A stretch of DNA of 64,000 bases from an uncultured Spirochaetales bacterium (GTDB lineage Bacteria > UBP6 > UBA1177). The translations under genes were made by a program, and so were the position numbers. Positions within the stretch are counted from its first letter, which is position 1, and the number at the start of each line of letters is the position of its first letter. The notes below the pieces were generated by a model. The model was not told where the DNA came from. It saw nothing but the letters and a program-made list of their open reading frames with translations, and ran no database searches. Shown in pieces: positions 1 through 64,000 of this stretch. The DNA lies in assembly GCA_902774115.1 (NCBI GenBank), contig CACYHH010000006.1, forward strand, positions 62,001 to 126,000, read 5' to 3'.

Positions 1-242
1 AAGGCCGGATCTATCCGGTTGAGGTGAAATCGGGAAGCACCGGAAGGCTGCGTTCGCTTCACTCCTACATTGACAATTCCGACTGCGCCTGTGCAATAAG
101 GCTTTACAGCGGAAAATTTTCCATTGACGAACTCAAAACTCCGATTGTAAACGGCATCGGAGGCAAGAAATTCAAACTTCTTAACCTGCCGCTCTACTGC
201 ACTACGAAAATAAACGAATATATCGAGGAGTTTTTGATATGA
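1..242 (+). CDS. DUF4143-type ATP-binding protein, C-terminal fragment
   Basis: The gene enters from outside the window and only about the last 80 codons are visible, ending with TGA at 240-242. The fragment opens with a stretch reading IYPVEVKSGSTG followed by RSLHSYID. This pattern (a beta strand with an E-x-K nuclease-like motif, then a helix) is typical of the C-terminal DUF4143 domain of the common bacterial AAA ATPases of unknown cellular role. The nucleotide-binding part would lie upstream of the window. The frame is open to the left edge, so the GTG at 24 is not the start. The family is widespread and often strain-variable. The domain call is fairly secure, but no function is assigned. 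Confidence 0.75.
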   Translation, partial: GRIYPVEVKSGSTGRLRSLHSYIDNSDCACAIRLYSGKFSIDELKTPIVNGIGGKKFKLLNLPLYCTTKINEYIEEFLI

Positions 243-321
243 CTCAATTGTTTACGAAAAGTAGCAAAGATCAGAATTTCCGCAAACAAATGTTGATTCG
301 TATTGGCAGCAGGAGATCAAA

Positions 322-994
322 ATGAGACAAATATGTTTTTTTCTGTTGTTTTGTTTGATTGCCGCAACTATATTTTCCTGCAACAAATCGGAAAAGGAAA
401 GAAAACAAGCGGCGGTTTTCCTAAACCAAAACTTACTAAAGAAATAGCAAAGAAAGAGCACGAAGATCTCTATGCTGAAAGAGGAAGTCAGTATATCAAG
501 CTGTGGAGATATTTTGATGCATTGGAAGATTTTAAAAAAGCAATATATCTGGATCCGATAAATTTGAGAGCGATTAAAAAAATCGCTGCTGTATATTTTG
601 TTCTCGGTGATGATGAAAAGTCTTTGAAATATTACAATGATATGATGATGCTCTTAGATATTTTAAAGGAATCTGTGAAAGATGACGAGATGCGGAAAGA
701 GATGGAAAAAGATGCTGAGTTTGCGAAAAATAAGATCGGAGTTCTGGAAAGAATAATTGCAAAAAGGAAGAAAGAAAAAGATCTGACTGCCAGCTATCTT
801 CGGAAGCAGGGCAATTTGAGAGCAGAGGTGGAAAACGGAAAAGGTGTTATGCTCTGTCCTGACGGAGTCCCTGTCAGCATAAAAAAAGCGACATGCAACG
901 GGAAAGAGACGGAATATCTGCTCTACAGAAACAATTTCGGAGAATGGGATTTGCCTTTTATGAACTGCCCGATCAGATGATTTACAGAAAGTAA
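322..994 (+). pseudogene. Frameshifted TPR lipoprotein gene
   Basis: A good ribosome site (AGGAG at 311-315) sits before ATG 322. That frame encodes a lipoprotein signal peptide (MRQICFFLLFCLIAATIFSC) but stops at TAG 445-447 after 41 codons. The body of the protein, with TPR-like helices (LWRYFDALEDFKKAIYLDP), lies in the next frame and stays open to 980. Near the end the frame appears to shift again: after ...FGEWDLPF the current frame ends quickly, whereas the other frame continues YELPDQMIYRK to TAA at 992-994. The simplest reading is a TPR lipoprotein gene carrying two single-base indels, either a decaying gene or assembly errors near A- and T-rich runs. No slippery heptamer for programmed frameshifting is evident. 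If the shifts are real, neither the lipid anchor nor the tail would be joined to the TPR body. Confidence 0.7.
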
Positions 995-1007
995 AATATT
1001 CAAAAAA

Positions 1008-1035
1008 TTGCTTTTTTTCCTTTTTAATGTAATAT
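1008..1035 (+). promoter_or_regulatory. Probable sigma70-type promoter
   Basis: TTGCTT (1008-1013) and TAATAT (1030-1035) are separated by 16 bp and lie about 37 bp before the ATG of the following lipoprotein gene. The match is moderate and was judged by eye. Confidence 0.45.
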
Positions 1036-1071
1036 CACGCGCGATTTTTTTATGTATGTTTGAGGTTTGAA

Positions 1072-1887
1072 ATGATTAAATTAGTGATTTTTTTGGTTTT
1101 TTCGGCTATTTTTTGTTCATGTGCATCTGAACCTGCCGCTCAAGAGAATAAACCTTCTTCTGCAAGAACGTCCGCTGCGGCAAAAGAAATGAAAGAGCAT
1201 TACAGACTCACTTCAAAAGGTGACGAGATCAGGTTTGACGGCAATGTCTACGAGATCAAACAGTATGATGTCAACAAGGATAAAAAACCTGATATTCTTA
1301 ATGTTTTCAAGAAGGTTCCGAACGAAAAGGGCGGCAACGATCTTTTGATTTCGGTCAAAATGATGGATCTCAACCACGATTCCAAGATCGATGTATGGCG
1401 CTATTTCAACGAAGAAACCGGCGCAGTCGTCAAGGAAGAACTTGATCTTGATTTCGACAACAAAGTCGACCGTATCGACTACTTCATCGGCGGCAGTGTA
1501 GTAAGAAGCGAATTCGACTTCCAGTTTGATGAAAAAGCCGACATTATCAAAAATTACGACGAAACAGGCCAGCTCATCGCAATAGAATTCGACCAGAACG
1601 GCGACGGCATGGTTGATTACTGGGAATACTACAAAAACGGCGTCATCGAAAAGATCGAGAAAGATACCGACAAAGACGGCAAACCCGATGTTTCCAAAAT
1701 GCCCGGCGACGACGGTTTCAAGAGCATGGCTCCGGTTGACGAAAAACTGGAAACAAAACCCGATGAAAATGTTCAGGAAAAGCCTGAAGACGAAATAAAA
1801 GTCGAAATCGAAACTTCCGAAGAGCCGGAACCCGCTGCGGCACAGCCTGCTGCAGAAGAAGCAAAACCGGCTGAAGAATCCAAATAG
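1072..1887 (+). CDS. Lipoprotein with Asp-rich calcium-binding-like repeats
   Basis: Start ATG 1072 is chosen because GAGG lies just upstream; the TTG at 1060 would place the ribosome site inside the gene. The N-terminus (MIKLVIFLVFSAIFCSC) is a signal peptide with a lipobox cysteine, so a membrane-anchored envelope protein is expected. The middle of the protein repeats a roughly 25-30 residue unit built around D-x-[DN]-x-D-x-x-x-D: DVNKDKKPDI, DLNHDSKIDVW, DLDFDNKVDRID, DQNGDGMVDYW and DTDKDGKPDV. This resembles EF-hand-like or thrombospondin type 3 calcium-binding repeats. The last 60 residues are a Glu/Pro/Ala/Lys-rich, probably disordered tail. Calcium binding is inferred from the motif only and the role is unknown. 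It lies 31 bp upstream of the lolC/E-type gene and may be co-transcribed with it. Confidence 0.75.
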   Translation: MIKLVIFLVFSAIFCSCASEPAAQENKPSSARTSAAAKEMKEHYRLTSKGDEIRFDGNVYEIKQYDVNKDKKPDILNVFKKVPNEKGGNDLLISVKMMDLNHDSKIDVWRYFNEETGAVVKEELDLDFDNKVDRIDYFIGGSVVRSEFDFQFDEKADIIKNYDETGQLIAIEFDQNGDGMVDYWEYYKNGVIEKIEKDTDKDGKPDVSKMPGDDGFKSMAPVDEKLETKPDENVQEKPEDEIKVEIETSEEPEPAAAQPAAEEAKPAEESK

Positions 1888-1918
1888 TTCCGCTACTTTC
1901 TCCTTTCAAGAGATCTGA

Positions 1919-3217
1919 ATGAGTGAATTTGTAAGGTTTATCGCTTTAAGATACTTCACTCAAAGTCACCGTAAACACACACTTTCTTTTATTTCGCTGA
2001 TTTCCGTGCTGGGTCTTTCGCTCGGCGTCGCAACTTTGATAATCGTCCTTTCTGTCATGGACGGTCTTATCGCGAAAACCGAGGAAATCGTTCTCAAAAC
2101 AACGACTCACGCCAACATTTACAGACTTATCGGCAATTTCGACACGTACCCCGAAGTTGCAAAGCAGATACAGTCTGTTCCCGGAGTGCTGGGAGCAACT
2201 CCGGTCGTTTTCAGAGAAGTGCTCCTGATGTCGGAAAAAGGGCTTTCTACCGCGTTTTTAAACGGGATAGAACCTGAAGGATACAAAAAAATCTCCGATT
2301 TGTCGGAACTCGTGGTCAAGGGTAATTACGAATGTTTAGCAAAAGGGGAAAAGTGCGGATATGTCGCGAAAAATCTTTTCGAGATGAGCGAACTGGACGA
2401 TTTTTTAGGTGAAAAACCTCAGCTTTTTCCGGCTGTTTTAGGTGTCGATCTTGCCGCTAAACTTCAGGTGTCTCCCGGAGACGTCATTTCGATCGTCACT
2501 TCGGGAAGCAGAAAAACTATCGGCGAAGACGCGGTTCCGGTAAGCGGAAATTTAGTCGTTGCCGGAATTTTCGAATCGGGAATGTACGACTACGACTCGC
2601 GTTATCTCTACACAGAGCTTGAAGAAACGCAGAAACTCCTTGATATCGGGCACAATGTCAGTTTTGTTTCGACAAAAGTCGACCGTCCCGGAAATATACT
2701 TGAATTCAAAGGGCTGATGACTGACCGTGTAGGCGGTTTTCCTTTTGCTGTTCAGGATTGGCGCGATCTTCACAAGACGACTTTAAAATTTTTCCATCTT
2801 CAGAAACTGATAATGTTCATAATTCTCGTTTTCATCGCAATCGTCGCTTCTTTCGGAATAATCACGACGCTTATAATGTTGGTTATCGACAAGACACGGG
2901 AAGTTTCGATCCTGCGCTCCGTCGGGGCGAAAAAACGGGTGATACGCGGAATTTTCATGTTTGACGGCTTTATAATCGGTCTTTTAGGAACGATTTTCGG
3001 ATCAGTTTTTGCTGTGGTGATATGTCTTTTGCTGAAAAACGTCGAATTTCAGATAAGCAAAGAGGTTTACTTTTTCTCGACTCTGCCGGTGCAGATGTCG
3101 GTCGAAACATTTGCTGTCGTTATTTTTTCAACGCTTCTGATCTCGGTCGCGGCAACGCTTTATCCGAGCATCAAGGCTTCCGGAATCACTCCGGTAGAGG
3201 GGCTTAGACATGAGTGA
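1919..3217 (+). CDS. lolC: LolC/LolE-family lipoprotein-releasing permease
   Basis: The 432-residue inner-membrane permease belongs to the FtsX/MacB superfamily. It is expected to work with LolD to extract outer-membrane lipoproteins from the inner membrane. Visible features are the N-terminal cytoplasmic stretch ending in a first membrane helix (SFISLISVLGLSLGVATLII), a large periplasmic domain to about residue 290, then three helices with the family-typical segment LVIDKTREVSILRSVGAKK between the second and third. Length is normal for LolC/E. Only one permease gene is present, so it may act as a homodimer (LolF-like) or pair with a gene elsewhere. Its stop overlaps the lolD start by 8 bp, and bamA follows, which places the unit in outer-membrane assembly. 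Confidence 0.9.
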   Translation: MSEFVRFIALRYFTQSHRKHTLSFISLISVLGLSLGVATLIIVLSVMDGLIAKTEEIVLKTTTHANIYRLIGNFDTYPEVAKQIQSVPGVLGATPVVFREVLLMSEKGLSTAFLNGIEPEGYKKISDLSELVVKGNYECLAKGEKCGYVAKNLFEMSELDDFLGEKPQLFPAVLGVDLAAKLQVSPGDVISIVTSGSRKTIGEDAVPVSGNLVVAGIFESGMYDYDSRYLYTELEETQKLLDIGHNVSFVSTKVDRPGNILEFKGLMTDRVGGFPFAVQDWRDLHKTTLKFFHLQKLIMFIILVFIAIVASFGIITTLIMLVIDKTREVSILRSVGAKKRVIRGIFMFDGFIIGLLGTIFGSVFAVVICLLLKNVEFQISKEVYFFSTLPVQMSVETFAVVIFSTLLISVAATLYPSIKASGITPVEGLRHE

Positions 3218-3923
3218 AAATTGTCGGAGCGCGGGCGGCTCGCCTGCAAGCAATGTTATTCTTACTTTGGAAAACATAAAAAAATCCTACTTCGTCGAAG
3301 GACACAAAATCGATGTCCTGCGCGGCGTGAATCTGGAAATGAAAGAGGGCGAGCATCTTTCCCTCACAGGAAAAAGCGGCTCGGGAAAGTCGACACTGCT
3401 CAACATAATGGCGACTCTGGAAAGACCCGACAGCGGAAAAATCCTGCTCAAAGGCGAAGAACCGTCTAAGTTTTCGGATTCAAAACTGAGCTCGTTCAGG
3501 AACCGCGAAATCGGCATAGTTTTTCAGTTTCACCATCTTCTGCCGGAATTCACGGCGCTTGAAAACGTCGCGATTCCGCTGATGCTGACCCAGTCGAAAA
3601 AAACCGCTCTCGAAAAAGCTGAAAAAATGCTTGAAAGAGTAGCACTGACACATCGGTTGAACCACAAACCGGCGGAACTTTCGGGCGGAGAGCAGCAGAG
3701 GGTCGCCATCGCAAGAGCACTCGTTACGGAACCGTCGCTTCTTCTGATGGACGAACCTACCGGAAATCTGGACAACGAGACGGGAAAAATGATAATAGCG
3801 CTCATTCTTTCCATTGCCGAGGAAAGAAAGTTGACGACTCTTTTCGTGACGCACAATCAGGATTTCGCCGCGGAAATGGGAAGAGTCATTGAAATAAGCG
3901 AAGGAGTTATCCGCAGTATATGA
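3210..3923 (+). CDS. lolD: Lipoprotein-releasing ABC transporter ATPase LolD
   Basis: The 237-residue ABC ATPase is expected to power release of lipoproteins by the adjacent permease. It shows Walker A (GKSGSGKST), a Q-loop region (IGIVFQFHHLLPEFTALENV), the signature LSGGEQQRVAIARAL, Walker B (LLLMDEPTGNLD) and the switch histidine in FVTHNQ. The ELxxxENV-type helix after the Q-loop is typical of LolD/MacB. The start overlaps the permease stop by 8 bp and its own TGA overlaps the bamA ATG, so translational coupling is likely. The first dozen codons (MSENCRSAGGSPAS) are an unusually GC-rich extension before the normal domain start and could derive from a small repeat insertion. Confidence 0.93.
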   Translation: MSENCRSAGGSPASNVILTLENIKKSYFVEGHKIDVLRGVNLEMKEGEHLSLTGKSGSGKSTLLNIMATLERPDSGKILLKGEEPSKFSDSKLSSFRNREIGIVFQFHHLLPEFTALENVAIPLMLTQSKKTALEKAEKMLERVALTHRLNHKPAELSGGEQQRVAIARALVTEPSLLLMDEPTGNLDNETGKMIIALILSIAEERKLTTLFVTHNQDFAAEMGRVIEISEGVIRSI

Positions 3924-6253
3924 ATAAATTTTTTCTCTTTTTTGTCATATTTCTTCTTTTCCTGCCGCTTTTTTCTTTGCAGGTGGATAATGTCGCGGTC
4001 GAAGGAACTATCAGAACCGAGCAGTCCATTCTGACTCAGTATTTCAAGGAAAAACGGGATTACAGCGAGAAAGAGATCAACGAGATCCTTGAAAAAATCA
4101 TAGCGATCGAGATTTTCGAGGACGTTTCGATCTACTACGACGATGCAAAACATCTTATCAAATTCAAAGTCGTCGAGTTTCCGATAATCCGATCGGTAAA
4201 ATTTTCCGGTAACAAAAAAATCGACAACGACGACATCAAGGAAGTTCTCACCGTCAAGAAAAACGAACTTCTCGACATGAACAAAATTTCTAAAAATACC
4301 GCAGCGATTCTCGGTGTTTATCATGATAAAGGATACCTTTCCGCGACTGTTGACGCCGATGTGGCAATAAACAAGAAAAAGCAGGAAGTCAATATCGATT
4401 TCAAAATTTCGGAAGGCAAGAAAAGCCGCGTCAAAAAAGTGACGATCGTCGGCAACAAATATCTTGAAGAAGCTGAACTCAAAAAGTACATGAGCGTTCA
4501 GGAGGACGGACTTTTCTCGATTTTCAGCGACGGCGGCTACAAGAAAAGCGCACTTGAAGAAAGCATGGGGGCGATAACTTACCTCTATAACGAAAACGGT
4601 TTCGTCGATGTCAAAGTTTCAAAACCGACGGTCACGATTTCGAAAGACAAGCGCGATATCTATATTTCATACATCGTTGAAGAGGGAAAACGCTACAAGG
4701 TCGGCGAATATGCAGTTGAGGGCGATCCGCTCGACAGCGGCAAACTTCCCGACATGAAGTTCACGCAGAAACCCGGCGAATGGTACCAGCATTCGAAAAC
4801 CATCAAAGATTTCGAGAGACTGAAAAGCATCTACGGAAACGAAGGATATCCTTTTGTCGAAATTCTCCCCGGCAGGCATCTCGACGACAAAAAGCAGTCG
4901 GTCGATATGAATTTCATCGTCAGAAAAGGGGAGAAGTGCTTCATTGAAGAGGTTTCGTTTGCCGGAAACGACAGGACACGCGACAAAGTCATGCGCCGTG
5001 AAATGGAGATTTCTGAGGGTGATCTTTTCAACTATTCGCAGCAGAAAGAGAGCGAATACAACCTGAAAAGGACAGGTTTTTACGATGAAGTAAAAATCGA
5101 AGTCGTCAAAGGTTCCTCTCCAAATATGGCGAAAATGATCGTTACGGTCAAAGAGCGTAAAAGCGGAACGTTCAATGTCGGCGCAGGTTTTTCCTCGTTC
5201 GAGAGTTTCCTTTTCAACGCAAAAGTCGAGCAGAACAACTTCCTCGGCTACGGTCAGAGCCTCAGTCTCGCAGGTCAGCTCAGCAAAATGCGGCGCGAAG
5301 TGAGCCTCAGTTTCTATGAGCCGTGGTTTGTCGATTCGAATGTTTCCTTCAATGTTTCGTTCTACTACAGATACTTGAACTACGATTCCGACATTTACGA
5401 GTACTACGCCGACTACAGCCAGAACAGTTTCGGTTTCAGCGTGACATTCGGTATTCCGATCGCGAAGTATCTGCGTGCATATCTCGGCTACAAGCTGAAA
5501 AGAGTCGATATCAACGGCGCTACGGAACACCAGATGAACTATCTTTACAGAGATATTTTCTCGTCAGGTCTCACGGCGCGTCTCGCTCTCGATATGCGAA
5601 ACGACAGGATGTACGCGACAAAAGGAATATATGTCATAGGCGGAGCCGAATACTTCCCGCGCTGGATGGGAAGCGACGAGGATATCCTCAACCTTGACTT
5701 CAACTTCAGATGGTATCAGGAACTTTTCCTCGGCGTCGTTTTCAGGACGAATATCGAACTCGGCTACAACATTCACCTTCAGAACAAACCGCTGCCTTAC
5801 GCGGAAAGATTCAAGCTCGGAGGAATGTACAGCGTCCGCGGATATCCGTTCTATTCGATCGGTCCGAACCATGACCGCAGCGACACCGACTATAACATAC
5901 CGTCAGACGGAAAAGACCCTACAAGCTCGACTTATCCTTACATCATCGGCGGCGACAAGCAGTTCATAATGAACAACGAGCTTGAGATCCCGATCGTAAA
6001 ATCGATGAGAATCAGCATCGTCGGCTTTGTCGATCTCGGCAACTCTTGGGCAAAAGACGAGCATCTTTTCTACATAAATTCGAAGGATAAGGATATTTAC
6101 GACCTTCCTCTCGGCGTTTTGTGGAGCGCCGGATTCGGTCTGCGCTGGGTAACGCCGATGGCTCCGCTTTCGTTCGAATGGGGATTTCCGCTCACTCCGA
6201 GACCGGGCGACCCGAAATTCCAGTTTGAATTCAACATTAAAAACTCATTCTGA
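3920..6253 (+). CDS. bamA: Outer membrane protein assembly factor BamA
   Basis: The 777-residue Omp85 protein inserts beta-barrel proteins into the outer membrane. After a signal peptide (MNKFFLFFVIFLLFLPLFSLQ) five POTRA units can be seen, each recognised by a V-x-x-V/I-x-G-N-like strand: VDNVAVEGT, IRSVKFSGNKKI, VKKVTIVGNKYL, a divergent fourth (VGEYAVEGD) and IEEVSFAGNDRT. The barrel begins around residue 410 (FNVGAGFSSFESF), contains the SVRGYP motif of the lid loop typical of Omp85 (VRGY), and ends in phenylalanine as expected of a beta-signal. The ATG overlaps the lolD stop (ATGA). Linkage to Lol genes makes this a combined lipoprotein-transport and barrel-assembly operon. Confidence 0.93.
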   Translation: MNKFFLFFVIFLLFLPLFSLQVDNVAVEGTIRTEQSILTQYFKEKRDYSEKEINEILEKIIAIEIFEDVSIYYDDAKHLIKFKVVEFPIIRSVKFSGNKKIDNDDIKEVLTVKKNELLDMNKISKNTAAILGVYHDKGYLSATVDADVAINKKKQEVNIDFKISEGKKSRVKKVTIVGNKYLEEAELKKYMSVQEDGLFSIFSDGGYKKSALEESMGAITYLYNENGFVDVKVSKPTVTISKDKRDIYISYIVEEGKRYKVGEYAVEGDPLDSGKLPDMKFTQKPGEWYQHSKTIKDFERLKSIYGNEGYPFVEILPGRHLDDKKQSVDMNFIVRKGEKCFIEEVSFAGNDRTRDKVMRREMEISEGDLFNYSQQKESEYNLKRTGFYDEVKIEVVKGSSPNMAKMIVTVKERKSGTFNVGAGFSSFESFLFNAKVEQNNFLGYGQSLSLAGQLSKMRREVSLSFYEPWFVDSNVSFNVSFYYRYLNYDSDIYEYYADYSQNSFGFSVTFGIPIAKYLRAYLGYKLKRVDINGATEHQMNYLYRDIFSSGLTARLALDMRNDRMYATKGIYVIGGAEYFPRWMGSDEDILNLDFNFRWYQELFLGVVFRTNIELGYNIHLQNKPLPYAERFKLGGMYSVRGYPFYSIGPNHDRSDTDYNIPSDGKDPTSSTYPYIIGGDKQFIMNNELEIPIVKSMRISIVGFVDLGNSWAKDEHLFYINSKDKDIYDLPLGVLWSAGFGLRWVTPMAPLSFEWGFPLTPRPGDPKFQFEFNIKNSF

Positions 6254-6263
6254 CGGGTCGCGC

Positions 6264-7238
6264 ATGAAAATGAAGAGTCTGGCAAAAATCGTTTTTCTTC
6301 TTTTTCTGCCGGGCTTTTTCTGCGGCTGCACAAAACAGGCCGAAATCCAGAATTTCACTTTTTCAGGGATGGGAACCGTTCTCAGCGTCATCTACACAGG
6401 TGAAAGAAATGAAGCTCTCGAAAATGCGGTAAAAAAAGACGCCGGAATTGTTGAATCCGAGCTAAGTTATTATAAAGACTCAAGTTTTGTTTCGATACTA
6501 AACCGTGAAGCACACGAAAAAGAGATCGAAGTGCCGCCTCATGTCTGCAGACTTATTGAAAAAAGTCTTGAATACGGCGAAATGAGCGGCGGAGTTTTCG
6601 ACATAACCTACAAAAGTACGGGCGAACTCTGGGAAAATAACGGGAACAAGATTCCCGATGACAAAATTATTGAAGAAAAACAGCAGTTTGTAGGCGGCGA
6701 CAAGCTGAAGGTCAACTGCACTGAAAACAAAATAAAATTCGCGAACAAAGGGGTAAAAATCGATCTTGGCGGAGTCGCGAAAGGTTACGCGATCGACAGA
6801 GCCGGTGAAATCATGAAAAAACACGGTGTTGGAAATTTCATCGTGAATTACGGCGGAGATATGCTTTTCTGCGGAAACAAAGGCGGCAAACCGTGGTCAA
6901 TAGGAATTAAAAAACCGGATAACCCGTCAGAAATACTGAAAAAACTAGAGCTTGGTGTCTCCGGATGCAAGGGGATCGCTACAAGCGGCGACTACGAGCG
7001 TTTTTTCGTGATAGAAGGTCAGACTTTCTCGCACATCATGGATCCGAAGACCGGAAAACCGGTGAAAGACGCGAAATCGGTCACGGTTATCGGGGAAAAC
7101 GCGACGGTTTCAGACGCTGCGGCAACTGCCGTTTCGGTTGCTCTGCATGAAAAAGAAAACGTTAAAAAAATTATGGAAAAATTCCGCGTAAAAATATATA
7201 CTCTCAGCGGTGAAGATTCGGTCTTGAAAGAGTGGTGA
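6264..7238 (+). CDS. apbE: ApbE-family FAD:protein FMN transferase, lipoprotein
   Basis: ApbE enzymes attach FMN to threonines of periplasmic or membrane redox subunits using FAD. Motifs visible here are the N-terminal MGTVLSV strand, DLGGVAKGYAID, NYGGDM, GIATSGDYERFF, HIMDPKTGKP (with the conserved His and Asp) and the metal/FAD-binding segment TVSDAAATAV. The start is placed at ATG 6264 (ATG 6270 is also possible), giving a signal peptide with lipobox (LPGFFCGC), so the enzyme is probably a lipoprotein facing the periplasm. It follows bamA after 10 bp and is likely in the same transcript. No Rnf, Nqr or other flavoprotein target gene is in the window. Confidence 0.88.
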   Translation: MKMKSLAKIVFLLFLPGFFCGCTKQAEIQNFTFSGMGTVLSVIYTGERNEALENAVKKDAGIVESELSYYKDSSFVSILNREAHEKEIEVPPHVCRLIEKSLEYGEMSGGVFDITYKSTGELWENNGNKIPDDKIIEEKQQFVGGDKLKVNCTENKIKFANKGVKIDLGGVAKGYAIDRAGEIMKKHGVGNFIVNYGGDMLFCGNKGGKPWSIGIKKPDNPSEILKKLELGVSGCKGIATSGDYERFFVIEGQTFSHIMDPKTGKPVKDAKSVTVIGENATVSDAAATAVSVALHEKENVKKIMEKFRVKIYTLSGEDSVLKEW

Positions 7239-7265
7239 TTTAATATTGGAAAAATAGGTTGCCAA

Positions 7266-10200
7266 ATGAAATGTTTTTACTGTTCATTCTCTGATGAAAA
7301 CAAGGATGCCGGTTTTTGTCACGGCTGCGGAAAAGAGTTGGCGCGTCTGTGTCCGGTCTGCGGGATAAAATACGACAAAAACGCGAAATTCTGCATGTCG
7401 TGCGGAGGAAAACTTGAAGATCTTCCTTCGAGGAAGACCGGAAATCCGGCACCTGAACCTAAAACAGCCGAAAACGACGGAATAAAAATCGAATTTGACG
7501 ACGATGTTCCGCGCGGCGTCGCCAATGTTGAAGAAAGCCGCCCTAAAAAAGAAAAAGAAGATTTTCTCGAAATAGATCTGGGAATCGGAGCAGCTGAAGA
7601 AGAAGATCCCGGCGAAAAAACGCTCAAAGTCCATACCGAACCGCCGAAGGAAAGAAAACCGCGTGTCACGATCGAAATAAAAATGGACGACGAACCTGCC
7701 AAGAAAGACGAAGACGTACTTGAACTCGATTTCGAAAAACAGGTCGCCGAGCAGCGCAAACAGAACAGCGCGGAATCAAGGACTCACCGGAGAACCACTC
7801 TGGAATCGATCGAAAACGAAAAGGGTGCTACCGATTTCATCACGAAATGGGAACCGGCTAAGGAAACCGTCAAAGAACCCAAAAAAAGCGAAAAGCCGAA
7901 AAAGGCTCCTGACAGTTTCGACGCACTTTTCGAAGAGCTTACATCCCTGACCATAAAGGTTGAAAAGAAACCTGTTGAAACTCCTGACAAACCGGACACA
8001 CAAGAAAAAAATGATTTTCAGGATCTGTTTGAGCCGGTAAAAAAACTGTCCGAAACGAAACCGGAACAGCCTGCGGAACCTGAACAACTCTCCGTTACGG
8101 CGGAAGAACCGGAAGTTTTACCGGAAGAGACAGAAGAGTTTACGCTTGAAATCGAACCCAAACCGTCTGCAAACGGACCGGAAGCAGGCGAAGAAGAAAT
8201 CGGGCACGAGCTTTTCGCCGAAGAGCCTGAGAAAACCAAGCCGGAACAGCCGCAGACAGAACAACCGGAAACTGAACAGTCAGCTGCAGCCGCTGCCGGA
8301 ATAATGTGGGTAAAAAACGCCGATTCATACAAACTTAAACCGCGTCAGGTAAACGAAACTTATGATGTCTCTTTCGACGAACTCATCCGCGACACGGTAA
8401 CGCCGGAATTTGAAGAGTCGTGTGTTCCGATGCTGCGGAAAATCGAGCAGAATTTCAGAATATGCAAAGGCGGTATTTTCTTCCTGCGCGGTCAGTCCGG
8501 CATAGGAAAGAGCCGTTTTTTCAACAATGCGAAGACTTTTTCCGACAAAAAGGATGCCTCCGATTCCGAGGCTTTCAGAGTAGTTGCAAGCGACGCGAAT
8601 ATTTTTGATTTCGATTTCATGATTTTCATCAATCTCATCAAAAAACTGATGAAAATAAAAGACGGCACCGATTCCAAAGCTGTTGCGGAAAAATTCGATT
8701 CGCTCTTCGGAGACGCCCTTCCGGACGGGAAAAAGGAGTGTCTCACCGCTCTGATATGCCTCAATTTCGTTCCGCTAAGGACAAAGCTGCCGAAACACGA
8801 CATGGAATATCTTCTTTCCTACATCCTTTACTGTCTCAGCCGCAACAAACCAGTTCTCTGGGTTATCAACAACGCGAACGCGCTGAATGTCAGAACGGTA
8901 AAATTCCTGTCGAATCTCCGTTCGTTTTTTGACTATGCACCGATGGCGGTCATCTGCTTGGCAGATCCCGACGCTCCGGTCCTTGCAAATGCCGAAAAGG
9001 AAAATATTTATGATTTCAGCGGTTTCGGCGAACAAAAACTCACGGAAACCATTTTTGCCGCTTTAGATACGAAAAGGATTCCCGCCGATATGGAAAAACT
9101 TCTCCGGGAAAAAGCCGGCGGCAACATGCTTTTTGCCATCCAACTTACTGAATATCTTAAGGATTTAGGACTTATATTCGAGATGAAGGGAAGCTGGCGT
9201 TTTGCAAAACTTCCTGACGATTTCGTCTGTCCGACCGACATAAACGAGCTGATAAACAAGCGTGTCGCCCTGCTTTCTGAAGATCTTCTGCTCACCTTGA
9301 AGGAAATAACGCTCCTCAACCTTTATTCCGTTCCGAAAGAATTTTTCGCACTTGTTTCGACAACAGGCGCGGAATGTGTGGACGAACTTATCAAAAAAGG
9401 ATACCTCGTATCTGACGGTGAAGATCTGCATTTTGCGTCAAGAGCAATAATGAACGCTCTCAAAAAAATGATAAAAATCGGAAAAACGGAGCGTACTTTT
9501 TACCGCAATATCGTCGACAAACTCGCCGTTTCGCAAACTGATATCGCATCTATAAATAAACACTGGCTGCTTCTCAGCTACATCAATCTGGGCGGAATAG
9601 TCGACAAAAACATGAATTCATTCCTTTTCTCGTCTGCCGCATACATGGAAAAACTCGGATTCTTTGAAATCGCACAGAGAAGCTATCAGACGATCATTTC
9701 TTCTTTTGAAGCTGATGATACCGAAGACGACTTCAGAATCCTTCCTGAAATCAAAAATGCGCGTCTGTGGCGCATAGTCGAACCTCAGTGGGCGAAAATC
9801 TTCTGGGAAAAGCTGCTGACCTACGCAAAACAGCATTTCGACTATCACCTTGAGCTTCTGACCAAGTCGGAACTTCTCCTTCTTGACGAGAAAAACATCA
9901 ATTTCGCCGCAGTCGCCGATGTAATCAAAAAATTCCACATCGCAGGCTGCTACGAAGACGAATTCCGCCTTATCGACAAAACGACCGACATCCTCATTGA
10001 CAATGAAAATCATCTCGAAGCGAACACTTTTGCAGTCCGCGGATACAAACTTCTGCGTGACGTCATCGTAAAATCTGACGGAAAAGGAGTTCGTCCGGCG
10101 GAATTTATCTATATTCTCTACATCAGAAGCGCATGCAAACTCGCCGAAATCTGCATAATGCTCAAGAATTTCCCGCAGGCTACCGAAATTCTCGAAGAAG

Positions 10201-10448
10201 CACTTAACTATGCAGAAAAATTCGGTGTTTCCTACTTTAAATCAAAAATCATGTTCCTGCTCGGAAAAATCAGGATGATGAACAAGGAACCTTGGGAAGA
10301 ACTCATCAAAGACGGTTTTTCCAACGCTCTCATCAGCATGGATTTCTCGATAGTCAAGGCATTCCTTCACTTCTTCGAGGAAAACGGACTTGAAAACAAG
10401 GAGTGGGTCGAACCTTTCCTTGAATACAAAAACTGTATGAATTTTTAA
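7266..10448 (+). CDS. Double zinc ribbon protein with STAND-like NTPase domain
   Basis: The 1060-residue protein has three parts. Residues 1-50 form two CxxC-CxxCG zinc ribbons (CFYC/FCHGCG and LCPVCG/FCMSCG). Residues about 55-345 are a low-complexity linker rich in Glu, Pro, Lys and Asp. From about residue 370 there is an AAA/STAND-like domain with a Walker A motif (GQSGIGKSRFF) near residue 410 and a hydrophobic strand in the Walker B position (PVLWVINNANAL) near residue 528. The C-terminal half is helical and probably TPR-like. Related ribbon + AAA_16 proteins occur as fused adenylate cyclases or large regulators, but I see no cyclase or kinase here. The Walker B acids are replaced by Asn-Asn. 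A signalling or scaffold role is inference. It starts 27 bp after apbE. Confidence 0.65.
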   Translation: MKCFYCSFSDENKDAGFCHGCGKELARLCPVCGIKYDKNAKFCMSCGGKLEDLPSRKTGNPAPEPKTAENDGIKIEFDDDVPRGVANVEESRPKKEKEDFLEIDLGIGAAEEEDPGEKTLKVHTEPPKERKPRVTIEIKMDDEPAKKDEDVLELDFEKQVAEQRKQNSAESRTHRRTTLESIENEKGATDFITKWEPAKETVKEPKKSEKPKKAPDSFDALFEELTSLTIKVEKKPVETPDKPDTQEKNDFQDLFEPVKKLSETKPEQPAEPEQLSVTAEEPEVLPEETEEFTLEIEPKPSANGPEAGEEEIGHELFAEEPEKTKPEQPQTEQPETEQSAAAAAGIMWVKNADSYKLKPRQVNETYDVSFDELIRDTVTPEFEESCVPMLRKIEQNFRICKGGIFFLRGQSGIGKSRFFNNAKTFSDKKDASDSEAFRVVASDANIFDFDFMIFINLIKKLMKIKDGTDSKAVAEKFDSLFGDALPDGKKECLTALICLNFVPLRTKLPKHDMEYLLSYILYCLSRNKPVLWVINNANALNVRTVKFLSNLRSFFDYAPMAVICLADPDAPVLANAEKENIYDFSGFGEQKLTETIFAALDTKRIPADMEKLLREKAGGNMLFAIQLTEYLKDLGLIFEMKGSWRFAKLPDDFVCPTDINELINKRVALLSEDLLLTLKEITLLNLYSVPKEFFALVSTTGAECVDELIKKGYLVSDGEDLHFASRAIMNALKKMIKIGKTERTFYRNIVDKLAVSQTDIASINKHWLLLSYINLGGIVDKNMNSFLFSSAAYMEKLGFFEIAQRSYQTIISSFEADDTEDDFRILPEIKNARLWRIVEPQWAKIFWEKLLTYAKQHFDYHLELLTKSELLLLDEKNINFAAVADVIKKFHIAGCYEDEFRLIDKTTDILIDNENHLEANTFAVRGYKLLRDVIVKSDGKGVRPAEFIYILYIRSACKLAEICIMLKNFPQATEILEEALNYAEKFGVSYFKSKIMFLLGKIRMMNKEPWEELIKDGFSNALISMDFSIVKAFLHFFEENGLENKEWVEPFLEYKNCMNF

Positions 10449-10653
10449 AGATCAAAAATCTTAAATAAATCAATCGCTTACATGGCAAATCTGCAAATGT
10501 AAAAAATATAGCGGATTTTTTTGAACGATGTTTTTCTATGGAAATATTAGATTTTTTGTTGACAAATATTTTGCAAAATATAATTTAATATCGTATGATT
10601 TTTTGTTCTGTTCTCAAAATATGAAAGAATTGATTAAAATACGAGCAAATTTC

Positions 10654-10682
10654 TTGACTTTTAAACTGATATTTTATATAAT
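10654..10682 (+). promoter_or_regulatory. Strong sigma70-type promoter for abiEi
   Basis: TTGACT (10654-10659), a 17-bp spacer and a perfect TATAAT (10677-10682) predict a transcript starting about 25 nt before the AbiEi ATG. A second possible pair lies upstream (TTGACA 10559-10564, TATAAT 10579-10584), but its spacer is only 14 bp. The rest of the 10449-10713 gap is AT-rich with no recognisable gene. Confidence 0.65.
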
Positions 10683-10713
10683 TTCTTGTTGTTTGTTAAA
10701 TTTTGAGGCTTTT

Positions 10714-11307
10714 ATGAAATTGAACAAAAGTTTATTGGAAGAAGCAGCAAGAAATAACGGCATTATTACCACGGAAAATGTCGAGAAACTGGGTTTTTCG
10801 AGGGCTTTGCTTTCGGAATATGTAAAATCAGGAACATTGCTCAGAGTCCGGCAAGGGGTTTATATTCTTCCTGATTCTGTGCATGACGATATGTACACGC
10901 TGATGCTCCGCTCTTCAAAGATAGTTTTTAGCCACGGTTCGGCACTTTTTTTGAACGGAATCGCCGAGAGAACGCCCTTTATCCATCATGTTACGATTCC
11001 GAGCGACTTCTATCTCCCTAATTCTATAAAAAACGAATGTGTTTGCTTTTATGTAAAATCGGATCTGTTCGCTTTGGGGCTAACCGAAAGAAAAACGAGC
11101 ATGGGCAACGAAGTGCGCTGTTACAATGCAGAACGGACTATTTGCGACATTCTTCGTTCAAGAAGCAGGCTGGATGAAGAAACTATTGCCGGAGCTATGA
11201 AAAATTATGCTGCATCTGAGCAGAAAGATTTGAACCTGCTTGCTGAATATGCGCAGAAATTCAAAGTTTTTTCGGAAGTTAAAAGATATCTGGAGGTTTT
11301 ATTGTGA
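10714..11307 (+). CDS. abiEi: AbiEi-like antitoxin / transcriptional regulator
   Basis: The start is ATG 10714, preceded by GAGG, rather than the in-frame start at 10528. The 197-residue protein begins with a winged-helix-type domain (KSLLEEAARNNGIITTENVEKL ... LSEYVKSGTLLRVRQGVYILP), followed by the AbiEi middle and C-terminal region (VFSHGSALFLNGIAERTP; YNAERTICDILRSRSRLDEET). In known AbiE systems this protein is a type IV antitoxin that represses its own operon through the N-terminal winged helix and counters the AbiEii nucleotidyltransferase. Here the regulator looks intact and has a near-consensus promoter, but the partner gene is truncated, so it may survive as a solitary repressor. 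Confidence 0.85.
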   Translation: MKLNKSLLEEAARNNGIITTENVEKLGFSRALLSEYVKSGTLLRVRQGVYILPDSVHDDMYTLMLRSSKIVFSHGSALFLNGIAERTPFIHHVTIPSDFYLPNSIKNECVCFYVKSDLFALGLTERKTSMGNEVRCYNAERTICDILRSRSRLDEETIAGAMKNYAASEQKDLNLLAEYAQKFKVFSEVKRYLEVLL

Positions 11308-11710
11308 CATAATAACTCCGCAAGCGATGAAATACGAGGTTTCGGGAATTTTCGACACTGATTTGCGGATCCCGCTCTGGGGTTACAATATTGAGACGAT
11401 TCTTGCCGAAAAAACTGAAAGTATTTTGTCTCGCGGAATTTTGAATACGCGCCCTCGTGATTTTTATGATGTTTACATTTTGTGCACGACAAAAAAATAC
11501 GACAAAACTATTTTCAAGGAAGCCTTGAAAGCTACTTCGGAACATCGAGGAACTGCCGGAATAATCAATAAAATCCCGCATATTCTTGAGAATATAAGTG
11601 AAAGCAGCGAATTGAAAGAAATGTGGGAAAAATACCGGAAGCAATTTCAGTATGCGAAAGATATTTCCTACGAACAAACCATTGAAGAATTGAAAAAGTT
11701 GATAGATTAA
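11306..11710 (+). pseudogene. abiEii: Truncated AbiEii nucleotidyltransferase toxin (C-terminal half)
   Basis: This frame encodes the C-terminal portion typical of AbiEii: DIITPQAMKYE, then LWGYNIETILAEKTESILSRG and RPRDFYDVYIL, ending in a charged helical tail. In full-length AbiEii a roughly 100-150 residue N-terminal nucleotidyltransferase region with the Gly-Ser and Asp-x-Asp catalytic motifs precedes this; it is absent. The homologous part begins immediately at the AbiEi stop codon (11305-11307) and no in-frame start with a ribosome site gives a catalytic domain, so an internal deletion joined the antitoxin end to mid-toxin. A short protein could still be made from ATG 11329, but it would lack the active site. 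The toxin is therefore probably inactive. Confidence 0.8.
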
Positions 11711-11841
11711 GTTCTGTTCATGGAACGAGAAATTATCAAGAGAATCAAACACTTAATCATCGTTCCTTGAGCTTTCCGAAGCAGTCACTCCGCAACCCGC
11801 CGCAGTTTGCCTTCAGAGGGAAGTTCCATTCAATATCCTGT

Positions 11842-11859
11842 TTTTTGTGATCACAAAAA
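11842..11859. repeat. Perfect 18-bp palindrome in an otherwise empty interval
   Basis: TTTTTGTGATCACAAAAA is fully self-complementary. It lies in the 250-bp gap between the abiE remnant and the next (minus-strand) gene. That gap also holds a longer-range inverted repeat, GGAACGA about 11722 with TCGTTCC about 11760. It could be an operator or a bidirectional terminator; sequence alone does not decide. Confidence 0.5.
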
Positions 11860-11961
11860 TCATGCTGCGCAATCATGTTTGAGAGCTGAGCAATGGGAAA
11901 AAATCAGGTGTTGTTGAGGTCCAAATGTCTTTAATTCGAGGGATGGAAAATTAAAAATGAC

Positions 11962-12324
11962 CTATAAAAGGACGAAAATCGCTATTAAAATAGCCAATCC
12001 TCCGACAGCCGGCCACAAATACGCGCGGAGATAAGAGTTGAAAAATTTTACCAGAAAAAGAAACGGTGCTGATAGGAGGTTGCCGAAATGATAAACTATG
12101 TGGTGTTCATCTTTGATATAGGAAAATGTATTTTGATATTTCCCCATCGTTTTGATAATTACGCCGAAAAGGGCGATGAACCATGCTGCGGCTGCAAGAG
12201 CAACGAGAATCATTTTTATCAGCGTGAAAATTATGAATTTAAATATTATCCATAAATTCTGCCCGATGCTTCGGTGTTCGCGTTCAACAGGATTGGTGTT
12301 GAAATCTTCAGTGTTCTGACTCAT
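11962..12324 (-). CDS. Small membrane protein of unknown function
   Basis: The 120-residue protein starts at ATG 12324 with an AGGAG ribosome site 7 bp upstream. After a polar N-terminus of about 25 residues there are two strong hydrophobic segments (FKFIIFTLIKMILVALAAAA and the following WFIALFGVIIK) that may form one long or two short helices, then a hydrophilic loop, and a C-terminal hydrophobic segment (VGGLAILIAIFVLL). It is likely an inner-membrane protein. I do not recognise a family. It sits downstream of the 66-residue gene on the same strand with a 54-bp gap, so the two are probably co-transcribed from the promoter at 12637-12665. Confidence 0.65.
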   Translation of the reverse strand: MSQNTEDFNTNPVEREHRSIGQNLWIIFKFIIFTLIKMILVALAAAAWFIALFGVIIKTMGKYQNTFSYIKDEHHIVYHFGNLLSAPFLFLVKFFNSYLRAYLWPAVGGLAILIAIFVLL

Positions 12325-12378
12325 TTTATCTCCTTAAATGCGGGCTGAGTCAAAACTCAGCCCTGAATTGTTGGTTCT

Positions 12379-12579
12379 TTAACACTGCCCTTTCAGATTT
12401 CCATAACAATTATACAAGAAAGTAGTATTGCTATTTTTGTCATAAATAGATACCGTGTCAGAAGTATATCCTGCTAGTGTCTGGTGTGAAAATACACCGA
12501 TTGCTCCAATAGGAGCTCCTGCCGCATTGTAGATAACATACGAATCGCCCTGTTTTTTTACTGTTGCGATAGCTTCCAT
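12379..12579 (-). CDS. 66-residue unknown protein, beta-rich
   Basis: The start ATG 12579 follows an AAGGAG site. The short protein alternates polar and hydrophobic residues as in a small beta-sheet: EAIATVKKQGDSYVIYNAAG, then GAIGVFSHQTLAGYTSDTVS and TTFLYNCYGNLKGQC. It has a Cys near the centre of the last strand and a C-terminal Cys. No signal peptide or helix-rich region is seen. It resembles short one-domain proteins of repeated strand-turn units that I cannot name with certainty. Its promoter lies under twin repeats shared with the divergent XRE regulator, so it is the likely regulated target of that regulator. Confidence 0.6.
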   Translation of the reverse strand: MEAIATVKKQGDSYVIYNAAGAPIGAIGVFSHQTLAGYTSDTVSIYDKNSNTTFLYNCYGNLKGQC

Positions 12580-12631
12580 TTTTTTCTCCTTAAAAAAAGT
12601 TAATAAAAAAGGTACAAAAGCCAGCTGACAT

Positions 12632-12685
12632 TGTCACTTATATCATACAAAATTTGAAAAATCAAGAAAATGTCACTTATTTCAT
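12632..12685. promoter_or_regulatory. Twin operator-like direct repeats between divergent genes
   Basis: TGTCACTTATATCAT (12632-12646) and TGTCACTTATTTCAT (12671-12685) match at 14 of 15 positions and are spaced 39 bp start to start. One overlaps the -10 of the minus-strand promoter and the other lies just upstream of its -35. A small palindrome, TGACATTGTCA (12626-12636), overlaps the first copy near the predicted transcription start. This arrangement suggests binding sites for the adjacent XRE regulator. Confidence 0.6.
12637..12665 (-). promoter_or_regulatory. Minus-strand promoter of the 66-residue gene
   Basis: Read on the minus strand, TTGATT (12665-12660) and TATAAG (12642-12637) are separated by 17 bp. 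The -10 element lies inside one of the twin repeats described at 12632-12685. The predicted leader is about 50 nt. Confidence 0.55.
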
Positions 12686-12722
12686 GTAGACTTAAATCCT
12701 GCATTTTCTATCTTTTTCCGTT

Positions 12723-12962
12723 ATGGAAGAGTGCGATATCAAAATAAAGTTCGGGCTTCGCCTAAGAGAGCTCAGAAAAGCTCGCAACATCAGTCAGGAA
12801 GAGCTTATGGCAGCCACCGGAATTCACCGAACATACCTCTCGGAAGTGGAGCGCGGGATCAGAAATATCAGCATCGTGAATGTCGAAAAAATTGCCCGTG
12901 CACTCGATGTAGATGCGATGGAAATGTTTAATTTCAGGAAAGTTACAAGCACAAAAATGTGA
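12723..12962 (+). CDS. XRE-family helix-turn-helix regulator, C-protein-like
   Basis: The 79-residue protein is a single HTH_3 domain. LRELRKARNISQEELMAATG covers the first helices, HRTYLSEVERGIRNIS the recognition helix, and NVEKIARALDVD the last. The HRTYxSxVERGxRNIS pattern is that of restriction-modification controller (C) proteins, yet no restriction or methylase gene is in the window. It is transcribed away from the 66-residue gene, with the twin repeats 38-90 bp upstream of its start. It probably binds them to regulate itself and the divergent gene. Its own promoter is not clear by eye. Confidence 0.85.
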   Translation: MEECDIKIKFGLRLRELRKARNISQEELMAATGIHRTYLSEVERGIRNISIVNVEKIARALDVDAMEMFNFRKVTSTKM

Positions 12963-12994
12963 AAAACTGCGTGGTTTTGCGAGGAAATTCTGCG

Positions 12995-13843
12995 TTATTT
13001 GCAAGTTGTTGTCGTAATTCTTCTCACGGTTTTGAACTTTTTTGAAAACTCTGCGACGATTTTCCGGGCGGTTTCTTCGTTTTCGGTCATTGCAACGAGT
13101 GTGGAACCGCTTCCCGACATGAAGACTTTGTGGGCGCCTAAGGTCTCAAGTTCGGTTTTAACTTCCGCGATTGCAGGAAATTCGGAGAAGACTATCTCTT
13201 CGAAATCATTGAAAATATGCTCTTTTTTCCATGAGAAATTTTCCGGAACGCGGTTTGAAGTGCCGCAGTCGGGATAAGTTTTGTCGAAAAGAGAGTAGGC
13301 GAGCTTTGTGTCGACATGAATTTCCGGGTTTACGAGAACGAAAAACTTTCCGCTTTCGGGGAGTTCGACTGTTTCGATTTTTTCACCTGTTCCCGATACT
13401 ATTGCCGGTTTTCCGAGGATGAAAAACGGGACGTCGCTTCCGATTTTTGAAGCAATTTCAATGAGTTGAGTCAAACTCAAATCAAGTTTGCACTTTTCGT
13501 TCACAAACTTCAGAAATGCCGCCGCGTTGCTGCTGCCGCCGCCCAGACCTGCTCCGGTCGGGATCGATTTTTCGATTTTTACCGAAAATTCCGGAAGTTC
13601 TTTCCCGATATAGGTCCTAAGTGCCGAATATGCTTTGAAAACGATGTTTTTTTCAGTCGGGATCTCTTCGGCGATGCCGTTTGTGGCAACTGAAAAAGAG
13701 CTGCTTTCTTCAATTTCCAGTTTGTCGCATATATCGATCGGGGCGAAAAGAGAACGGAGAAAATGCATTCCGCTCGCCTTATCGCGCCCTTCGATCTTAA
13801 GAAAAATATTGATTTTTGCGGGAGAATAAATTGTTGAAATCAT
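12995..13843 (-). CDS. ispE: 4-diphosphocytidyl-2-C-methyl-D-erythritol kinase IspE
   Basis: This GHMP-family kinase phosphorylates CDP-methylerythritol in the MEP pathway of isoprenoid synthesis. The N-terminus (YSPAKINIFLKI) holds the conserved Lys of IspE, the glycine-rich ATP loop is PTGAGLGGGSSNAAAFL at about residue 91, the conserved GSDVPFFI follows, and the C-terminal GHMP motif is FMSGSGSTLVAM. At 282 residues it is of normal length. It shows that the organism uses the non-mevalonate pathway. It ends 33 bp from the stop of the convergent XRE gene. The M3 peptidase gene lies 16 bp upstream on the same strand, so co-transcription is possible. Confidence 0.93.
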   Translation of the reverse strand: MISTIYSPAKINIFLKIEGRDKASGMHFLRSLFAPIDICDKLEIEESSSFSVATNGIAEEIPTEKNIVFKAYSALRTYIGKELPEFSVKIEKSIPTGAGLGGGSSNAAAFLKFVNEKCKLDLSLTQLIEIASKIGSDVPFFILGKPAIVSGTGEKIETVELPESGKFFVLVNPEIHVDTKLAYSLFDKTYPDCGTSNRVPENFSWKKEHIFNDFEEIVFSEFPAIAEVKTELETLGAHKVFMSGSGSTLVAMTENEETARKIVAEFSKKFKTVRRITTTTCK

Positions 13844-13859
13844 TTAGGGATCATGGGCT

Positions 13860-15941
13860 TTACTGATTGAGCCACTTCTCAAATTCTTCGAGGGAAAGTT
13901 CACTGCCGGTAAAATCTTTGATCATGTCGTTACCGGATTTGTTGCCACCCTGTTTGAGGATGGTGTCTCTGTATTTTCCCATGATTTCGGGATTCATGAG
14001 ACCGCCGTTCTTCATAATGTAACCGTAAAAATCCTTAACTATTGCAAGCGACCACATGTAAGTGTAGTAATTCGAAGTGTAGTTTACAAGGTGGCCGAAG
14101 TTCTCTATCTGGTGAGTCTCTTCATAAGATTTCCACGGAGAGAACTCTCTTTCAAGCTGTTTTTCGAAAGCGTGGTGATCGAAACCTTCCGGGTTCTGGA
14201 GATAAAGTTCAAGTGACAGTTTTGCAAGGTAAAGCTGTCTTGAAACATGGAGACCTTTGCCGAATTCATCCGATTTTTTCATCTTTTCGACAAGCTCCGC
14301 CGGAATCGGCTCGCCTGCGTCGTTTGTAGCCCAAAGCTGAAGGATCGCCGGATCCCAGACATATTCTTCCATGAACTGTGAAGGAGCTTCAACGAAATCG
14401 CGCTGGCAGTTTGTACCTGCAAAACGGACATATTTGTAGTCTTTCGCAAGGATTCCGTTGATAAGGTGTCCGAACTCGTGGAAAAGCGTCTGAACATTGT
14501 CGTGGCTGATGTAGGATTTGCCGTCTACAGGTTCCGGGAAGTTGCCGACGATAGCCATTCTCGGAAGTCTTCCTTTGATTCCCTGAATATTGGTGAACAT
14601 AGCGAAGTGTTTGTACTTGTTCGGGCGCGGATAGAGGTCGAGTTCGAATTCGCCGATCTTTTCTCCGTTTGCGTAAACATCGAAAGACATTACGCTTTCA
14701 TGCCATACATCATCTCTTTTTACTTTTTCGAACTTGAGACCGAAAATTTTTTCGTTTACTACAAAAATACCGTTGATGACTTTCTGCATCTCGAAATACT
14801 GTTCGGCATCCTGCGGATTGTAGTTGAACTTCTCCATGCGGACAAGACGCGGAATGTAGAATCTGTCCCAAGGCTCGACTTCAACATTGTCTTTGCCTGT
14901 GATCTGTTTTTTCTTTGCAAGAAGAATTTCTGCATCGCGTTTAGCATACTTCATTGAAATCGGGATGATTTTATCAAGGAAGTTCTTCGCGTTTTCCGGG
15001 TTCCCGATCATCATTTTTGCTTCGGAAAGCTCTGCCCAGTTTTTGTAGCCGAGAAGTTTTGCGAATTTTGCCTTTGCCTTGAGATAGTTAGCGAAAATCT
15101 CGGTGTTCTGCGGGAAAGCGACGTTCTGGGCTGCCATGTACATCTGTTTTCTGACATCCTCATTGTCAGCATATTCCATAATCGGGAAATAATCCGGATA
15201 ATCAGTCGAAAGTATAATCATGCCGTTTTCGTCTTTCGGCTTCGCGTTGATGAAGCTCTCCGGCATTCCCTTGAGCTGCTCGACGGTGAATTTGAGTTCT
15301 TTTCTGTCCGCAGCAATGTTTGCATTGAATTTCTGTTCGAGTTCAACAGCTTCCGCATTGATCTTTTTGATCTCTGCGCGGGTCGCTTCGTCTTTGTCGA
15401 CACCCGATCTTTTGAAATCATCGATAAGATCCTTAAGGAAGTGTTTATCCTGATCGTCAAGTGCTGGATCGTCAGCCGGAATAGCTGCCGCGACTTTGTA
15501 AAGACCAGCGTCAAGATTGATCTCTGTAACGAGCGACATGAGTTCCGATTCCGCCTGCATAGCCGCGTTTCTGACTCCTTCGTCAGGATGGTTCATCTGG
15601 TAGATGCCGATTTTTCCCCAGTTGTCTTCAATAATAGTCTCAAATTTGTTGAAAAGCTGGAGTTTCTCGCCAGAAGTTCTGCCTTCAGGATTTGCTTTGA
15701 TGTCGTCGATGACAGCTTTCACTGCAGCAATTTCGTCCTGGCAGTACTTGTAGAAAGCGTTTCCTTTTTCACCGAAATCGGGAGCTTTTTTTTCAGCCTT
15801 TTCGGGCAGTGCAGGCTGAGCCTGTTCGGCAGCCGGAGTCTCCGACTGTTTTGCAGGTTCTTCGTCTTTTGCCGGCTGGCTTCCGCATGAAGCGAAGAAA
15901 AATCCAGCAATAACCGTCAGAATAACCAAACTTTTTTTCAT
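13860..15941 (-). CDS. M3-family oligopeptidase, predicted lipoprotein
   Basis: The start is ATG 15941, which has GGAGG 6 bp upstream and gives a proper lipoprotein signal (MKKSLVILTVIAGFFFASCG). An in-frame ATG further upstream would bury it. The roughly 693-residue protein carries an Ala/Glu/Pro-rich linker after the lipid-anchoring cysteine, then a helical M3 peptidase body. The zinc site HEFGH lies near residue 487, with the third ligand Glu in DFVEAPSQFMEEY about 25 residues later. M3 enzymes (Dcp/OpdA/thimet oligopeptidase) cleave short peptides; most are soluble, so a lipid-anchored periplasmic form is mildly unusual. It probably degrades peptides in the periplasm. Confidence 0.87.
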   Translation of the reverse strand: MKKSLVILTVIAGFFFASCGSQPAKDEEPAKQSETPAAEQAQPALPEKAEKKAPDFGEKGNAFYKYCQDEIAAVKAVIDDIKANPEGRTSGEKLQLFNKFETIIEDNWGKIGIYQMNHPDEGVRNAAMQAESELMSLVTEINLDAGLYKVAAAIPADDPALDDQDKHFLKDLIDDFKRSGVDKDEATRAEIKKINAEAVELEQKFNANIAADRKELKFTVEQLKGMPESFINAKPKDENGMIILSTDYPDYFPIMEYADNEDVRKQMYMAAQNVAFPQNTEIFANYLKAKAKFAKLLGYKNWAELSEAKMMIGNPENAKNFLDKIIPISMKYAKRDAEILLAKKKQITGKDNVEVEPWDRFYIPRLVRMEKFNYNPQDAEQYFEMQKVINGIFVVNEKIFGLKFEKVKRDDVWHESVMSFDVYANGEKIGEFELDLYPRPNKYKHFAMFTNIQGIKGRLPRMAIVGNFPEPVDGKSYISHDNVQTLFHEFGHLINGILAKDYKYVRFAGTNCQRDFVEAPSQFMEEYVWDPAILQLWATNDAGEPIPAELVEKMKKSDEFGKGLHVSRQLYLAKLSLELYLQNPEGFDHHAFEKQLEREFSPWKSYEETHQIENFGHLVNYTSNYYTYMWSLAIVKDFYGYIMKNGGLMNPEIMGKYRDTILKQGGNKSGNDMIKDFTGSELSLEEFEKWLNQ

Positions 15942-16103
15942 TTTTTCCTCCTTTTTATGAAAAAACATTGCCTTTTTAAAAGCACAAAATTTTAAGGAAT
16001 AAGGGTCATGTGTCAATTTTTTGGCTTTTTACCTGATATTCCTGTTTTTTGCTGTTTATAAGAGTATTTTTTATCGTAAATATAAAATTTTTTAATAATT
16101 TTC

Positions 16104-16192
16104 TTGACGAATAAATAAATATTGCAACAATGACAACAACAGAACCCGACACGCCTTTCAATGAGAGGCGGATCACGTCGGGTCTTTTTTTT
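16104..16192 (+). ncRNA. Candidate short structured RNA or orphan terminator
   Basis: Within the 331-bp gene-free stretch 15942-16272 there is a strong hairpin. ACCCGAC (16144) pairs with GTCGGGT (ending 16183), enclosing a second stem CGCCT/AGGCG, and is followed by C and eight T. No plus-strand gene precedes it. A weak promoter can be drawn upstream (TTGACG 16104-16109, 16 bp, AACAAT 16126-16131) that would start a transcript near 16138, consisting of little more than the hairpin. Alternatively the hairpin ends antisense transcription or works on the minus strand for the gene ending at 16273. The rest of the gap is AT-rich and appears to hold only the M3 gene's leader. Confidence 0.45.
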
Positions 16193-16272
16193 ATGTACAT
16201 GCAATTTTGTATCTATGACTAAAGAATCAAAAGAAGAATTAAAAGAGCATCAGCCATCTATGACTGTGGATT

Positions 16273-16992
16273 TTAATAGCATCTAAGGTCTTTACCCAAC
16301 CAGAAACAGTCAAGATCGGGAACTTCTTCTTCACCTATCTCTATCGGAGCAATCGCCATTCTTTCGGTTTCTTTTCCGTCATCGTCCGTGTCAATCCATA
16401 CAACAGTGGCTTCACCTTTTCCCAACTTTAAATCAGCTGTAAAATAGGCCGTTCCGTCATATCTGTAACCCTTTACAAAATCGCCGCCGTCTTTGTCCGC
16501 TCCGACATAGACGATCGGGAATTGAACATCGTTTGTCCAATAATAAACATCTGCACATGGCGCTGTGCAATCGGATTCAGGAACAATACTGTAAATCTCG
16601 CATCCGGCCCTCCTTCCGAAATAAAAATAGTCAAGAAGAAAAACAGGGCATTTGCGCCATTCATCTTCAACCGGATAGTAACATCTTTTAAACGGAGCAT
16701 CTTCCACTAAATATAAAAAGCGAACTTCCAGATTTTCTATCTCGGAAAAATGTTTTCTTGCACTTTCTTCGCTTTCCTGCCATGAACATCCGGGATGAAG
16801 AGCTTCGGTCATGCGCTCTATACATGAATCAGAAATGGTTTCTCTTGTAAAATTTACACCGAATCTTTCGGAAACTATGCATTTTTCATCATAGGGTTTT
16901 TCAGCAAATTTTTCGTTACCGCCCTTTCCGCCGCCGCAGGATGTCAGAACGAACAGACTTAAACAAACTAAAAAAATAAAAAACTTTTTCAT
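16273..16992 (-). CDS. Cysteine-rich lipoprotein of unknown function
   Basis: The start ATG 16992 is preferred because GGAGG sits directly before it. The signal peptide MKKFFIFLVCLSLFVLTSCG has a clear lipobox. The mature part of about 220 residues contains about ten further cysteines, suggesting disulfides and an exported location, and a segment WIDTDDDGKE that resembles a calcium-binding turn. No family is recognised. It is flanked upstream by glyA on the opposite strand and downstream by the gene-free hairpin region, so it is probably a single-gene unit. An envelope or surface role is inferred from the lipobox only. Confidence 0.7.
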   Translation of the reverse strand: MKKFFIFLVCLSLFVLTSCGGGKGGNEKFAEKPYDEKCIVSERFGVNFTRETISDSCIERMTEALHPGCSWQESEESARKHFSEIENLEVRFLYLVEDAPFKRCYYPVEDEWRKCPVFLLDYFYFGRRAGCEIYSIVPESDCTAPCADVYYWTNDVQFPIVYVGADKDGGDFVKGYRYDGTAYFTADLKLGKGEATVVWIDTDDDGKETERMAIAPIEIGEEEVPDLDCFWLGKDLRCY

Positions 16993-17177
16993 TTCAGCCT
17001 CCATTCAAAAAACAACGAATTATAGCGAAAAACATAAATAGTTCAATTGCTTCGGCAAGTTCAGCAATCAATAGCAAACACTCAGCAAGCAGTTTTTAAC
17101 AATCTATTTGCAAAATAATTTATTATTATTAAACTCTTGCGGTTTTTTTGGTTTTTTAACTTTTTTTGGAGGATAAA

Positions 17178-18470
17178 ATGTTGAATTTGAAGTACATCCC
17201 GAGTGTTGACCCGGAAGTTGCAGCCATCATCGAGAAAGAGGCTGAGAGACAGGAAGGCGGTCTCGAACTTATCGCCAGCGAAAACTTTACAAGCAACGCT
17301 GTTATGGAAGCGCAGGGTTCGCTGCTTACCAACAAATATGCCGAAGGTTATCCGAAAAAGAGATACTACGGCGGCTGCGAAGTTGTTGACCAGGTCGAAA
17401 AACTTGCGAAAGAGAGAGCTTGCGAACTTTTCGGCGCTGAATGCGCTAACGTTCAGCCCCACAGCGGCTCCCAGGCAAATATGAGCGTTTACTTCACCGT
17501 CTGCAAACCCGGTGACACTGTTCTCGCTATGAACCTCAACCACGGCGGTCACCTCACTCACGGCAGCCCGGTAAACTTCTCCGGAAAACTTTACAACATC
17601 GTTCCCTACGGCGTTGCGAAAGAAACCGGCAGGATCGACTACGACGAAATGGAAAGACTTGCAGTTGAGCATAAACCGAGAATGATCCTTGCAGGTGCTT
17701 CGGCTTACCCGAGGATCATCGACTTCAAAAGGATCCGCGAGATCTGCGACAAAGTCGGCGCGATCATGTGGGTCGATATGGCTCACATTGCCGGTCTCGT
17801 AGCTGCAGGACTTCATCCGAGTCCTGTTCCTTACTGCGATTTCGTAACTTCGACGACCCATAAAACTTTGAGAGGTCCGAGAAGCGGTCTCGTTCTTGCG
17901 AAGAAAGAATACGAAAAAGACCTCAACTCTGCTGTATTCCCCGGAATGCAGGGCGGTCCGCTTATGCATGTCATCGCTGCAAAGGCTGTATGCTTCAAAG
18001 AAGCGCTTGACCCGAGCTTCAAAGTCTACATGACACAGGTTGTCAAAAACGCAGCTGCAATGGCTGACGAATTCAACAAAATGGGCTACAACCTTGTTTC
18101 GGGCGGCACCGACAACCACCTTATGCTCATCGACCTCAGAAACAAAGGCAAAACCGGCAAAATCGTCGAGAAAGCTCTTGACAAGGCTCACATCACAGTC
18201 AACAAGAACATGGTTCCATTCGACGACCAGTCGCCTTTCATCACGAGCGGTATCCGCGTAGGAACTCCTTTCCTTACCACAAGAGGTCTCAATGAAGACG
18301 ATGTCCGCCACGTCGCAAGACTTATGGATAAAGTCATCATGAACATCAAGAGCAACGAGTTCAACCCGAAAATCGGTATCGACGACAGCATCATCGACGA
18401 CAAAATCATTGAAGAAGTTCACAATGAAGTTGTCGAAATCTGCAAAAAATACCCGCTCATCAACAGATAG
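17178..18470 (+). CDS. glyA: Serine hydroxymethyltransferase
   Basis: This PLP enzyme interconverts serine and glycine, charging tetrahydrofolate with a one-carbon unit. The start ATG 17178 has GGAGG 6 bp upstream. Recognisable are [18 protein letters not shown], the Y-x-x-G-Y-P-x-x-R-Y-Y-G-G stretch, [21 protein letters not shown] and the PLP-lysine region [12 protein letters not shown]. The length of 430 residues is normal. Codon use is strongly biased to ATC, GAC and CTC/CTT, as in highly expressed genes. nrdR follows after 32 bp, a common pairing in bacteria. Confidence 0.96.
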
Positions 18471-18502
18471 TCTTTTTTCATAAACTTTTTCAGAGTAGTC
18501 AA

Positions 18503-18961
18503 ATGAGATGTCCATTCTGCGGTTCAATTAAAGACAAAGTTATTGATTCCCGTTCTACAAAAGACGACTGTGAAATCAGAAGACGGCGCGAGTGCGAAGA
18601 GTGCGGCGGAAGGTTCACGACTTACGAAAGAATCGAGGAAATCATGCCCGTTGTAAAAAAGAAAAACGGCGAGAGAGAACCTTACGACCGTAACAAAATC
18701 AAAAAAGGGCTCATGATTTCGTGTCAGAAACGTCCTGTTTCGGCAGAAACAATCGACCAGATGATCGACAAAATCGAAAAGGAGCTTCAATCCTACGAAA
18801 AGAAGGAAGTCGAGACAAGCTTCATCGGCGACCTCGTTATGGAAGCCCTGAAAGAGGTCGATAAAGTTGCGTTTATCCGCTTCGCGTCGGTTTACAAGGA
18901 GTTCGGCGAACCCAAAGACTTCATCGCAAAAGCCAACGAAGTCCGCGAAGAGAAAAAATGA
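18503..18961 (+). CDS. nrdR: Transcriptional repressor NrdR
   Basis: The 152-residue protein has an N-terminal zinc ribbon (CPFCG ... CEECGGRFTTYERIE) and an ATP-cone domain (PYDRNKIKKGLMISCQKRP ... FIRFASVYKEF). NrdR senses ATP/dATP and represses ribonucleotide reductase genes; none of those is in this window. Its stop overlaps the start of the next gene by 4 bp (ATGA), so it is translationally coupled to a glycosyltransferase, an unrelated function. Identification is secure from length and both domains. Confidence 0.95.
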   Translation: MRCPFCGSIKDKVIDSRSTKDDCEIRRRRECEECGGRFTTYERIEEIMPVVKKKNGEREPYDRNKIKKGLMISCQKRPVSAETIDQMIDKIEKELQSYEKKEVETSFIGDLVMEALKEVDKVAFIRFASVYKEFGEPKDFIAKANEVREEKK

Positions 18962-20583
18962 CAGCCCGATCAATTCCGGAAAAAATCAGACAGAACAAAT
19001 TTCTAAACAGTTTCTCAACAAAAAATTTACTTTTCATTACGGCATTTATTCTGATTTTTATAAGGATTTTTTCTTATGCGTGGTGCAGCGACGATGCTTA
19101 TCATGCCTACGTTATGTCCGCGAATCTATTAGCAGGAAAAGGGTTTACGCCGACTCCCGGGATAAGAGTAAATGTTTCGACATGTCCGCTCTGGACTCTC
19201 GTCGTGACTTTTGGAATGCTTGTCTGGAACAATGCCTATGCGATAGGAATGATCCTCAATCTTCTGTTTTCAGGCACAGCTTTGTTCATGCTGTTCCGCT
19301 TCATTTACAAGAAGGATGACTGGTTCATTATTTTATCGATGGTTACGGCGGTACTTTGTACCTCAAAAACTTATCTTTCCTACACGACAAGCGGACTGGA
19401 AAATGCCCAGATCCTTATGCTCAGCAGTTTTTATCTGACGCTACTTTTCAAAAACGAATATTTCTCGAAAAAGGAACTCTTTAAAATTGCACTTCTCGAA
19501 GGTCTGATCGCCTTTACGCGAATGGACTGCGCCCTGATTTTCTCGTTCACATCGGCTTATGTGTTTCTGTTCAGATATAAAAAAGACGAAAAGGATTCTG
19601 CCGGATTTTCTCTGAAAAAGCTGTCTGAAGTCGTTCCGACAGCTCTCCTCGGTCTTTCGCCGTTTATTTTGTGGGAGCTGTTTTCATGGTTTTACTACGG
19701 AAGTTTTGTTCCGAATACTGCTCTCGCAAAACTCAACACGGGTTTTCCTCTGAGTGACTATCTTGTCCGCGGGGTCTGGTACGGATTTACATCCCTGTTT
19801 TTTGATGCGGCATTATTGTTGTTTCCTGTATCGTTCATAATTTACAACGTGGCAGTAAATCACAAAAATCCTAAACTGATGTCCGCTGTTTCAGGGATCG
19901 CATTTTATCTTATCTACATCGTTTACATCGGCGGTGATTTCATGCTCGGCCGCCATTTCCTTTCACCGCTGTGGATCTCACTATTCCTGATGTTTATGCC
20001 GATTGACGGGAAGCAGAACATCCCGTTTTTCTGTTCGGTTGTCATTCTGGCGTTGTTCTGCGATTTTGTCCAAATAGATCTCGTAAAACAATCCTACGAC
20101 GAGTATGTCAAAGAAAACAGTCCGTGCTGGTATGCAGACGAACAGGAATATTATTATAAGCACACCGGACTTATTCCTATAGCCGAAGATTATTTCGAAA
20201 ACGGTACCGTAACGATAATCACACAAATCAGGAATTACGGAATACAGAGGTTTTATAACGGCAAAAGCTACGAATACCGCCTGTATGACCCTTTGCTTGT
20301 CAGACTTCCCGCCGTTCATCTTAAGAAGTGGAGAACCGGTCACATGAGAAGAAAATTTCCTGACGGCTATAAGAAAACTTTAAACACGGGGATCAATCAT
20401 ATCAAAGACGAAGATCTTGCGTTTTATTACGACAAATTGAAATTTATATTGTCAGGAGACCTGTTCGACTTTGAACGCTTAAAGGAAACCGTAAAATTCA
20501 ACAACGGTGCTTACAATCAGTATCTTCAAAGATATATTGAAAGACACGATCTTGTGACACCTGAAAAACCTAAGAAAAAGTAA
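18958..20583 (+). CDS. GT-C-type membrane glycosyltransferase (AftB-like)
   Basis: The 541-residue polytopic membrane protein has about nine to ten hydrophobic segments in its first 400 residues. The first periplasmic loop contains WCSDDAYHAY ... NLLAGKGFTPTPG and then CPLWTLVV. This is the SDDAYI-x-x-R-x-A-x-N-L-x-x-G-x-G-x-x-x-N-P-G ... PLWT pattern of a large GT-C family related to arabinofuranosyl- and mannosyltransferases that use polyprenyl-phosphate sugars, with the Asp pair as likely catalytic residues. The C-terminal 140 residues are soluble. The acceptor is unknown, perhaps an envelope polysaccharide. It is coupled to nrdR by a 4-bp overlap. Confidence 0.72.
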   Translation: MTARSIPEKIRQNKFLNSFSTKNLLFITAFILIFIRIFSYAWCSDDAYHAYVMSANLLAGKGFTPTPGIRVNVSTCPLWTLVVTFGMLVWNNAYAIGMILNLLFSGTALFMLFRFIYKKDDWFIILSMVTAVLCTSKTYLSYTTSGLENAQILMLSSFYLTLLFKNEYFSKKELFKIALLEGLIAFTRMDCALIFSFTSAYVFLFRYKKDEKDSAGFSLKKLSEVVPTALLGLSPFILWELFSWFYYGSFVPNTALAKLNTGFPLSDYLVRGVWYGFTSLFFDAALLLFPVSFIIYNVAVNHKNPKLMSAVSGIAFYLIYIVYIGGDFMLGRHFLSPLWISLFLMFMPIDGKQNIPFFCSVVILALFCDFVQIDLVKQSYDEYVKENSPCWYADEQEYYYKHTGLIPIAEDYFENGTVTIITQIRNYGIQRFYNGKSYEYRLYDPLLVRLPAVHLKKWRTGHMRRKFPDGYKKTLNTGINHIKDEDLAFYYDKLKFILSGDLFDFERLKETVKFNNGAYNQYLQRYIERHDLVTPEKPKKK

Positions 20584-20592
20584 GTTTCAGCT

Positions 20593-21783
20593 TTATCTTG
20601 CTTCGACAAGCAGACCTTTCAGATACTCCGTCTCCGGGGCGCTTACACGGATCGGATGGTCCGGCGCCTGATGAAACTGACGAAGAATTTCAAGTTCGCA
20701 TCCGGCATCATGCGCTGCAAAGGCGACTGCGCTTCTGAAATCGGCGAGAGTTACTGCGCCGGAACACGAAAATGTTGCAAAAATTCCACCTTTTTTCACA
20801 AGTTTGAGTGCGTTGAAATTCAAGTCTTTATAGGCTCTTAACCCTTTTTCAAGGTATTTGTTCGAGGGAACAAGTTTCGGCGGATCAAGCACGACTGAAT
20901 CAAATTTTTTCCCTTCTACGGCAAACTTGCGGAGAAGTTCGAAAACATCGCCTTTTATGAAAGTGTAACAAGAGGGATCAATTGAATTAAGTTCCATATT
21001 CCGGCGTACAAGCGCTTCGGATTCTTTGGAAATATCCAATAAAGTCGCGTGTTTGGCTCCGTTTTTCAGTGCATATACCGAAAATGCTCCGGAAAATGCG
21101 CATATATCAAGGATTTCGCCTTTTGCAACTTCACCGAAAAACCTGCGGTTGTCACGCTGATCGGCATAAAAACCTGTTTTCTGACCTGAAAGATCTGCTT
21201 CGAAAAAAAGGTTGTTTTCACGTGAAACAATTTTTGTAGATGCTAAATTTCCGTAAAGAATTCCCGATGTTTCCGGAAGTCCTTCTATTTTTCTGCCGTC
21301 TCCGTCGCTCTTTTCGTAAACGGCTTCAAGCCCTGCCGTTTTTGCTATTATTTCAGCAATTTTAACCTTAATTCTGTCAAAAGCCGGAGTCGAAATCTGC
21401 AAAACTCCGACTTTTTCGAAAACATCGCAGACAATCCCGGGAAGCATGTCGGATTCTGAAAAAATAAGCCGAAAAATGTTGGTATTTTCAGGAATTATTC
21501 TTTTTCTTAAAGCAACCGCCTTTGAAATTTTATCTTCCAGCCACTCCTCATCAGGACATTTCGCCTCGTTCCACTCCAGAAGACGCAGCGCGATACCCGA
21601 TTTTCCGTTGTAATGTCCCCAGGCTACAAAATCTCCGGCAAAATCGCGGACGGCAACGGTATCTCCGTCTGAAATTCCGTCAGAAATATGCTTCAGAGCC
21701 TTTGAATAAACCCACGGATTGTGGTTTTTTGCCAGTCGTTCGCGACCTTTTTCAAGCGTGACTGTCTTATTCGGATTTTTCAT
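20593..21783 (-). CDS. RlmI-like class I SAM-dependent 23S rRNA methyltransferase
   Basis: The protein has an N-terminal PUA domain (HNPWVYSKALKHI ... DTVAVRDFAGDFVAWGHYN), a linker domain and a Rossmann methyltransferase. Motif I is ILDICAFSGAFSVYALKNGA, motif IV DPPKL and the later motif FATFSCSG with a cysteine. This order is that of RlmI/RlmK-type enzymes that make m5C in 23S rRNA. The start ATG 21783 is chosen because the earlier in-frame ATG 21825 would overlap the upstream gene by about 60 bp and lacks a ribosome site; even so the overlap is 17 bp. About 396 residues, the normal length. It follows two unknown genes in one minus-strand run. Confidence 0.87.
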   Translation of the reverse strand: MKNPNKTVTLEKGRERLAKNHNPWVYSKALKHISDGISDGDTVAVRDFAGDFVAWGHYNGKSGIALRLLEWNEAKCPDEEWLEDKISKAVALRKRIIPENTNIFRLIFSESDMLPGIVCDVFEKVGVLQISTPAFDRIKVKIAEIIAKTAGLEAVYEKSDGDGRKIEGLPETSGILYGNLASTKIVSRENNLFFEADLSGQKTGFYADQRDNRRFFGEVAKGEILDICAFSGAFSVYALKNGAKHATLLDISKESEALVRRNMELNSIDPSCYTFIKGDVFELLRKFAVEGKKFDSVVLDPPKLVPSNKYLEKGLRAYKDLNFNALKLVKKGGIFATFSCSGAVTLADFRSAVAFAAHDAGCELEILRQFHQAPDHPIRVSAPETEYLKGLLVEAR

Positions 21784-23182
21784 CGGAAAGTTCTCTTTCG
21801 TCAAGGAATGTATTGAGGATTTCAACTATAGTCTTTTCGGGAAGAACCGCACCTGCCGCATCAGGAATATCCAGGATACTTTCAGCAGTTACAGTTTTTC
21901 TTTCGCCGATTGAAAGATTTTTGTCAAGAACAATGATTTCAGACTGTTCAAAGAAATTTTTAAATCTTTTGATGACTACAGCGACATTTCCGTCGAAAAG
22001 TTTGACAAAACTTCCTATCGGATAAATACCCGCCATCGAAAAGAATGCTTCAGCAATTTCTTTGTTGAACGCATTTTTCGTGCAGTTTCTTATTACCGAA
22101 CGCATCGCCTGCGGTCTTGTCATGCACGGACCTTTGTAGAAAGAATTTGCCGGCCATTTTCTTGTAACTGCTGAAAAATATGAGACAACTTTGAGAATTT
22201 CACCCGAAAGAGTTCCGCTGGAAGAAGATCTGTCGGAAAGAATCGCTGTATCTGAAAAATCGCTTATTCTGTAGGAAGCATTGACTGCCGCCTCGATTCT
22301 GTCGTAGTTGAATTCATCCATTCTTGAAAGCGCGGAATAACCTTTTTCCTTATCTTTGGAAAAGTATTGGAAATAAGCCGAAACAGCGATTCTTTTTATT
22401 GCCTGCATATCGATTTTGAGTTTTTTCGCAATCAGAACCGACCAGAAAACCATTGATACGGCAAAAGCACTTTCAGTTGAACCTTCAAATGAAGGAATTG
22501 ATGCCAAAAACATCATAAATTCAATGGTTTCAATCTTTTTTGTGTTTGAAACTATGCTTATAAGATCCTGAACCCGGCGTTCAGTCATGCGGAGCGGAAT
22601 ACTCTCCGCGGCATCGATCATTTTGCAGATATCGCCGTAATCGCGCGCAAGAGAACAGTAAATCTGCCGCACAGACTGCTCAGGAGTATAAATCGGCAGA
22701 TTACCGGATTCTTCAGGGTCGTAAGGATAAATTTCAATATGATCAAGTTGGGGAAGATCTGCTCTGACGCGTTCATAAGCCTTGATTTTCGGCTCACGTC
22801 CTACCGGATACTTTCCGAGGACTGCAAGGAGCATCAGGATTTCCTCGTCGCGTACCCCTTTTTTGAAAGTTATTCCCGACATACAAAGCGAAAGGAACAT
22901 ATCGTAGACATCTTCAAAATACTTGTCGTCCTGCCTCTGGCCTCTGATCCTTACTTTGTCAACTTTTATATCTATTCCGTCAAAAAGAATCGAAAGTTCA
23001 TCCTTTTCAGCGAAGAAAAAATCGAGAACCTGCTTGAAAAATGTGATTTCTTCAGTGATTCTCTCGTTTTTATCGCCGTACATCTTGACGTTTTTCCAGA
23101 AAGTGAAAAGCGATTTTGAAAAGTTGTAGCGCCATTTTTTCGGCGAATTATCGTATTCCGGCCGGTTTCTTCTTTCATCCAT
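21767..23182 (-). CDS. HD-GYP-like (degenerate) protein paired with HEAT protein
   Basis: The 471-residue soluble protein begins with a region alike to that of its upstream neighbour: a strand-rich segment, then F-x-x-G-x-x-x-E-E-I-x-x-x-L/F-x-V-L (ITFKKGVRDEEILMLLAVLG). The rest is helical and ends with AGIYPIGSFVKLFDGNVAVVI, the strand pattern found at the end of HD-GYP phosphodiesterase domains (Y-P-x-G-x-x-V-x-L-x-x-G-x-x-x-x-V). I cannot find the HD and GYP metal-binding motifs, so catalysis on cyclic di-GMP is unlikely; a structural or sensing role is inferred. The ATG lies 2 bp after the stop of the 629-residue gene. Confidence 0.6.
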   Translation of the reverse strand: MDERRNRPEYDNSPKKWRYNFSKSLFTFWKNVKMYGDKNERITEEITFFKQVLDFFFAEKDELSILFDGIDIKVDKVRIRGQRQDDKYFEDVYDMFLSLCMSGITFKKGVRDEEILMLLAVLGKYPVGREPKIKAYERVRADLPQLDHIEIYPYDPEESGNLPIYTPEQSVRQIYCSLARDYGDICKMIDAAESIPLRMTERRVQDLISIVSNTKKIETIEFMMFLASIPSFEGSTESAFAVSMVFWSVLIAKKLKIDMQAIKRIAVSAYFQYFSKDKEKGYSALSRMDEFNYDRIEAAVNASYRISDFSDTAILSDRSSSSGTLSGEILKVVSYFSAVTRKWPANSFYKGPCMTRPQAMRSVIRNCTKNAFNKEIAEAFFSMAGIYPIGSFVKLFDGNVAVVIKRFKNFFEQSEIIVLDKNLSIGERKTVTAESILDIPDAAGAVLPEKTIVEILNTFLDERELSDEKSE

Positions 23183-23184
23183 GA

Positions 23185-25074
23185 CTAACTCCTTCCCTCA
23201 AGAATGGAACGCGTTTCGCTGTCACCAGTCTGTTTTCCTTTTTCAATCCAGCTGCGCATAGCCATATTTTTTGCGGATCTCTCCATGATAAATCCAAAAA
23301 CTTGCTTTTTTATAGGTAAATATTTGTTTTTATTAAATATATTCCCGTGAAGCGTAAAGAGGAACTCAAGGTGTTCGAGCATCGGTGTTATCATTTCACC
23401 TTTCATCAGACCAAGCAGAAGTTCGATCTCCTCTTTATCCAAAGAGAGAAATTCCGGACTTGTTATTCTTCTTTTCACCTGCATGAGAACCATTGAAGGA
23501 TTGCTTAATTTGTTTAGTGATTTCAAAGCAATAATTCTTAATTCCCTGTTTTCTGAAAATATCATCGAACCAGGAAGATCAAAAAATTCGTTTCTTCCAG
23601 AAGCCAGAATGCGGTCCATGTAACGTTCATAGTCGGTAAGATTGAATTTCGAGCGGTTTGCCGGCTTGAAAATCTCGTTGAAAATACTTTTTACTTTCAG
23701 ATCCTTGACTTTTACGAGGTTTTCGACCGCCAGGATTCTGACTTCCTCGTCCGGACAGAAAACAGCTCTCTCCCAGTATTCAAGGTTTTCATCGGCATCG
23801 TAGATACTCAGAACTTTCGCTGCCTCTATTCTTATCTGCTTTACCTCGTGGTTCATAACTTCGCGGACCTGCGGAAGGAACTCGGGGTTATAGGCAAATC
23901 TCATGATATAGAGAAAATTTCTGACAACATGCCAGTCCGGATTATCGATAAATCTTTGAACGACATCCTTGTCTTTAAGGTTTTTCGCCAGACCTTCAAG
24001 ACATGCAAGACGCACCGCCTTGTTGTCAAGTTCGCAGAGTTTGGTAAACGCCGTCTCAAACTGTTCTTCGCTGATAAGATTGAGAAGGTTGCTGAAACTT
24101 TTGATTTGTGAAGAATCTATTCCAAGTGCAACATCAAAAACCATGTTGAGAAAATCTTCGGACTTTATTCTTTCGAGAATTTCCTTGACTTTCTGATATA
24201 TTATATTGCCTTTGTCTTTGATATTATTTTCCAATAAAATCAGGTTGTTGATATAAATAAAACCTGAAATGAAGTCGCCGTTCTGAACATTTTTTACGGC
24301 ATATTCGCATATCTTTCCGACAATATTTTTATTTGATTCCCTGTCAGGATTTGCAAGAACGACATTGACCGCATTTTCAAGATATTTGCTGACTACGGCA
24401 TCTTTTCCGCAGCTTTCAGCCCACTCGTTGAACTTTTTCATGTCAACTACCGGCAGCATATTATATTCATTGGATATAGTGGAAAGCTCATTTACATTCT
24501 GGGGCGGCATCGCAAAAAGTTCATCGGGAGTTACCGGCGTAATATCGCTTTTGAACCAGCTTTCCTGCCACGGTTCAGGATCACCCATATCCGGATCCGA
24601 AATTGTTCCGATGTGAGTTATTCCGTAATCCCAAAGCCTTGTGTTGAAATCATAATCAAGAAGAGTGTAGTTCAAAGTTTCCTGAATTACTGCAAAAAAA
24701 TTGACTATCTCTTCGGGCGTTATTCCTTTTACGAAATATAACTCTCTGATTTCATTGGTTAAAAATATATTTCTAAATTTTCTTTCACCTTCGTCGAACA
24801 GCTTGATCTTTCGTTCCTGATAGTAAAAGCCGACTTTTTTCGTCGTTACCGTAGCAAACGGAAGAAGGTTGTGTATTACATCAAGATTCTGCTTCATCGT
24901 TTCGGTAAATTCGGTAAAAATTTTATCACGCACGGAATAGATTTCCGTCATCTTGGATACCTTGACAAGCATAGCCATTATAGCGCGGACACCTCTGTAA
25001 AGCTGTGCCTTCTGCTCAAGCGGAATTGATTTGAAATATTCGGTAAGTTCGAGTTTTTTTCCAATATACAGCAT
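23185..25074 (-). CDS. HEAT-repeat protein
   Basis: The 629-residue protein starts at ATG 25074 with an AGGAGG site. The first 170 residues contain FRNIFLTNEIRELYFVKG then ITPEEIVNFFAVIQET. This pattern recurs in the next gene and, in my recollection, in HEAT or HD-type proteins of Myxococcota and related groups. Residues about 330-500 contain helical HEAT units (ALKSLNKLS; VRLACLEGLAKNL; EVRILAVENLVKVKD; IRIEAAKVLSIYD). HEAT arrays usually bind other proteins. There is no signal peptide, so a cytoplasmic scaffold is likely. It heads the run HEAT - HD-GYP-like - methyltransferase. Confidence 0.7.
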   Translation of the reverse strand: MLYIGKKLELTEYFKSIPLEQKAQLYRGVRAIMAMLVKVSKMTEIYSVRDKIFTEFTETMKQNLDVIHNLLPFATVTTKKVGFYYQERKIKLFDEGERKFRNIFLTNEIRELYFVKGITPEEIVNFFAVIQETLNYTLLDYDFNTRLWDYGITHIGTISDPDMGDPEPWQESWFKSDITPVTPDELFAMPPQNVNELSTISNEYNMLPVVDMKKFNEWAESCGKDAVVSKYLENAVNVVLANPDRESNKNIVGKICEYAVKNVQNGDFISGFIYINNLILLENNIKDKGNIIYQKVKEILERIKSEDFLNMVFDVALGIDSSQIKSFSNLLNLISEEQFETAFTKLCELDNKAVRLACLEGLAKNLKDKDVVQRFIDNPDWHVVRNFLYIMRFAYNPEFLPQVREVMNHEVKQIRIEAAKVLSIYDADENLEYWERAVFCPDEEVRILAVENLVKVKDLKVKSIFNEIFKPANRSKFNLTDYERYMDRILASGRNEFFDLPGSMIFSENRELRIIALKSLNKLSNPSMVLMQVKRRITSPEFLSLDKEEIELLLGLMKGEMITPMLEHLEFLFTLHGNIFNKNKYLPIKKQVFGFIMERSAKNMAMRSWIEKGKQTGDSETRSILEGRS

Positions 25075-25205
25075 CTCTTCCTCCTAAAAAACCCTTAAAT
25101 ATTACACTATTTTATTATTTATTCAATATAACGCCGAAAATAGTGTTTATTTTTTCACAAAGAATAAAATCGGCGGTGCTTATAAGTTTTCAGGAGGAAA
25201 AAGAA

Positions 25206-25901
25206 ATGATGAAAAAACTTATCGGCGGTCATCGTGGAAGTCCGAAAAAAGCTAAGGAAAACACTATTGAAAGTTTCTCGGCGGCAATTTCCGACGGAGC
25301 CGATTTTATAGAATTCGATGTCCGTTATTCCAAAGACGGAAAGCTGATAATCCACCACGATCCAGCTTTAAAAGGACATATTTTAAGAGAAATGAACTAT
25401 GACGAAATAACAGAACTTTCAGAAAGTTTAGGCTACAGAGTACCGCTTCTGGAAGATGTACTTGAACTGTGCAAAGGAAAAATAAAACTTGATATTGAAA
25501 TAAAAGAGCCTGAAACAACTGAAAAAACTGTTGAAAAAACCATTTTATCCTTTAAGCCTGACGAATTTATAACAACTTCTTTTCATGATTCTGTTTTAAC
25601 AAAAATAAATAATAATTTCAAAGAGTTAAAAAAAGGACTTCTTTTTGACGACACCACTAAAAATGATTTAATGTCAAGAATTATTGATCTTAAACCAGAC
25701 TTTGTTCTGCCTGACTTTAAAAATTTTGATTTTACCGTAAAAAATCTGATTCCGTCGCTGCCGTTTGAAACAGAAGCAGTTTATTGGAACGTCAACACAG
25801 TTGAAGAGATGCGGAAAACTCTCGGAAACAAGCTCACTAAAGGGATCATATCAGACTTTCCTGATATTGCTGTTAAAGAAAACCACTGTTTTCAAGGGTA
25901 A
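25206..25901 (+). CDS. Glycerophosphodiester phosphodiesterase family protein
   Basis: The start ATG 25206 follows GGAGG; the earlier in-frame start at 25143 lacks one. The protein of about 231 residues has the GDPD barrel motifs: GHRGSPKKAKENTIESF (catalytic HRG, and the ENT segment), FIEFDVRYSKDGKLIIHHD (E-x-D metal site and second catalytic His) and KLDIEIKEP (K and E-x-K). Such enzymes hydrolyse glycerophosphodiesters to glycerol-3-phosphate and an alcohol. There is no signal peptide, so it is cytoplasmic. It ends 82 bp before dnaA. Its codons, like those of dnaA, are AT-rich. Confidence 0.88.
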   Translation: MMKKLIGGHRGSPKKAKENTIESFSAAISDGADFIEFDVRYSKDGKLIIHHDPALKGHILREMNYDEITELSESLGYRVPLLEDVLELCKGKIKLDIEIKEPETTEKTVEKTILSFKPDEFITTSFHDSVLTKINNNFKELKKGLLFDDTTKNDLMSRIIDLKPDFVLPDFKNFDFTVKNLIPSLPFETEAVYWNVNTVEEMRKTLGNKLTKGIISDFPDIAVKENHCFQG

Positions 25902-25983
25902 AACAAAAAACTGTTTTTTTTCTTGAAAACTAACGAATATTTGGCAGAATAACGGGAAATTTTGTAAGATGTAAGAGGATACA

Positions 25984-27324
25984 ATGTGGAAAACAATAAT
26001 AGAAGAGCTTAAAAAAACCAGCAATAACGAAATAAATACTTTCATTGACGCTCTTTCTCCGAAAGAAGAATCCAGAGAAAAAATAATCGTTAACTGCAAA
26101 AGCAAATATGCTTATAATTTTCTCAAAAAAAACAATTACTTATCTAAAATAGACAAAATTGCTAAAACTCTGTTTGACGAAAATACGGAAATTCAGTTTA
26201 TGGTAATTCCGGAAAACGAAGAAAAGGATCTTCAGCTCGAATTTGACTTCAAAAAAGAGGATAAAACCAGTAAAGACAATGATAAAACTTCCGATGAATA
26301 TGAAAAATACAAAGACTATACTTTCAACAATTTCGTAATGGGCCCTTCCAATGCAGGTGTTTACCTTGCAGCTCAGGCTATAGCCAAAAATCCCGGAACA
26401 GGCTATAATCCTTTTTTCATATACGGTGATTCAGGACTCGGAAAAACACACATAATACAGGCTATAGGAAACTACATAGTAAGCAACAAACACAAAAAAG
26501 TTTATTATTCGACTACAAACCAGCTTTTAATAGACTATATCAAAGCAATCGAATCAAAGACTATCTCTGATTTCAGGGAAAAAATAATAAAAAATGATGT
26601 TCTTCTTATAGACGATATTCAGTTTTTATCAGGAAAATCCGGAACCCAGAACGAATTTTTCTACATTTTCAACCAGTTTTACGACAAGAAAAAACAGATA
26701 GTCATAACCTCAGATAAACACATAACTGAAATAAACGATATAGACAGCAGACTAAGATCACGGTTCTCAATGGGCGTTACACTTGAGATAATTCCTCCTG
26801 AATACGAAACAAGAGTCGCAATCATAAAAAAGAAATCAGAACTTTACGACATGAAAATAGAAGATGAAGTAGCTGATCTGATAGCTTTCAACATGAAGAA
26901 CAACGTCCGTGAAATAGAAGGAGCCCTTAACACTCTTAAAATATCCCATGAATTCATAGGAAACGGAGTTATTGATCTTAAATTTGCCGAAAACATCCTT
27001 AAAAAAATGATAAAAAAACAGCCTACGGAAATAGAGGACATAATAAAAATAGTTTCTGCCGCAACAAAGGTAAAACCTTCAGACATGATCTCAAAAAGCA
27101 GAACGAAAGGAATTTCCATATCGAGACAGATAGCTATTTACCTGACAAGAAAATACACCTCAAAAACTTTCAAGGAAATAGGTGAAAAATTCGGCGGAAG
27201 AGACCATTCCACAATAATAACGTCTATTTCAAACGTAGAAAAACTCATACTTGACGACGAACAGATATCCAAACTTGTAAATAAACTAAGCAAAGAAATC
27301 GAAAGCTCGGAAAAGGGTTTATAA
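25984..27324 (+). CDS. dnaA: Chromosomal replication initiator DnaA
   Basis: The 446-residue initiator has domain I (residues 1-80), a charged linker, the AAA+ domain with YTFNNFVMGPSN at its start, Walker A (GDSGLGKTHI), Walker B (LLIDDIQFLSG) and sensor regions (DSRLRSRFSMG), and domain IV with the DnaA-box-binding signature FGGRDHSTI. An AAGAGG ribosome site precedes ATG 25984. Isoleucine is encoded mostly by ATA, unlike glyA or bamA. dnaN and recF follow, the classical origin-proximal order. Confidence 0.96.
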   Translation: MWKTIIEELKKTSNNEINTFIDALSPKEESREKIIVNCKSKYAYNFLKKNNYLSKIDKIAKTLFDENTEIQFMVIPENEEKDLQLEFDFKKEDKTSKDNDKTSDEYEKYKDYTFNNFVMGPSNAGVYLAAQAIAKNPGTGYNPFFIYGDSGLGKTHIIQAIGNYIVSNKHKKVYYSTTNQLLIDYIKAIESKTISDFREKIIKNDVLLIDDIQFLSGKSGTQNEFFYIFNQFYDKKKQIVITSDKHITEINDIDSRLRSRFSMGVTLEIIPPEYETRVAIIKKKSELYDMKIEDEVADLIAFNMKNNVREIEGALNTLKISHEFIGNGVIDLKFAENILKKMIKKQPTEIEDIIKIVSAATKVKPSDMISKSRTKGISISRQIAIYLTRKYTSKTFKEIGEKFGGRDHSTIITSISNVEKLILDDEQISKLVNKLSKEIESSEKGL

Positions 27325-27328
27325 CAAA

Positions 27329-27398
27329 TGTTGAAAACCGGTATGTTGAAAATCTGAAACCATGAACAGACAACAAAAAACAAACATTTTTTTCAACA
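27329..27398. promoter_or_regulatory. Candidate origin: three TTTTCAACA elements after dnaA
   Basis: The 175-bp dnaA-dnaN interval contains TGTTGAAAA at 27329-27337 and 27344-27352 and the inverted copy TTTTCAACA at 27390-27398, followed by a long AT-rich stretch. TTTTCAACA differs from the classical DnaA box TTATCCACA at two positions. Position between dnaA and dnaN, clustering and the AT-rich flank fit an oriC or a dnaA/dnaN control region. This is inference. Confidence 0.5.
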
Positions 27399-27428
27399 CT
27401 GAAAGGCTTTATCATCATCATGTTTTTA

Positions 27429-27459
27429 TTGACAATTTTTCAGCTTTAAACATTATAAC
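27429..27459 (+). promoter_or_regulatory. Possible dnaN promoter
   Basis: A perfect TTGACA (27429-27434) is followed after 19 bp by TATAAC (27454-27459), or after 16 bp by CATTAT. The transcript would begin about 30 nt before the dnaN ATG, whose ribosome site is AAGGAG. Confidence 0.4.
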
Positions 27460-27499
27460 AGAGGTTATTTATATTGTTTTTTAAGATAAGGAGAGAATT

Positions 27500-28651
27500 A
27501 TGATTAAATTAACTTTCAAAAAAGATGAACTTCTCAAGGCTCTTGACTACTGCAGCTCATGTGTAGAAAAAAAACATCCGATGGTAATTCTTACCAGTGT
27601 TCTTTTCAGCTTCAAAGATAAAGAATGCACTCTCAGCGCTACAAATCTTGAAATAACGGTTTTAGCAAAGGTAAATCTTGAAGAACCGGTTGAAGAAGGA
27701 AAGATAGCTGTTCCTGCAAGATCTATCCATGATATATGCCGTCTTTCAAGAGCTGAAAACATAGTATTCAAATACGGTGAATCAAACAATGTTCTCGATA
27801 TAACTGCTGACAAGTCTGAATACAAGGTTCCGTGCTTTAATCCTTCTGATTTTCCTGAAATTTCAGATACTTCTAAAGATTACAAACCTGTAAAGATAAG
27901 CAAACTTATCTCTTTCTACAAAAAAGTTCAGTTCTCAATGACTGAAAACTACATGACAAAGGCTTACTCAGGCGTTCTCATCATAAAAATAAAGAACGAT
28001 GACGGAACTGAAACTGTAGATATGGTTACTACAGATATTCACAGACTTTCAGTTCTTATGCTTAAAAACTTCGCTCTTGACATTCCTGAATTTGAAAGTG
28101 GCATAGTTGTTCCGGGAAAGAATTTTGCTGAAATAACCAAAATTTTTGCCGATATTGAAGATGCTTATGTAGCTATAGACGATGAAAAAATGTTTATAAA
28201 AATTGAAAATTTAACCTTTATTTCAAGACTTTTCAAAAACGAATTTCCGAAGCACCGTCCGATTATAGGAACTTACGAAGTTCTGAACGGAAAAGAGTTT
28301 GCAGTTGTCAACAGAAAAGAACTTATTGAAGCTATAAAACGCGTAGTCATCGTTCTTAACTCAGAAGACAAGATGTGGGTTTCAAAATATTTCTTCAACG
28401 GAAATGTTCTTAAACTCACGGCAAATTCGAATACAGGCGGAACTTCGACTGATGAGATAGTTATTGAAAAAGGATTTTCGACTGAAAGAAGCGTTGCTGT
28501 AAATGCTAAATATTTCCTTGATGTTATAAATGTTATAGATGACAACAACGTAAATGTTATAGTTGACGGAGCTGCAAACAAACCTATGACCTTGAAAGAA
28601 GAAACAGACGAATTCTTCTATGTTCACATGATTATGCCTCTCAGAATCTAA
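27500..28651 (+). CDS. dnaN: DNA polymerase III sliding clamp (beta subunit)
   Basis: The 383-residue protein starts at ATG 27500 with AAGGAG upstream. The three-fold clamp architecture is indicated by the N-terminal segment KKDELLKALDYCSSCVEKKHPMVILTSVLF, the TDIHRLSVL strand in the middle domain (usually TDGHRL) and the C-terminal MIMPLRI (usually MPMRL/I). The length is normal. It holds the replicase on DNA. It lies between dnaA and recF, and recF starts 4 bp after its stop, suggesting one transcript. Confidence 0.93.
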   Translation: MIKLTFKKDELLKALDYCSSCVEKKHPMVILTSVLFSFKDKECTLSATNLEITVLAKVNLEEPVEEGKIAVPARSIHDICRLSRAENIVFKYGESNNVLDITADKSEYKVPCFNPSDFPEISDTSKDYKPVKISKLISFYKKVQFSMTENYMTKAYSGVLIIKIKNDDGTETVDMVTTDIHRLSVLMLKNFALDIPEFESGIVVPGKNFAEITKIFADIEDAYVAIDDEKMFIKIENLTFISRLFKNEFPKHRPIIGTYEVLNGKEFAVVNRKELIEAIKRVVIVLNSEDKMWVSKYFFNGNVLKLTANSNTGGTSTDEIVIEKGFSTERSVAVNAKYFLDVINVIDDNNVNVIVDGAANKPMTLKEETDEFFYVHMIMPLRI

Positions 28652-28655
28652 TTTT

Positions 28656-29684
28656 ATGAAAATAAACTCTATTTTCATATCCAACTTCAGATCACTTTCT
28701 GATTTTTCAATAAATCTGCCTCAGAAACTGCTTATAAAAGGAAAAACTGGCTCGGGAAAGACTTCTATCCTTGAATCCTGTTTTGTCGTTTCAAGCGGAA
28801 GGTCTTTCAAAACATTCGACATAAAAGACTGCATTTCAAAAGATAGCCAGAATTTTTATATTGAATCTGATTTTGACGATTTTGAGAACTACAGCAGAAA
28901 AGTTTCAGTTGCTTACGATAGAAAAGGAAATAAAAAAATCATAATAGACGGCAATGTTTCTTCGAGAAAGGATCTTTTGAGCATAGCTTATCCTGTCGTT
29001 CACTCTCCTGAAGACATGTTTATAATCACCGGAAGTCCTAAATTTCGCAGAGATTTCATAGACAGAATCTGTTTTGTAGAGGATAAAAGCTATTTTGATG
29101 ACATGAGCGAATATATAAAATATATCAGGAATAAAAACGCAGCTCTTAAAGACAAAAATGCAGAAGTCGTAAAATATCTGAATGCAGCTGCCGCTCCGCT
29201 TATAGACAGAATAAGGAAAAAAAGGAATGTTTCATGTGAAACAATCAATAAAAAAGTATCGGTTTTACTGGAAAAACTCTTTTCAGGAATGAAAGTTTTC
29301 TTTACTTACAACATTGATGAAAACTATGCGGAAAAGCTTGAAAGCAGACTTGAAAAAGAGCTTGAAAAAGGTTTTTCGCTTTACGGGCCTCATCTCGACA
29401 ACATAAATATAACTACAGAAGTAGGAAATGCCAAAAATAATATTTCGATGGGTGAAACCTATATAACTTCATTCCTTATAAAACTTGCGGAACTCAGTAT
29501 TTATGCCGAAAAAAACGAGTTTCCTATATTTCTCATAGATGATATTTTTGTTTTTGTCGACGATGAAACCAAAAAGACTCTTTTTAAAGAAATAGAGGTT
29601 CTCAAAAATCAGATCATAATGAGTAGTTCAATAGAAAATCTTAATAATTTTAATAATATAGAAGTTTTTTACCTGTCAAGGTAA
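28656..29684 (+). CDS. recF: DNA replication and repair protein RecF
   Basis: The 342-residue SMC-like ATPase loads RecA at gaps. It has the N-terminal strand IFISNFRSLSDFSI, Walker A (IKGKTGSGKTSILES), the conserved SSRKD-x-L and HSPEDMFIITGSPKFRRDFID regions (typically PEDL-x-L-V-x-G-x-P-x-x-R-R-x-F-L-D), and a C-terminal Walker B FLIDDIFVFVDDETKK. The usual QGQ-type signature is weak (NNISMGETYITSF), so the signature loop is diverged. It is slightly shorter than common RecF. It ends convergently with the next gene, overlapping by 16 bp. gyrB, often next, is absent. Confidence 0.9.
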   Translation: MKINSIFISNFRSLSDFSINLPQKLLIKGKTGSGKTSILESCFVVSSGRSFKTFDIKDCISKDSQNFYIESDFDDFENYSRKVSVAYDRKGNKKIIIDGNVSSRKDLLSIAYPVVHSPEDMFIITGSPKFRRDFIDRICFVEDKSYFDDMSEYIKYIRNKNAALKDKNAEVVKYLNAAAAPLIDRIRKKRNVSCETINKKVSVLLEKLFSGMKVFFTYNIDENYAEKLESRLEKELEKGFSLYGPHLDNINITTEVGNAKNNISMGETYITSFLIKLAELSIYAEKNEFPIFLIDDIFVFVDDETKKTLFKEIEVLKNQIIMSSSIENLNNFNNIEVFYLSR

Positions 29685-31921
29685 ATTCTTATGAGTTCAG
29701 CACGGTTATCGCTTTCTTTGACTTCGTTTTTATTTGTTACGTTGGCTCTGTATTCTTCCTGATATAAGCCTGTATATGCAATATAGTAATTGTTTGATGA
29801 TCCTTTGGGTATATTTATTTTTAAAGGATGTCTGATTATTTCACCTTTTTTCCAGAAATCGGTAGGGTAGGTGCCGTTAGCCATATTTCCGTCACCTTTG
29901 GTTCTTTTGTCTTTGTTGTTGCCTTCATTGTGGAGAAAAACATCGTAATCTTTGTTGATTTTATCGGCAATTGATCTGAAATAAAGCTCGACATTTATAG
30001 TTGATCCCTCTTTCGCAAAGAATTTTCCGTCACGCTCTGTAATATTGCTTTTATCAATGGTAAAACCTTCGAGTTTTATCACATTATCAAAAATAACATT
30101 TGATTTTATTAAGTTTTCCGGCAAATTTTGAACAATGTATCCGCTCGATTTTGAAATATCGCGCTCCTGACCTTTTCCGAAAACTTTCAAAAGAGTGTTT
30201 TTAGCTCCGCTGTAAACCACTACAGTTTTTTTGTTTATTCTTTTCATCAGCGATTCAAAGCGTTTTTTGTCGTTATCACGGAGAATGACATACTGAATAC
30301 CGGGTTTATCGAAAAATCTTATGACGTTCTTTTCTTTATCAGTCTGAAGGAAAGTTATCTCGTTTTTAAGCCAGAAACCTGCTGATTTTCTTAACCATTT
30401 GTAATAATCGGCAATCGGAGCCCTGTTTGGACTGTCTTTAAGATAAGCCTCGACGTGTGGTTTTAAAGAATAGTATTTTGAAATTTCAGGAAGCGGTTCT
30501 GCAAAGTAGTAAGTCATAAATCCCGCACTCAGCGCAAAAAGGATGTAAAAACCTTTCTTCTGCAGATTTTTGTTTAAAATCATTAATAAAATAACAAAGC
30601 AGAAAACTGCAAAAACAGAAATTATAACAGGTTCCCATGAAGCCGGTGTCGGAACTTTTCTTGTGTTGTAGAAAGTTACGAGATGAAGGAAAAGAACGTG
30701 TTTGTCACCGATGTCGCGACCTATTGCAGCAACTAAAAATATTGAAATAACTGCTTCGACTTTTGCCGCCAGAGTCCAGCGCTCACTCCACAATTTTTCA
30801 ATATAAATACCTAAAAATATTGCAAGAAAAGGAACTACTGGAGCAATATAGTGATAAAATTTAGTCGATGAAAAAGAGAAGAAAAGGAAAGGTCCGATAA
30901 ATGAACTGAAGAAAAAAAGTTTCTTGGCTTTTTCGGAATCTTCCTCTTTTTTTGTAAGAAAACTGTAAAGCGCAGCGGGCAGAAAAGCACTCCACGGGAA
31001 CATCGCATAACCTAAAATCCTGATGTAAAGCGTGTAAAGATCGTTCGGTTTATGGATTTCACCGGTCGTTCGTTTGAAATGGTGGTAGATAATAAAGGTA
31101 TCGAAAAAACTTTTTCCTTCGCTTATCCACATATATCCGAACCACGGCATTACAACGGCAAGATATATCACCATGCCGACAAGGTGTTTTTTGAGGTGTT
31201 TCCAAGCGAAAAACCAGCCGAAATTGCGCGAAAAAACCATGAAAATAAAAAGAGCTATGCCGGGAATAAGTATTGAAAGCAGCCCTTTTGCCAGAAAAGC
31301 CCATCCTTCAAAAAAATAGAAAAGATAGAGATAGAAATCGCTTCGCGGGATTTTCTTGAATATTTTCTCTTCAGTACTGATATTTCCGAAGTAATAAACC
31401 GCCATGCATAATATCGCTATAGTATTAAGCGCGACAAACGGAAGATCTACCATGATCTGACGCGAAAGCATGAAATACTGAGGCGAAAGCATAAGAACAA
31501 ACGTTGAAATTATTGCAGATTTTCTTGAAATCAGCCGCGTGAGAAGAATGTAGAAACCGACTAAGGAAAGTATCGAAAAAAGAGCTACCGGAAGCCTTCC
31601 CGAAAATTCTGAAATATTGAATTTGTAAAACGGCATCAGCATCCAGAAAAGAAGAGGCGGTTTTGACCAGAATTTGTTTGAATTCTGAAACCACAGCTTT
31701 GCAAAGGAGTTTTTTTCAAGAGTTTCCCATGCGACGTGCGAATAGTGGTTTTCCCACGGGTCGATCATAAAAAAGTTGCCGAGCATCGGAATATAAAGCA
31801 GCGCGCACAAAACGACTGTGAGAATAATCAGAAACTTATCCAGATTGTTGAGCGAACCGTTTCTGCACTCGGAAAATGTATCTAAATCATTACCGATTTT
31901 GTTTTTTAAAAACTTTATCAA
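29669..31921 (-). CDS. ArnT/PMT-like membrane glycosyltransferase (GT-C)
   Basis: The 750-residue integral membrane protein starts at TTG 31921 (GGAG 7 bp upstream). The first loop after the opening helix carries MIDPWENHYSHVAWE, corresponding to the D-E catalytic loop of ArnT and PMT enzymes, and then FWSKPPLLFWMLMPFYK (the KPPLxFW motif). About eleven hydrophobic segments follow, with a 200-residue soluble C-terminal domain. Family members transfer sugars from polyprenyl phosphate to lipid A or proteins. The sugar and acceptor cannot be told here. A TTG start and a lone position opposite recF suggest it is a single-gene unit. Confidence 0.82.
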   Translation of the reverse strand: MIKFLKNKIGNDLDTFSECRNGSLNNLDKFLIILTVVLCALLYIPMLGNFFMIDPWENHYSHVAWETLEKNSFAKLWFQNSNKFWSKPPLLFWMLMPFYKFNISEFSGRLPVALFSILSLVGFYILLTRLISRKSAIISTFVLMLSPQYFMLSRQIMVDLPFVALNTIAILCMAVYYFGNISTEEKIFKKIPRSDFYLYLFYFFEGWAFLAKGLLSILIPGIALFIFMVFSRNFGWFFAWKHLKKHLVGMVIYLAVVMPWFGYMWISEGKSFFDTFIIYHHFKRTTGEIHKPNDLYTLYIRILGYAMFPWSAFLPAALYSFLTKKEEDSEKAKKLFFFSSFIGPFLFFSFSSTKFYHYIAPVVPFLAIFLGIYIEKLWSERWTLAAKVEAVISIFLVAAIGRDIGDKHVLFLHLVTFYNTRKVPTPASWEPVIISVFAVFCFVILLMILNKNLQKKGFYILFALSAGFMTYYFAEPLPEISKYYSLKPHVEAYLKDSPNRAPIADYYKWLRKSAGFWLKNEITFLQTDKEKNVIRFFDKPGIQYVILRDNDKKRFESLMKRINKKTVVVYSGAKNTLLKVFGKGQERDISKSSGYIVQNLPENLIKSNVIFDNVIKLEGFTIDKSNITERDGKFFAKEGSTINVELYFRSIADKINKDYDVFLHNEGNNKDKRTKGDGNMANGTYPTDFWKKGEIIRHPLKINIPKGSSNNYYIAYTGLYQEEYRANVTNKNEVKESDNRAELIRIYLDR

Positions 31922-32144
31922 TTTTCACTCCTGAACATAAAAATTAAACGCGAAACGCTATAATCACTGGGGAAAAAGTCAAGAAAGGTAATTTCCAAGA
32001 TTTTGTCTTCAAAAAAATGTACAAAAAAATATCAATAAAAATCAATAGTTATTCACTTTTTTGAAAAAAAGTTCATTTTAGAGTCAGAAAAATCGGCACT
32101 TGGTGGAACTAAATAAGCGTGTTTTTTGATTTTTGGAGGTAAAG

Positions 32145-32405
32145 ATGAGTTTTAAATGTGAATGCTGCGGCGGCGGTGAGTCGCTTGAGATCAGAAAAAG
32201 TATATATGAAGCAAATAACGGAAATTATCATGACGCGGTTTTCTTTGACGGAAAAAGACGCGTTTTCAGATGCTCTGAATGCGGAAAAATCTGGCAGACC
32301 GAGCCGACAAGCGACTTCATGCACTTTGTTGCTGAAACGGTTGAATCTGCGAAATTCATTCCGATGGTTGTAAGAGAGCACAAAAAGACGCTGAAAATCA
32401 GCTGA
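32145..32405 (+). CDS. Small zinc-ribbon protein
   Basis: The start ATG 32145 has GGAGG 6 bp upstream. The 86-residue protein carries two cysteine pairs, CECC near residue 5 and FRCSECGKIWQTEP near residue 45, that could bind one zinc ion between two knuckles. The ribbon is separated by a polar stretch with an aromatic strand (HDAVFFDGKRRVF) and is followed by a helix. No family is recognised with confidence. It is a single gene ended by the terminator at 32448-32473. The 223-bp gap upstream is AT-rich and holds no visible gene. Confidence 0.7.
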   Translation: MSFKCECCGGGESLEIRKSIYEANNGNYHDAVFFDGKRRVFRCSECGKIWQTEPTSDFMHFVAETVESAKFIPMVVREHKKTLKIS

Positions 32406-32447
32406 TTTAGATCCCCCTCAGGTTATGTTGTAATACTCAAACGGCAG

Positions 32448-32473
32448 TCCCCCGGCAACGGGGGATTTTTTTT
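32448..32473 (+). terminator. Rho-independent terminator
   Basis: TCCCCCG, a GCAA tetraloop and CGGGGGA (32448-32465) are followed by a run of eight to nine T. It ends the small zinc-ribbon gene. An upstream ATCCCCC (32411-32417) could compete for the GGGGGAT strand of the stem. Confidence 0.85.
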
Positions 32474-32573
32474 GCCTTCCTGCAATTCAGTCGGAACGAA
32501 AGCTAAATTTTAAGGTAACTATTTGTTTTTACTATAATATTTTGTGATATTGCAAAAAAACGAAAGATTTTAT

Positions 32574-32601
32574 TTGACTATTGTCTTCTCCGGCGTATAT
32601 T
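32574..32601 (+). promoter_or_regulatory. tRNA-Asn promoter
   Basis: TTGACT (32574-32579), 16 bp, TATATT (32596-32601), followed by a GC-rich stretch as often seen at stable-RNA promoters. The tRNA begins about 38 nt after the predicted start. Confidence 0.65.
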
Positions 32602-32645
32602 GTCGCTCGCTTGAGTTCGTTACATTTGATCCAATTTTTTGAGGT

Positions 32646-32721
32646 TCCTCGTTAGCTCAGTCGGTAGAGCGGGTGGCTGTTAACCACTAGGTCGGCGGTT
32701 CAAGTCCGTCACGAGGAGCCA
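32646..32721 (+). tRNA. tRNA-Asn (anticodon GTT)
   Basis: The 76-nt cloverleaf has acceptor strands TCCTCGT / ACGAGGA, a D-arm with AGCTCAGTCGGTAGAGC, anticodon stem GGTGG / CCACT around CTGTTAA (anticodon GTT), and the T-loop GGTTCAAGTCC. The discriminator base is G and the CCA end is encoded. A T-run follows directly, then a short GCCC/GGGC hairpin that may end transcription. Confidence 0.96.
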
Positions 32722-32762
32722 TTTTTTTTGCCCTGATCGGGCGGTTTTCAGAAAATTTCAGA

Positions 32763-33746
32763 TTATTTTTTAGTTTTGGCGGGAGTTTTTGTCTGCTGTT
32801 TCGCAGGTGCCTTTTTTGCAGGTTCGGCTTTTTTTGCCGGAGCAGCTTTTTTCGGCATTTTTGAGTTTATAAGTTTTTCGAGTTCTTTTACTTCATCGGG
32901 AAACGCAGGCTGCGGGAATTTTTCTTTCATGCTTTCAAGAATCGCGTTTGCAACCTCGACTTTGCCGATATGGAAAAGCGAAAAGGCGATATGGAGATAG
33001 CTGCGCTCGATTTTCGGGCATCCCGGATAGGTTTTTTCAATCGGCTGCAGCGTTTCAATCGCTTTGTTGTAGCTTTTTTCCATGTAGTAAGTTTCGCCGA
33101 TCCAGAAAGTTACATCGCATTTTCTGCTTTCTGACCATTTTTCAGCGTAGGTTTCCCAGGCTTTTCTCGCAATTGCGGGATCGCAGCTTTCGCTTTTTGT
33201 GTATTCAACAAGCTGGTTGTAGCTTTTGCTTTCGCTTTCAGGAAGTCTGACGATGCCTTCTTTCGTCACGGTGAACTTGTCAACCGGCTTGAGACCTTCT
33301 ATCTGTGAGTTGATGTTTTCTTTCAACTGTGCGAGTTCTTGTTCGTTTTCGGCGATTTTTTTATCGAGAGCGTTTATCTGCTCTGAAAGAAGAGAGTTTT
33401 TCTGCGCCGTCATATCGACATTGTCAATTCTCCGGTTGAGTTCTTTGATGGTTTCGCGTAACTCTTCAAGATTGTTGAAAGAAAGGTCGATTTTGTTTTT
33501 CTGCATCTGCTTTTCGGTCTGCTGCGATTTTTCGATTTCGTCAAGACGCGCGTTCAGTTTTGCCACTTCTTCTTTGAGAGACTGAGTAACATTTTTTGTC
33601 ACGTTTTCTTCGAGAATTTTCATTTTGGCAGTGGTTTCGGCGCGAAGCTCGGTTTTTGCCATATCAACATCGTTTTTCATTGCAATACACGAGTTGAGAG
33701 AGAAAAAAGCGGCAAAAAAGAGCGGAAACAAAAGAAATTTTTTCAT
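32763..33746 (-). CDS. CpoB/YbgF-like coiled-coil TPR lipoprotein
   Basis: The 327-residue protein starts at ATG 33746 (AGGAG upstream) with a lipoprotein signal (FFAAFFSLNSC). Residues about 25-150 form a coiled coil of repeated Glu/Lys/Leu heptads. A TPR domain follows (ARKAWETYAEKW; FWIGETYYMEKSYNKAIETL; YLHIAFSLFHIGKVEVANAI), and the tail is a Lys/Ala/Pro-rich stretch. Coiled coil plus C-terminal TPR is the layout of CpoB (YbgF), which links Tol-Pal and peptidoglycan synthesis. CpoB is usually not lipidated and the tol genes are not here, so the call is by architecture. ahcY lies 9 bp upstream. Confidence 0.7.
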   Translation of the reverse strand: MKKFLLFPLFFAAFFSLNSCIAMKNDVDMAKTELRAETTAKMKILEENVTKNVTQSLKEEVAKLNARLDEIEKSQQTEKQMQKNKIDLSFNNLEELRETIKELNRRIDNVDMTAQKNSLLSEQINALDKKIAENEQELAQLKENINSQIEGLKPVDKFTVTKEGIVRLPESESKSYNQLVEYTKSESCDPAIARKAWETYAEKWSESRKCDVTFWIGETYYMEKSYNKAIETLQPIEKTYPGCPKIERSYLHIAFSLFHIGKVEVANAILESMKEKFPQPAFPDEVKELEKLINSKMPKKAAPAKKAEPAKKAPAKQQTKTPAKTKK

Positions 33747-33755
33747 ATTTATCTC

Positions 33756-35171
<1,416 letters not shown>

Positions 35172-37157
35172 TTATTCTGCATTTTTAACACATTTGACAA
35201 AATTCTGATCCCAACTCTTTGCTGTTGCGCTTGCCTCGCCATAGATGGGAGTGAGAGCCCATGCCTGTGCCTGATTGCTGGCATCGGTTGTAGAAGACCA
35301 GAAACTGTTGTAATCAGTAGTTTCAACTATTTCCGGGAAATAAGAATAAGGTTCTTCCTCCTTGTCGAAGTTTAACAGTGACATAAGTTCGTTTATGTTG
35401 GGAAGGCGCCAGCCGCTTTCTGTTTCGTTGTTCAAACCCTTGCAGTAAGTCAGGGCCTGTTCCCAGCTCTTGTTTGTAATTTTTTCTTTCTGCCAGATAA
35501 GCCCTGTCCGTTTATCCTTTACGGTTGTTGCGGATACTTCAAAATCTTCAGCTGTTGCCTGATAAAGTTTTTTCCCGGAAACACAGACTACTTTGTATTT
35601 GTTTGAAGAGCTCCGGCTTATTATAGTTCCGGAATAAACCTTGAAAGCGCGATATCTTGAGCCGCTGTCTATCCAGAGAAAAACCCAGTCTTCTGCCGGC
35701 ATATTTGTGAAAATTGCGTGAGTCGCAGGACCGTTTTTGCTGCGATCGACAATTGTCTGAAATTCAAAAGGATGCGGAACACGCCAGGTGTTTATGCCGG
35801 CGTAGGCGGCGTTATTTAAATCTGTGCAATGACGGTCTGCCTGATCCCCGTAGTATGTGGTGGCAGACGGTGCAGGTTCCCAAATAAGACCGGTGTTGTT
35901 GTCAACAATAACGTTTTGTTCTTCAACAGGTGTTTCAAGTGTAAAACTTTGAGCTGTGCAGCTGCTGTTATTTTGAGCATCCTGACCGTAAAAAGCTGAA
36001 TCTTCTGCCGGGCATGAGATGGTTTCCGTGTTGTTATAACATAAATTCTGGTGTGTGCATATGTTAGCCAGATAGGGGACACAAATTGAGTCGTTCCAGA
36101 AATATTTTGCGGAGCATTTGTATTTGCAGTTTCCTTCGGTTTCGCTGTATTCAGGGGAAATTTCGCCAATCCAATCTCCACCGGAATATTCCATAGAGTA
36201 GGAATCTTCACCGTTCCATTCAGCGTGAGCAACCGGTATTTCATCGCAGCTGACGGTTTTTGTGCAGTTACTTTCTGTTTCGTTCCAATCTCCGCCGGCG
36301 AGATCGCATTTTTTCTCTTCGGTCGGTTCGCACGCATCGTTGTTCCAGTAATAACCGTTTTCGCAGCCGCAGGTAAATGTTGTTGCTCCGGTCGGATTGC
36401 AGTTGTTATCAGAAAAATCGATAATTAAACACGGATTATCGTCTGTATTATTACCGCACCCGTTTACACAGTTTGATTCGTGCCAGTAATAGTTCTCTGC
36501 ACATTTGTATTTGCAAGTTCCTTCGGTTTCACTGTATTCAGTAGTGAAAGTTTCTCCGTTCCATTCGCCGTCTACATATACCAAAGAATAGGAATCTTCA
36601 CCGTTCCATTCAGCGTGAGCAATCGGTATTTCGCCGCAACTGACAGTTTTTGTACATTTGTTTTCCGTTGAATTCCAATTTCCTCCGGCTGTACTGCAGA
36701 TTTCTTCGGCAGTAGGTGTGGTCGGGTTAGTCGGTTCGTCTGTCGGGTTAGTCGGTTCGTCCGTCGGATTTGTTGGTTCGTCTGTCGGGTTAGTCGGTTC
36801 GTCCGTCGGGTTAGTCGGTTCGTCTGTCGGGTTAGTCGGTTCGTCCGTCGGATTTGTTGGTTCGTCTGTCGGGTTAGTCGGTTCGTCCGTCGGATTTGTC
36901 GGTTCGTCTGTCGGATTTGTCGGCTCATCCGCCGGATTTGTCGGCTCATCCGCCGGATTTGTCGGCTCATCCGTCGGATTTGTCGGCTCGTCCGCCGGGT
37001 TAGTCGGCTCGTCTGTCGGTTCCGTGTCGGCGTCAGTCTCTATAACATCTGTGTCATCAGTCGGTTCACTTTCTTTTTTGTCTTTTTTGCCGCTGCCGCA
37101 GCTGATGACAAAAATCAAAGCTGAAAAAATTGCCAAAGAAACAAAAAATTTTTTCAT
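35172..37157 (-). CDS. Large repeat-bearing lipoprotein with two DUF1566 domains
   Basis: The start ATG 37157 follows AAGGAG; an earlier in-frame ATG would put that site inside the gene. The signal (FSALIFVISCG) is a lipobox. Residues about 37-145 are Thr/Asp/Pro/Glu-rich with 14 copies of DEPTNP[TA], probably an extended stalk. Two Cys-rich modules of about 80 residues follow, each with T-K-T-V-S-C-x-E-I-P-[IV]-A-H-A-E-W-N-G-E-D-S-Y and C-K-Y-K-C. Last come two DUF1566 (Lcl C-terminal-like) domains with the TGLIW ... WRLP pattern. DUF1566 is found in many surface lipoproteins of unknown role. A stalk-and-head surface protein is inferred. ahcY follows after 15 bp. Confidence 0.8.
   Translation of the reverse strand: MKKFFVSLAIFSALIFVISCGSGKKDKKESEPTDDTDVIETDADTEPTDEPTNPADEPTNPTDEPTNPADEPTNPADEPTNPTDEPTNPTDEPTNPTDEPTNPTDEPTNPTDEPTNPTDEPTNPTDEPTNPTDEPTNPTDEPTNPTTPTAEEICSTAGGNWNSTENKCTKTVSCGEIPIAHAEWNGEDSYSLVYVDGEWNGETFTTEYSETEGTCKYKCAENYYWHESNCVNGCGNNTDDNPCLIIDFSDNNCNPTGATTFTCGCENGYYWNNDACEPTEEKKCDLAGGDWNETESNCTKTVSCDEIPVAHAEWNGEDSYSMEYSGGDWIGEISPEYSETEGNCKYKCSAKYFWNDSICVPYLANICTHQNLCYNNTETISCPAEDSAFYGQDAQNNSSCTAQSFTLETPVEEQNVIVDNNTGLIWEPAPSATTYYGDQADRHCTDLNNAAYAGINTWRVPHPFEFQTIVDRSKNGPATHAIFTNMPAEDWVFLWIDSGSRYRAFKVYSGTIISRSSSNKYKVVCVSGKKLYQATAEDFEVSATTVKDKRTGLIWQKEKITNKSWEQALTYCKGLNNETESGWRLPNINELMSLLNFDKEEEPYSYFPEIVETTDYNSFWSSTTDASNQAQAWALTPIYGEASATAKSWDQNFVKCVKNAE
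36720..37013 (-). repeat. 14 x 21-bp coding tandem repeat (DEPTNP[T/A])
   Basis: Fourteen in-frame 21-bp units encode the heptad inside the lipoprotein at 35172-37157. Units 1-4 (36720-36803) and 5-8 (36804-36887) are an identical 84-bp block except for one base, which points to recent expansion. Because each unit is a whole number of codons, copy-number change would alter stalk length without breaking the frame. Confidence 0.95.
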
Positions 37158-37240
37158 TTTTCTCTCCTTAAAAAAGTTGAACAAATAAAAACGCGGGATT
37201 ATAGAAAAAGGCTGTAAAAAGGCAAAAAACGGAGGAAACG

Positions 37241-37750
37241 ATGAAAACGATTTATCTTGCGGGCGGCTGTTTCTGGGGAACGCAGCGTTTTTTTGACCAG
37301 TTTTCGGGTGTCAAATCGACAGAAACGGGTTATGCCAACGGAAAAACTGAAAATCCGTCATACCGCGATGTGTGCGAGGGGAGCGGACATGCCGAAACGG
37401 TAAAAATCGAATACGACGAAGCGGTTCTACCGACACAAAAGCTGCTCGGATACTATTTCCGCGCTATCGATCCGCTCTCGGTAAACCAGCAGGGTTGCGA
37501 CTGCGGCATTCAATACCGCACAGGAATCTATTACACCGATGAATCGCTTCTTCCCGATATCGAAGCGGCAGTCAATAGCGAAAAACTTGCTCTCGGCTCA
37601 AAGGCTGAGAAGTTCGCGGTAGAAGTCAAACCGCTTGAAAATTTCTATCCTGCGGAAGAGTACCACCAGAAGTATCTTGTCAAAAATCCCAACGGTTACT
37701 GCCACTTACCCCTTGAACTTTTCTGCATTGAAATGAGGGAAAAATCGTAG
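37241..37750 (+). CDS. msrA: Peptide methionine sulfoxide reductase MsrA
   Basis: The enzyme reduces methionine-S-sulfoxide in proteins. It has the catalytic GGCFWG near the N-terminus, GVKSTETGYANG, the Y-x-x-V-C-x-G-x-G-H-A-E-x-V motif (RDVCEGSGHAETV), and the DPLSVNQQGCDCGIQYRTGI segment (usually DPT-x-x-N-x-Q-G-x-D-x-G-x-Q-Y-R-S). An extra Cys pair (GCDCG) is notable. The 169-residue length is typical and no export signal is seen, so it is cytoplasmic. GGAGG lies 6 bp before ATG 37241. Confidence 0.94.
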   Translation: MKTIYLAGGCFWGTQRFFDQFSGVKSTETGYANGKTENPSYRDVCEGSGHAETVKIEYDEAVLPTQKLLGYYFRAIDPLSVNQQGCDCGIQYRTGIYYTDESLLPDIEAAVNSEKLALGSKAEKFAVEVKPLENFYPAEEYHQKYLVKNPNGYCHLPLELFCIEMREKS

Positions 37751-37762
37751 AAAATTCTCTAA

Positions 37763-37853
37763 TTACTCAGCTGCTGAGTAAATCCCTTGTTGTCTGATTG
37801 CTCCTCAACTTGGGGAGTATTTGGCTCCGTCAATAATTACCACTATAATTATT
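37763..37853. repeat. Stacked inverted repeats between convergent genes
   Basis: The 122-bp interval between msrA and the Abi-like gene contains TTACTCAG-CTG-CTGAGTAA (37763-37781) and AATAATTA-CCACTA-TAATTATT (37832-37853), with a weaker CTCC/GGAG pair between them. They may act as bidirectional terminators for the two convergent genes; only the second has a nearby T-rich run. Confidence 0.5.
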
Positions 37854-37872
37854 TGGTTTTTGGTGCATTAAA

Positions 37873-38550
37873 TTAAGTTGAAAAATCTTTTTCTATAAAT
37901 AGTTCAAAAGGCGCGATCCCGTTTTTGTATACCGTTTCAAAAGTGTCATTGTGAATTGCTATTTTGTGCATATCCTGCGACATCCAGCGGATAAAATCCA
38001 GAATCAAGTCGTGTTTTTGTTCCAAGTCAGTCCAGTGCAGGATTCGCCTGTGATGAGCTATTCTATTCCGCAAGAAACGGATTTCGTTAAGATTTTTCTG
38101 AACTGAAATGGTGCTTTTCTGTTCCGAAGGGCACCCATGCAAAATATTTTTGATTATGAAGAATTGAAATTTTTGAGAGTTGTATTTTTTCCCCATGAGA
38201 GCGACCCAAAATCCGAGTGTAAGTTCCGAAACAAGACGGCTGTGAGAGTATGTTTGATTTTTTTGCACAATCTTTGTTTTGGCTTCATCAATCATTCTTC
38301 TCTCGGTTTCAGTAAGAAACATTGCATCGTTCCATTCCTTAACATCGAAAAATTTTGCAAGAGCTTTATCTATCGAATTTCGCAGCGTTACCTCGAAAAT
38401 ATTTATTATCGGATACAGGCTTTCGGATAATTCTATGTTGTAAATATATCTTGCAAGTGCTATCTCATTGCTTGCTCCGTCAGCTTTATAGGCTGCAAGA
38501 CGTTCCGGTGAAATTGATTTTTCTATGCTTTCGAATGTCGATTTATCCAT
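37873..38550 (-). CDS. Abi_2-like protein with HEPN RNase-type motif
   Basis: The 225-residue protein matches the layout of abortive-infection Abi_2/AbiD-F-like proteins: ARYIYNIELSESLYPIINIFEVTLRN at residues 33-58, SRLVSELTLGFWVALMG in the middle and FLRNRIAHHRRI near residue 160. RNRIAH (161-166) is the R-x4-H signature (RNxxxH) of HEPN ribonucleases. Family members act in phage defence or as toxins that cleave RNA. No partner gene is next to it: msrA is convergent and the other side is gene-free. It is likely a solitary defence gene. The ribosome site is weak. Confidence 0.75.
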   Translation of the reverse strand: MDKSTFESIEKSISPERLAAYKADGASNEIALARYIYNIELSESLYPIINIFEVTLRNSIDKALAKFFDVKEWNDAMFLTETERRMIDEAKTKIVQKNQTYSHSRLVSELTLGFWVALMGKKYNSQKFQFFIIKNILHGCPSEQKSTISVQKNLNEIRFLRNRIAHHRRILHWTDLEQKHDLILDFIRWMSQDMHKIAIHNDTFETVYKNGIAPFELFIEKDFST

Positions 38551-38559
38551 AATTTATCC

Positions 38560-38587
38560 TTGACTTTCAAAAAATTTCTTCTATTAT
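38560..38587 (+). promoter_or_regulatory. Promoter of candidate small RNA
   Basis: TTGACT (38560-38565), 16 bp, TATTAT (38582-38587). The predicted start falls near 38594, just before the hairpin at 38599-38654. Confidence 0.6.
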
Positions 38588-38593
38588 TATCGC

Positions 38594-38654
38594 CATGAGC
38601 CACGGTATCCTTTCTCCTGCTTTGCAGTGCCAGGGACCGTGGCAGTCTCTTTTT
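38594..38654 (+). ncRNA. Candidate small RNA of about 60 nt
   Basis: The gene-free stretch 38551-38886 (336 bp) holds a self-contained unit: a near-consensus promoter, then GCCACGGT (38599-38606) pairing with ACCGTGGC (38636-38643), enclosing a second perfect hairpin CTGC-TTT-GCAG (38617-38627), and a TCTCTTTTT tail ending at 38654. No reading frame of note lies inside. A short regulatory RNA is the best explanation; a leader with an attenuator for the tkt gene 230 bp downstream is the alternative. The rest of the gap is AT-rich, with the tkt ribosome site at its end. Confidence 0.55.
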
Positions 38655-38886
38655 AATTCCCGCACAGTCTTTTTTGAATATAATTTTGAAAAATTCTTTT
38701 GTAAAAAAGCGAAAAACTCAAGTATTATAATAAAAATTTTCTGAAATAAAAGTAAAAATATTGGAAATTAGATTTTTGTTTGATGCTAACGATCTTTGAA
38801 AGCGGCGTCTAACATCATTTTTATCTTGTCGTTTCGCTGTTTTTTTGTATATTCAGTCGATTTGTGAACTTTTTATGGAGAAAAAA

Positions 38887-40884
38887 ATGGCTTTTCCCGA
38901 TAAAATTTCTGAAAAAAGCGTGAATACCGTCCGTGTTTTGTCGGCAGATATGATTCAGAAGGCGAATTCTGGTCATCCCGGGCTTCCGATGGGTGCGGCT
39001 CCTGCGGCTTATACGCTCTGGAAGCGGCATCTCAAGGTTTCTCCGGTGCATCCCGACTGGATAAACCGAGACAGATTCGTCCTTTCGGCAGGTCACGGCA
39101 GCGCGCTTCTCTATTCGATGCTCCACTTGGCGGGATATAAACTTTCGATGGACGATCTGAAAAATTTCAGGCAGCTTGGCAGCAAAACTCCGGGACATCC
39201 CGAATTCGGCGTAACTCCGGGCGTTGACGCTTCCACTGGCCCGCTCGGTCAGGGTGTCGCGAACGCGGTCGGCATGGCGATAGCTGAAAGAATGCTCGCC
39301 GCAAGGTTCAACAAACCGGGATTCGAGCTGATAGACCACTTTACCTACGCACTTCTGGGTGATGGCTGCTTGATGGAGGGAATTGCCTCTGAAGCTGCAT
39401 CGCTTGCAGGTCATCTCAAACTCGGAAAACTCATTCTTCTCTACGATTCAAACGATATTTCGCTTGACGGTCCGACTTCGATAACTTTCACCGAAGATGT
39501 CAAAAAGCACTTTGAAAGCTACGGTTTCCAGGTACTCAGCGTTGCTGACGGCAACAAAGACCTCAAATCGATCGACCGCGCGATCGCGAAAGCAAAGAAA
39601 GAGCTGTCAAAACCGACACTTATCATCGTCAAAACGACTATCGGCTTTGGTTCGCCGAACAAGGCGGGAAGCTCATCTTCACACGGTTCTCCGCTCGGTG
39701 CGGACGAACTTGCGGCAGTGAAAAAGGGTTTCGGAATGGAGCCCGACAAATTTTTCTTTGTCGATGACGATGTGAAAAAGGATTTTGCTTCGATAAAAAG
39801 GGCAGGGAACAGGGCTTTTTCGGCTTGGAACAAACTTTTTGCAGAATATTCGGCGAAATATCCCGAAGAGGCGGCTCTGTTCAAGGATATGCAGGAACTT
39901 AAAGTTGAAAATCTGGACAAGATACTTCCGAAATTCGAAGCTGGAACGAAAATGGCGACACGTGCCGCCGACGGAAAAGTCCTTGCTGCTCTCGGCAAAG
40001 CCGTTCCGTGGCTCGTAGGCGGCGATGCCGACCTCAGCTGCTCGACGAAAACGACGATTTCTGGCGAAAAATGGATCTCGGCTGACGATTTTTCGGGGAG
40101 AAACATCCACTTCGGAGTCCGCGAACACGCGATGGGAGCTATTGCAAACGGCATTTTCTACCACGGAATGCTTAAACCTTTCACAGGAACATTCTTCTCG
40201 TTTGTCGACTATATGAGACCTCCGATAAGGCTTGCCGCTTTGGCAAAACTCGGCTCGATCTTCCTTTTCACTCACGATTCGCTTGCAGTAGGCGAGGACG
40301 GTCCGACACACCAGCCGGTAGAACAGCTTGCAACGCTGCGCTGTATTCCAGATCTCGAAGTATGGCGTCCGGCCGATGCGAACGAAGTTTCGGTAGCTTG
40401 GAAGCATATCCTCGAAAACAAAAATCAGCCTGTAGCGCTCATTCTGACGCGTCAGGATGTTCCAGTCATCGACAGAACGAAATACGCCGCGGCTGAGAAC
40501 GCGCTCAAAGGTGCGTATGCGATACTTGATGAAGCAGCTCCCGACACGATAATCATAGCAACTGGTTCCGAAGTCCATATTGCGCTTGATGCTGCCGAAA
40601 CCTTGAGAAAAGAGGGCTTGAAAGTGCGTGTCGTCAACATGGTTTCACGTGAAACATTTGAAAAACAGCCGGCAAAATACAGGGAATCGGTGCTTCCGAA
40701 ATCGGTCAAAAACCGCGTTGTCGTTGAAGCCGGAACAAGTTTCGGCTGGGAAAAATACGCAGGCGACAAAGGAAAAATCATCGCAGTAGATGCTTTCGGA
40801 ACATCCGCTCCGGGAAGTCAGGTAATGGAAAAATACGGGTTCACCGCTGAAAATATCGTAAAAATCGCAAAGACCATAAAATAA
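38887..40884 (+). CDS. tkt: Transketolase
   Basis: This thiamine-diphosphate enzyme of the pentose phosphate pathway moves two-carbon units between sugars. The start ATG 38887 has GGAG 6 bp upstream; an earlier in-frame start lacks support. Motifs: [48 protein letters not shown], the ThDP site [19 protein letters not shown] followed by [49 protein letters not shown]. The length is about 665 residues, normal. It is a single gene ending convergently with galE. Confidence 0.95.
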
Positions 40885-40930
40885 ATACTCAATTTGAAAA
40901 GGCGGCACACGCCCCCGTCGCTACGCGCCA

Positions 40931-40951
40931 CCCCCTCTAACTTAGATGGGG
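40931..40951. terminator. Hairpin between convergent tkt and galE
   Basis: CCCCCTCTAA and TTAGATGGGG pair around one base with a single mismatch. No T-run follows. The preceding 30 bp (40900-40930) are unusually GC-rich for an intergenic stretch and resemble a small dispersed repeat. Confidence 0.45.
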
Positions 40952-40954
40952 AAT

Positions 40955-43635
<2,681 letters not shown>

Positions 43636-44472
43636 TTAATTTTCACTTTCCGAAATCTCTTCTTCCTTTACCTTGAAAATCAGGTAAAGACCTATGGCAA
43701 ACAGAATGATTTCCATTATTTGTCCCATCGTTATGAATTTGAAGACAAGTGGTTCTTCGCGGGAAAGTTCTATAAAGAAATTAAAAAATCCGTAACCTGA
43801 AAGCACTGTTCCCGCAATAATATTTTTTTTCACTCTGAATTTTTTCATCAAAACAACTCCGATAAAAAGTATCAGCATCGAAAAAACGATGTAAAGCTGT
43901 GTCGGATGGACAGGACACGACGGCACATAGCGCGACGGAAGCAGCGATTTCGCGTAATGCTGTCTTGAAGCAAGACTTGCCGGAGGATATTTTATCGCAA
44001 AAATTCCTTCATAAAGTTTTCCGAAGCAGCAGCCTTTGATAAAGCAGTTTATTCTGGCTAACGATGCAAAAAGCGGGAATGGATAAAGTATCGCAAAAGT
44101 GAGTTTTTTCGCATCTTTCAAAGTGAACAGAAGAACGATCGAAAGGATAAATATGCCGCCCGTTATCGAGAAACCTTTGAACGCAACGGACAGTGCAGTT
44201 TTCAACATGGCAAAACTGTTTATACTTTTGATCAGTTTACCTGCGGATGACAAAAACGGGAACAGTTTCCCGGAAACAACTATGATCAAAAGCGGTGCAA
44301 TTGCAGCTCCGAGCAACGAAAAAACACCGATTTTCACCAGAATTTTTCTGTTTTTTTTGATACTGGTCTCTTTTTTTACCAACAGAAACCAGATCAGGAC
44401 ATCTAATAAAAACAGGAACGGGGTAATACGCCCTGCAATATCTACTACTCCGGAAGAAAGCCAGTTCAGCAT
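43636..44472 (-). CDS. Divergent Lgt-family membrane protein
   Basis: The 278-residue polytopic membrane protein has about seven hydrophobic segments. ARINCFIKGCCFGK corresponds to the R-x-G-N-F-x-N-x-E signature of prolipoprotein diacylglyceryl transferase (Lgt), but with N and E replaced and an added Cys-Cys; VHPTQLYIVFSMLILF matches the HPxQLYE region. The essential HGG motif of canonical Lgt reads ITGG here. Such GCC-type paralogues are common but unassigned, so transfer of diacylglycerol to lipoproteins is not assured; a canonical lgt would be expected elsewhere. pgi follows 9 bp downstream. Confidence 0.72.
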   Translation of the reverse strand: MLNWLSSGVVDIAGRITPFLFLLDVLIWFLLVKKETSIKKNRKILVKIGVFSLLGAAIAPLLIIVVSGKLFPFLSSAGKLIKSINSFAMLKTALSVAFKGFSITGGIFILSIVLLFTLKDAKKLTFAILYPFPLFASLARINCFIKGCCFGKLYEGIFAIKYPPASLASRQHYAKSLLPSRYVPSCPVHPTQLYIVFSMLILFIGVVLMKKFRVKKNIIAGTVLSGYGFFNFFIELSREEPLVFKFITMGQIMEIILFAIGLYLIFKVKEEEISESEN

Positions 44473-44493
44473 TCAAAACCTTCTTTTGCGGTA

Positions 44494-44979
44494 TTATCTG
44501 ACACAGAAAACGTTGTATGGAACATTCATTTTTGCCTCGGAAATTCTTGTATTGTTGAGGCTGATTACCCAGTAGTGATCGGTGTCGGGTCTCTGTGATG
44601 AAGACCAGAACCATCCTTTACCTCCAAGAGTGGTACGTCCTTTGCGGCAGCCGCGGCAATCCTTTTTGTTGTAGCTGTCCATCGTGAGTTTTCCGTTTTT
44701 TTCGCTGATTTCGCATTTTCCGCCCGTTGCGGTTTCGGGGCATTTTTCGACTATCGAGCGCCAGTCGTCAATGGTCGGCAGTCTCCAGTCTTTGTGACCG
44801 TCTTCGTCAAGGTTGGCACAATATTCGTTAGCTGCCGTCCATGTGGAGTAGAATCTGGGTTTTTTTGACCACTGCAAAGTTTTCTGAGCAGCAGGTTTCT
44901 GTGCCGGAGCGGCGTTTTCCGCTGAAATGAAAAGAAAACTGAAAACGATACAAACAAAAAGCAACGCGATTTTTTTCAT
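44494..44979 (-). CDS. Exported DUF1566 protein
   Basis: The 161-residue protein starts at ATG 44979 with a near-perfect GGAGGTGA site. The signal peptide (MKKIALLFVCIVFSFLFISA) ends in a Sec-type site, with no lipobox Cys. The mature part is a single DUF1566 domain: STWTAANEYCANL, KDWRLPTIDDWRSIVEKC, WFWSSSQRPD and a final CVR. It shares the fold pattern with the two DUF1566 domains of the large lipoprotein at 35172-37157, with five to six cysteines likely in disulfides. The role is unknown. Confidence 0.78.
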   Translation of the reverse strand: MKKIALLFVCIVFSFLFISAENAAPAQKPAAQKTLQWSKKPRFYSTWTAANEYCANLDEDGHKDWRLPTIDDWRSIVEKCPETATGGKCEISEKNGKLTMDSYNKKDCRGCRKGRTTLGGKGWFWSSSQRPDTDHYWVISLNNTRISEAKMNVPYNVFCVR

Positions 44980-44995
44980 TTTGTCACCTCCATAG

Positions 44996-45757
44996 TTAAA
45001 ATTCTATTTTCATGCCGTCAACGGCGGGAACTGTGTTTTCGGGCAGTAGTTTCAAAGTTTCCTCGTAGTCGAAAGTGTGGTTCATGTGGGTAAGATATGC
45101 TCTTTCGGGCGAAATATACTTTATCAAATCGAGGATTTCCTCGAAGCTGAAGTGTGTCGGATGTTTTTTATGGACAGTCGAAGAGATCGCAAGGACTTTC
45201 ACCCCTTTAACTTTGTCAAGTTCTTCAGGTTCTATCGAATTTATGTCGGCGAGAAGGGCGAAATCTTTGAACCTCAGGCTTGTAACGACGGTTTCTCCGT
45301 GTTTGTGGCGTATCGGCATAATCGTCAGGTTTCTGAATGAAACCGGTTCTTTTTCAACGAAGACAGGCTTCAGAAAAGGTCGCGGCAGATATTCGTTTTC
45401 AAAAAAAAGATAAGGGAAACGCTGCTGCGCGATCTCGAAAGTTTCACGGCTCAAAAAGAAGGGGAGCGGTTCGCCGTTTCTGAATGAAGCCATCCTCAGA
45501 TCATCAATTCCGGCAAAGTGGTCGCTGTGGGCATGTGTCAGCCAGCCTGCGTCAATGTGCGAAACTTTTGATTTCAGAAGCTGCTGCCTGATTTCGTACG
45601 GGAAATCGATCTGCAGGACTGTTTCGTTTTCGATCAGAGTCATCGAAAATCTTGTGCGGCGGTTGCGTTCGTCGCTCAGTTTGCAGATGTCACAGTCGCA
45701 GAAAAGCTGCGGAACTCCGGTCGATGAGCCGTTGCCGTTGAAAATTACAGTCGTCAC
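44996..45757 (-). CDS. PhnP-like metallo-beta-lactamase-fold hydrolase
   Basis: The 253-residue enzyme has the metal motif THAHSDHFAGIDDLR (H-x-H-x-D-H) near residue 75, an N-terminal STGVP segment with a CDCDIC cysteine cluster followed by NRRTRFS, and later metal-binding HKHGE and LLADIN. The GxPxxxCxCxxC ... RRxR pattern is that of PhnP-type phosphodiesterases. The cysteines may bind a structural zinc. The substrate is unknown; no phosphonate genes are nearby. The start is GTG 45757, overlapping the upstream stop (GTGA), so it is coupled to the unknown 403-residue gene. Confidence 0.85.
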   Translation of the reverse strand: MTTVIFNGNGSSTGVPQLFCDCDICKLSDERNRRTRFSMTLIENETVLQIDFPYEIRQQLLKSKVSHIDAGWLTHAHSDHFAGIDDLRMASFRNGEPLPFFLSRETFEIAQQRFPYLFFENEYLPRPFLKPVFVEKEPVSFRNLTIMPIRHKHGETVVTSLRFKDFALLADINSIEPEELDKVKGVKVLAISSTVHKKHPTHFSFEEILDLIKYISPERAYLTHMNHTFDYEETLKLLPENTVPAVDGMKIEF

Positions 45758-46965
45758 TTGAACAATCCTTTTAAAAAGGTCATAATTTTTGAACGCTGCC
45801 GTTCGTTCAGCGCGCGCTCCAAATCTTCTATCAGGTTGTTTTTCTGTTTTATTTTTTCCTGAAGATCATGAACTTTCTTAGTCAATCTTGCTATAGTTTC
45901 TTCAGGGGTTTCGTTCTGCGGGATGATTTCTTCAGGTTCGTCAGCCTCTTCCTTCTTTGCGACTTCAGCCTTGGTTTCTTTTGCCGGTTCTTCTTTGATT
46001 TCCTGCTGCGGCTGATTCTCTGCGGGAGAATCGTTCTCTTTTGGTTCCTCTGCTTCTTTGTGGTTTTCAGGTTCACTCTCCGGTTTTTCCGGGTTTGCCG
46101 GAGTGCTTTCATCCTGCAGGGGTTCTTCTTTAGAAGGCATCAGCTCATTTCGTTTTTTCTCAAGCTCTGCCGGTTCCATACATACAAACGGATGATCCAG
46201 ATTCCATGACTGGTGGCTGTCGCCGTCTTTGAAGACAAAAGTGATTTTTATCGTGGATTTTGCCTGGCAGAATTCTTCGACATCATTTTTGGAGGGGATG
46301 ATTTTTGAGATGTATTCTGTACGGATCCCGCTGTATTCGATAATAATGTCGAAAAACGGCTGGGGACAGTTCTGTATGCAGGAACAAAGTAGAATTTTTA
46401 TTGAAGGCGGAACCTTGTCGGCAAGAAGCCATGTAACAAGTTCCCTATGCTCGTCAAAAGTAGTTATGGCACCGAATTTATTAAGATAATCCTGTATTTT
46501 AATGATTTTTACGTTTGCCTGTTTCGGCTGTACCGGTTCAAAAGAGAGCAGGTTGCGCGTCGCCGGTTTCGGGTCGATATTGTGAGTGAGGCAGAAAGCT
46601 TTGATCGAGGATTTTTTCGCGCTGAGATACTGCTGCTTGGACATTTCGTCAAAGCGGACGTTGTTGTGCTCGTCTATGGAGAATTTAGTGTTCCCCATAA
46701 TGAAAAACATCAAAGTTTTCGACTGCTTGTTAAGAAAAAACGGAAGGTAAGGATATTCGGAATCGAGCTTTTTAAACCACGCTTTGCAAGTTTGTTCCTG
46801 CAGCTTGATAGCAAGCTCGAATGATTTTAACTCACCGAATTTTATAGAGATATTGTTTTCGTTTTCGGCAGAAAGCCTGCTGTCGGGGGCAATCTTGTCG
46901 ATGTTGGTTTTTATTTTTGAAATATCACCCCTTAAAATGTCTTCCAGGGTAACTCGAATCTCCAT
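45754..46965 (-). CDS. Unknown protein with acidic linker and C-terminal coiled coil
   Basis: The 403-residue protein starts at ATG 46965 with a GGAG site. Residues 1-270 look globular (SIKFGELKSFELAIKLQEQ; SIDEHNNVRF; IKIQDYLNKFGAITTF; TWLLADKVPPSIKILLC). Residues about 275-355 are an acidic, Pro/Glu/Lys-rich linker. The last 45 residues form a coiled coil (ARLTKKVHDLQEKIKQKNNL) ending in a short amphipathic helix. No signal peptide. I do not recognise the family. The linker composition resembles that of the zinc-ribbon NTPase at 7266-10448. It is translationally coupled to the PhnP-like gene. Confidence 0.65.
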   Translation of the reverse strand: MEIRVTLEDILRGDISKIKTNIDKIAPDSRLSAENENNISIKFGELKSFELAIKLQEQTCKAWFKKLDSEYPYLPFFLNKQSKTLMFFIMGNTKFSIDEHNNVRFDEMSKQQYLSAKKSSIKAFCLTHNIDPKPATRNLLSFEPVQPKQANVKIIKIQDYLNKFGAITTFDEHRELVTWLLADKVPPSIKILLCSCIQNCPQPFFDIIIEYSGIRTEYISKIIPSKNDVEEFCQAKSTIKITFVFKDGDSHQSWNLDHPFVCMEPAELEKKRNELMPSKEEPLQDESTPANPEKPESEPENHKEAEEPKENDSPAENQPQQEIKEEPAKETKAEVAKKEEADEPEEIIPQNETPEETIARLTKKVHDLQEKIKQKNNLIEDLERALNERQRSKIMTFLKGLFK

Positions 46966-47042
46966 TTTTCACTCCGTTTTCATTCTAACAAAACCCTTTT
47001 TTCTTACCACAAACGGAAACGGTTTTCCAGTGTTTTTATCGC

Positions 47043-48536
47043 TTATTTTGCGTTTATTTTGCTTTTGTGGCGGTTGTAAAGAAGCATTGCCGCGATCGAG
47101 AGAACACCGAAAGAAGAGAGGACGATCCAGATTTTCCACGGAGCGTAGGCATCCCAGAGAAGCTGGTTGGCTGCATACTTGTCAAGTCCTGTAAGTTCCT
47201 GAAAATACGGAAAGAAATCAAATGTATCGATATTCATTTTCGCAATCGTTTCAGGAAGAAGTCCGTCAGGATTTGCCGCTTTGTAATCGTCGACAACTTT
47301 CACAAGAGTTTCAAGCGGAACCTTTTTGACATCAAGAAGATACTGTTTCGTTATCTGGAGTTTGTTTGCAAAAGCGTCGTAAAGCGGGCCCGAAACGACG
47401 TTTCCGACGATCCAGCCGACCGCAAACGGAATGTTCGAAAGCCCCATGTAAAGAGCTTTTTTGTCGGCAGGCGCGTTCACGCCGATATATTCGCTGAATT
47501 TAGGCGAGCAGGTCATTTCGCCTAGGCTGAAAAACGCTATGCAGATTGCAGTGACAACACCAGCCATCGTTACTCCGGCGCAGAAAAACGCGACAGTCGT
47601 GAGGCATATTCCGGCTGTTATTGCGACAAGACGCGGGAATTTGCCGGTGACTACGCTCCACGGAACGACAAAAAGGACGATGCAGAGCGAATTGATGTTG
47701 ATGAACTGTTCAGCCTTGACGCTGCCGTTATCGGTCATAAACGAAGGCAGGATCTTTGCCAGAGCGCGGCTGTCGGTCCACTGGTCAATGAAATTCGGGA
47801 AAAGATCCCAGAGCTGCATGAACATGAGCCAGAATCCGCTGAAAATAAGGAGGAAAATCATAAAATCCTTGTCTTTCAGCGCAGTTACAGTGTCATGGAT
47901 CGCGTTTTTAGCCGATTTTACAGCTCTCGTTTTTTCAGGTTCCTTGAAGAAAAATGTCGCCGGAATGTAGTTGAGAGCGGTAACAATCGCAGCCGCGTAG
48001 AAAACATAGCTCCAGGTGTAGCCGTCGGTATCGTTTCCGCGCAGAGTACTCGCCATGACCGGGGCAAGAAGACCTCCGATGTTGACGACCCAGTAAAAAA
48101 TCCCGTAGCCGACAGAGCTGTTTTCTTCAGTTACCGAACTTGCGACCGTTCCCTGAATCGGCGGCTTGAAGATGGCTGTTCCCGTTCCGACCGCGATTCC
48201 CGCAACCATCATGCTCCAGAAACCTGTCGCGTTAGCCATCAGAATGTAGCCGAAAACATTGGTCGTAAAAGCGATGTAGAGACTTTTTTTGTAGCCGAAA
48301 TTGTCTGCAAAAGAGCCGCTCAGCATCGGAATAAGGCTCTGGCACGCCGCCCAGACACCGAAAATAAGCCCTTTTTCAGTAAAAGTGAGAGCTAAACCGT
48401 GTTTGTCGGCAGTCGCTACCATCCAGAGCGGAAGAACTGCACGCACCGAGAAAAACGCCAGACGCTCGAACATCTCCATGATGTTTGCGATCCAGAAATT
48501 CCTCTGAAATCCTGTAACTTGTGATTTGAAACTCAT
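47043..48536 (-). CDS. MFS transporter, POT-like
   Basis: The 497-residue membrane protein has about twelve hydrophobic segments. The N-terminus F-x-x-x-F-W-x-x-N-x-x-E-x-F-E-R-L-A-x-x-x-x (RNFWIANIMEMFERLAFFSV) matches the E-x-x-E-R-like helix of proton-dependent oligopeptide (POT/PTR) transporters, and GIFYWVVNIGGLLAPV is like the family's F-Y-x-x-I-N-x-G signature. A central insertion (VDDYKAANPDG) lies in a late loop. Peptide uptake is the likely role, but other MFS substrates are possible. It is a single gene, with GAGAGG before ATG 48536. Confidence 0.78.
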   Translation of the reverse strand: MSFKSQVTGFQRNFWIANIMEMFERLAFFSVRAVLPLWMVATADKHGLALTFTEKGLIFGVWAACQSLIPMLSGSFADNFGYKKSLYIAFTTNVFGYILMANATGFWSMMVAGIAVGTGTAIFKPPIQGTVASSVTEENSSVGYGIFYWVVNIGGLLAPVMASTLRGNDTDGYTWSYVFYAAAIVTALNYIPATFFFKEPEKTRAVKSAKNAIHDTVTALKDKDFMIFLLIFSGFWLMFMQLWDLFPNFIDQWTDSRALAKILPSFMTDNGSVKAEQFININSLCIVLFVVPWSVVTGKFPRLVAITAGICLTTVAFFCAGVTMAGVVTAICIAFFSLGEMTCSPKFSEYIGVNAPADKKALYMGLSNIPFAVGWIVGNVVSGPLYDAFANKLQITKQYLLDVKKVPLETLVKVVDDYKAANPDGLLPETIAKMNIDTFDFFPYFQELTGLDKYAANQLLWDAYAPWKIWIVLSSFGVLSIAAMLLYNRHKSKINAK

Positions 48537-48671
48537 ATCGACCTCTCAATAAAAACAAATCTTTAGCGTTATAGCGGAATAAAGTCACATCGGCAAGATT
48601 TTTGATTGAAAAGGATTTTCCGCTTGCATTTTTGGTAAAAAACTTTAAAACAACTGTGTCATGGAGGAAGA

Positions 48672-48893
48672 ATGAGCGAACGTTTTCAGATACTTTTCAT
48701 GCAAGTCAGGCTGGTTCGATTGGCAGCAGTCGAGTGGAACAAATCAATGCAGGAGGTCAACCGGATTTTTGAAGAAAAGAATGTTTATCATTATATTCAG
48801 AAATTCTGGGGACTTTTCCATGTCGAAGGAGACTACGCCGTGCTGAAAGATATTGAAGAATATTTGAAATCGCAGGAGGCAAAACGTGATTAA
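48672..48893 (+). CDS. DUF3791-like small protein
   Basis: The 73-residue protein starts at ATG 48672 with a GGAGG site. It is mostly helical. The C-terminal half (YHYIQKFWGLFHVEGDYAVL followed by KDIEEYL) fits the DUF3791 pattern Y-I-x-x-x-Y-x-x-L-H-x-x-G-x-x-Y-x-x-x-D-I. DUF3791 genes are often found beside DUF3990 genes in small operons. Its stop overlaps the GTG start of the next gene by 8 bp. An antitoxin or chaperone role for the neighbour is inferred from the layout. Confidence 0.75.
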   Translation: MSERFQILFMQVRLVRLAAVEWNKSMQEVNRIFEEKNVYHYIQKFWGLFHVEGDYAVLKDIEEYLKSQEAKRD

Positions 48894-49452
48894 ACTTTTG
48901 CAGGAAGGAATGCTTCTGTACCACGGAAGCTATTGCGAAGTTTCAGAACCCGATATCGGCAAATGTTCGCCGTTCAAGGATTTCGGTCGAGGTTTTTATC
49001 TGACAACGGAGCGCTCTCAAGCGGAACAGTTCGCTAAATTGTCTTCGAGAAAAGCGTTGGAAAACGGCTTGATTCCTGCATCACAGAATTTCGGGGTCGT
49101 GTCAGTGTTCAGGTTCCATGTGTCCGGACAAACTGAAATTATGGTTTATCCGGAAGCTGATGAAGAATGGCTCCACTGCATCGTCGCCCATAGAAAAGAG
49201 AGAATTTTCAAAGATATCAGATATGATTCGGCAAAATACGATATTATAGGCGGAAAAATCGCCAATGACGCGACAAACGCCACGATTCTGACTTACATGT
49301 CAGGCGCATTCGGTGAAGTAGGTTCGAAGGAAGCCGATGAAATCTGTATCAGGCTTTTATTGCCGGAAAGGTTGCAGGATCAATACGCTTTTCGAACCGA
49401 AAAAGCACTCAATCAACTGGAATTTCTCAGGAGCGGCAGAATATGGATCTGA
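48886..49452 (+). CDS. DUF3990 protein, ADP-ribosyltransferase-like
   Basis: The 188-residue protein starts at GTG 48886, 6 bp after GGAGG. It has LYHGS (11-15), KDFGRGFYLTTERSQAEQFA (31-50), a middle DEEW (92-95), then GKIANDAT (123-130) and DQYAFRTEKAL (165-175). This pattern is that of DUF3990. YHGS and G-R-G-F-Y resemble the His and Tyr strands of PARP/diphtheria-toxin-type ADP-ribosyltransferases, and Glu172 or Glu93/94 could be the catalytic acid. The family assignment is firm by pattern; the enzyme activity is inference. It sits between two small genes with overlapping ends, as in toxin-antitoxin operons. Confidence 0.75.
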   Translation: MIKLLQEGMLLYHGSYCEVSEPDIGKCSPFKDFGRGFYLTTERSQAEQFAKLSSRKALENGLIPASQNFGVVSVFRFHVSGQTEIMVYPEADEEWLHCIVAHRKERIFKDIRYDSAKYDIIGGKIANDATNATILTYMSGAFGEVGSKEADEICIRLLLPERLQDQYAFRTEKALNQLEFLRSGRIWI

Positions 49453-49685
49453 ACGAGAGAATTATGACAGCTATAGATATGCTGACAGCGATGGTCGTTG
49501 ACGAAATCGCACTTGATGACGGCAGAGATCCTTCAGATGTTCTGCCTGAGTTTCTTGAGTCACGCACGGCAAAACTTCTTTATGACAAGGAAAACAAAAT
49601 GTGGTGGGACGGTCCTTCCGCAGTTGTTGACTATTACAGAAAAGAAAAATCCGCGTCTGACAACCAAACGCAAATGCGCGTATAG
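49443..49685 (+). CDS. Third gene of DUF3791/DUF3990 cassette, unknown
   Basis: The 80-residue protein overlaps the DUF3990 gene by 10 bp. It is helical (ERIMTAIDMLTAMVVDEIAL), then D-x-x-D-V-L-P-E-F-L-E-S-R-T-A-K-L-L-Y-D with a tail WWDGPSAVVDYYRKE. The S-x-T-x-x-L-L-x-D ... GP-x-x-x-V-x-x-Y pattern recurs, in my recollection, in short genes next to DUF3990, so it probably belongs to the same unit. No DNA-binding motif is seen. The 52-bp gap after it has no clear terminator before the convergent ttcA-like gene. Confidence 0.65.
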   Translation: MDLNERIMTAIDMLTAMVVDEIALDDGRDPSDVLPEFLESRTAKLLYDKENKMWWDGPSAVVDYYRKEKSASDNQTQMRV

Positions 49686-49737
49686 TTTTTTGTTATCCAA
49701 GTTCATCCGTCTGAAAAATCTTAAAGTATGGTGTCTG

Positions 49738-50487
49738 TCACAAAATATCCTTTGACGGTTTTTTCAGTAGAAAATCGGGTTTCTGATTGTACAGGGCCTT
49801 GAAAATATTGGTTTTTGCGGTGCTGTCGTGTTTGCAGACCTCTTCTATGAGCGAGCGGATGTAGGCGCGTTCCGAAACTTTTCCGAAAGGACATCCTGAA
49901 TCGAAAACTTTTATGCCGCAGTTCTCTGCTTCTGCTTTGACGGAACTTTCCTTGATGTAAAGCATCGGACGGATTATGCGGTATTTTCCTTTGAAAAACG
50001 GGTTGACGGGTTTCATCGCCTCGAGCGAGCCGTTGAAAAAAAGGTTCATCATGAAAGTCTGGACGAAGTCGTCGCGGTGATGACCGAAAGCGATGACGTT
50101 TGCCCCGATTTCGTCGGCGAGATCAAAAAGAGCAAGTCTTCTCGTTCTGGAGCAGAGATAGCATGCCTGCTTTTTTTCGGCAGCCATGATTTTTTCAAGC
50201 GATTTTTCGATTTCAAAAAATTTTACGCCGAGATTTTCGCTGAATCCGCGTAAATATTCCGAGATTTCATCGTCTTTCGGAAAACCCATTTTAACAAAAA
50301 CTGCCGAAATTTTGTAGTCGTTGGTCGTCTGGATTTTTTTTCTCGCTAAAAGTCTGAGCAGCATCGAGCTGTCCTTACCGCCCGAAAGACCGGCTAAAAC
50401 GTGATCGCCTGGATTTATCATATTATAATCGTAAATTGCCGTTTCCAGCAGTTTGTGCATACTCAAAAAACACTTGCTTTCGCCCAT
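49738..50487 (-). CDS. ttcA: TtcA-like tRNA 2-thiocytidine synthetase
   Basis: This PP-loop ATPase family adds sulfur to cytidine 32 of tRNAs. The PP-loop LSGGKDSSMLL is near residue 32. A CYLCSRTRRLALFDLA segment supplies the C-x-x-C of the iron-sulfur site, and FGHHRDDFVQTFMMNLFFNG matches the TtcA H-x-x-D-D-x-x-x-T-x-x-x-N motif. The third cysteine expected later appears in GCPFG. At about 249 residues it is a little shorter than E. coli TtcA. The start ATG 50487 directly follows GGGAGGG; TTG 50499 is less likely because it would include that site. It is divergent from the MCE gene. Confidence 0.87.
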   Translation of the reverse strand: MGESKCFLSMHKLLETAIYDYNMINPGDHVLAGLSGGKDSSMLLRLLARKKIQTTNDYKISAVFVKMGFPKDDEISEYLRGFSENLGVKFFEIEKSLEKIMAAEKKQACYLCSRTRRLALFDLADEIGANVIAFGHHRDDFVQTFMMNLFFNGSLEAMKPVNPFFKGKYRIIRPMLYIKESSVKAEAENCGIKVFDSGCPFGKVSERAYIRSLIEEVCKHDSTAKTNIFKALYNQKPDFLLKKPSKDIL

Positions 50488-50545
50488 GGACCCTCCCAAA
50501 AAACCGTAAAATCATAGTGAAAAATCGGAAAAAAGCGAGAAACCG

Positions 50546-50573
50546 TTGACAATCCGGTTTTTACACTTAGAAT
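50546..50573 (+). promoter_or_regulatory. Promoter of the MCE gene
   Basis: TTGACA (50546-50551), 16 bp, TAGAAT (50568-50573), a near-consensus promoter with a predicted start about 18 nt before ATG 50599. Confidence 0.65.
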
Positions 50574-50598
50574 CGCGCGTGGAATTTTTGAGGGTGCG

Positions 50599-51588
50599 AT
50601 GCAGGTTACTTCAGCTCAGAAAAGGCGCGTGGCGATATTTTTCATTTTCGGTATCGCCGTTATTCTGATTCTTACGGCGCTTCTTATCGGAAACCGTCTG
50701 CTTAAACGTGAAGACTGCTATTTCACCCGTTTCGAGGATATTTCTGTCGCAGGTCTTTCCGAAGGTTCTACGGTAAAATTCCAGGGAATGAACATCGGAA
50801 CGGTCTCGAAAATTTCGGTTGACAAGGAAAATACGGCAGTTGTCGAAGTCGCTTTCTGTCTCAAGCCGGGTGTTCCGATCAAAGAGGGAACAAAAACGCA
50901 GCTCGGTTCCATCGGTATTACGGGTTTGAAATTCCTCGAACTCAAAGGCGGCGGTCAGGGAGCCAGCATTCCGGTCGGCGGCGAAATTCCTTCCGAAAAA
51001 AGCGGCTGGGACGAGATCACAGGCAAGGCTTCCGTCATTGCCGAAAAACTTGAATCGATCCTCAACCAGTTCAACGAGGCTCTGAAAGGTGTCAAAAAGG
51101 ACGATGTCGAGTCTATCGTGAAAAATGTGAACGGTGTTTCGGCTTCTCTTGACGAACTTCTCGCCAAAAACAAGAAGGAAATCTCCGGCGTTATAAAAGA
51201 GGCAAATGTCTTTATGAAAGAGCTCAACAGCAATATGGACAATGTCAAATCCATCACGACGAACGTCAAAGATCTTACGTCGAAAGACGGCTCGCTGGCA
51301 AAGACGCTTAAAATGATGGAAGATGCCGTTTCTGATTTCAGGGAAGATTACAAAGAAGCGAATGTTCAGGAAAAGGTCGACAAAATGTTCGGACTCGTCG
51401 AGTCGACACAGAGAACGGTCGATACGTTGCAGCTTACGTTTGAAAGAAGTACAGAAAAAATCGATAAATCGCTTGACGACCTTTCGGACGCAATGAGCAA
51501 CTTCAGCGAATTTACGAGAATAATCATGGAAAATCCGTCGTCTCTTTTCGGCGGCGGCAATTCGGAGACAGCAGAGGATAAAAAATGA
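50599..51588 (+). CDS. MCE/MlaD-family protein
   Basis: The 329-residue protein has one N-terminal membrane helix (VAIFFIFGIAVILILTALLI) and an MCE domain at about residues 35-115: V-x-G-L-S-x-G-S-x-V-x-x-x-G-x-x-I-G (VAGLSEGSTVKFQGMNIG) and the later GSIGITGLKFLELKGG. The rest is a long helical, coiled-coil-like region. MCE proteins form hexameric lipid conduits between membranes, driven by an MlaE/MlaF-type permease and ATPase. Those genes are not next to it. It is coupled by a 4-bp overlap to a PqiC-like lipoprotein gene and has its own promoter. Confidence 0.88.
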   Translation: MQVTSAQKRRVAIFFIFGIAVILILTALLIGNRLLKREDCYFTRFEDISVAGLSEGSTVKFQGMNIGTVSKISVDKENTAVVEVAFCLKPGVPIKEGTKTQLGSIGITGLKFLELKGGGQGASIPVGGEIPSEKSGWDEITGKASVIAEKLESILNQFNEALKGVKKDDVESIVKNVNGVSASLDELLAKNKKEISGVIKEANVFMKELNSNMDNVKSITTNVKDLTSKDGSLAKTLKMMEDAVSDFREDYKEANVQEKVDKMFGLVESTQRTVDTLQLTFERSTEKIDKSLDDLSDAMSNFSEFTRIIMENPSSLFGGGNSETAEDKK

Positions 51589-52193
51589 AAAAAATCGGCG
51601 TTTTGACAGTTTGCTTCATAGCTCTTTTCATGATTTCGTCTTGTTCGCTCTTTTCTTCAAAAGCGCCGCTCAAGCATTATTATCAGGTCTACTATCAGCC
51701 GAAAGAGAGTTCGCAACAGCCGATAAAAGCGACTCTCAGGATAAAAACATTCAATTCCGACAAAGTTTACAAGAAATATAATCTCGTCTACCGGACTTCC
51801 TATGAGGAGATGTTTTACTACAATACTCATTTCTGGGCTTCAAGACCTGACGACATGATCACCGACCTTGTTGCAAACCATTTTTCGAAGCAGCAGGTTT
51901 TCTCGGACATCATTATAACGATGGATAAAAAACCCGACTACGTTCTGAGCGGCAGGATTCTTGCAATGGACGAAGTTATCGAAGGTGAAAAAAGTTACGC
52001 CAGAGTCGCGATAAATTTCGAACTTAAAGACTATAAAACGGAAGATATTGTTGTTGCCTACTCTTTCGATAAAAAAAAGGAAGCTGAAGGCAAAAAACCG
52101 GTTGATGTCGTCCGCGCAATGAGCGAAATCATAGAATCAGAAATCGAAGTCTTTGTTTCAAAAATTTATGGAACTCTCGAATCCGGCCGCTGA
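51585..52193 (+). CDS. PqiC-like ABC-transport auxiliary lipoprotein
   Basis: The 202-residue lipoprotein has a clear lipobox (ALFMISSCS). The body shows the pattern of the ABC_trans_aux family (PqiC/YmbA): HYYQVYY near the N-terminus, L-R-I-K-T-F (start of the first strand), the Y-R-x-x-x-E-x-x-Y-Y-x-x-x-x-W-x-x-x-P segment (YRTSYEEMFYYNTHFWASRP), and a strand with DYVLSGRILAMDE. Such lipoproteins sit in the outer membrane and dock to MCE tunnels. The ATG overlaps the MCE stop. Together with 50599-51588 it forms a lipid-transport pair without permease or ATPase. Confidence 0.82.
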   Translation: MKKIGVLTVCFIALFMISSCSLFSSKAPLKHYYQVYYQPKESSQQPIKATLRIKTFNSDKVYKKYNLVYRTSYEEMFYYNTHFWASRPDDMITDLVANHFSKQQVFSDIIITMDKKPDYVLSGRILAMDEVIEGEKSYARVAINFELKDYKTEDIVVAYSFDKKKEAEGKKPVDVVRAMSEIIESEIEVFVSKIYGTLESGR

Positions 52194-52265
52194 GGCAGGC
52201 TTATTGAAAGAAGAAGTCCGCTTTTGCGGCAGAAAATCCCAGACACAGCAGAAAAGGAGTGATGG

Positions 52266-54719
52266 ATGAGCAGCAAAATCAAACTTATATTTCTGATGCT
52301 TTCTTCAGGTATTTTTTTCGTTCTGCCGCCGTTCCTTCTCGGAGGAGTCTACTACCACATCGGTACGAACCTCGTCATTATGTTCATCTGCGCCTTTGCG
52401 ACTTTTCTTTATTCGGTTTATCTGCTCGCGACAAAGAAATCCTTTGCCGTTTCTTCGGTGATTTTTCCCCTTGCCGCGATAATTGTTTTTGCGCTTCTGC
52501 AGCTCATTCCGCTGCCGCTGCCGTTGCTTAAAATACTCTCTCCGCAGGGCTATTTTTTTCATACTCTCGAGGGAAGCGGCGCCCATCCGCTCACGATGTC
52601 GGTTCCCGATACGGTTTATTCGATATTCAGGGTTTTCACGCTGATATTCCTTGCCTGCATACTTTCACGCAATATCTTTCTCGGGAACAAAAAATGGAAG
52701 CAGAATACGATAGATACAGTTATCCTGATTTCGACAGTCGCCATAATTCTTTCGGTTGCGCTGAAATTTTTGCAATCCGATGCATGGCTTTACGGAAGAT
52801 TGCGCCACAGCGGATTTTTTATTGAATCGATTCTTATCAACACGAACAACGCTGCCGGATATTTCGGTATTTCGGGTCTTCTCGCCCTAACTTCGATCTA
52901 CACGACGACATTCCCGAGAAAAAAGATTTTTTATGCCGCACTTTTCTTTTTTCACTCTGCAGCAGTTGCGGCGACGGTCTCCAGAGCAGGTATCGCGGCT
53001 TACATTGCAGCCTTGATACTTTTTTTCTTTATAAACAGAAAATCTGCAAAAAATTCAAGTGGTTATAAATTTTATCTGCCGGTTGCGGCGCTTGTTCTTG
53101 CCCTCATTTTTGTTTATCAGACAGGTCTTAAACTCCTTGAACGCGAATTTGATTTCGAAAGGGAAGGTTTTTTTAATAAAGTCAATGACATAGCTCGCGC
53201 AAAAGATTATTTTTTCGATTTTCTCTTTACAGGTTCCGGACTCGGCAGTTTTTCAAAAGTTTTTTCCTACTACCAGTCGAATCTCTGGATCTATGCCAGA
53301 GAGCTTGAGAACGAGCCTATACAGTTCATACTTGAAACGGGTCTTATTTTCGCTCTTTTTATTTTTGCATTTTTTGTCTGGCTCGTCATCTTCGGGAAGC
53401 GCGAAACCAAGCGGAAAAACGGTCTTATGGCGGTTCTCTTTTTTGTTGTAATGCATAATACTTTCGATTTCAACCTGCACAATTTCGCGACTCTTTTCCC
53501 GGTGATTTTAGTGCTTGTTCTTCTTGTCAGACCGATTGAGATCCGCGGAAACAAAAGGATTGTTTCTCTTGCCGCGCTCGCTGTCTGTGCTCTGACTACG
53601 ATGATTTTTACTGCAACAGGAAGCGGACAGAAACTTTTAGGTTATCAGCCTGATGAAGAAGCGGAGATTTCTTACGAAAAGGCGGTTTATCTCGAACCTG
53701 CCAACTTCAAGATTCCGCTGAACGCAGGTGTTGACAAACTTAATTCAGGTGATTTCGGTCAGATTCTTTCGGCAGGTTCTGAACTTTCTTCTGCGCTTGC
53801 CAAGGCTCCGAAGTATTACTATACCCACTACATCAACGGAGTTTATCTGCTGAGACTCGGAGCATACGAAGAGGCTCTTGTTTTCTTTAAAGAGGCTCTC
53901 GACCTTTCGGGCATAAAATACTCTCAGGTTCTGAATACGGTTTATGACAGGATATCGCGTTTCGGCCTGCAGGAACGGATTACCGAAATAATTTCGCTGA
54001 ACGAAAAAAACAAGGAAATTCTTGAAAGATTCATCTTCAAAATTTCGGACAGCAATGCCGCAGCATTTGATTTTGCAGAGAAAAATCAGGATGTTTTCTT
54101 TATTTCGATTATTAGAAATATGATCAAAGAAAAAAGATATGACGAAGCGCTTGAAATGATCCGGAGGCTCCATAATGAAAGAAAGGATCTCAGCAATTTC
54201 GAACGCGGTCAGCTCATGATTTATAACGGAAAAATCTTAGAAAAAGATAAACTTTACAAAGAAGCGTTCGATCTTTACATGCACGGCGCCGACCTGACTC
54301 AGAGGTTCAGTGACTATCTCACCGCGGCCTACTGCTCGCTCAAACTCGAAAAAGATTCGCAGGATGTTGTCGAAAGCGCACTCAAAAACATGACTTTGAG
54401 GACTTCCGGCAACCTTGGAAGCTACTACCGCTGGCTTTCAAAGCGCGAGTTTGCGGCAAAAAATCCATCGGCAGGATTCAAATATCTGGAAAGAGCGGCA
54501 GAGGTATCAAGAAATCCTTACTGGCAGCTTGATGTCGCAAATACGTATGCACAACGCGGAATGCACTATTTTGCTGCACAGAATTTCCTCAAAATTATCA
54601 GGGATTATCCAAAATTCAGACCTGAAGAAATGAAAAAACGCTACGAATCCGAAAAGCAGAAAATGGAGAAAGACGAGGAAAAAAATCTCAAGGAACTTAT
54701 GTTCAGAGAGAAGAAATAA
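52266..54719 (+). CDS. O-antigen ligase-like membrane protein with TPR tail
   Basis: The 817-residue protein has about twelve hydrophobic segments in the first 410 residues. A Wzy_C-type region includes NTNNAAGYFGISGLLALT and the large periplasmic loop with FTGSGLGSF and ENEPIQFILETGLI (matching the G-x-G-x-x-x-F ... H-N-x-x-x-x-x-x-x-E-x-G pattern, with Glu-Pro in place of the catalytic His region). The C-terminal 390 residues are soluble with TPR-like helices (EEALVFFKEALDLSG; YLERAAEVSRNPYWQLDVAN). The family joins O-antigen or polymerises glycans on the periplasmic side. The fused TPR is less usual. It follows the MCE pair by 72 bp, which contains a small CCGC-TTTT-GCGG hairpin. Confidence 0.75.
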   Translation: MSSKIKLIFLMLSSGIFFVLPPFLLGGVYYHIGTNLVIMFICAFATFLYSVYLLATKKSFAVSSVIFPLAAIIVFALLQLIPLPLPLLKILSPQGYFFHTLEGSGAHPLTMSVPDTVYSIFRVFTLIFLACILSRNIFLGNKKWKQNTIDTVILISTVAIILSVALKFLQSDAWLYGRLRHSGFFIESILINTNNAAGYFGISGLLALTSIYTTTFPRKKIFYAALFFFHSAAVAATVSRAGIAAYIAALILFFFINRKSAKNSSGYKFYLPVAALVLALIFVYQTGLKLLEREFDFEREGFFNKVNDIARAKDYFFDFLFTGSGLGSFSKVFSYYQSNLWIYARELENEPIQFILETGLIFALFIFAFFVWLVIFGKRETKRKNGLMAVLFFVVMHNTFDFNLHNFATLFPVILVLVLLVRPIEIRGNKRIVSLAALAVCALTTMIFTATGSGQKLLGYQPDEEAEISYEKAVYLEPANFKIPLNAGVDKLNSGDFGQILSAGSELSSALAKAPKYYYTHYINGVYLLRLGAYEEALVFFKEALDLSGIKYSQVLNTVYDRISRFGLQERITEIISLNEKNKEILERFIFKISDSNAAAFDFAEKNQDVFFISIIRNMIKEKRYDEALEMIRRLHNERKDLSNFERGQLMIYNGKILEKDKLYKEAFDLYMHGADLTQRFSDYLTAAYCSLKLEKDSQDVVESALKNMTLRTSGNLGSYYRWLSKREFAAKNPSAGFKYLERAAEVSRNPYWQLDVANTYAQRGMHYFAAQNFLKIIRDYPKFRPEEMKKRYESEKQKMEKDEEKNLKELMFREKK

Positions 54720-54808
54720 TCTCGGCAAAGTGATCAAAAAATTTCTTGCAGAAAAGGCAAAAATCGGTATTTTTCAGCGGTTGTTTGAATAACTCTCGGA
54801 GGTAAAAA

Positions 54809-55837
54809 ATGAGTGCGGATCGTGGTCAGCTTGGTATTGTTGCCTGTAATTCAGGTAAGGTTTTTGCGGATGCAATGGTCGAATACCTTAAGGAAAAGTA
54901 CAAAAAGGAGCATTTGGAGGAGCGTTTCCGCTATATAAAAAGCACTGAGACGCACTTCGCGAACGGCGAGATCAAAACTTCGATCGACGAGCCTATCCGC
55001 GGCATGGACGTTTATGTCGTTCAGCTCATGGATGATCCTCTTTCGCCTTATTCCGTAAACGACAACCTCATGGCTCTGGCAACCGCTCTTAACGCAGCCC
55101 ACAACAGCGACGCAGCTTCGATCACGGCTGTAATTCCGCAGTTCCCGAACGCACGGCAGGAGCGCAGAAAAGGGCGTGAAAGCGTTACGGCTTCGATGGT
55201 TGCATCTTTCATCGAGGCAAGCGGAGCATCGAGAGTTCTCACTATCGACATTCACGCTGAAGCGATCTCCGGTTTCTTCCACGTTGCGCGTCTCGACAAC
55301 CTCCACGCGTCGAGACAGCTTATGAATTCGATGAACAAAAGAAATCTTATCTCCGAAAATACCGTCGTTGTTGCTCCAGATGTCGGTTCTGCCGAAACGG
55401 CGAGATACTATTCCCGCGCTCTCGAGACCGATATGGCGCTTATCGTCAAGGAACGCGACTATTCCAAGGCTTCGACAGTTGTCGATACCAAACTGGTAGG
55501 CAGCGTTGACGGAAGAAACGTCGTTATCGTTGATGATATGATCGCTACAGGCGGAACTTTGATCGCGGCATGCCAGAAACTTCACGAGTTCGGTGCAAAA
55601 AATATAGATGTTTTCTGCACATTTCCCTTCTTTAACGGTGAAGCGGTCGAAAAACTCGACAAAGCCCATGCCGACGGTTTTGTAAGGAGTGTCACCGGAA
55701 CAAATGCGGTCAACCGCGGCGAAGAATTCAAAAAAGCGCATCCGTGGTATCACGAAGTCGATGTCGCGAGATTCTTTGCGAAAGTCGTTTACAGCATCAA
55801 CCACATGGAATCGATCTCGAACATTCTGGAATCATAG
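54809..55837 (+). CDS. prs: Ribose-phosphate pyrophosphokinase
   Basis: The enzyme makes PRPP from ribose-5-phosphate and ATP. GGAGG precedes ATG 54809. Motifs: the N-terminal FANGEIKTSI (normally F-x-x-G-E), VYVVQ, the ATP-binding PNARQERRKGRESVTASMVA loop (normally Y-A-R-Q-D-R-K), TIDIHAEAISGFF (normally D-x-H-x-x-Q-I-Q-G-F-F), VAPDVGSAETARYYS and the PRPP loop VIVDDMIATGGTLIAA. At 342 residues it is about 25 longer than usual, with substitutions in the ATP loop and Q-I-Q; it is a divergent but probably active member. mutS follows after 50 bp. Confidence 0.92.
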   Translation: MSADRGQLGIVACNSGKVFADAMVEYLKEKYKKEHLEERFRYIKSTETHFANGEIKTSIDEPIRGMDVYVVQLMDDPLSPYSVNDNLMALATALNAAHNSDAASITAVIPQFPNARQERRKGRESVTASMVASFIEASGASRVLTIDIHAEAISGFFHVARLDNLHASRQLMNSMNKRNLISENTVVVAPDVGSAETARYYSRALETDMALIVKERDYSKASTVVDTKLVGSVDGRNVVIVDDMIATGGTLIAACQKLHEFGAKNIDVFCTFPFFNGEAVEKLDKAHADGFVRSVTGTNAVNRGEEFKKAHPWYHEVDVARFFAKVVYSINHMESISNILES

Positions 55838-55887
55838 AGCTCAAGCGGCTTTCGCTATATTCTGCAATCTGAAAACACGGAGTTGTC

Positions 55888-58485
55888 ATGCCAGCAAAAA
55901 CAGCGATGGAAAAAGCTATGGAAACACCGGCTATGCGCCAGTATCTTGAGACGAAGAAGCAGTACAGCGATGCGATCCTCTTTTTCCGCATGGGCGATTT
56001 TTACGAAATGTTTTTTGATGATGCAGTCGAGGCTTCGGAAATTCTCGGGATAACACTCACCAGCCGCCACAAAGACGCAGATATCCCGCTTGCCGGAGTG
56101 CCGTGGCACGCTGCTGATTTTTACATCAAAAAGCTGCTCGAAGCGGGAAAAAAGGTGGCTGTATGCGAGCAGAGCGACAGTCTTGACAGCACGAAAAAGA
56201 CGATGGAGCGGAATGTCGTCCGCATCATGACGCCGGGAACCGTGGTTGAGGAAAGTTCGCTCAACGAAAACAGGAACAACTGGCTGATGTCAGTCTTTTT
56301 CAAAAAGAAAGATGCCTTTTTCTCTTGGGTCGATGTAAGCTGCGGGAACGTGTTTTATGCTGTTTCTACCGAGGCTTCGGCTTCCGACATCATTGATCTG
56401 ACCGATCCGAAGGAGATTATTCTTTCGGAAGAATCCTCTTTTGTTTCTGGGGAAGTGCTTGACCGCGAAAAATTTGCAGACTGGGTTCCGTCGGCAACAG
56501 CTGCTGAATACCTCGAAAGCCTTTACGGATGCACCTTTGACAAGAGTATCCTCGCTTCTTTGAAGCAGCTTCTTTTTTATCTCGATTCACTTTATTTCGG
56601 TAATTTTCCTCCGCTCAGACTGCCTGCAGAATGGAAAAACAGCGACACCGCGTCGCTTGACTACAACACTGTATCGAATCTTGAACTTGAAAAGACCCTT
56701 ATCGGCGGCGAAAGGGCAGGTTCATTGCTTTGGGCGATAGACAGAACGCAGACTCCGATGGGGAAAAGACTTCTTTCGGAAGTTGTGAAAAATCCGCTGA
56801 AAAACCGCGACAGAATCATTCTCAGGCAGTGCTGCGTCGCAACGCTTTTCGAAGACCCTGTTCTTTTGCGCGAGATCAGGGAATCCCTCGGGAATATAAA
56901 GGATTTTGAGAGAACACTCAGCAGAATTCTTGTCAGAAGGGGCGGTCCGCGTGAAGTGTCGATGCTTGCGACATCGCTTCTTCAAGCGGTGAAACTCCGT
57001 TCCTGCATAATGTCGATGCCCAAAAAAATGCCGTTTTTTGCTTCTGACGAGCCACTGAGACTCTCTGAAGAGCAGATCATTTCCTGGCAGAGGCGTTTTT
57101 TGGAAGATTCTCCGCTTCTTTACAGGGACGGGGGCTTCGTAAATGCCGATTTTTCACCAGAAGTTTTTGAACTTTCCGACTTTATCCACAATTTCCGTTC
57201 ACATATCGTAGCTCTCGAGGCGAAAGAGCGCGAAAAATCGCAGATACCCACATTAAAAGTAGGTTTCACGAAGGTTTTCGGATATTATTTCGAGATCAGC
57301 AAGCGTTTTGAAAAGCAGGTCCCCGACTATTTCATCAGAAAGCAGACGACGGTCAATACGGAGCGCTATTTCACGGCGGAACTCAAAGAACTCGAAGAGA
57401 AGATCTCGTCGGCCAAAGACCGTCTGACCGAGCTTGAGCTTAAGATTCTTGATGACACCGTGAACGAGATAGCTTCTTTCAAAGACGATATCCTTTCAGT
57501 CGCAAAATTCATCGCGTGGGTTGATCTTTTCAGCGGTTTCGCAAAACTTGCGGTCGAAAAGAACTACTGCCGGCCGGAGATTGCCGAAGAAGAGGGAATC
57601 GAAATCGTTGACGGCAGACATCCCGTGGTTGAAGCGTGCCTGAAAGACGCGAGATACGTTCCCGCAAGCGTTTCCATTGGTTCGGGAAACCGCCGTTTCT
57701 GTCTTGTAACAGGACCGAACATGGGCGGTAAATCGACTTTGATGAGAATGACCGCTCTCATAGTTTTATTGGCGCAGACCGGCAGTTTTGTTCCTGCCGA
57801 AAGCGCGAAAATAGGGCTTGTTGACGCGATTTTCACCCGTGTCGGAGCGAGTGACAACCTTTCAAAAGGAGAGTCAACGTTCCTCGTCGAAATGAAGGAA
57901 GCCGCGTCAATTCTTAATGCTGCGACAGAAAAATCGCTCATAATCCTTGATGAAATAGGTCGCGGAACGGGGACTTACGACGGAATCAGTCTGGCCCGCG
58001 CGATTGCCGAATACATCATAACAAAAATAAACGCGACTACCCTTTTTGCAACACACTACCACATCCTGACCGAGCTTGCCGAAGACTTTGACCAGGTCGC
58101 GAACTTCCACATGACAGTGAGGGAATATGCCGGAAAAATGCGTTTTCTCTATCAGATGGAAGAGGGCGGCAGCAGCAGAAGTTTCGGTGTCGAAGTCGCT
58201 AAACTCACCGACATGCCGAAGGAAGTGATCAGAAACGCCGAAAAAATCCTCAAAAAAATGGAAGGTTTTGACCGCAGAATGCGTTTTGAGAACGGATCCA
58301 TGCTTCAGGCCGACATATTTTCAATGGCAGAAGAACAGAACAAAAACGTTGTTCCCGATTATCTGCGCGAGATCGAAAAAGTTCTGAGAAGAGTTGATCC
58401 CGAAAAGATAAATCCGCGCGAAGCAATGAATATTGTTTTTCAACTGTTTGATATCATTAAAGAAAGCGACGAAGAAAACGAATAA
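55888..58485 (+). CDS. mutS: DNA mismatch repair protein MutS
   Basis: The 865-residue protein recognises mismatched DNA. The N-terminal mismatch-binding domain has FRMGDFYEMFFDDA (F-x-E core). The middle has the KVGFTKVFGYYFEISK segment, and the ATPase has Walker A (GPNMGGKSTLMRM), STFLVEMKEA, Walker B (IILDEIGRGTGTYDG) and FATHYHILTEL. The C-terminal helix-turn-helix region YVARLAG-type appears as FGVEVAKLTDMPKEVI. Its length is normal. A GGAG site precedes ATG 55888. mutL is not in the window. Confidence 0.96.
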   Translation: MPAKTAMEKAMETPAMRQYLETKKQYSDAILFFRMGDFYEMFFDDAVEASEILGITLTSRHKDADIPLAGVPWHAADFYIKKLLEAGKKVAVCEQSDSLDSTKKTMERNVVRIMTPGTVVEESSLNENRNNWLMSVFFKKKDAFFSWVDVSCGNVFYAVSTEASASDIIDLTDPKEIILSEESSFVSGEVLDREKFADWVPSATAAEYLESLYGCTFDKSILASLKQLLFYLDSLYFGNFPPLRLPAEWKNSDTASLDYNTVSNLELEKTLIGGERAGSLLWAIDRTQTPMGKRLLSEVVKNPLKNRDRIILRQCCVATLFEDPVLLREIRESLGNIKDFERTLSRILVRRGGPREVSMLATSLLQAVKLRSCIMSMPKKMPFFASDEPLRLSEEQIISWQRRFLEDSPLLYRDGGFVNADFSPEVFELSDFIHNFRSHIVALEAKEREKSQIPTLKVGFTKVFGYYFEISKRFEKQVPDYFIRKQTTVNTERYFTAELKELEEKISSAKDRLTELELKILDDTVNEIASFKDDILSVAKFIAWVDLFSGFAKLAVEKNYCRPEIAEEEGIEIVDGRHPVVEACLKDARYVPASVSIGSGNRRFCLVTGPNMGGKSTLMRMTALIVLLAQTGSFVPAESAKIGLVDAIFTRVGASDNLSKGESTFLVEMKEAASILNAATEKSLIILDEIGRGTGTYDGISLARAIAEYIITKINATTLFATHYHILTELAEDFDQVANFHMTVREYAGKMRFLYQMEEGGSSRSFGVEVAKLTDMPKEVIRNAEKILKKMEGFDRRMRFENGSMLQADIFSMAEEQNKNVVPDYLREIEKVLRRVDPEKINPREAMNIVFQLFDIIKESDEENE

Positions 58486-58495
58486 AATAGATTCT

Positions 58496-59512
58496 TTATT
58501 TTTTACTGCAGAAATCCGCTAATTTTGCCGAAACTTCTTTGAAAGGAATAATCTGATCGATGCCTTCGACTTTGATTCCCTGCTCTGAAACCTCGGTCGG
58601 AATTAGGTTTCCGGGATTTGTTTCACATGAAACAAAAATGTTTCTTTCGGAATCGAGTGCGAGAACGTAAGCGCTTCCCGGTGTTGTAGAACGGTCAAGA
58701 AGGGCGTATTTTCCTTCTTCGATCTTTTCAGCTTCCGCAAGTTCAAGGGCTTTTATGAGATCTCCTCCTTTCGTGAAGAGGATCTTAGCAAGGTTTCTTA
58801 TCCTGCTTTCGGCGAGGAGTTCTTTTGTCGCAAAGTTGGCTCCGTCAAGAAAATTTCCCGTCATTTCGGCGATCTGCATTACTGCAAAAACTATCTCGGG
58901 GCTCTCCTTGTCGAGTTTTTCCCTGATTTTCCATGCGTTTTCGAACTGTTCTCCTTGAAGGTATACAAGGAAGATCGCGTTCTGGATCTCTCTTGATTCC
59001 GGATTGATTTTTTCAGCTTCCTTGTAGTATTTCAGGGCTTCGTTCACGTTCTGTTCGACAAAAAACAGGTTCCCGTAGAAAAAAAGCGTTGCAAGGTGTT
59101 TGGGATCGAGTTTAAGAGCTTTTTCGGCGTATGTTTTTGAGAGAGGGATATTGCCTGAGTCAAATGACATTATTGCCAGATTGTAAAGCGATTCAACCGG
59201 CTGGATCCCTTTTTCGATGCAGGTTTCAAACGCTTTTTTTGCTTCGTCGGTGCGTTTCATGGCGTCAAGCGCGTAGGCAATGTAGAACTCTGCATCCTTG
59301 ACCGAGCTTTTTTTGAAGGATTCGATCGCTTTTTCAAACTCGTTTTTCTTTAAAAAATCCTGTCCTTCGTTAAAAGCGGCGTCTTTGCTCTCCTCTTCAA
59401 GAAGTTTGAGATTCGCCTCTTTTTCGTCGTTTCCTTTTTTGTCAACGCTGCCGCAGCCGAAAATCAGAGCGCAGAAAGCAATAAGAACAAAAATTATCGT
59501 CGTTTTTTTCAT
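58496..59512 (-). CDS. TPR lipoprotein
   Basis: The 338-residue protein starts at ATG 59512 (GGAGGG upstream) with the lipoprotein signal VLIAFCALIFGCG. Five to six TPR units follow (FEKAIESFKKSS; ESLYNLAIMSFDSGNIPLSK; KHLATLFFYGNLFFVEQNVN; EALKYYKEAEKINPES), then a C-terminal strand-rich portion ending with a Cys. It is a periplasmic lipid-anchored scaffold by inference. The start overlaps the pyrK stop by 4 bp, so it is the last gene of the minus-strand run that begins with relA/spoT. Confidence 0.8.
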   Translation of the reverse strand: MKKTTIIFVLIAFCALIFGCGSVDKKGNDEKEANLKLLEEESKDAAFNEGQDFLKKNEFEKAIESFKKSSVKDAEFYIAYALDAMKRTDEAKKAFETCIEKGIQPVESLYNLAIMSFDSGNIPLSKTYAEKALKLDPKHLATLFFYGNLFFVEQNVNEALKYYKEAEKINPESREIQNAIFLVYLQGEQFENAWKIREKLDKESPEIVFAVMQIAEMTGNFLDGANFATKELLAESRIRNLAKILFTKGGDLIKALELAEAEKIEEGKYALLDRSTTPGSAYVLALDSERNIFVSCETNPGNLIPTEVSEQGIKVEGIDQIIPFKEVSAKLADFCSKK

Positions 59513-60261
59513 TTTTCCCTCCGGTTTGCTTTGAATACAGGGCCTTCCTTGCAGACAAGGAAGCTGCCGCCGGGTGTAGTTATCCTGCAGCCGAGGCAGG
59601 CTCCGACACCGCAGCCCATGGTCGTTTCGTAAGATTTGTAAAGTTCCGTGATTCCGTATTTTTCACATACTTTTTCGACCAAATCCATCATTATGAGAGG
59701 TCCGCAGGTGCATATCAAACTGGGCTCAAACCCCTTTCCAAAAAGGGTCTCAAGCACTTCATGCGGATATTTTCTGAGTCCGTAGCTTCCGTCATCGGTC
59801 GTAATCGTGACTTCACCCAGTTCTCTGAATTTTTCTTCCATGAGGACTGAATCTTTGTCGCGGAAACCGAGAATAAAGTGCTTTTCAGCCGCTTTAGAAA
59901 TTTTTGCAGTGTAGAAAAGCGGTGCAACGCCGATTCCGCCGCCGATGCAGAGAAGAGTGCCTGTCGTGTCCGGGAAACTGTTTCCCAAGTATCCGGTTAT
60001 TCTCAGTTTCTCGCCCTGTTTCATTCCGGAAAGCATCTTTGTTCCTTTGCCGACAACCTTGACGAGAAGCGAAAGAACACCGTCATTCCAGTCGAAAACC
60101 GATATCGGACGCGGCAGAAAAGGTTCGCTCAGACCATCGGTTTTTGACAGCATGAGGAACTGTCCCGGTTGCGGGATTTCATCGAATGCGACATTCATAA
60201 GGAATGTATCTTTCGTTACGAAATTATTTGAAATTATAGGACATATTCTGCTTGTTTTCAT
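59509..60261 (-). CDS. pyrK: Dihydroorotate dehydrogenase electron-transfer subunit PyrK
   Basis: The 250-residue FAD and 2Fe-2S protein is of the ferredoxin-reductase type. It has the FAD-binding FLPRPISVFDW (R-P-x-S), a GTKMLSGMKQGEKLRITGYLGNSF region, CIGGGIGVAPLF and the C-terminal iron-sulfur motif CGVGACLGC followed by VCKEGPVF (C-x4-C-x2-C ... C). PyrK passes electrons from PyrD to NAD in pyrimidine synthesis. No pyrD gene is in the window, so it may partner with a distant pyrD or with another oxidoreductase. It lies 6 bp after the Gfo/Idh gene. Confidence 0.88.
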   Translation of the reverse strand: MKTSRICPIISNNFVTKDTFLMNVAFDEIPQPGQFLMLSKTDGLSEPFLPRPISVFDWNDGVLSLLVKVVGKGTKMLSGMKQGEKLRITGYLGNSFPDTTGTLLCIGGGIGVAPLFYTAKISKAAEKHFILGFRDKDSVLMEEKFRELGEVTITTDDGSYGLRKYPHEVLETLFGKGFEPSLICTCGPLIMMDLVEKVCEKYGITELYKSYETTMGCGVGACLGCRITTPGGSFLVCKEGPVFKANRREK

Positions 60262-60267
60262 GTTCCC

Positions 60268-61338
60268 TCAAAAATTTGTCCGTCCCAGTTTCGATTCTTT
60301 CGGCTCGAAAAGAAGGTGGACTTCCTTGCCTGTTTCGACCGATTCGTAAATTGCGTTTATAAGTTCGAGCGATTTACGACCCTCTAAGCCGTCAACAAGG
60401 GCGTGTTTGCCGTTTTCAATGCAGTCGATGACGCTTTCAAGGTAACGGATGTGCCCGAATCCGTAGACATTCGGCGGGTTTTCGCTGTATTTTTCTAAAA
60501 TTTCCTTCCTTTCGTCCGGTGTTTCGCCTTCGAAATTCCACTCCTGCATCTTGTTTACCGCAAAGCCGCCGATTACGCAGTTCCCTTTTTCTCCAAGAAT
60601 CGAAAGAGAACCTTCAAGGTCGGCGGGACGCGTCGCTGTTGTCGCTTCGACTATTCCGAGAGCGCCGTTTCTGAACTTGATTATCGCAGCGCAGGTGTCG
60701 TCTGCTTCGATGTTTACAAGATAAGTTCCGTTCATTGCCATTACGCTGACAGGTTCTCCGAGCATCCATTCCAGAAGATCGATGTGGTGGCTTGCCTGAT
60801 TGGTGATGACGCCGCCGTCGTAAGCCCAGGTCCCGCGCCACGGGTCGGCATCGTAGTATTCCTGTTTTCTGCACCATCTGACGCGGACAGTTCCCATCAC
60901 GAGTTTTCCGAAACCGCCGCTTTCAAGTTTTTTCCTCAAAATCTGAACAGGCAGGTTGAAGCGGTTCTGCTTGACAATGAAAAGTCTGACGCCGTTCATG
61001 TCGCAGGTTCTTATCATCTCGTCGGCATCGCTTAATTTCAGCGCCATCGGCTTTTCGCAGACGATGTGCTTTTTGTATTTTTTCACAATGTCTATGACGT
61101 GTTTCGGGTGGAGACCGCTCGGAGTAAGAATGTTGACGACATCCACTTCCGGATGCGACGAGAGCATTTCGTCGTAACTTTCATACCACGGGACTCCGGC
61201 CGATTCTCCCGCTTTTTTCGCTTTTTCGGGAACAATATCGCATACCGCGACAAGATGCGCTTTCGGAATATTCAAAAGTGCATCAATATGCTTTTTGACA
61301 ATTCTGCCGCAGCCGACAAGGGCGAAATTCAGTGTCAT
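60268..61338 (-). CDS. Gfo/Idh/MocA-family oxidoreductase
   Basis: The 356-residue NAD(P)-dependent enzyme has the Rossmann motif FALVGCGRIVKKHIDALLN at the N-terminus, then AVCDIVPEKA, VVNILTPSGLHPKHVIDIV and the catalytic-region motif VCEKPMALKLSDAD (E-K-P). A His-based motif QASHHIDLLEWMLG follows in the C-terminal domain. This set is close to the sugar dehydrogenases that oxidise UDP-GlcNAcA (WlbA/WbpB) at C3, used to make diamino sugars for surface polysaccharides. That substrate is inference. It is encoded between dapA (18 bp upstream) and pyrK in one run. Confidence 0.85.
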   Translation of the reverse strand: MTLNFALVGCGRIVKKHIDALLNIPKAHLVAVCDIVPEKAKKAGESAGVPWYESYDEMLSSHPEVDVVNILTPSGLHPKHVIDIVKKYKKHIVCEKPMALKLSDADEMIRTCDMNGVRLFIVKQNRFNLPVQILRKKLESGGFGKLVMGTVRVRWCRKQEYYDADPWRGTWAYDGGVITNQASHHIDLLEWMLGEPVSVMAMNGTYLVNIEADDTCAAIIKFRNGALGIVEATTATRPADLEGSLSILGEKGNCVIGGFAVNKMQEWNFEGETPDERKEILEKYSENPPNVYGFGHIRYLESVIDCIENGKHALVDGLEGRKSLELINAIYESVETGKEVHLLFEPKESKLGRTNF

Positions 61339-61356
61339 TTTTCCTCGGAAATTTGA

Positions 61357-62238
61357 TTATAAAGTCTCTTTTGTTTTTTCGAAATCTTTAATTATATCAG
61401 CAAGTTTTGCCAAATTTGCATCTTCCATGTTCGCGAGAGGCGGACGGAAGATATTTTCGCATTTTTTCATCAAATGAAGAGCCTCTTTTACCGGAAGCGG
61501 GTTCGATTCCATGAACATCGCGTGGTTGATCTTGTTCGTTGCAAGCTGAATTTTTGCCGCCGTTGCAAAATCACCCGAAAGTGCAGCATCGACCATTTTC
61601 ACGCAGACTTCGGGATAGATGTTTGAAAGAACGCTGATGACGCCTTTGCCGCCCATCGAAATGAAGGGAACGACCGTGAAATCGTCACCCGAAAGAAAAT
61701 CGAAACGGTCAGTTCCGACCGCATCGAGATAGTCTGCAAGTCTGCCGAGATCGCCGGTAGCCTCTTTGACTGCGACAACGTTTTTGATCTCGGTTATCAT
61801 TTTGAGAGCTGCAGGAGCGATATTGAGTCCTGTCCTTCCCGGCACGTTGTAAAGTACGATCTTAGCACCGGTTGTCGCAACTGCGCTGTAGTGCGCGAAA
61901 AGCCCTTTCGGAGTCGGTTTGTTGTAGTAAGGTGTAACGATGAGAACTTTTTCGATCCCCTCTTTCAATGCGATTTCCGTCTGTTTAACGCTGTCAGCTG
62001 TGTTGTTCGTTCCAGTTCCGGCAACAAGGTCGAGAGGACCGCTGTTCTCTTTGGCAAAGCGGAAAAGCTCCTCTTTTTCTGCGTGATTCAAAGTTGCTCC
62101 TTCTCCGGTAGTTCCTGCAACTACAACGCCGGTCACCTTAGCTTTGATCTGCTCTTCAAGCAGTTTTCCGAATGCATCGAAATCAATTTTTCCCGAATTT
62201 TTAAACGGGGTGACAATAGCCGTGTAAACGCCTTTCAT
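61357..62238 (-). CDS. dapA: 4-hydroxy-tetrahydrodipicolinate synthase
   Basis: The enzyme condenses pyruvate and aspartate semialdehyde in lysine and diaminopimelate synthesis. Motifs: AIVTPFKNSGKIDFDAF, VAGTTGEGATLNHAEKEEL, VTPYYNKPTPKGLFAHY, LYNVPGRTGLNIAP and the Schiff-base lysine in VAVKEATGDLGR. The length of 293 residues is normal. ATG 62238 lies directly (1 bp gap) after the relA/spoT stop with GAGG overlapping it. Diaminopimelate is expected in the peptidoglycan. Confidence 0.95.
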   Translation of the reverse strand: MKGVYTAIVTPFKNSGKIDFDAFGKLLEEQIKAKVTGVVVAGTTGEGATLNHAEKEELFRFAKENSGPLDLVAGTGTNNTADSVKQTEIALKEGIEKVLIVTPYYNKPTPKGLFAHYSAVATTGAKIVLYNVPGRTGLNIAPAALKMITEIKNVVAVKEATGDLGRLADYLDAVGTDRFDFLSGDDFTVVPFISMGGKGVISVLSNIYPEVCVKMVDAALSGDFATAAKIQLATNKINHAMFMESNPLPVKEALHLMKKCENIFRPPLANMEDANLAKLADIIKDFEKTKETL

Positions 62239-62239
62239 T

Positions 62240-64000
62240 TTAACCTCTGTAATTAATGTTATTGATCTTAAAATCTATGATAACTTCCTTGTCTTTAAGA
62301 GATTCTTTAAGATTTTCAACACTTTGTATGTTCGAACCCTGAACCGTAACGTAAACTTTGCCGGTGTATTCGTCGGCGTCGTCAGCATTCAGGTGAATGC
62401 TCGAAATATCGAAATTTTTGTCATGAAGCTCTTTTGCAAGTTCAAGCAGTGCTCCTTTTCTGTTCTGAAGGCTGATAATGAACGAAATTTCGTAGCGCGG
62501 ATACTCGAACCAGTATACGTTTTCTTTCAGATGTTCTGCATCGATTCTTGCGAGTTTCGGACATTTATGCTTGTGGATGATGTAGCCTTCGTCGGATGAA
62601 ACTACTGCCGCAACAATGTCGCCTTCAGCCGGCTGGCAGCAGCGTGCTATTTTGTAGTCGCTTATCATGCCGATATCTTTGATGAAAATCGGAGAGAGAT
62701 CTTCGGTTCTTTCATCCTGCAGCACGAAAAGAGGCGCGACCCTGCGCGGAAAGGCGTTAATGAGCCTTGAAATTTCGTCAGGTGAGAAAAACGCCTCGAT
62801 AACCGACTCAAGTTTAAGTTCGCCCGAAGCCGTTTTGATAAAAAACGCGCTCAAAGTGTTCTGTTTCGGCAGAGAATATTTTTTTGCGAAGTTGATGAAA
62901 GTGCGCTGTTTTTCGAGGGTATCGAAGAATTCCCCTCTTTCCTGCGACACGAAAAGCGGTTTTAAAATATCGCGTCCTTTGTTTTCCAGAATTTTGTCCT
63001 GCTGCTTCTGCAGATAGCGCTTGATAAACTGTTTTGCCCGCTGGGTTTTGACGAAATCGAGCCAGTCTTCACGAGGATTCTGGTTTTCTGCGGTCTCGAT
63101 TCTGACTTCGTCTTTGCTCTGCAGAACCTGGCTTATCGTCGCCCGTTTGCCGTTTACCGTTCCGCCGATACATTTTTCGCCGAGATCGCTGTGGATAGCG
63201 TAGGCAAAATCGAGCAGTGTCGCCCCTTCGGGAAGCGAGATCTCCTCGCCTGTTGGAGTGAAAACGATCATTTTGTCGAGCGGGAGCAGCGTTTCGATAT
63301 CGCTTACGAAAGTTTCAGGTTTTGAAGACGAATCTATAAGCTCGCTGAAAATCGTTTTGAGCCACTCTGCAAGAGTGTCTTTGTAGGCCGGATCGTCTTT
63401 GGTTTTCCACTTTGAAAGCTGTCCTTCCTGCGCGACACGTTCCATCTTATCGGTGCAGATCTGGAATTCCACAAAGTATTCTTTGTACCTTATCAGCGTG
63501 TGGAGTGACTGATAGCCGTTGACTTTCGGAGTTGCGATATAGTCCTTGAGATAACGCTGGACAAGCGAGAATCCCGGAAAAAGGTGAAGCATTCCAAGCA
63601 CCGTGTAGCAGTCGAAAACATCGTCGGTTTTGAGGACGATCCTGACAGAAAGGATATTTTTGAGGTCGCCTACTTCGAGATTTTTCTTCAGCGTTTTTGT
63701 GTATATGTAGTAGTACGACTTCGTTTTGCAGTAAACTCTTGCAATTTTTTTCGCCATATTCGGAGCAAGTGAAGCGAAGATGTTCTTCGTTTTTTCATCG
63801 AGAGAGGCGGTCAACGCTGCAAGATTGGGATAAGTCGTGTTTACGCTTCGGTCGATTTCCGCCCATTCTTCGGGAAATCCGAAGTAGAACGCAAGAGCTT
63901 CAAGAGCCTCTTTCAACCAGTAGATGCCGAGCCTGTGAGCCAGCGGGACGTAAAGATTGAGAGTCTCCATCGCAATCCGTTTCTGCTTTTCGGGCACCAT
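62240..64000 (-). CDS. RelA/SpoT-family (p)ppGpp synthetase, N-terminus cut off
   Basis: The gene runs off the right edge; 586 codons are visible. The first visible residues (IAMETLNLYVPLAHRLGI) correspond to the region just after the HD hydrolase domain of RelA/SpoT proteins, so that domain lies outside the window. The synthetase domain shows LKNILSVRIVLKTDD, the KDYIATPKVNGYQSLHTLI loop and VEFQICTDKMERVAQEG (catalytic Glu). The TGS domain is MIVFTPTGEEISLPEGATLLDFAYAIHSDLG. A CC region (ARCCQPAEGDIVAAV) and a C-terminal ACT domain follow. The product mediates the stringent response. dapA begins 1 bp after its stop. Confidence 0.93.
   Translation of the reverse strand: MVPEKQKRIAMETLNLYVPLAHRLGIYWLKEALEALAFYFGFPEEWAEIDRSVNTTYPNLAALTASLDEKTKNIFASLAPNMAKKIARVYCKTKSYYYIYTKTLKKNLEVGDLKNILSVRIVLKTDDVFDCYTVLGMLHLFPGFSLVQRYLKDYIATPKVNGYQSLHTLIRYKEYFVEFQICTDKMERVAQEGQLSKWKTKDDPAYKDTLAEWLKTIFSELIDSSSKPETFVSDIETLLPLDKMIVFTPTGEEISLPEGATLLDFAYAIHSDLGEKCIGGTVNGKRATISQVLQSKDEVRIETAENQNPREDWLDFVKTQRAKQFIKRYLQKQQDKILENKGRDILKPLFVSQERGEFFDTLEKQRTFINFAKKYSLPKQNTLSAFFIKTASGELKLESVIEAFFSPDEISRLINAFPRRVAPLFVLQDERTEDLSPIFIKDIGMISDYKIARCCQPAEGDIVAAVVSSDEGYIIHKHKCPKLARIDAEHLKENVYWFEYPRYEISFIISLQNRKGALLELAKELHDKNFDISSIHLNADDADEYTGKVYVTVQGSNIQSVENLKESLKDKEVIIDFKINNINYRG

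Follow-up and report, generated by a model that had tools for sequence, protein, structure and literature searches.

A candidate controller-protein switch outside restriction-modification, with conserved operators and exchangeable cargo, in UBP6-phylum bacteria

Controller proteins are understood as timers of restriction-modification systems. In published accounts, the C-box is described as two operators with an outer TG...CA located upstream of the controller gene (PMC3115060), with the distal site serving for activation and the proximal site for repression (PMC6237814, PMC4824078), and leaderless controller transcripts are reported (PMC4824078). The literature on Esp1396I describes separate C sites of distinct affinities at the controller gene and at the methylase promoter (PMC4824078); that on C.Kpn2I describes repression of a divergent methylase promoter, together with relatives named Xre proteins, many of which have no restriction-modification association (PMC6237814). 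No described controller acting without restriction-modification was found in our literature search, in which most subscription papers were outside reach. In 2009, Sorokin et al. reportedly classified the sites of control proteins. The locus compared here with these systems lies in a 64-kb stretch of DNA (the window) and is best explained, with a probability that we put at roughly 70%, as a controller-protein switch that would be uncoupled from restriction-modification, activate its own gene, and repress an exchangeable cargo. Its features, given by window coordinates and strand, center on the 143-bp intergenic region between the regulator gene and a gene for a 66-residue protein:

10449-13010, no strand: island (AbiE remnant plus cassette), ends approximate
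11799-11906, no strand: left boundary of the cassette, a dispersed repeat of about 105 bp; the window copy has the palindrome TTTTTGTGATCACAAAAA inside
11962-12324, minus: 120-residue membrane protein, second cargo gene, full-length in the same four genomes as the 66-residue gene
12341-12363, minus: hairpin between the two cargo genes (-17.3 kcal/mol, z -3.06), without a U-run
12379-12579, minus: 66-residue cargo protein of no known family, with a low-confidence all-beta model (pLDDT 65)
12593-12609, minus: conserved leader TTTTTATTAACTTTTTT, just 5′ of the cargo ribosome-binding site
12632-12646, plus: site 1, TGTCACTTATATCAT, first repeat, direct orientation
12632-12649, plus: lone TG...CA operator TGTCACTTATATCATACA (site 1 plus ACA), over the divergent -10
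12637-12665, minus: putative divergent promoter TTGATT-N17-TATAAG (-35 at 12660-12665, -10 at 12637-12642)
12671-12685, plus: site 2, TGTCACTTATTTCAT, second repeat, direct orientation
12671-12703, plus: candidate C-box of the regulator, composed of left operator TGTCACTTATTTCAT (12671-12685) and right operator TGTAGACTTAAATCCTGCA (12685-12703)
12687-12714, plus: putative regulator promoter TAGACT-N16-TATCTT
12723-12962, plus: 79-residue regulator of the controller-protein family (HTH_3/Xre; HTH_3 E 8.3e-17)

The regulator is a single-domain HTH protein in the size range of about 70-100 residues and is nearest to known controllers, which bears out an earlier note on this DNA that had assigned it to the restriction-controller type. 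Its best PDB match was C.BclI (2b5a, E 1.7e-19), C.AhdI was matched at E 1.3e-16, and Control_protein was the best PADLOC family (E 2.3e-24). Orthologues of 64-100% identity were detected in six other genomes (61 searched), the next best match being 50%; within the genus, identity was 77-100%. When 14 plasmid relatives, fetched from among 389 matching plasmid records, were considered, ten were found to adjoin a methylase gene and four were not, and restriction-modification thus appears to be the usual setting of such regulators. A viral identity for the 66-residue gene or the regulator was rejected, as viral contigs held no relative of the former and only 31-34% relatives of the latter; weak regulator matches were present in 15 of 50,697 phage records. 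Solitary controller-like regulators also stand opposite lipoprotein or exported-protein genes in Undibacterium, Duganella, and a record titled Flavobacterium (loci L052, L053, and L056), and a second controller-like regulator lies directly 5′ of a 684-residue helicase-like gene (L085 and L086, in G000 and G012), with a canonical C-box (TGATACTTATAGTCTGTCGACT) in its G012 and G007 copies.

The earlier note had also remarked that no restriction-modification gene accompanies the regulator. In agreement, a Pfam scan of 26 window ORFs, reaching to about 42 kb, detected no restriction-modification domain, and PADLOC found no linked methylase or endonuclease among 10 neighbor proteins of G004, G009, G014, and G021. 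The linked methylase and endonuclease of a Type II restriction-modification system are thus missing. By its sequence and operator the regulator belongs to the controller family, yet the locus itself does not constitute a restriction-modification system. The G009 locus may differ, since about 220 bp 3′ of the regulator, in the position expected for a restriction gene, the same strand carries a YhcG-type PDDEXK nuclease gene (L048 6454-7557); no methylase is present.

The two 15-bp repeats are where the earlier note had placed them, 39 bp apart from start to start with a gap of 24 bp, and are far above chance: at ≤1 mismatch they are the sole matches in 64 kb, compared with a mean of 0.00 in 100 shuffles. 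At ≤3 mismatches, six matches were obtained versus 3.16 expected in the 64-kb window, and these looser matches are therefore regarded as background. Among 29 UBP6-phylum genomes, the pair at equal spacing occurs once per genome in all seven carriers of the regulator and in none of the 22 others; six of these loci are from one genus, three (G000, G002, and G011) have one insertion in common, and only G021 is distant, so the seven do not count as seven independent cases. Record titles mark the relatives as metagenome bins or as uncultured isolates, and ruminant gut samples are named among them. The 15-mer of site 1 is invariant at 7/7 loci and is followed by [AG]CA in all. In G021, which is of a different family, site 1 is identical at 15/15 positions and site 2 at 13/15; the 20 bp preceding site 1 match at 6/20 and the 24-bp spacer at 13/24. 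The co-occurrence check suggested with the original observation gave the same picture, the repeats being present in all four genomes with both the regulator and the 66-residue gene. The exact 15-mer has 17 copies in 28 phylum genomes, of which 13 fall within the seven cassettes; the other four (G001, G003, G004, and G010) are all within open frames, and no intergenic copy was found outside the cassettes in these 28 genomes. A regulon was therefore rejected, and a local switch is preferred because the exact 15-mer is absent outside coding frames elsewhere.

The minus-strand TTGATT-17-TATAAG element noted earlier is present, with site 1 spanning its -10 and site 2 beginning 5 bp past its -35, again as had been described. 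This divergent promoter is assigned on conservation (TTGA[CT]T-N17/18-TATAAG at 7/7 loci), because its TATAAG is without the final T and a consensus promoter scan matched neither it nor the regulator promoter. The regulator promoter is likewise putative: TAGAC[TC]-N16-TATCTT or TACAAT is found at 7/7 loci, 7-8 nt from -10 to the regulator ATG. This promoter is probably weak and its transcript probably leaderless, the latter since no Shine-Dalgarno sequence was seen in the window and the ATG lies 8 nt past the -10. The leader TTTTTATTAACTTTTTT was found at the six genus loci, where it precedes differing cargo, and is missing in G021.

The repeats had originally been taken as one pair acting on the promoter of the small gene. 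This stands for site 1, which lies over the -10 of that promoter, but a better reading of site 2 makes it the left operator in a C-box of the BclI type that belongs to the promoter of the regulator itself. The 33-bp TG...CA stretch at 12671-12703 has the two-operator form with outer TG...CA ahead of its own controller gene and is conserved at 7/7 loci, and its left half, TGTCACTTA, is also present in pBcl1. Compared with pBcl1, the right operator of the window is identical at 16/19 positions (14-16/19 across the six UBP6 sequences compared), and the region 5′ of the pBcl1 controller gene, AATGTCACTTAAAGTCTGTAGACTTATAGCCTACA, has the same layout as site 2 with its downstream bases, TGTCACTTATTTCATGTAGACTTAAATCCTGCA. 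The left operator is thus placed just 5′ of the regulator -35, the right operator over this -35, and the lone operator over the cargo -10. On its right side the left operator departs from AGTC, and neither 15-bp site has, in its right half, the AGT of the canonical operator, for which reason affinity could be low.

The recognition helix was compared with the operators in a table of 25 regulators that were hand-picked, non-random, and inclusive of related sequences; here, a TGTCAC-type half-site (GTCACT or ATCACT) was present for 10/10 regulators with a Glu in the helix (S-E-V-E) and for 0/15 others. The table is without G002, G011, and G014, which are near copies with the same helix and sites, and loci L010, L012, L013, L014, L051, L055, L056, L057, L058, L059, and L060 are outside it. 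Among its 15 non-Glu rows, those of L. helveticus and Niallia lack a clear operator of this form, and Photobacterium has a single incidental AGCACTCAA. Judged by these sequences, the table ties the S-E-V-E helix to the sites better than co-occurrence alone. TGTCACT[TC]AT half-sites also accompany the solitary Undibacterium and Duganella regulators (L052 and L053).

At the ispE site, G000, G002, and G011 carry the AbiE-plus-cassette island, whereas it is absent in G001, G004, G006, and G014, where the upstream gene directly adjoins ispE; other genes occupy the site in G003, G008, G009, G012, and G013 (G005 and G010 were not judgeable, and G007 has no ispE match). The same inserted island includes an AbiE pair (10528-11710), in which AbiEii is reduced to its C-terminal part (156 codons versus the 277-residue frames of L044 and L045), and an internal deletion seems to have disrupted the toxin half. 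In G004 and G014 the cassette is elsewhere, beside MNT/HEPN genes and a gene whose product weakly matches LmuA/ThsA and Avs, and defense-type genes neighbor the island or cassette in the window, G004, G014, and G009. The repeat of about 105 bp at the left boundary occurs in 9/28 phylum genomes, with several copies in some (L066-L075 and L078 among the loci), and is found in G004 as well despite the different genes beside it. A reading of this dispersed repeat as a transposon end was rejected, with no target-site duplication or recombinase seen. The window also contains dnaA, dnaN, and a recF-like gene at 25984-29684, which mark a likely replication origin region about 13 kb from the cassette.

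The switch had initially been viewed as dedicated to the 66- and 120-residue genes. Comparison of the cassettes did not support this assignment: the two genes are carried by G000, G002, G011, and G014, and the cargo is replaced in the other three genomes, with the regulator and repeats staying in place. The replacements are mutually unrelated and lipoprotein-like, namely (i) a 470-residue protein with an Lcl_C domain, together with a 180-residue protein, in G004; (ii) a 92-residue protein in G009; and (iii) a protein of about 685 residues with beta-propeller repeats in G021. By a pattern of our own, a lipobox-like start was found in 3/3 of these versus 5/49 window ORFs of ≥120 residues. Homology from cassette to cassette stops at the cargo start codon, and with each incoming gene the operator has thus held its register. 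The exchange is clearest between G004 and G014, with both flanks on single contigs: the left flank is 94% and the right part 89% identical, and between them lie 2,030 versus 667 unrelated bases. When the window and G014 were compared, the two cargo genes were identical at 362/363 and 201/201 positions versus 221/240 for the regulator, 97/111 for the left repeat, 137/152 (gap included) for the intergenic region, 93% for glyA, and 78% for ispE DNA. Cargo this nearly identical, alongside a less similar regulator, glyA, and ispE, shows that it moved recently and apart from the regulator. The 66-residue gene was detected in 4/61 genomes at 98-100% identity, with a 72-residue paralogue in two, and the 120-residue protein has a 40% relative in G003. 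No significant Pfam, NCBIfam, or PADLOC family was found for the 66-residue protein, and an attempt to derive its function from structure was dropped, as the model was built from three sequences (pLDDT 65) and a PDB search at E ≤ 0.001 found nothing, propeller fragments ranking highest with E 0.12. In G002 and G014, the 72-residue paralogue (L042 1483-1701 and L043 160-378) has no operator pair and is directly followed by an Lcl_C-type lipoprotein gene.

From the geometry of operators and promoters, and by analogy with described systems, we infer self-activation, self-limitation, and cargo repression. The 79-residue regulator is predicted to bind two places of the intergenic region. Dimers bound to the left C-box operator, immediately 5′ of the -35, would activate the weak promoter of the regulator, and at a higher regulator level occupation of the right operator over the -35 would limit it. 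At the lone operator, the regulator would cover the divergent -10 and turn the cargo operon off. In a cell without regulator the cargo promoter would thus be expected to fire first and to be silenced as the regulator accumulates, which would put the cargo, whatever its presumed function, in the place of the methyltransferase of a BclI-like system. The regulator, operators, and leader would be the constant parts of this arrangement and the cargo genes the exchanged ones. A tentative extension, possible though we would not bet on it, is that the cassette is a mobile entry-timing unit, in which a gene in the former methylase slot bursts on arrival and then comes under self-limiting repression, with small proteins and surface lipoproteins as the cargo, swapped through recombination between the left dispersed repeat and the constant right part.

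Other explanations were weighed against this switch. The locus might be the relic of a BclI-like system that lost its methylase and nuclease, with the controller left as a self-regulating remnant and the neighbors arriving by chance. That 10/14 plasmid relatives adjoin a methylase gene and that no restriction-modification gene remains here are consistent with such a loss; however, a relic should lose the lone operator, which is exact at 7/7 loci, the other family included, and stays in register with each new cargo where homology ends at the start codon. We therefore consider a relic unlikely. Still less probable is a toxin-antitoxin-like pair, in which the regulator would repress in the manner of an antitoxin and the small divergent protein would be the toxin or its partner. 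Although the small size, the compact operon-like layout, and the defense-rich island beside AbiE, MNT/HEPN, and YhcG genes would suit it, the partner of a regulator 77-100% identical within the genus is replaced by unrelated lipoproteins (92, 470, and about 685 residues), and no toxin family was matched in Pfam, NCBIfam, or PADLOC. The conserved partner of a known toxin family that marks a Type II toxin-antitoxin system was thus not found, and of the readings weighed here we rank this one lowest.

An ordinary autoregulated Xre repressor of a surface-protein gene, similar to controllers through a common fold only, is almost as improbable. It would account for the lipobox-like start in 3/4 cargo types, again versus 5/49 window ORFs of ≥120 residues, and for the Undibacterium and titled-Flavobacterium regulators that oppose lipoprotein-like genes, as does the Duganella one a gene with a signal-like start. 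Yet the sequence, operator layout, and probable leaderless start fit the BclI controller specifically, and a repressor of this kind differs from the controller-protein switch mainly by name and by whether self-activation occurs. The switch uncoupled from restriction-modification remains our preferred reading, and the conserved parts and replaced cargo suggest its reuse as a portable control unit. If true, the timing circuit would be a portable module with interchangeable, non-restriction cargo; the cassettes would form a natural series of one switch with differing genes, from which one could learn which incoming genes need a burst followed by silence; and a candidate rule of operator recognition, in which a helix Glu goes with TGTCAC, is offered.

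Of the described systems, pBcl1 with its controller C.BclI is alike in that its controller gene is preceded by the same TGTCACTTA...TGTAGACTTA operator and that its methylase gene diverges from the controller, as the cargo does here. It is unlike the present locus in that it carries the methylase and a downstream gene, and that TGTCACTTA does not recur within the 170 bp examined; the locus here has a lone operator on the divergent promoter and no restriction-modification genes. The Esp1396I system is similar in having a second site, there at the methylase promoter, and different in its target, which is predicted here to be a set of non-methylase, exchangeable genes. C.Kpn2I binds within the gene that encodes it and is at most 29% identical to most controllers (PMC6237814), whereas the regulator here is of the BclI type, with its C-box upstream.

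Follow-up and report, generated by a model that had tools for sequence, protein, structure and literature searches.

The window, the stretch of 64,000 nucleotides analyzed here from an uncultured bacterium of the phylum UBP6, carries a small RNA gene that comparative sequence analysis identifies as conserved, and this gene lies head-to-head with a gene (abi) for an Abi_2/HEPN protein. The RNA and the divergent abi gene likely constitute a toxin-antitoxin and phage-defence module that is AbiF-like and resembles type III systems. This reading builds on what was observed, namely the anatomy of the RNA, its conserved promoter and structure, its linkage to and parallel divergence with abi, and the AbiF-like predicted fold of the protein.

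The RNA gene is located within a gap of 336 bp, which a sequence-only reading had described as gene-free; the flanking start codons are those of abi (38550, minus strand) and of the transketolase gene tkt (38887, plus strand). The predicted RNA extends from 38594 to 38656 on the plus strand; we placed its start about 7 nt past the −10 box and its end within the U-tract. The R1 covariance model matched 38594-38654 with 84.7 bits, the window copy being a member of the model's own alignment. The −35 box TTGACT (38560..38565) and the −10 box TATTAT (38582..38587) are separated by a 16-bp spacer and show 10/12 matches. The outer stem P1 consists of 8 bp, and its arms, GCCACGGT (38599..38606) and ACCGTGGC (38636..38643), are 100% complementary. 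Inside it are a middle helix of the RNAalifold consensus, formed by CCTT (38609..38612) with AGGG (38632-38635), and the inner hairpin P2, CTGC-TTT-GCAG (38617..38627), with the arms CTGC at 38617-38620 and GCAG at 38624-38627. A pyrimidine-rich strand, TCCTTTCTCCTG (38608..38619), is conserved in the alignments, and its TTCTCC is invariant in the group of RNAs designated as class a. The minimum free energy was −23.6 kcal/mol, compared with −14.95 ± 2.53 for shuffled sequences (z −3.4; 1 of 200 as good), and the expected number of chance occurrences of the stem pattern in the window was 0.00. The promoter and the 8-bp stem enclosing the CTGC/GCAG hairpin were found where they had been reported.

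The same reading had proposed that promoter, structure, and terminator follow each other directly. All the parts are present, including a terminator U-tract, TTTTT (38650..38654), within the T-tract segment TCTCTTTTT (38646-38654), and the T-run is kept in all class-a copies. However, the U-run starts 6 nt beyond P1, so that P1 alone is not a textbook terminator. An alternative hairpin, AGGGAC/GTCTCT, abuts the U-run, and termination may occur via this hairpin.

No Rfam family accounted for the RNA. The Rfam scan of the window gave a tRNA as its single match, and the RNA was without any Rfam 15 family over the gathering cut-off, in agreement with the earlier statement that it resembles no recognised common RNA. 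Scans of the region and its relatives at strict and loose thresholds also gave no family for the RNA. The covariance model of the abiF RNA (RF03085), which does detect the phage phiC2, gave nothing at E ≤ 10 either in this region or in its own genome, and E. coli chromosomes searched for the element were without a match.

The element was found by DNA search in most genomes of the rumen genus (UBP6) to which the window belongs, and the R1 model detected about 24 strong copies in this genus and further copies in rumen Treponema. Elsewhere in the phylum UBP6, R1 gave nothing beyond four weak, near-noise matches (22.7-24.1 bits), which lay in or against ORFs or in unrelated DNA and were rejected as chance. 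Two pattern matches on viral contigs were also rejected, as they lay inside a phage portal-like ORF and lacked support from R1.

In the oriented alignment, the promoter, the stems, and the U-tract were common to all copies. The −35 box (TTGA[CT]T or TTGTTT) and the −10 box (TAnnnT, at 16-18 bp spacing and 9-12 nt before P1) were kept in 26/26 distinct loci, a count that leaves out one further pattern match consisting of coding DNA. The −35 box was kept where the Shine-Dalgarno sequence of abi lies elsewhere, indicating that the box is not merely the reverse of that sequence. The stems, conserved in dozens of loci, were maintained in the homologous regions by compensatory changes. In P1, A-U was replaced by G-C in 10 sequences and G-C by A-U in 8; in P2, U-A was replaced by C-G in 3 sequences, as CUG/CAG to CCG/CGG changes in three loci; and the middle helix showed C-G to U-G and U-A changes. 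None of the slid pairing registers that we compared was as good as the P1/P2 register. Plus-strand U-G wobbles occupied 24 cells versus 0 for A-C, a count biased by the setting of the helices from plus-strand folding, and with P1 and P2 only the numbers were 8 vs 3. The comparative evidence, with promoter, stems, and U-tract all kept, thus strongly supports the proposal that a self-contained sRNA gene of about 60 nt lies on the plus strand.

The abi gene (37873..38550, minus strand) encodes a 225-aa protein, which is the partner of the RNA and its probable toxin. It matched Abi_2 (PF07751) at E 1.9e-6, with 28.7 bits against a cut-off of 25.6. The best PADLOC profiles were PD-T4-5 (E 3e-14) and AbiD (3e-6), both of them plasmid-borne phage-defence Abi proteins. 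The protein carries the Rx4H motif R161-N-R-I-A-H166, of which R161, N162, and H166 are invariant in 24 sequences. In a Foldseek search with the AlphaFold model (pLDDT 93.7), the top PDB match was the PbAbiF dimer bound to its ncRNA (8vz6_A; probability 1.00, TM 0.63, E 0.017), and the other matches listed had probabilities ≤ 0.15. AbiF was detected by the fold search alone and was not picked up when PDB sequences were searched with a profile. The predicted fold of Abi is thus AbiF-like, and its Rx4H motif is intact. Also in the window, the minus-strand ORF at 35172-37184 contains 14 copies of a 21-bp repeat (36721-37019) encoding PTDEPTN-type repeats of a lipoprotein-like surface protein.

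The start codon of abi is 9 bp from the −35 box of the RNA gene, and the Shine-Dalgarno sequence AAGGAT (38556..38561, minus strand) overlaps this box. Within the genus, this subfamily has 16 intact abi genes whose upstream DNA could be read. Each of the 16 had the RNA at the same divergent place, and no intact gene of the subfamily was found without it; the proteins encoded by these genes are 39-100% identical. Three broken abi genes (G013:C39, G006:C5, and G001:C14) retain the RNA. The pair is also present in rumen Treponema. Across 21 loci, RNA and protein distances were correlated (r = 0.91, Mantel p ≤ 0.0005), a result that alone is no proof of interaction since linked genes share their history, while RNA distance hardly followed the host phylum (r = 0.16). 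This indicates that the RNA and abi move together between UBP6 and Treponema. The divergent AbiF-like HEPN partner had escaped the sequence-only reading, and with it the supposed intergenic sRNA becomes, on sequence grounds, a probable RNA antitoxin. A second RNA-abi pair lies beyond the window, 43 kb from the first on this contig (G000:C6:143838-143899; L002/L046), and the two proteins are 75% identical. In a Treponema variant (L071/L072), an extra hairpin (GGTCTATCGAAAGATAGC) is inserted near the inner stem, upstream of abi.

For the proposed module, we infer transcription, binding, neutralisation, toxicity, and trigger. The RNA would be driven by its own sigma70 promoter and would fold as one long hairpin, with P1 outermost, then the middle helix, and P2 innermost, exposing the conserved pyrimidine-rich strand. 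It would then bind the HEPN RNase dimer and hold the nuclease inactive; the nuclease would be freed when the RNA is lost, for example upon phage infection. The RNA promoter region also contains −10 boxes of the minus strand; together with the overlap of the −35 box and the abi Shine-Dalgarno sequence, they suggest that the RNA and toxin promoters probably compete. Such competition would favour the antidote over the toxin.

The AbiF of C. difficile is toxic, and direct binding of the RCd22 RNA, the stem structure of which is essential, neutralises it (PMC12373285). According to a review, nucleotides C32 and U38 of AbiFr, in a single-stranded bulge, inhibit PbAbiF (PMC12737573). A candidate for the inhibitory contact here, by analogy, is the pyrimidine strand that is invariant (UCCUUUCUCCUG). 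The pair described here shares with AbiF-AbiFr and RCd22 an Abi_2/HEPN protein with an Rx4H motif (here with an AbiF-like predicted fold), a small structured RNA that adjoins the gene and has its own promoter and terminator, and an outer stem, an inner stem, and an asymmetric internal loop. In contrast, the AbiF RNAs known so far are encoded upstream of abiF on its own strand (e.g. phiC2) and are co-transcribed with the toxin, whereas every class-a and class-b locus has the RNA in divergent orientation. The abiF RNA is about 100-130 nt long and contains two abiF motifs, compared with a single hairpin of about 60 nt here, and known AbiF proteins are longer (287-297 aa) and score 166 bits with Abi_2. 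The RNA is therefore outside the RF03085 family and the gene layout differs from that of AbiF-AbiFr. The pair nevertheless most likely works like AbiF-AbiFr, as judged by analogy. PD-T4-5 is described as a distant relative of AbiF/D that is toxin-antitoxin-like and gives Abi defence; the part of that description available to us mentions no RNA partner (PMC9519451), whereas an RNA stands beside Abi here. In the type III systems ToxIN, CptIN, and TenpIN, the RNA antitoxin directly binds an endoribonuclease and keeps it inactive, and the same would be expected here. ToxN-family toxins are not known to be HEPN proteins, and the RNAs that accompany them consist of tandem repeats transcribed together with the toxin.

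An unlikely alternative is type I-like antisense control, in which the abi mRNA would start beyond the RNA gene, its leader would be complementary to the whole RNA, and pairing would block expression or cause decay. The divergent arrangement of a small RNA and a nuclease toxin is also seen in the type I system SymE-SymR, in which SymR is antisense to the symE mRNA. Consistent with antisense control, the RNA and abi are on opposite strands, promoter-like sites are present on the minus strand beyond the RNA (38705-38677 and 38756-38727), and UAUCCUU of the RNA could pair with the abi Shine-Dalgarno sequence AAGGAUA. Antisense control would cover the pairing with PBECR3 described below, too. However, antisense pairing needs no conservation of sequence, and the loop strand is nearly invariant though the proteins fall to 39% identity, so that conservation points to the RNA itself. 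The match to the Shine-Dalgarno sequence is lost in several copies. In addition, the DNA separating the RNA from abi holds near-consensus −10 boxes of the minus strand (e.g. TGCTATAAT in Treponema); an abi mRNA that starts from these would have a short leader without a complement to the RNA. Antisense control is thus less likely than an AbiF-like antitoxin.

The RNA might instead be an independent trans-acting sRNA of the CU-rich, anti-Shine-Dalgarno type that is simply carried along with abi. The conserved strand UCCUUUCUCCU does resemble anti-Shine-Dalgarno sequences, and the RNA outlives the loss of abi in some genomes. We regard this as very unlikely, as the RNA tracks the protein clade and not the host and, except on one cut contig, is missing wherever a genome has neither abi relics nor PBECR3. 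Similarly improbable is a cis-acting leader or attenuator in the 5′ UTR of abi without an independent plus-strand RNA: the hairpin also folds on the minus strand, but with a z of −1.6, against the plus-strand value given above, though over a longer stretch, and both the conserved plus-strand promoter and U-tract and the bias of the U-G wobbles point to the plus strand. That the RNA, on the same strand and 230 bp upstream of tkt, is a leader or regulator of that gene is scarcely credible and was largely refuted, since a conserved promoter region belonging to tkt stands by the start of this gene in genomes with and without the RNA, and the RNA is found at tkt in three genomes only and goes with abi elsewhere. 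The promoter-like stretch directly before the transketolase gene (TTTTTATCTTGTCGTTT...TTGTATATTCAGCCGATTT, window positions 38810-38890) is conserved in ten genomes of the genus.

Related RNAs were found beyond the genus. A divergent RNA occupies the same place beside an Abi protein of about 30% identity in Proteobacteria (Deefgea, Rheinheimera, Xanthomonas, Azoarcus, and Duganella) and in one Dehalococcoidia genome. These class-b RNAs (model R2) have the core GTCCTCTCCCRG...CYGGTGA within an outer stem, show compensatory changes as well, and contain GTCCTCTCCC as the counterpart of the pyrimidine-rich strand. Class b occurs on at least 63 plasmid records, adjoining genes annotated as 'Abi family' or 'hypothetical', and none of the 40 plasmid matches listed had an annotated feature under the RNA. 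Rfam scans of the related RNAs gave none over the cut-off. R2 did not detect class a; common descent of the two classes thus rests on position, architecture, and a bridging locus (L086/L044) recognised by both R1 (E 0.013) and R2 (E 0.19). By eye, fifteen further diverse plasmid abi genes mostly had a promoter-hairpin-terminator array of other sequences at the same place, and no RNA was recognised in the 330 bp upstream of seven remote Abi_2 relatives (L078 and L087-L092). The upstream divergent strand folded better than control DNA (p = 1e-4), to which terminators contribute. Another RNA class (CCACGGGACT...GCTTCCCCCCGAGGACA) lies upstream of and divergent from Abi in P. aeruginosa, Zymomonas, and E. 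coli plasmids (L136, L137, and L139). On the Aeromonas salmonicida plasmid pS44-1 (L099, 3016-3071), a class-b RNA stands beside csy3/cas6f and I-F-like CRISPR repeats; neither an annotated abi gene nor an abi ORF was found adjoining it, and from its sequence it appears to be an orphan, antitoxin-like RNA.

In four genomes (G001, G007, G012, and G014; L014-L017 and L143-L146), the RNA lies divergently before a stand-alone 171-175-aa nuclease assigned to PBECR3 (PF18812, E 3.9e-15). All 4 such intact genes found carry the RNA, and these copies share a one-base deletion. The RNA was not detected at 30-aa PBECR3 remnants in G000:C7 and G011:C48. The PBECR3 nuclease is unrelated to Abi, and the pairing suggests, at the level of sequence, a toxin swap; either the RNA is able to serve another toxin or the promoter region alone was captured at PBECR3. 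An RNA purely fitted to AbiF would be no simple explanation of this pairing, which to that extent counts against the proposed AbiF-like module. Tentatively, and with more doubt than confidence, we suggest a large unannotated superfamily of divergent RNA antitoxins that accompany small AbiF-like HEPN toxins in many phyla and whose scaffold was re-paired with PBECR3.

If true, this broader reading would imply an RNA antitoxin able to change toxins, and the PBECR3 pairing provides a test case for the control of unrelated nucleases by a single RNA. Such a divergent RNA family would supply the missing second component for many plasmid genes annotated as 'hypothetical' or 'Abi family', and would explain why such abi genes may fail or poison cells if cloned without their upstream DNA. 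CRISPR-Cas13 has been proposed to descend from AbiF-RNA pairs, and a second, divergent RNA family tied to AbiF-like proteins of compact size would add to the known RNA partners that could have given rise to guide RNAs.
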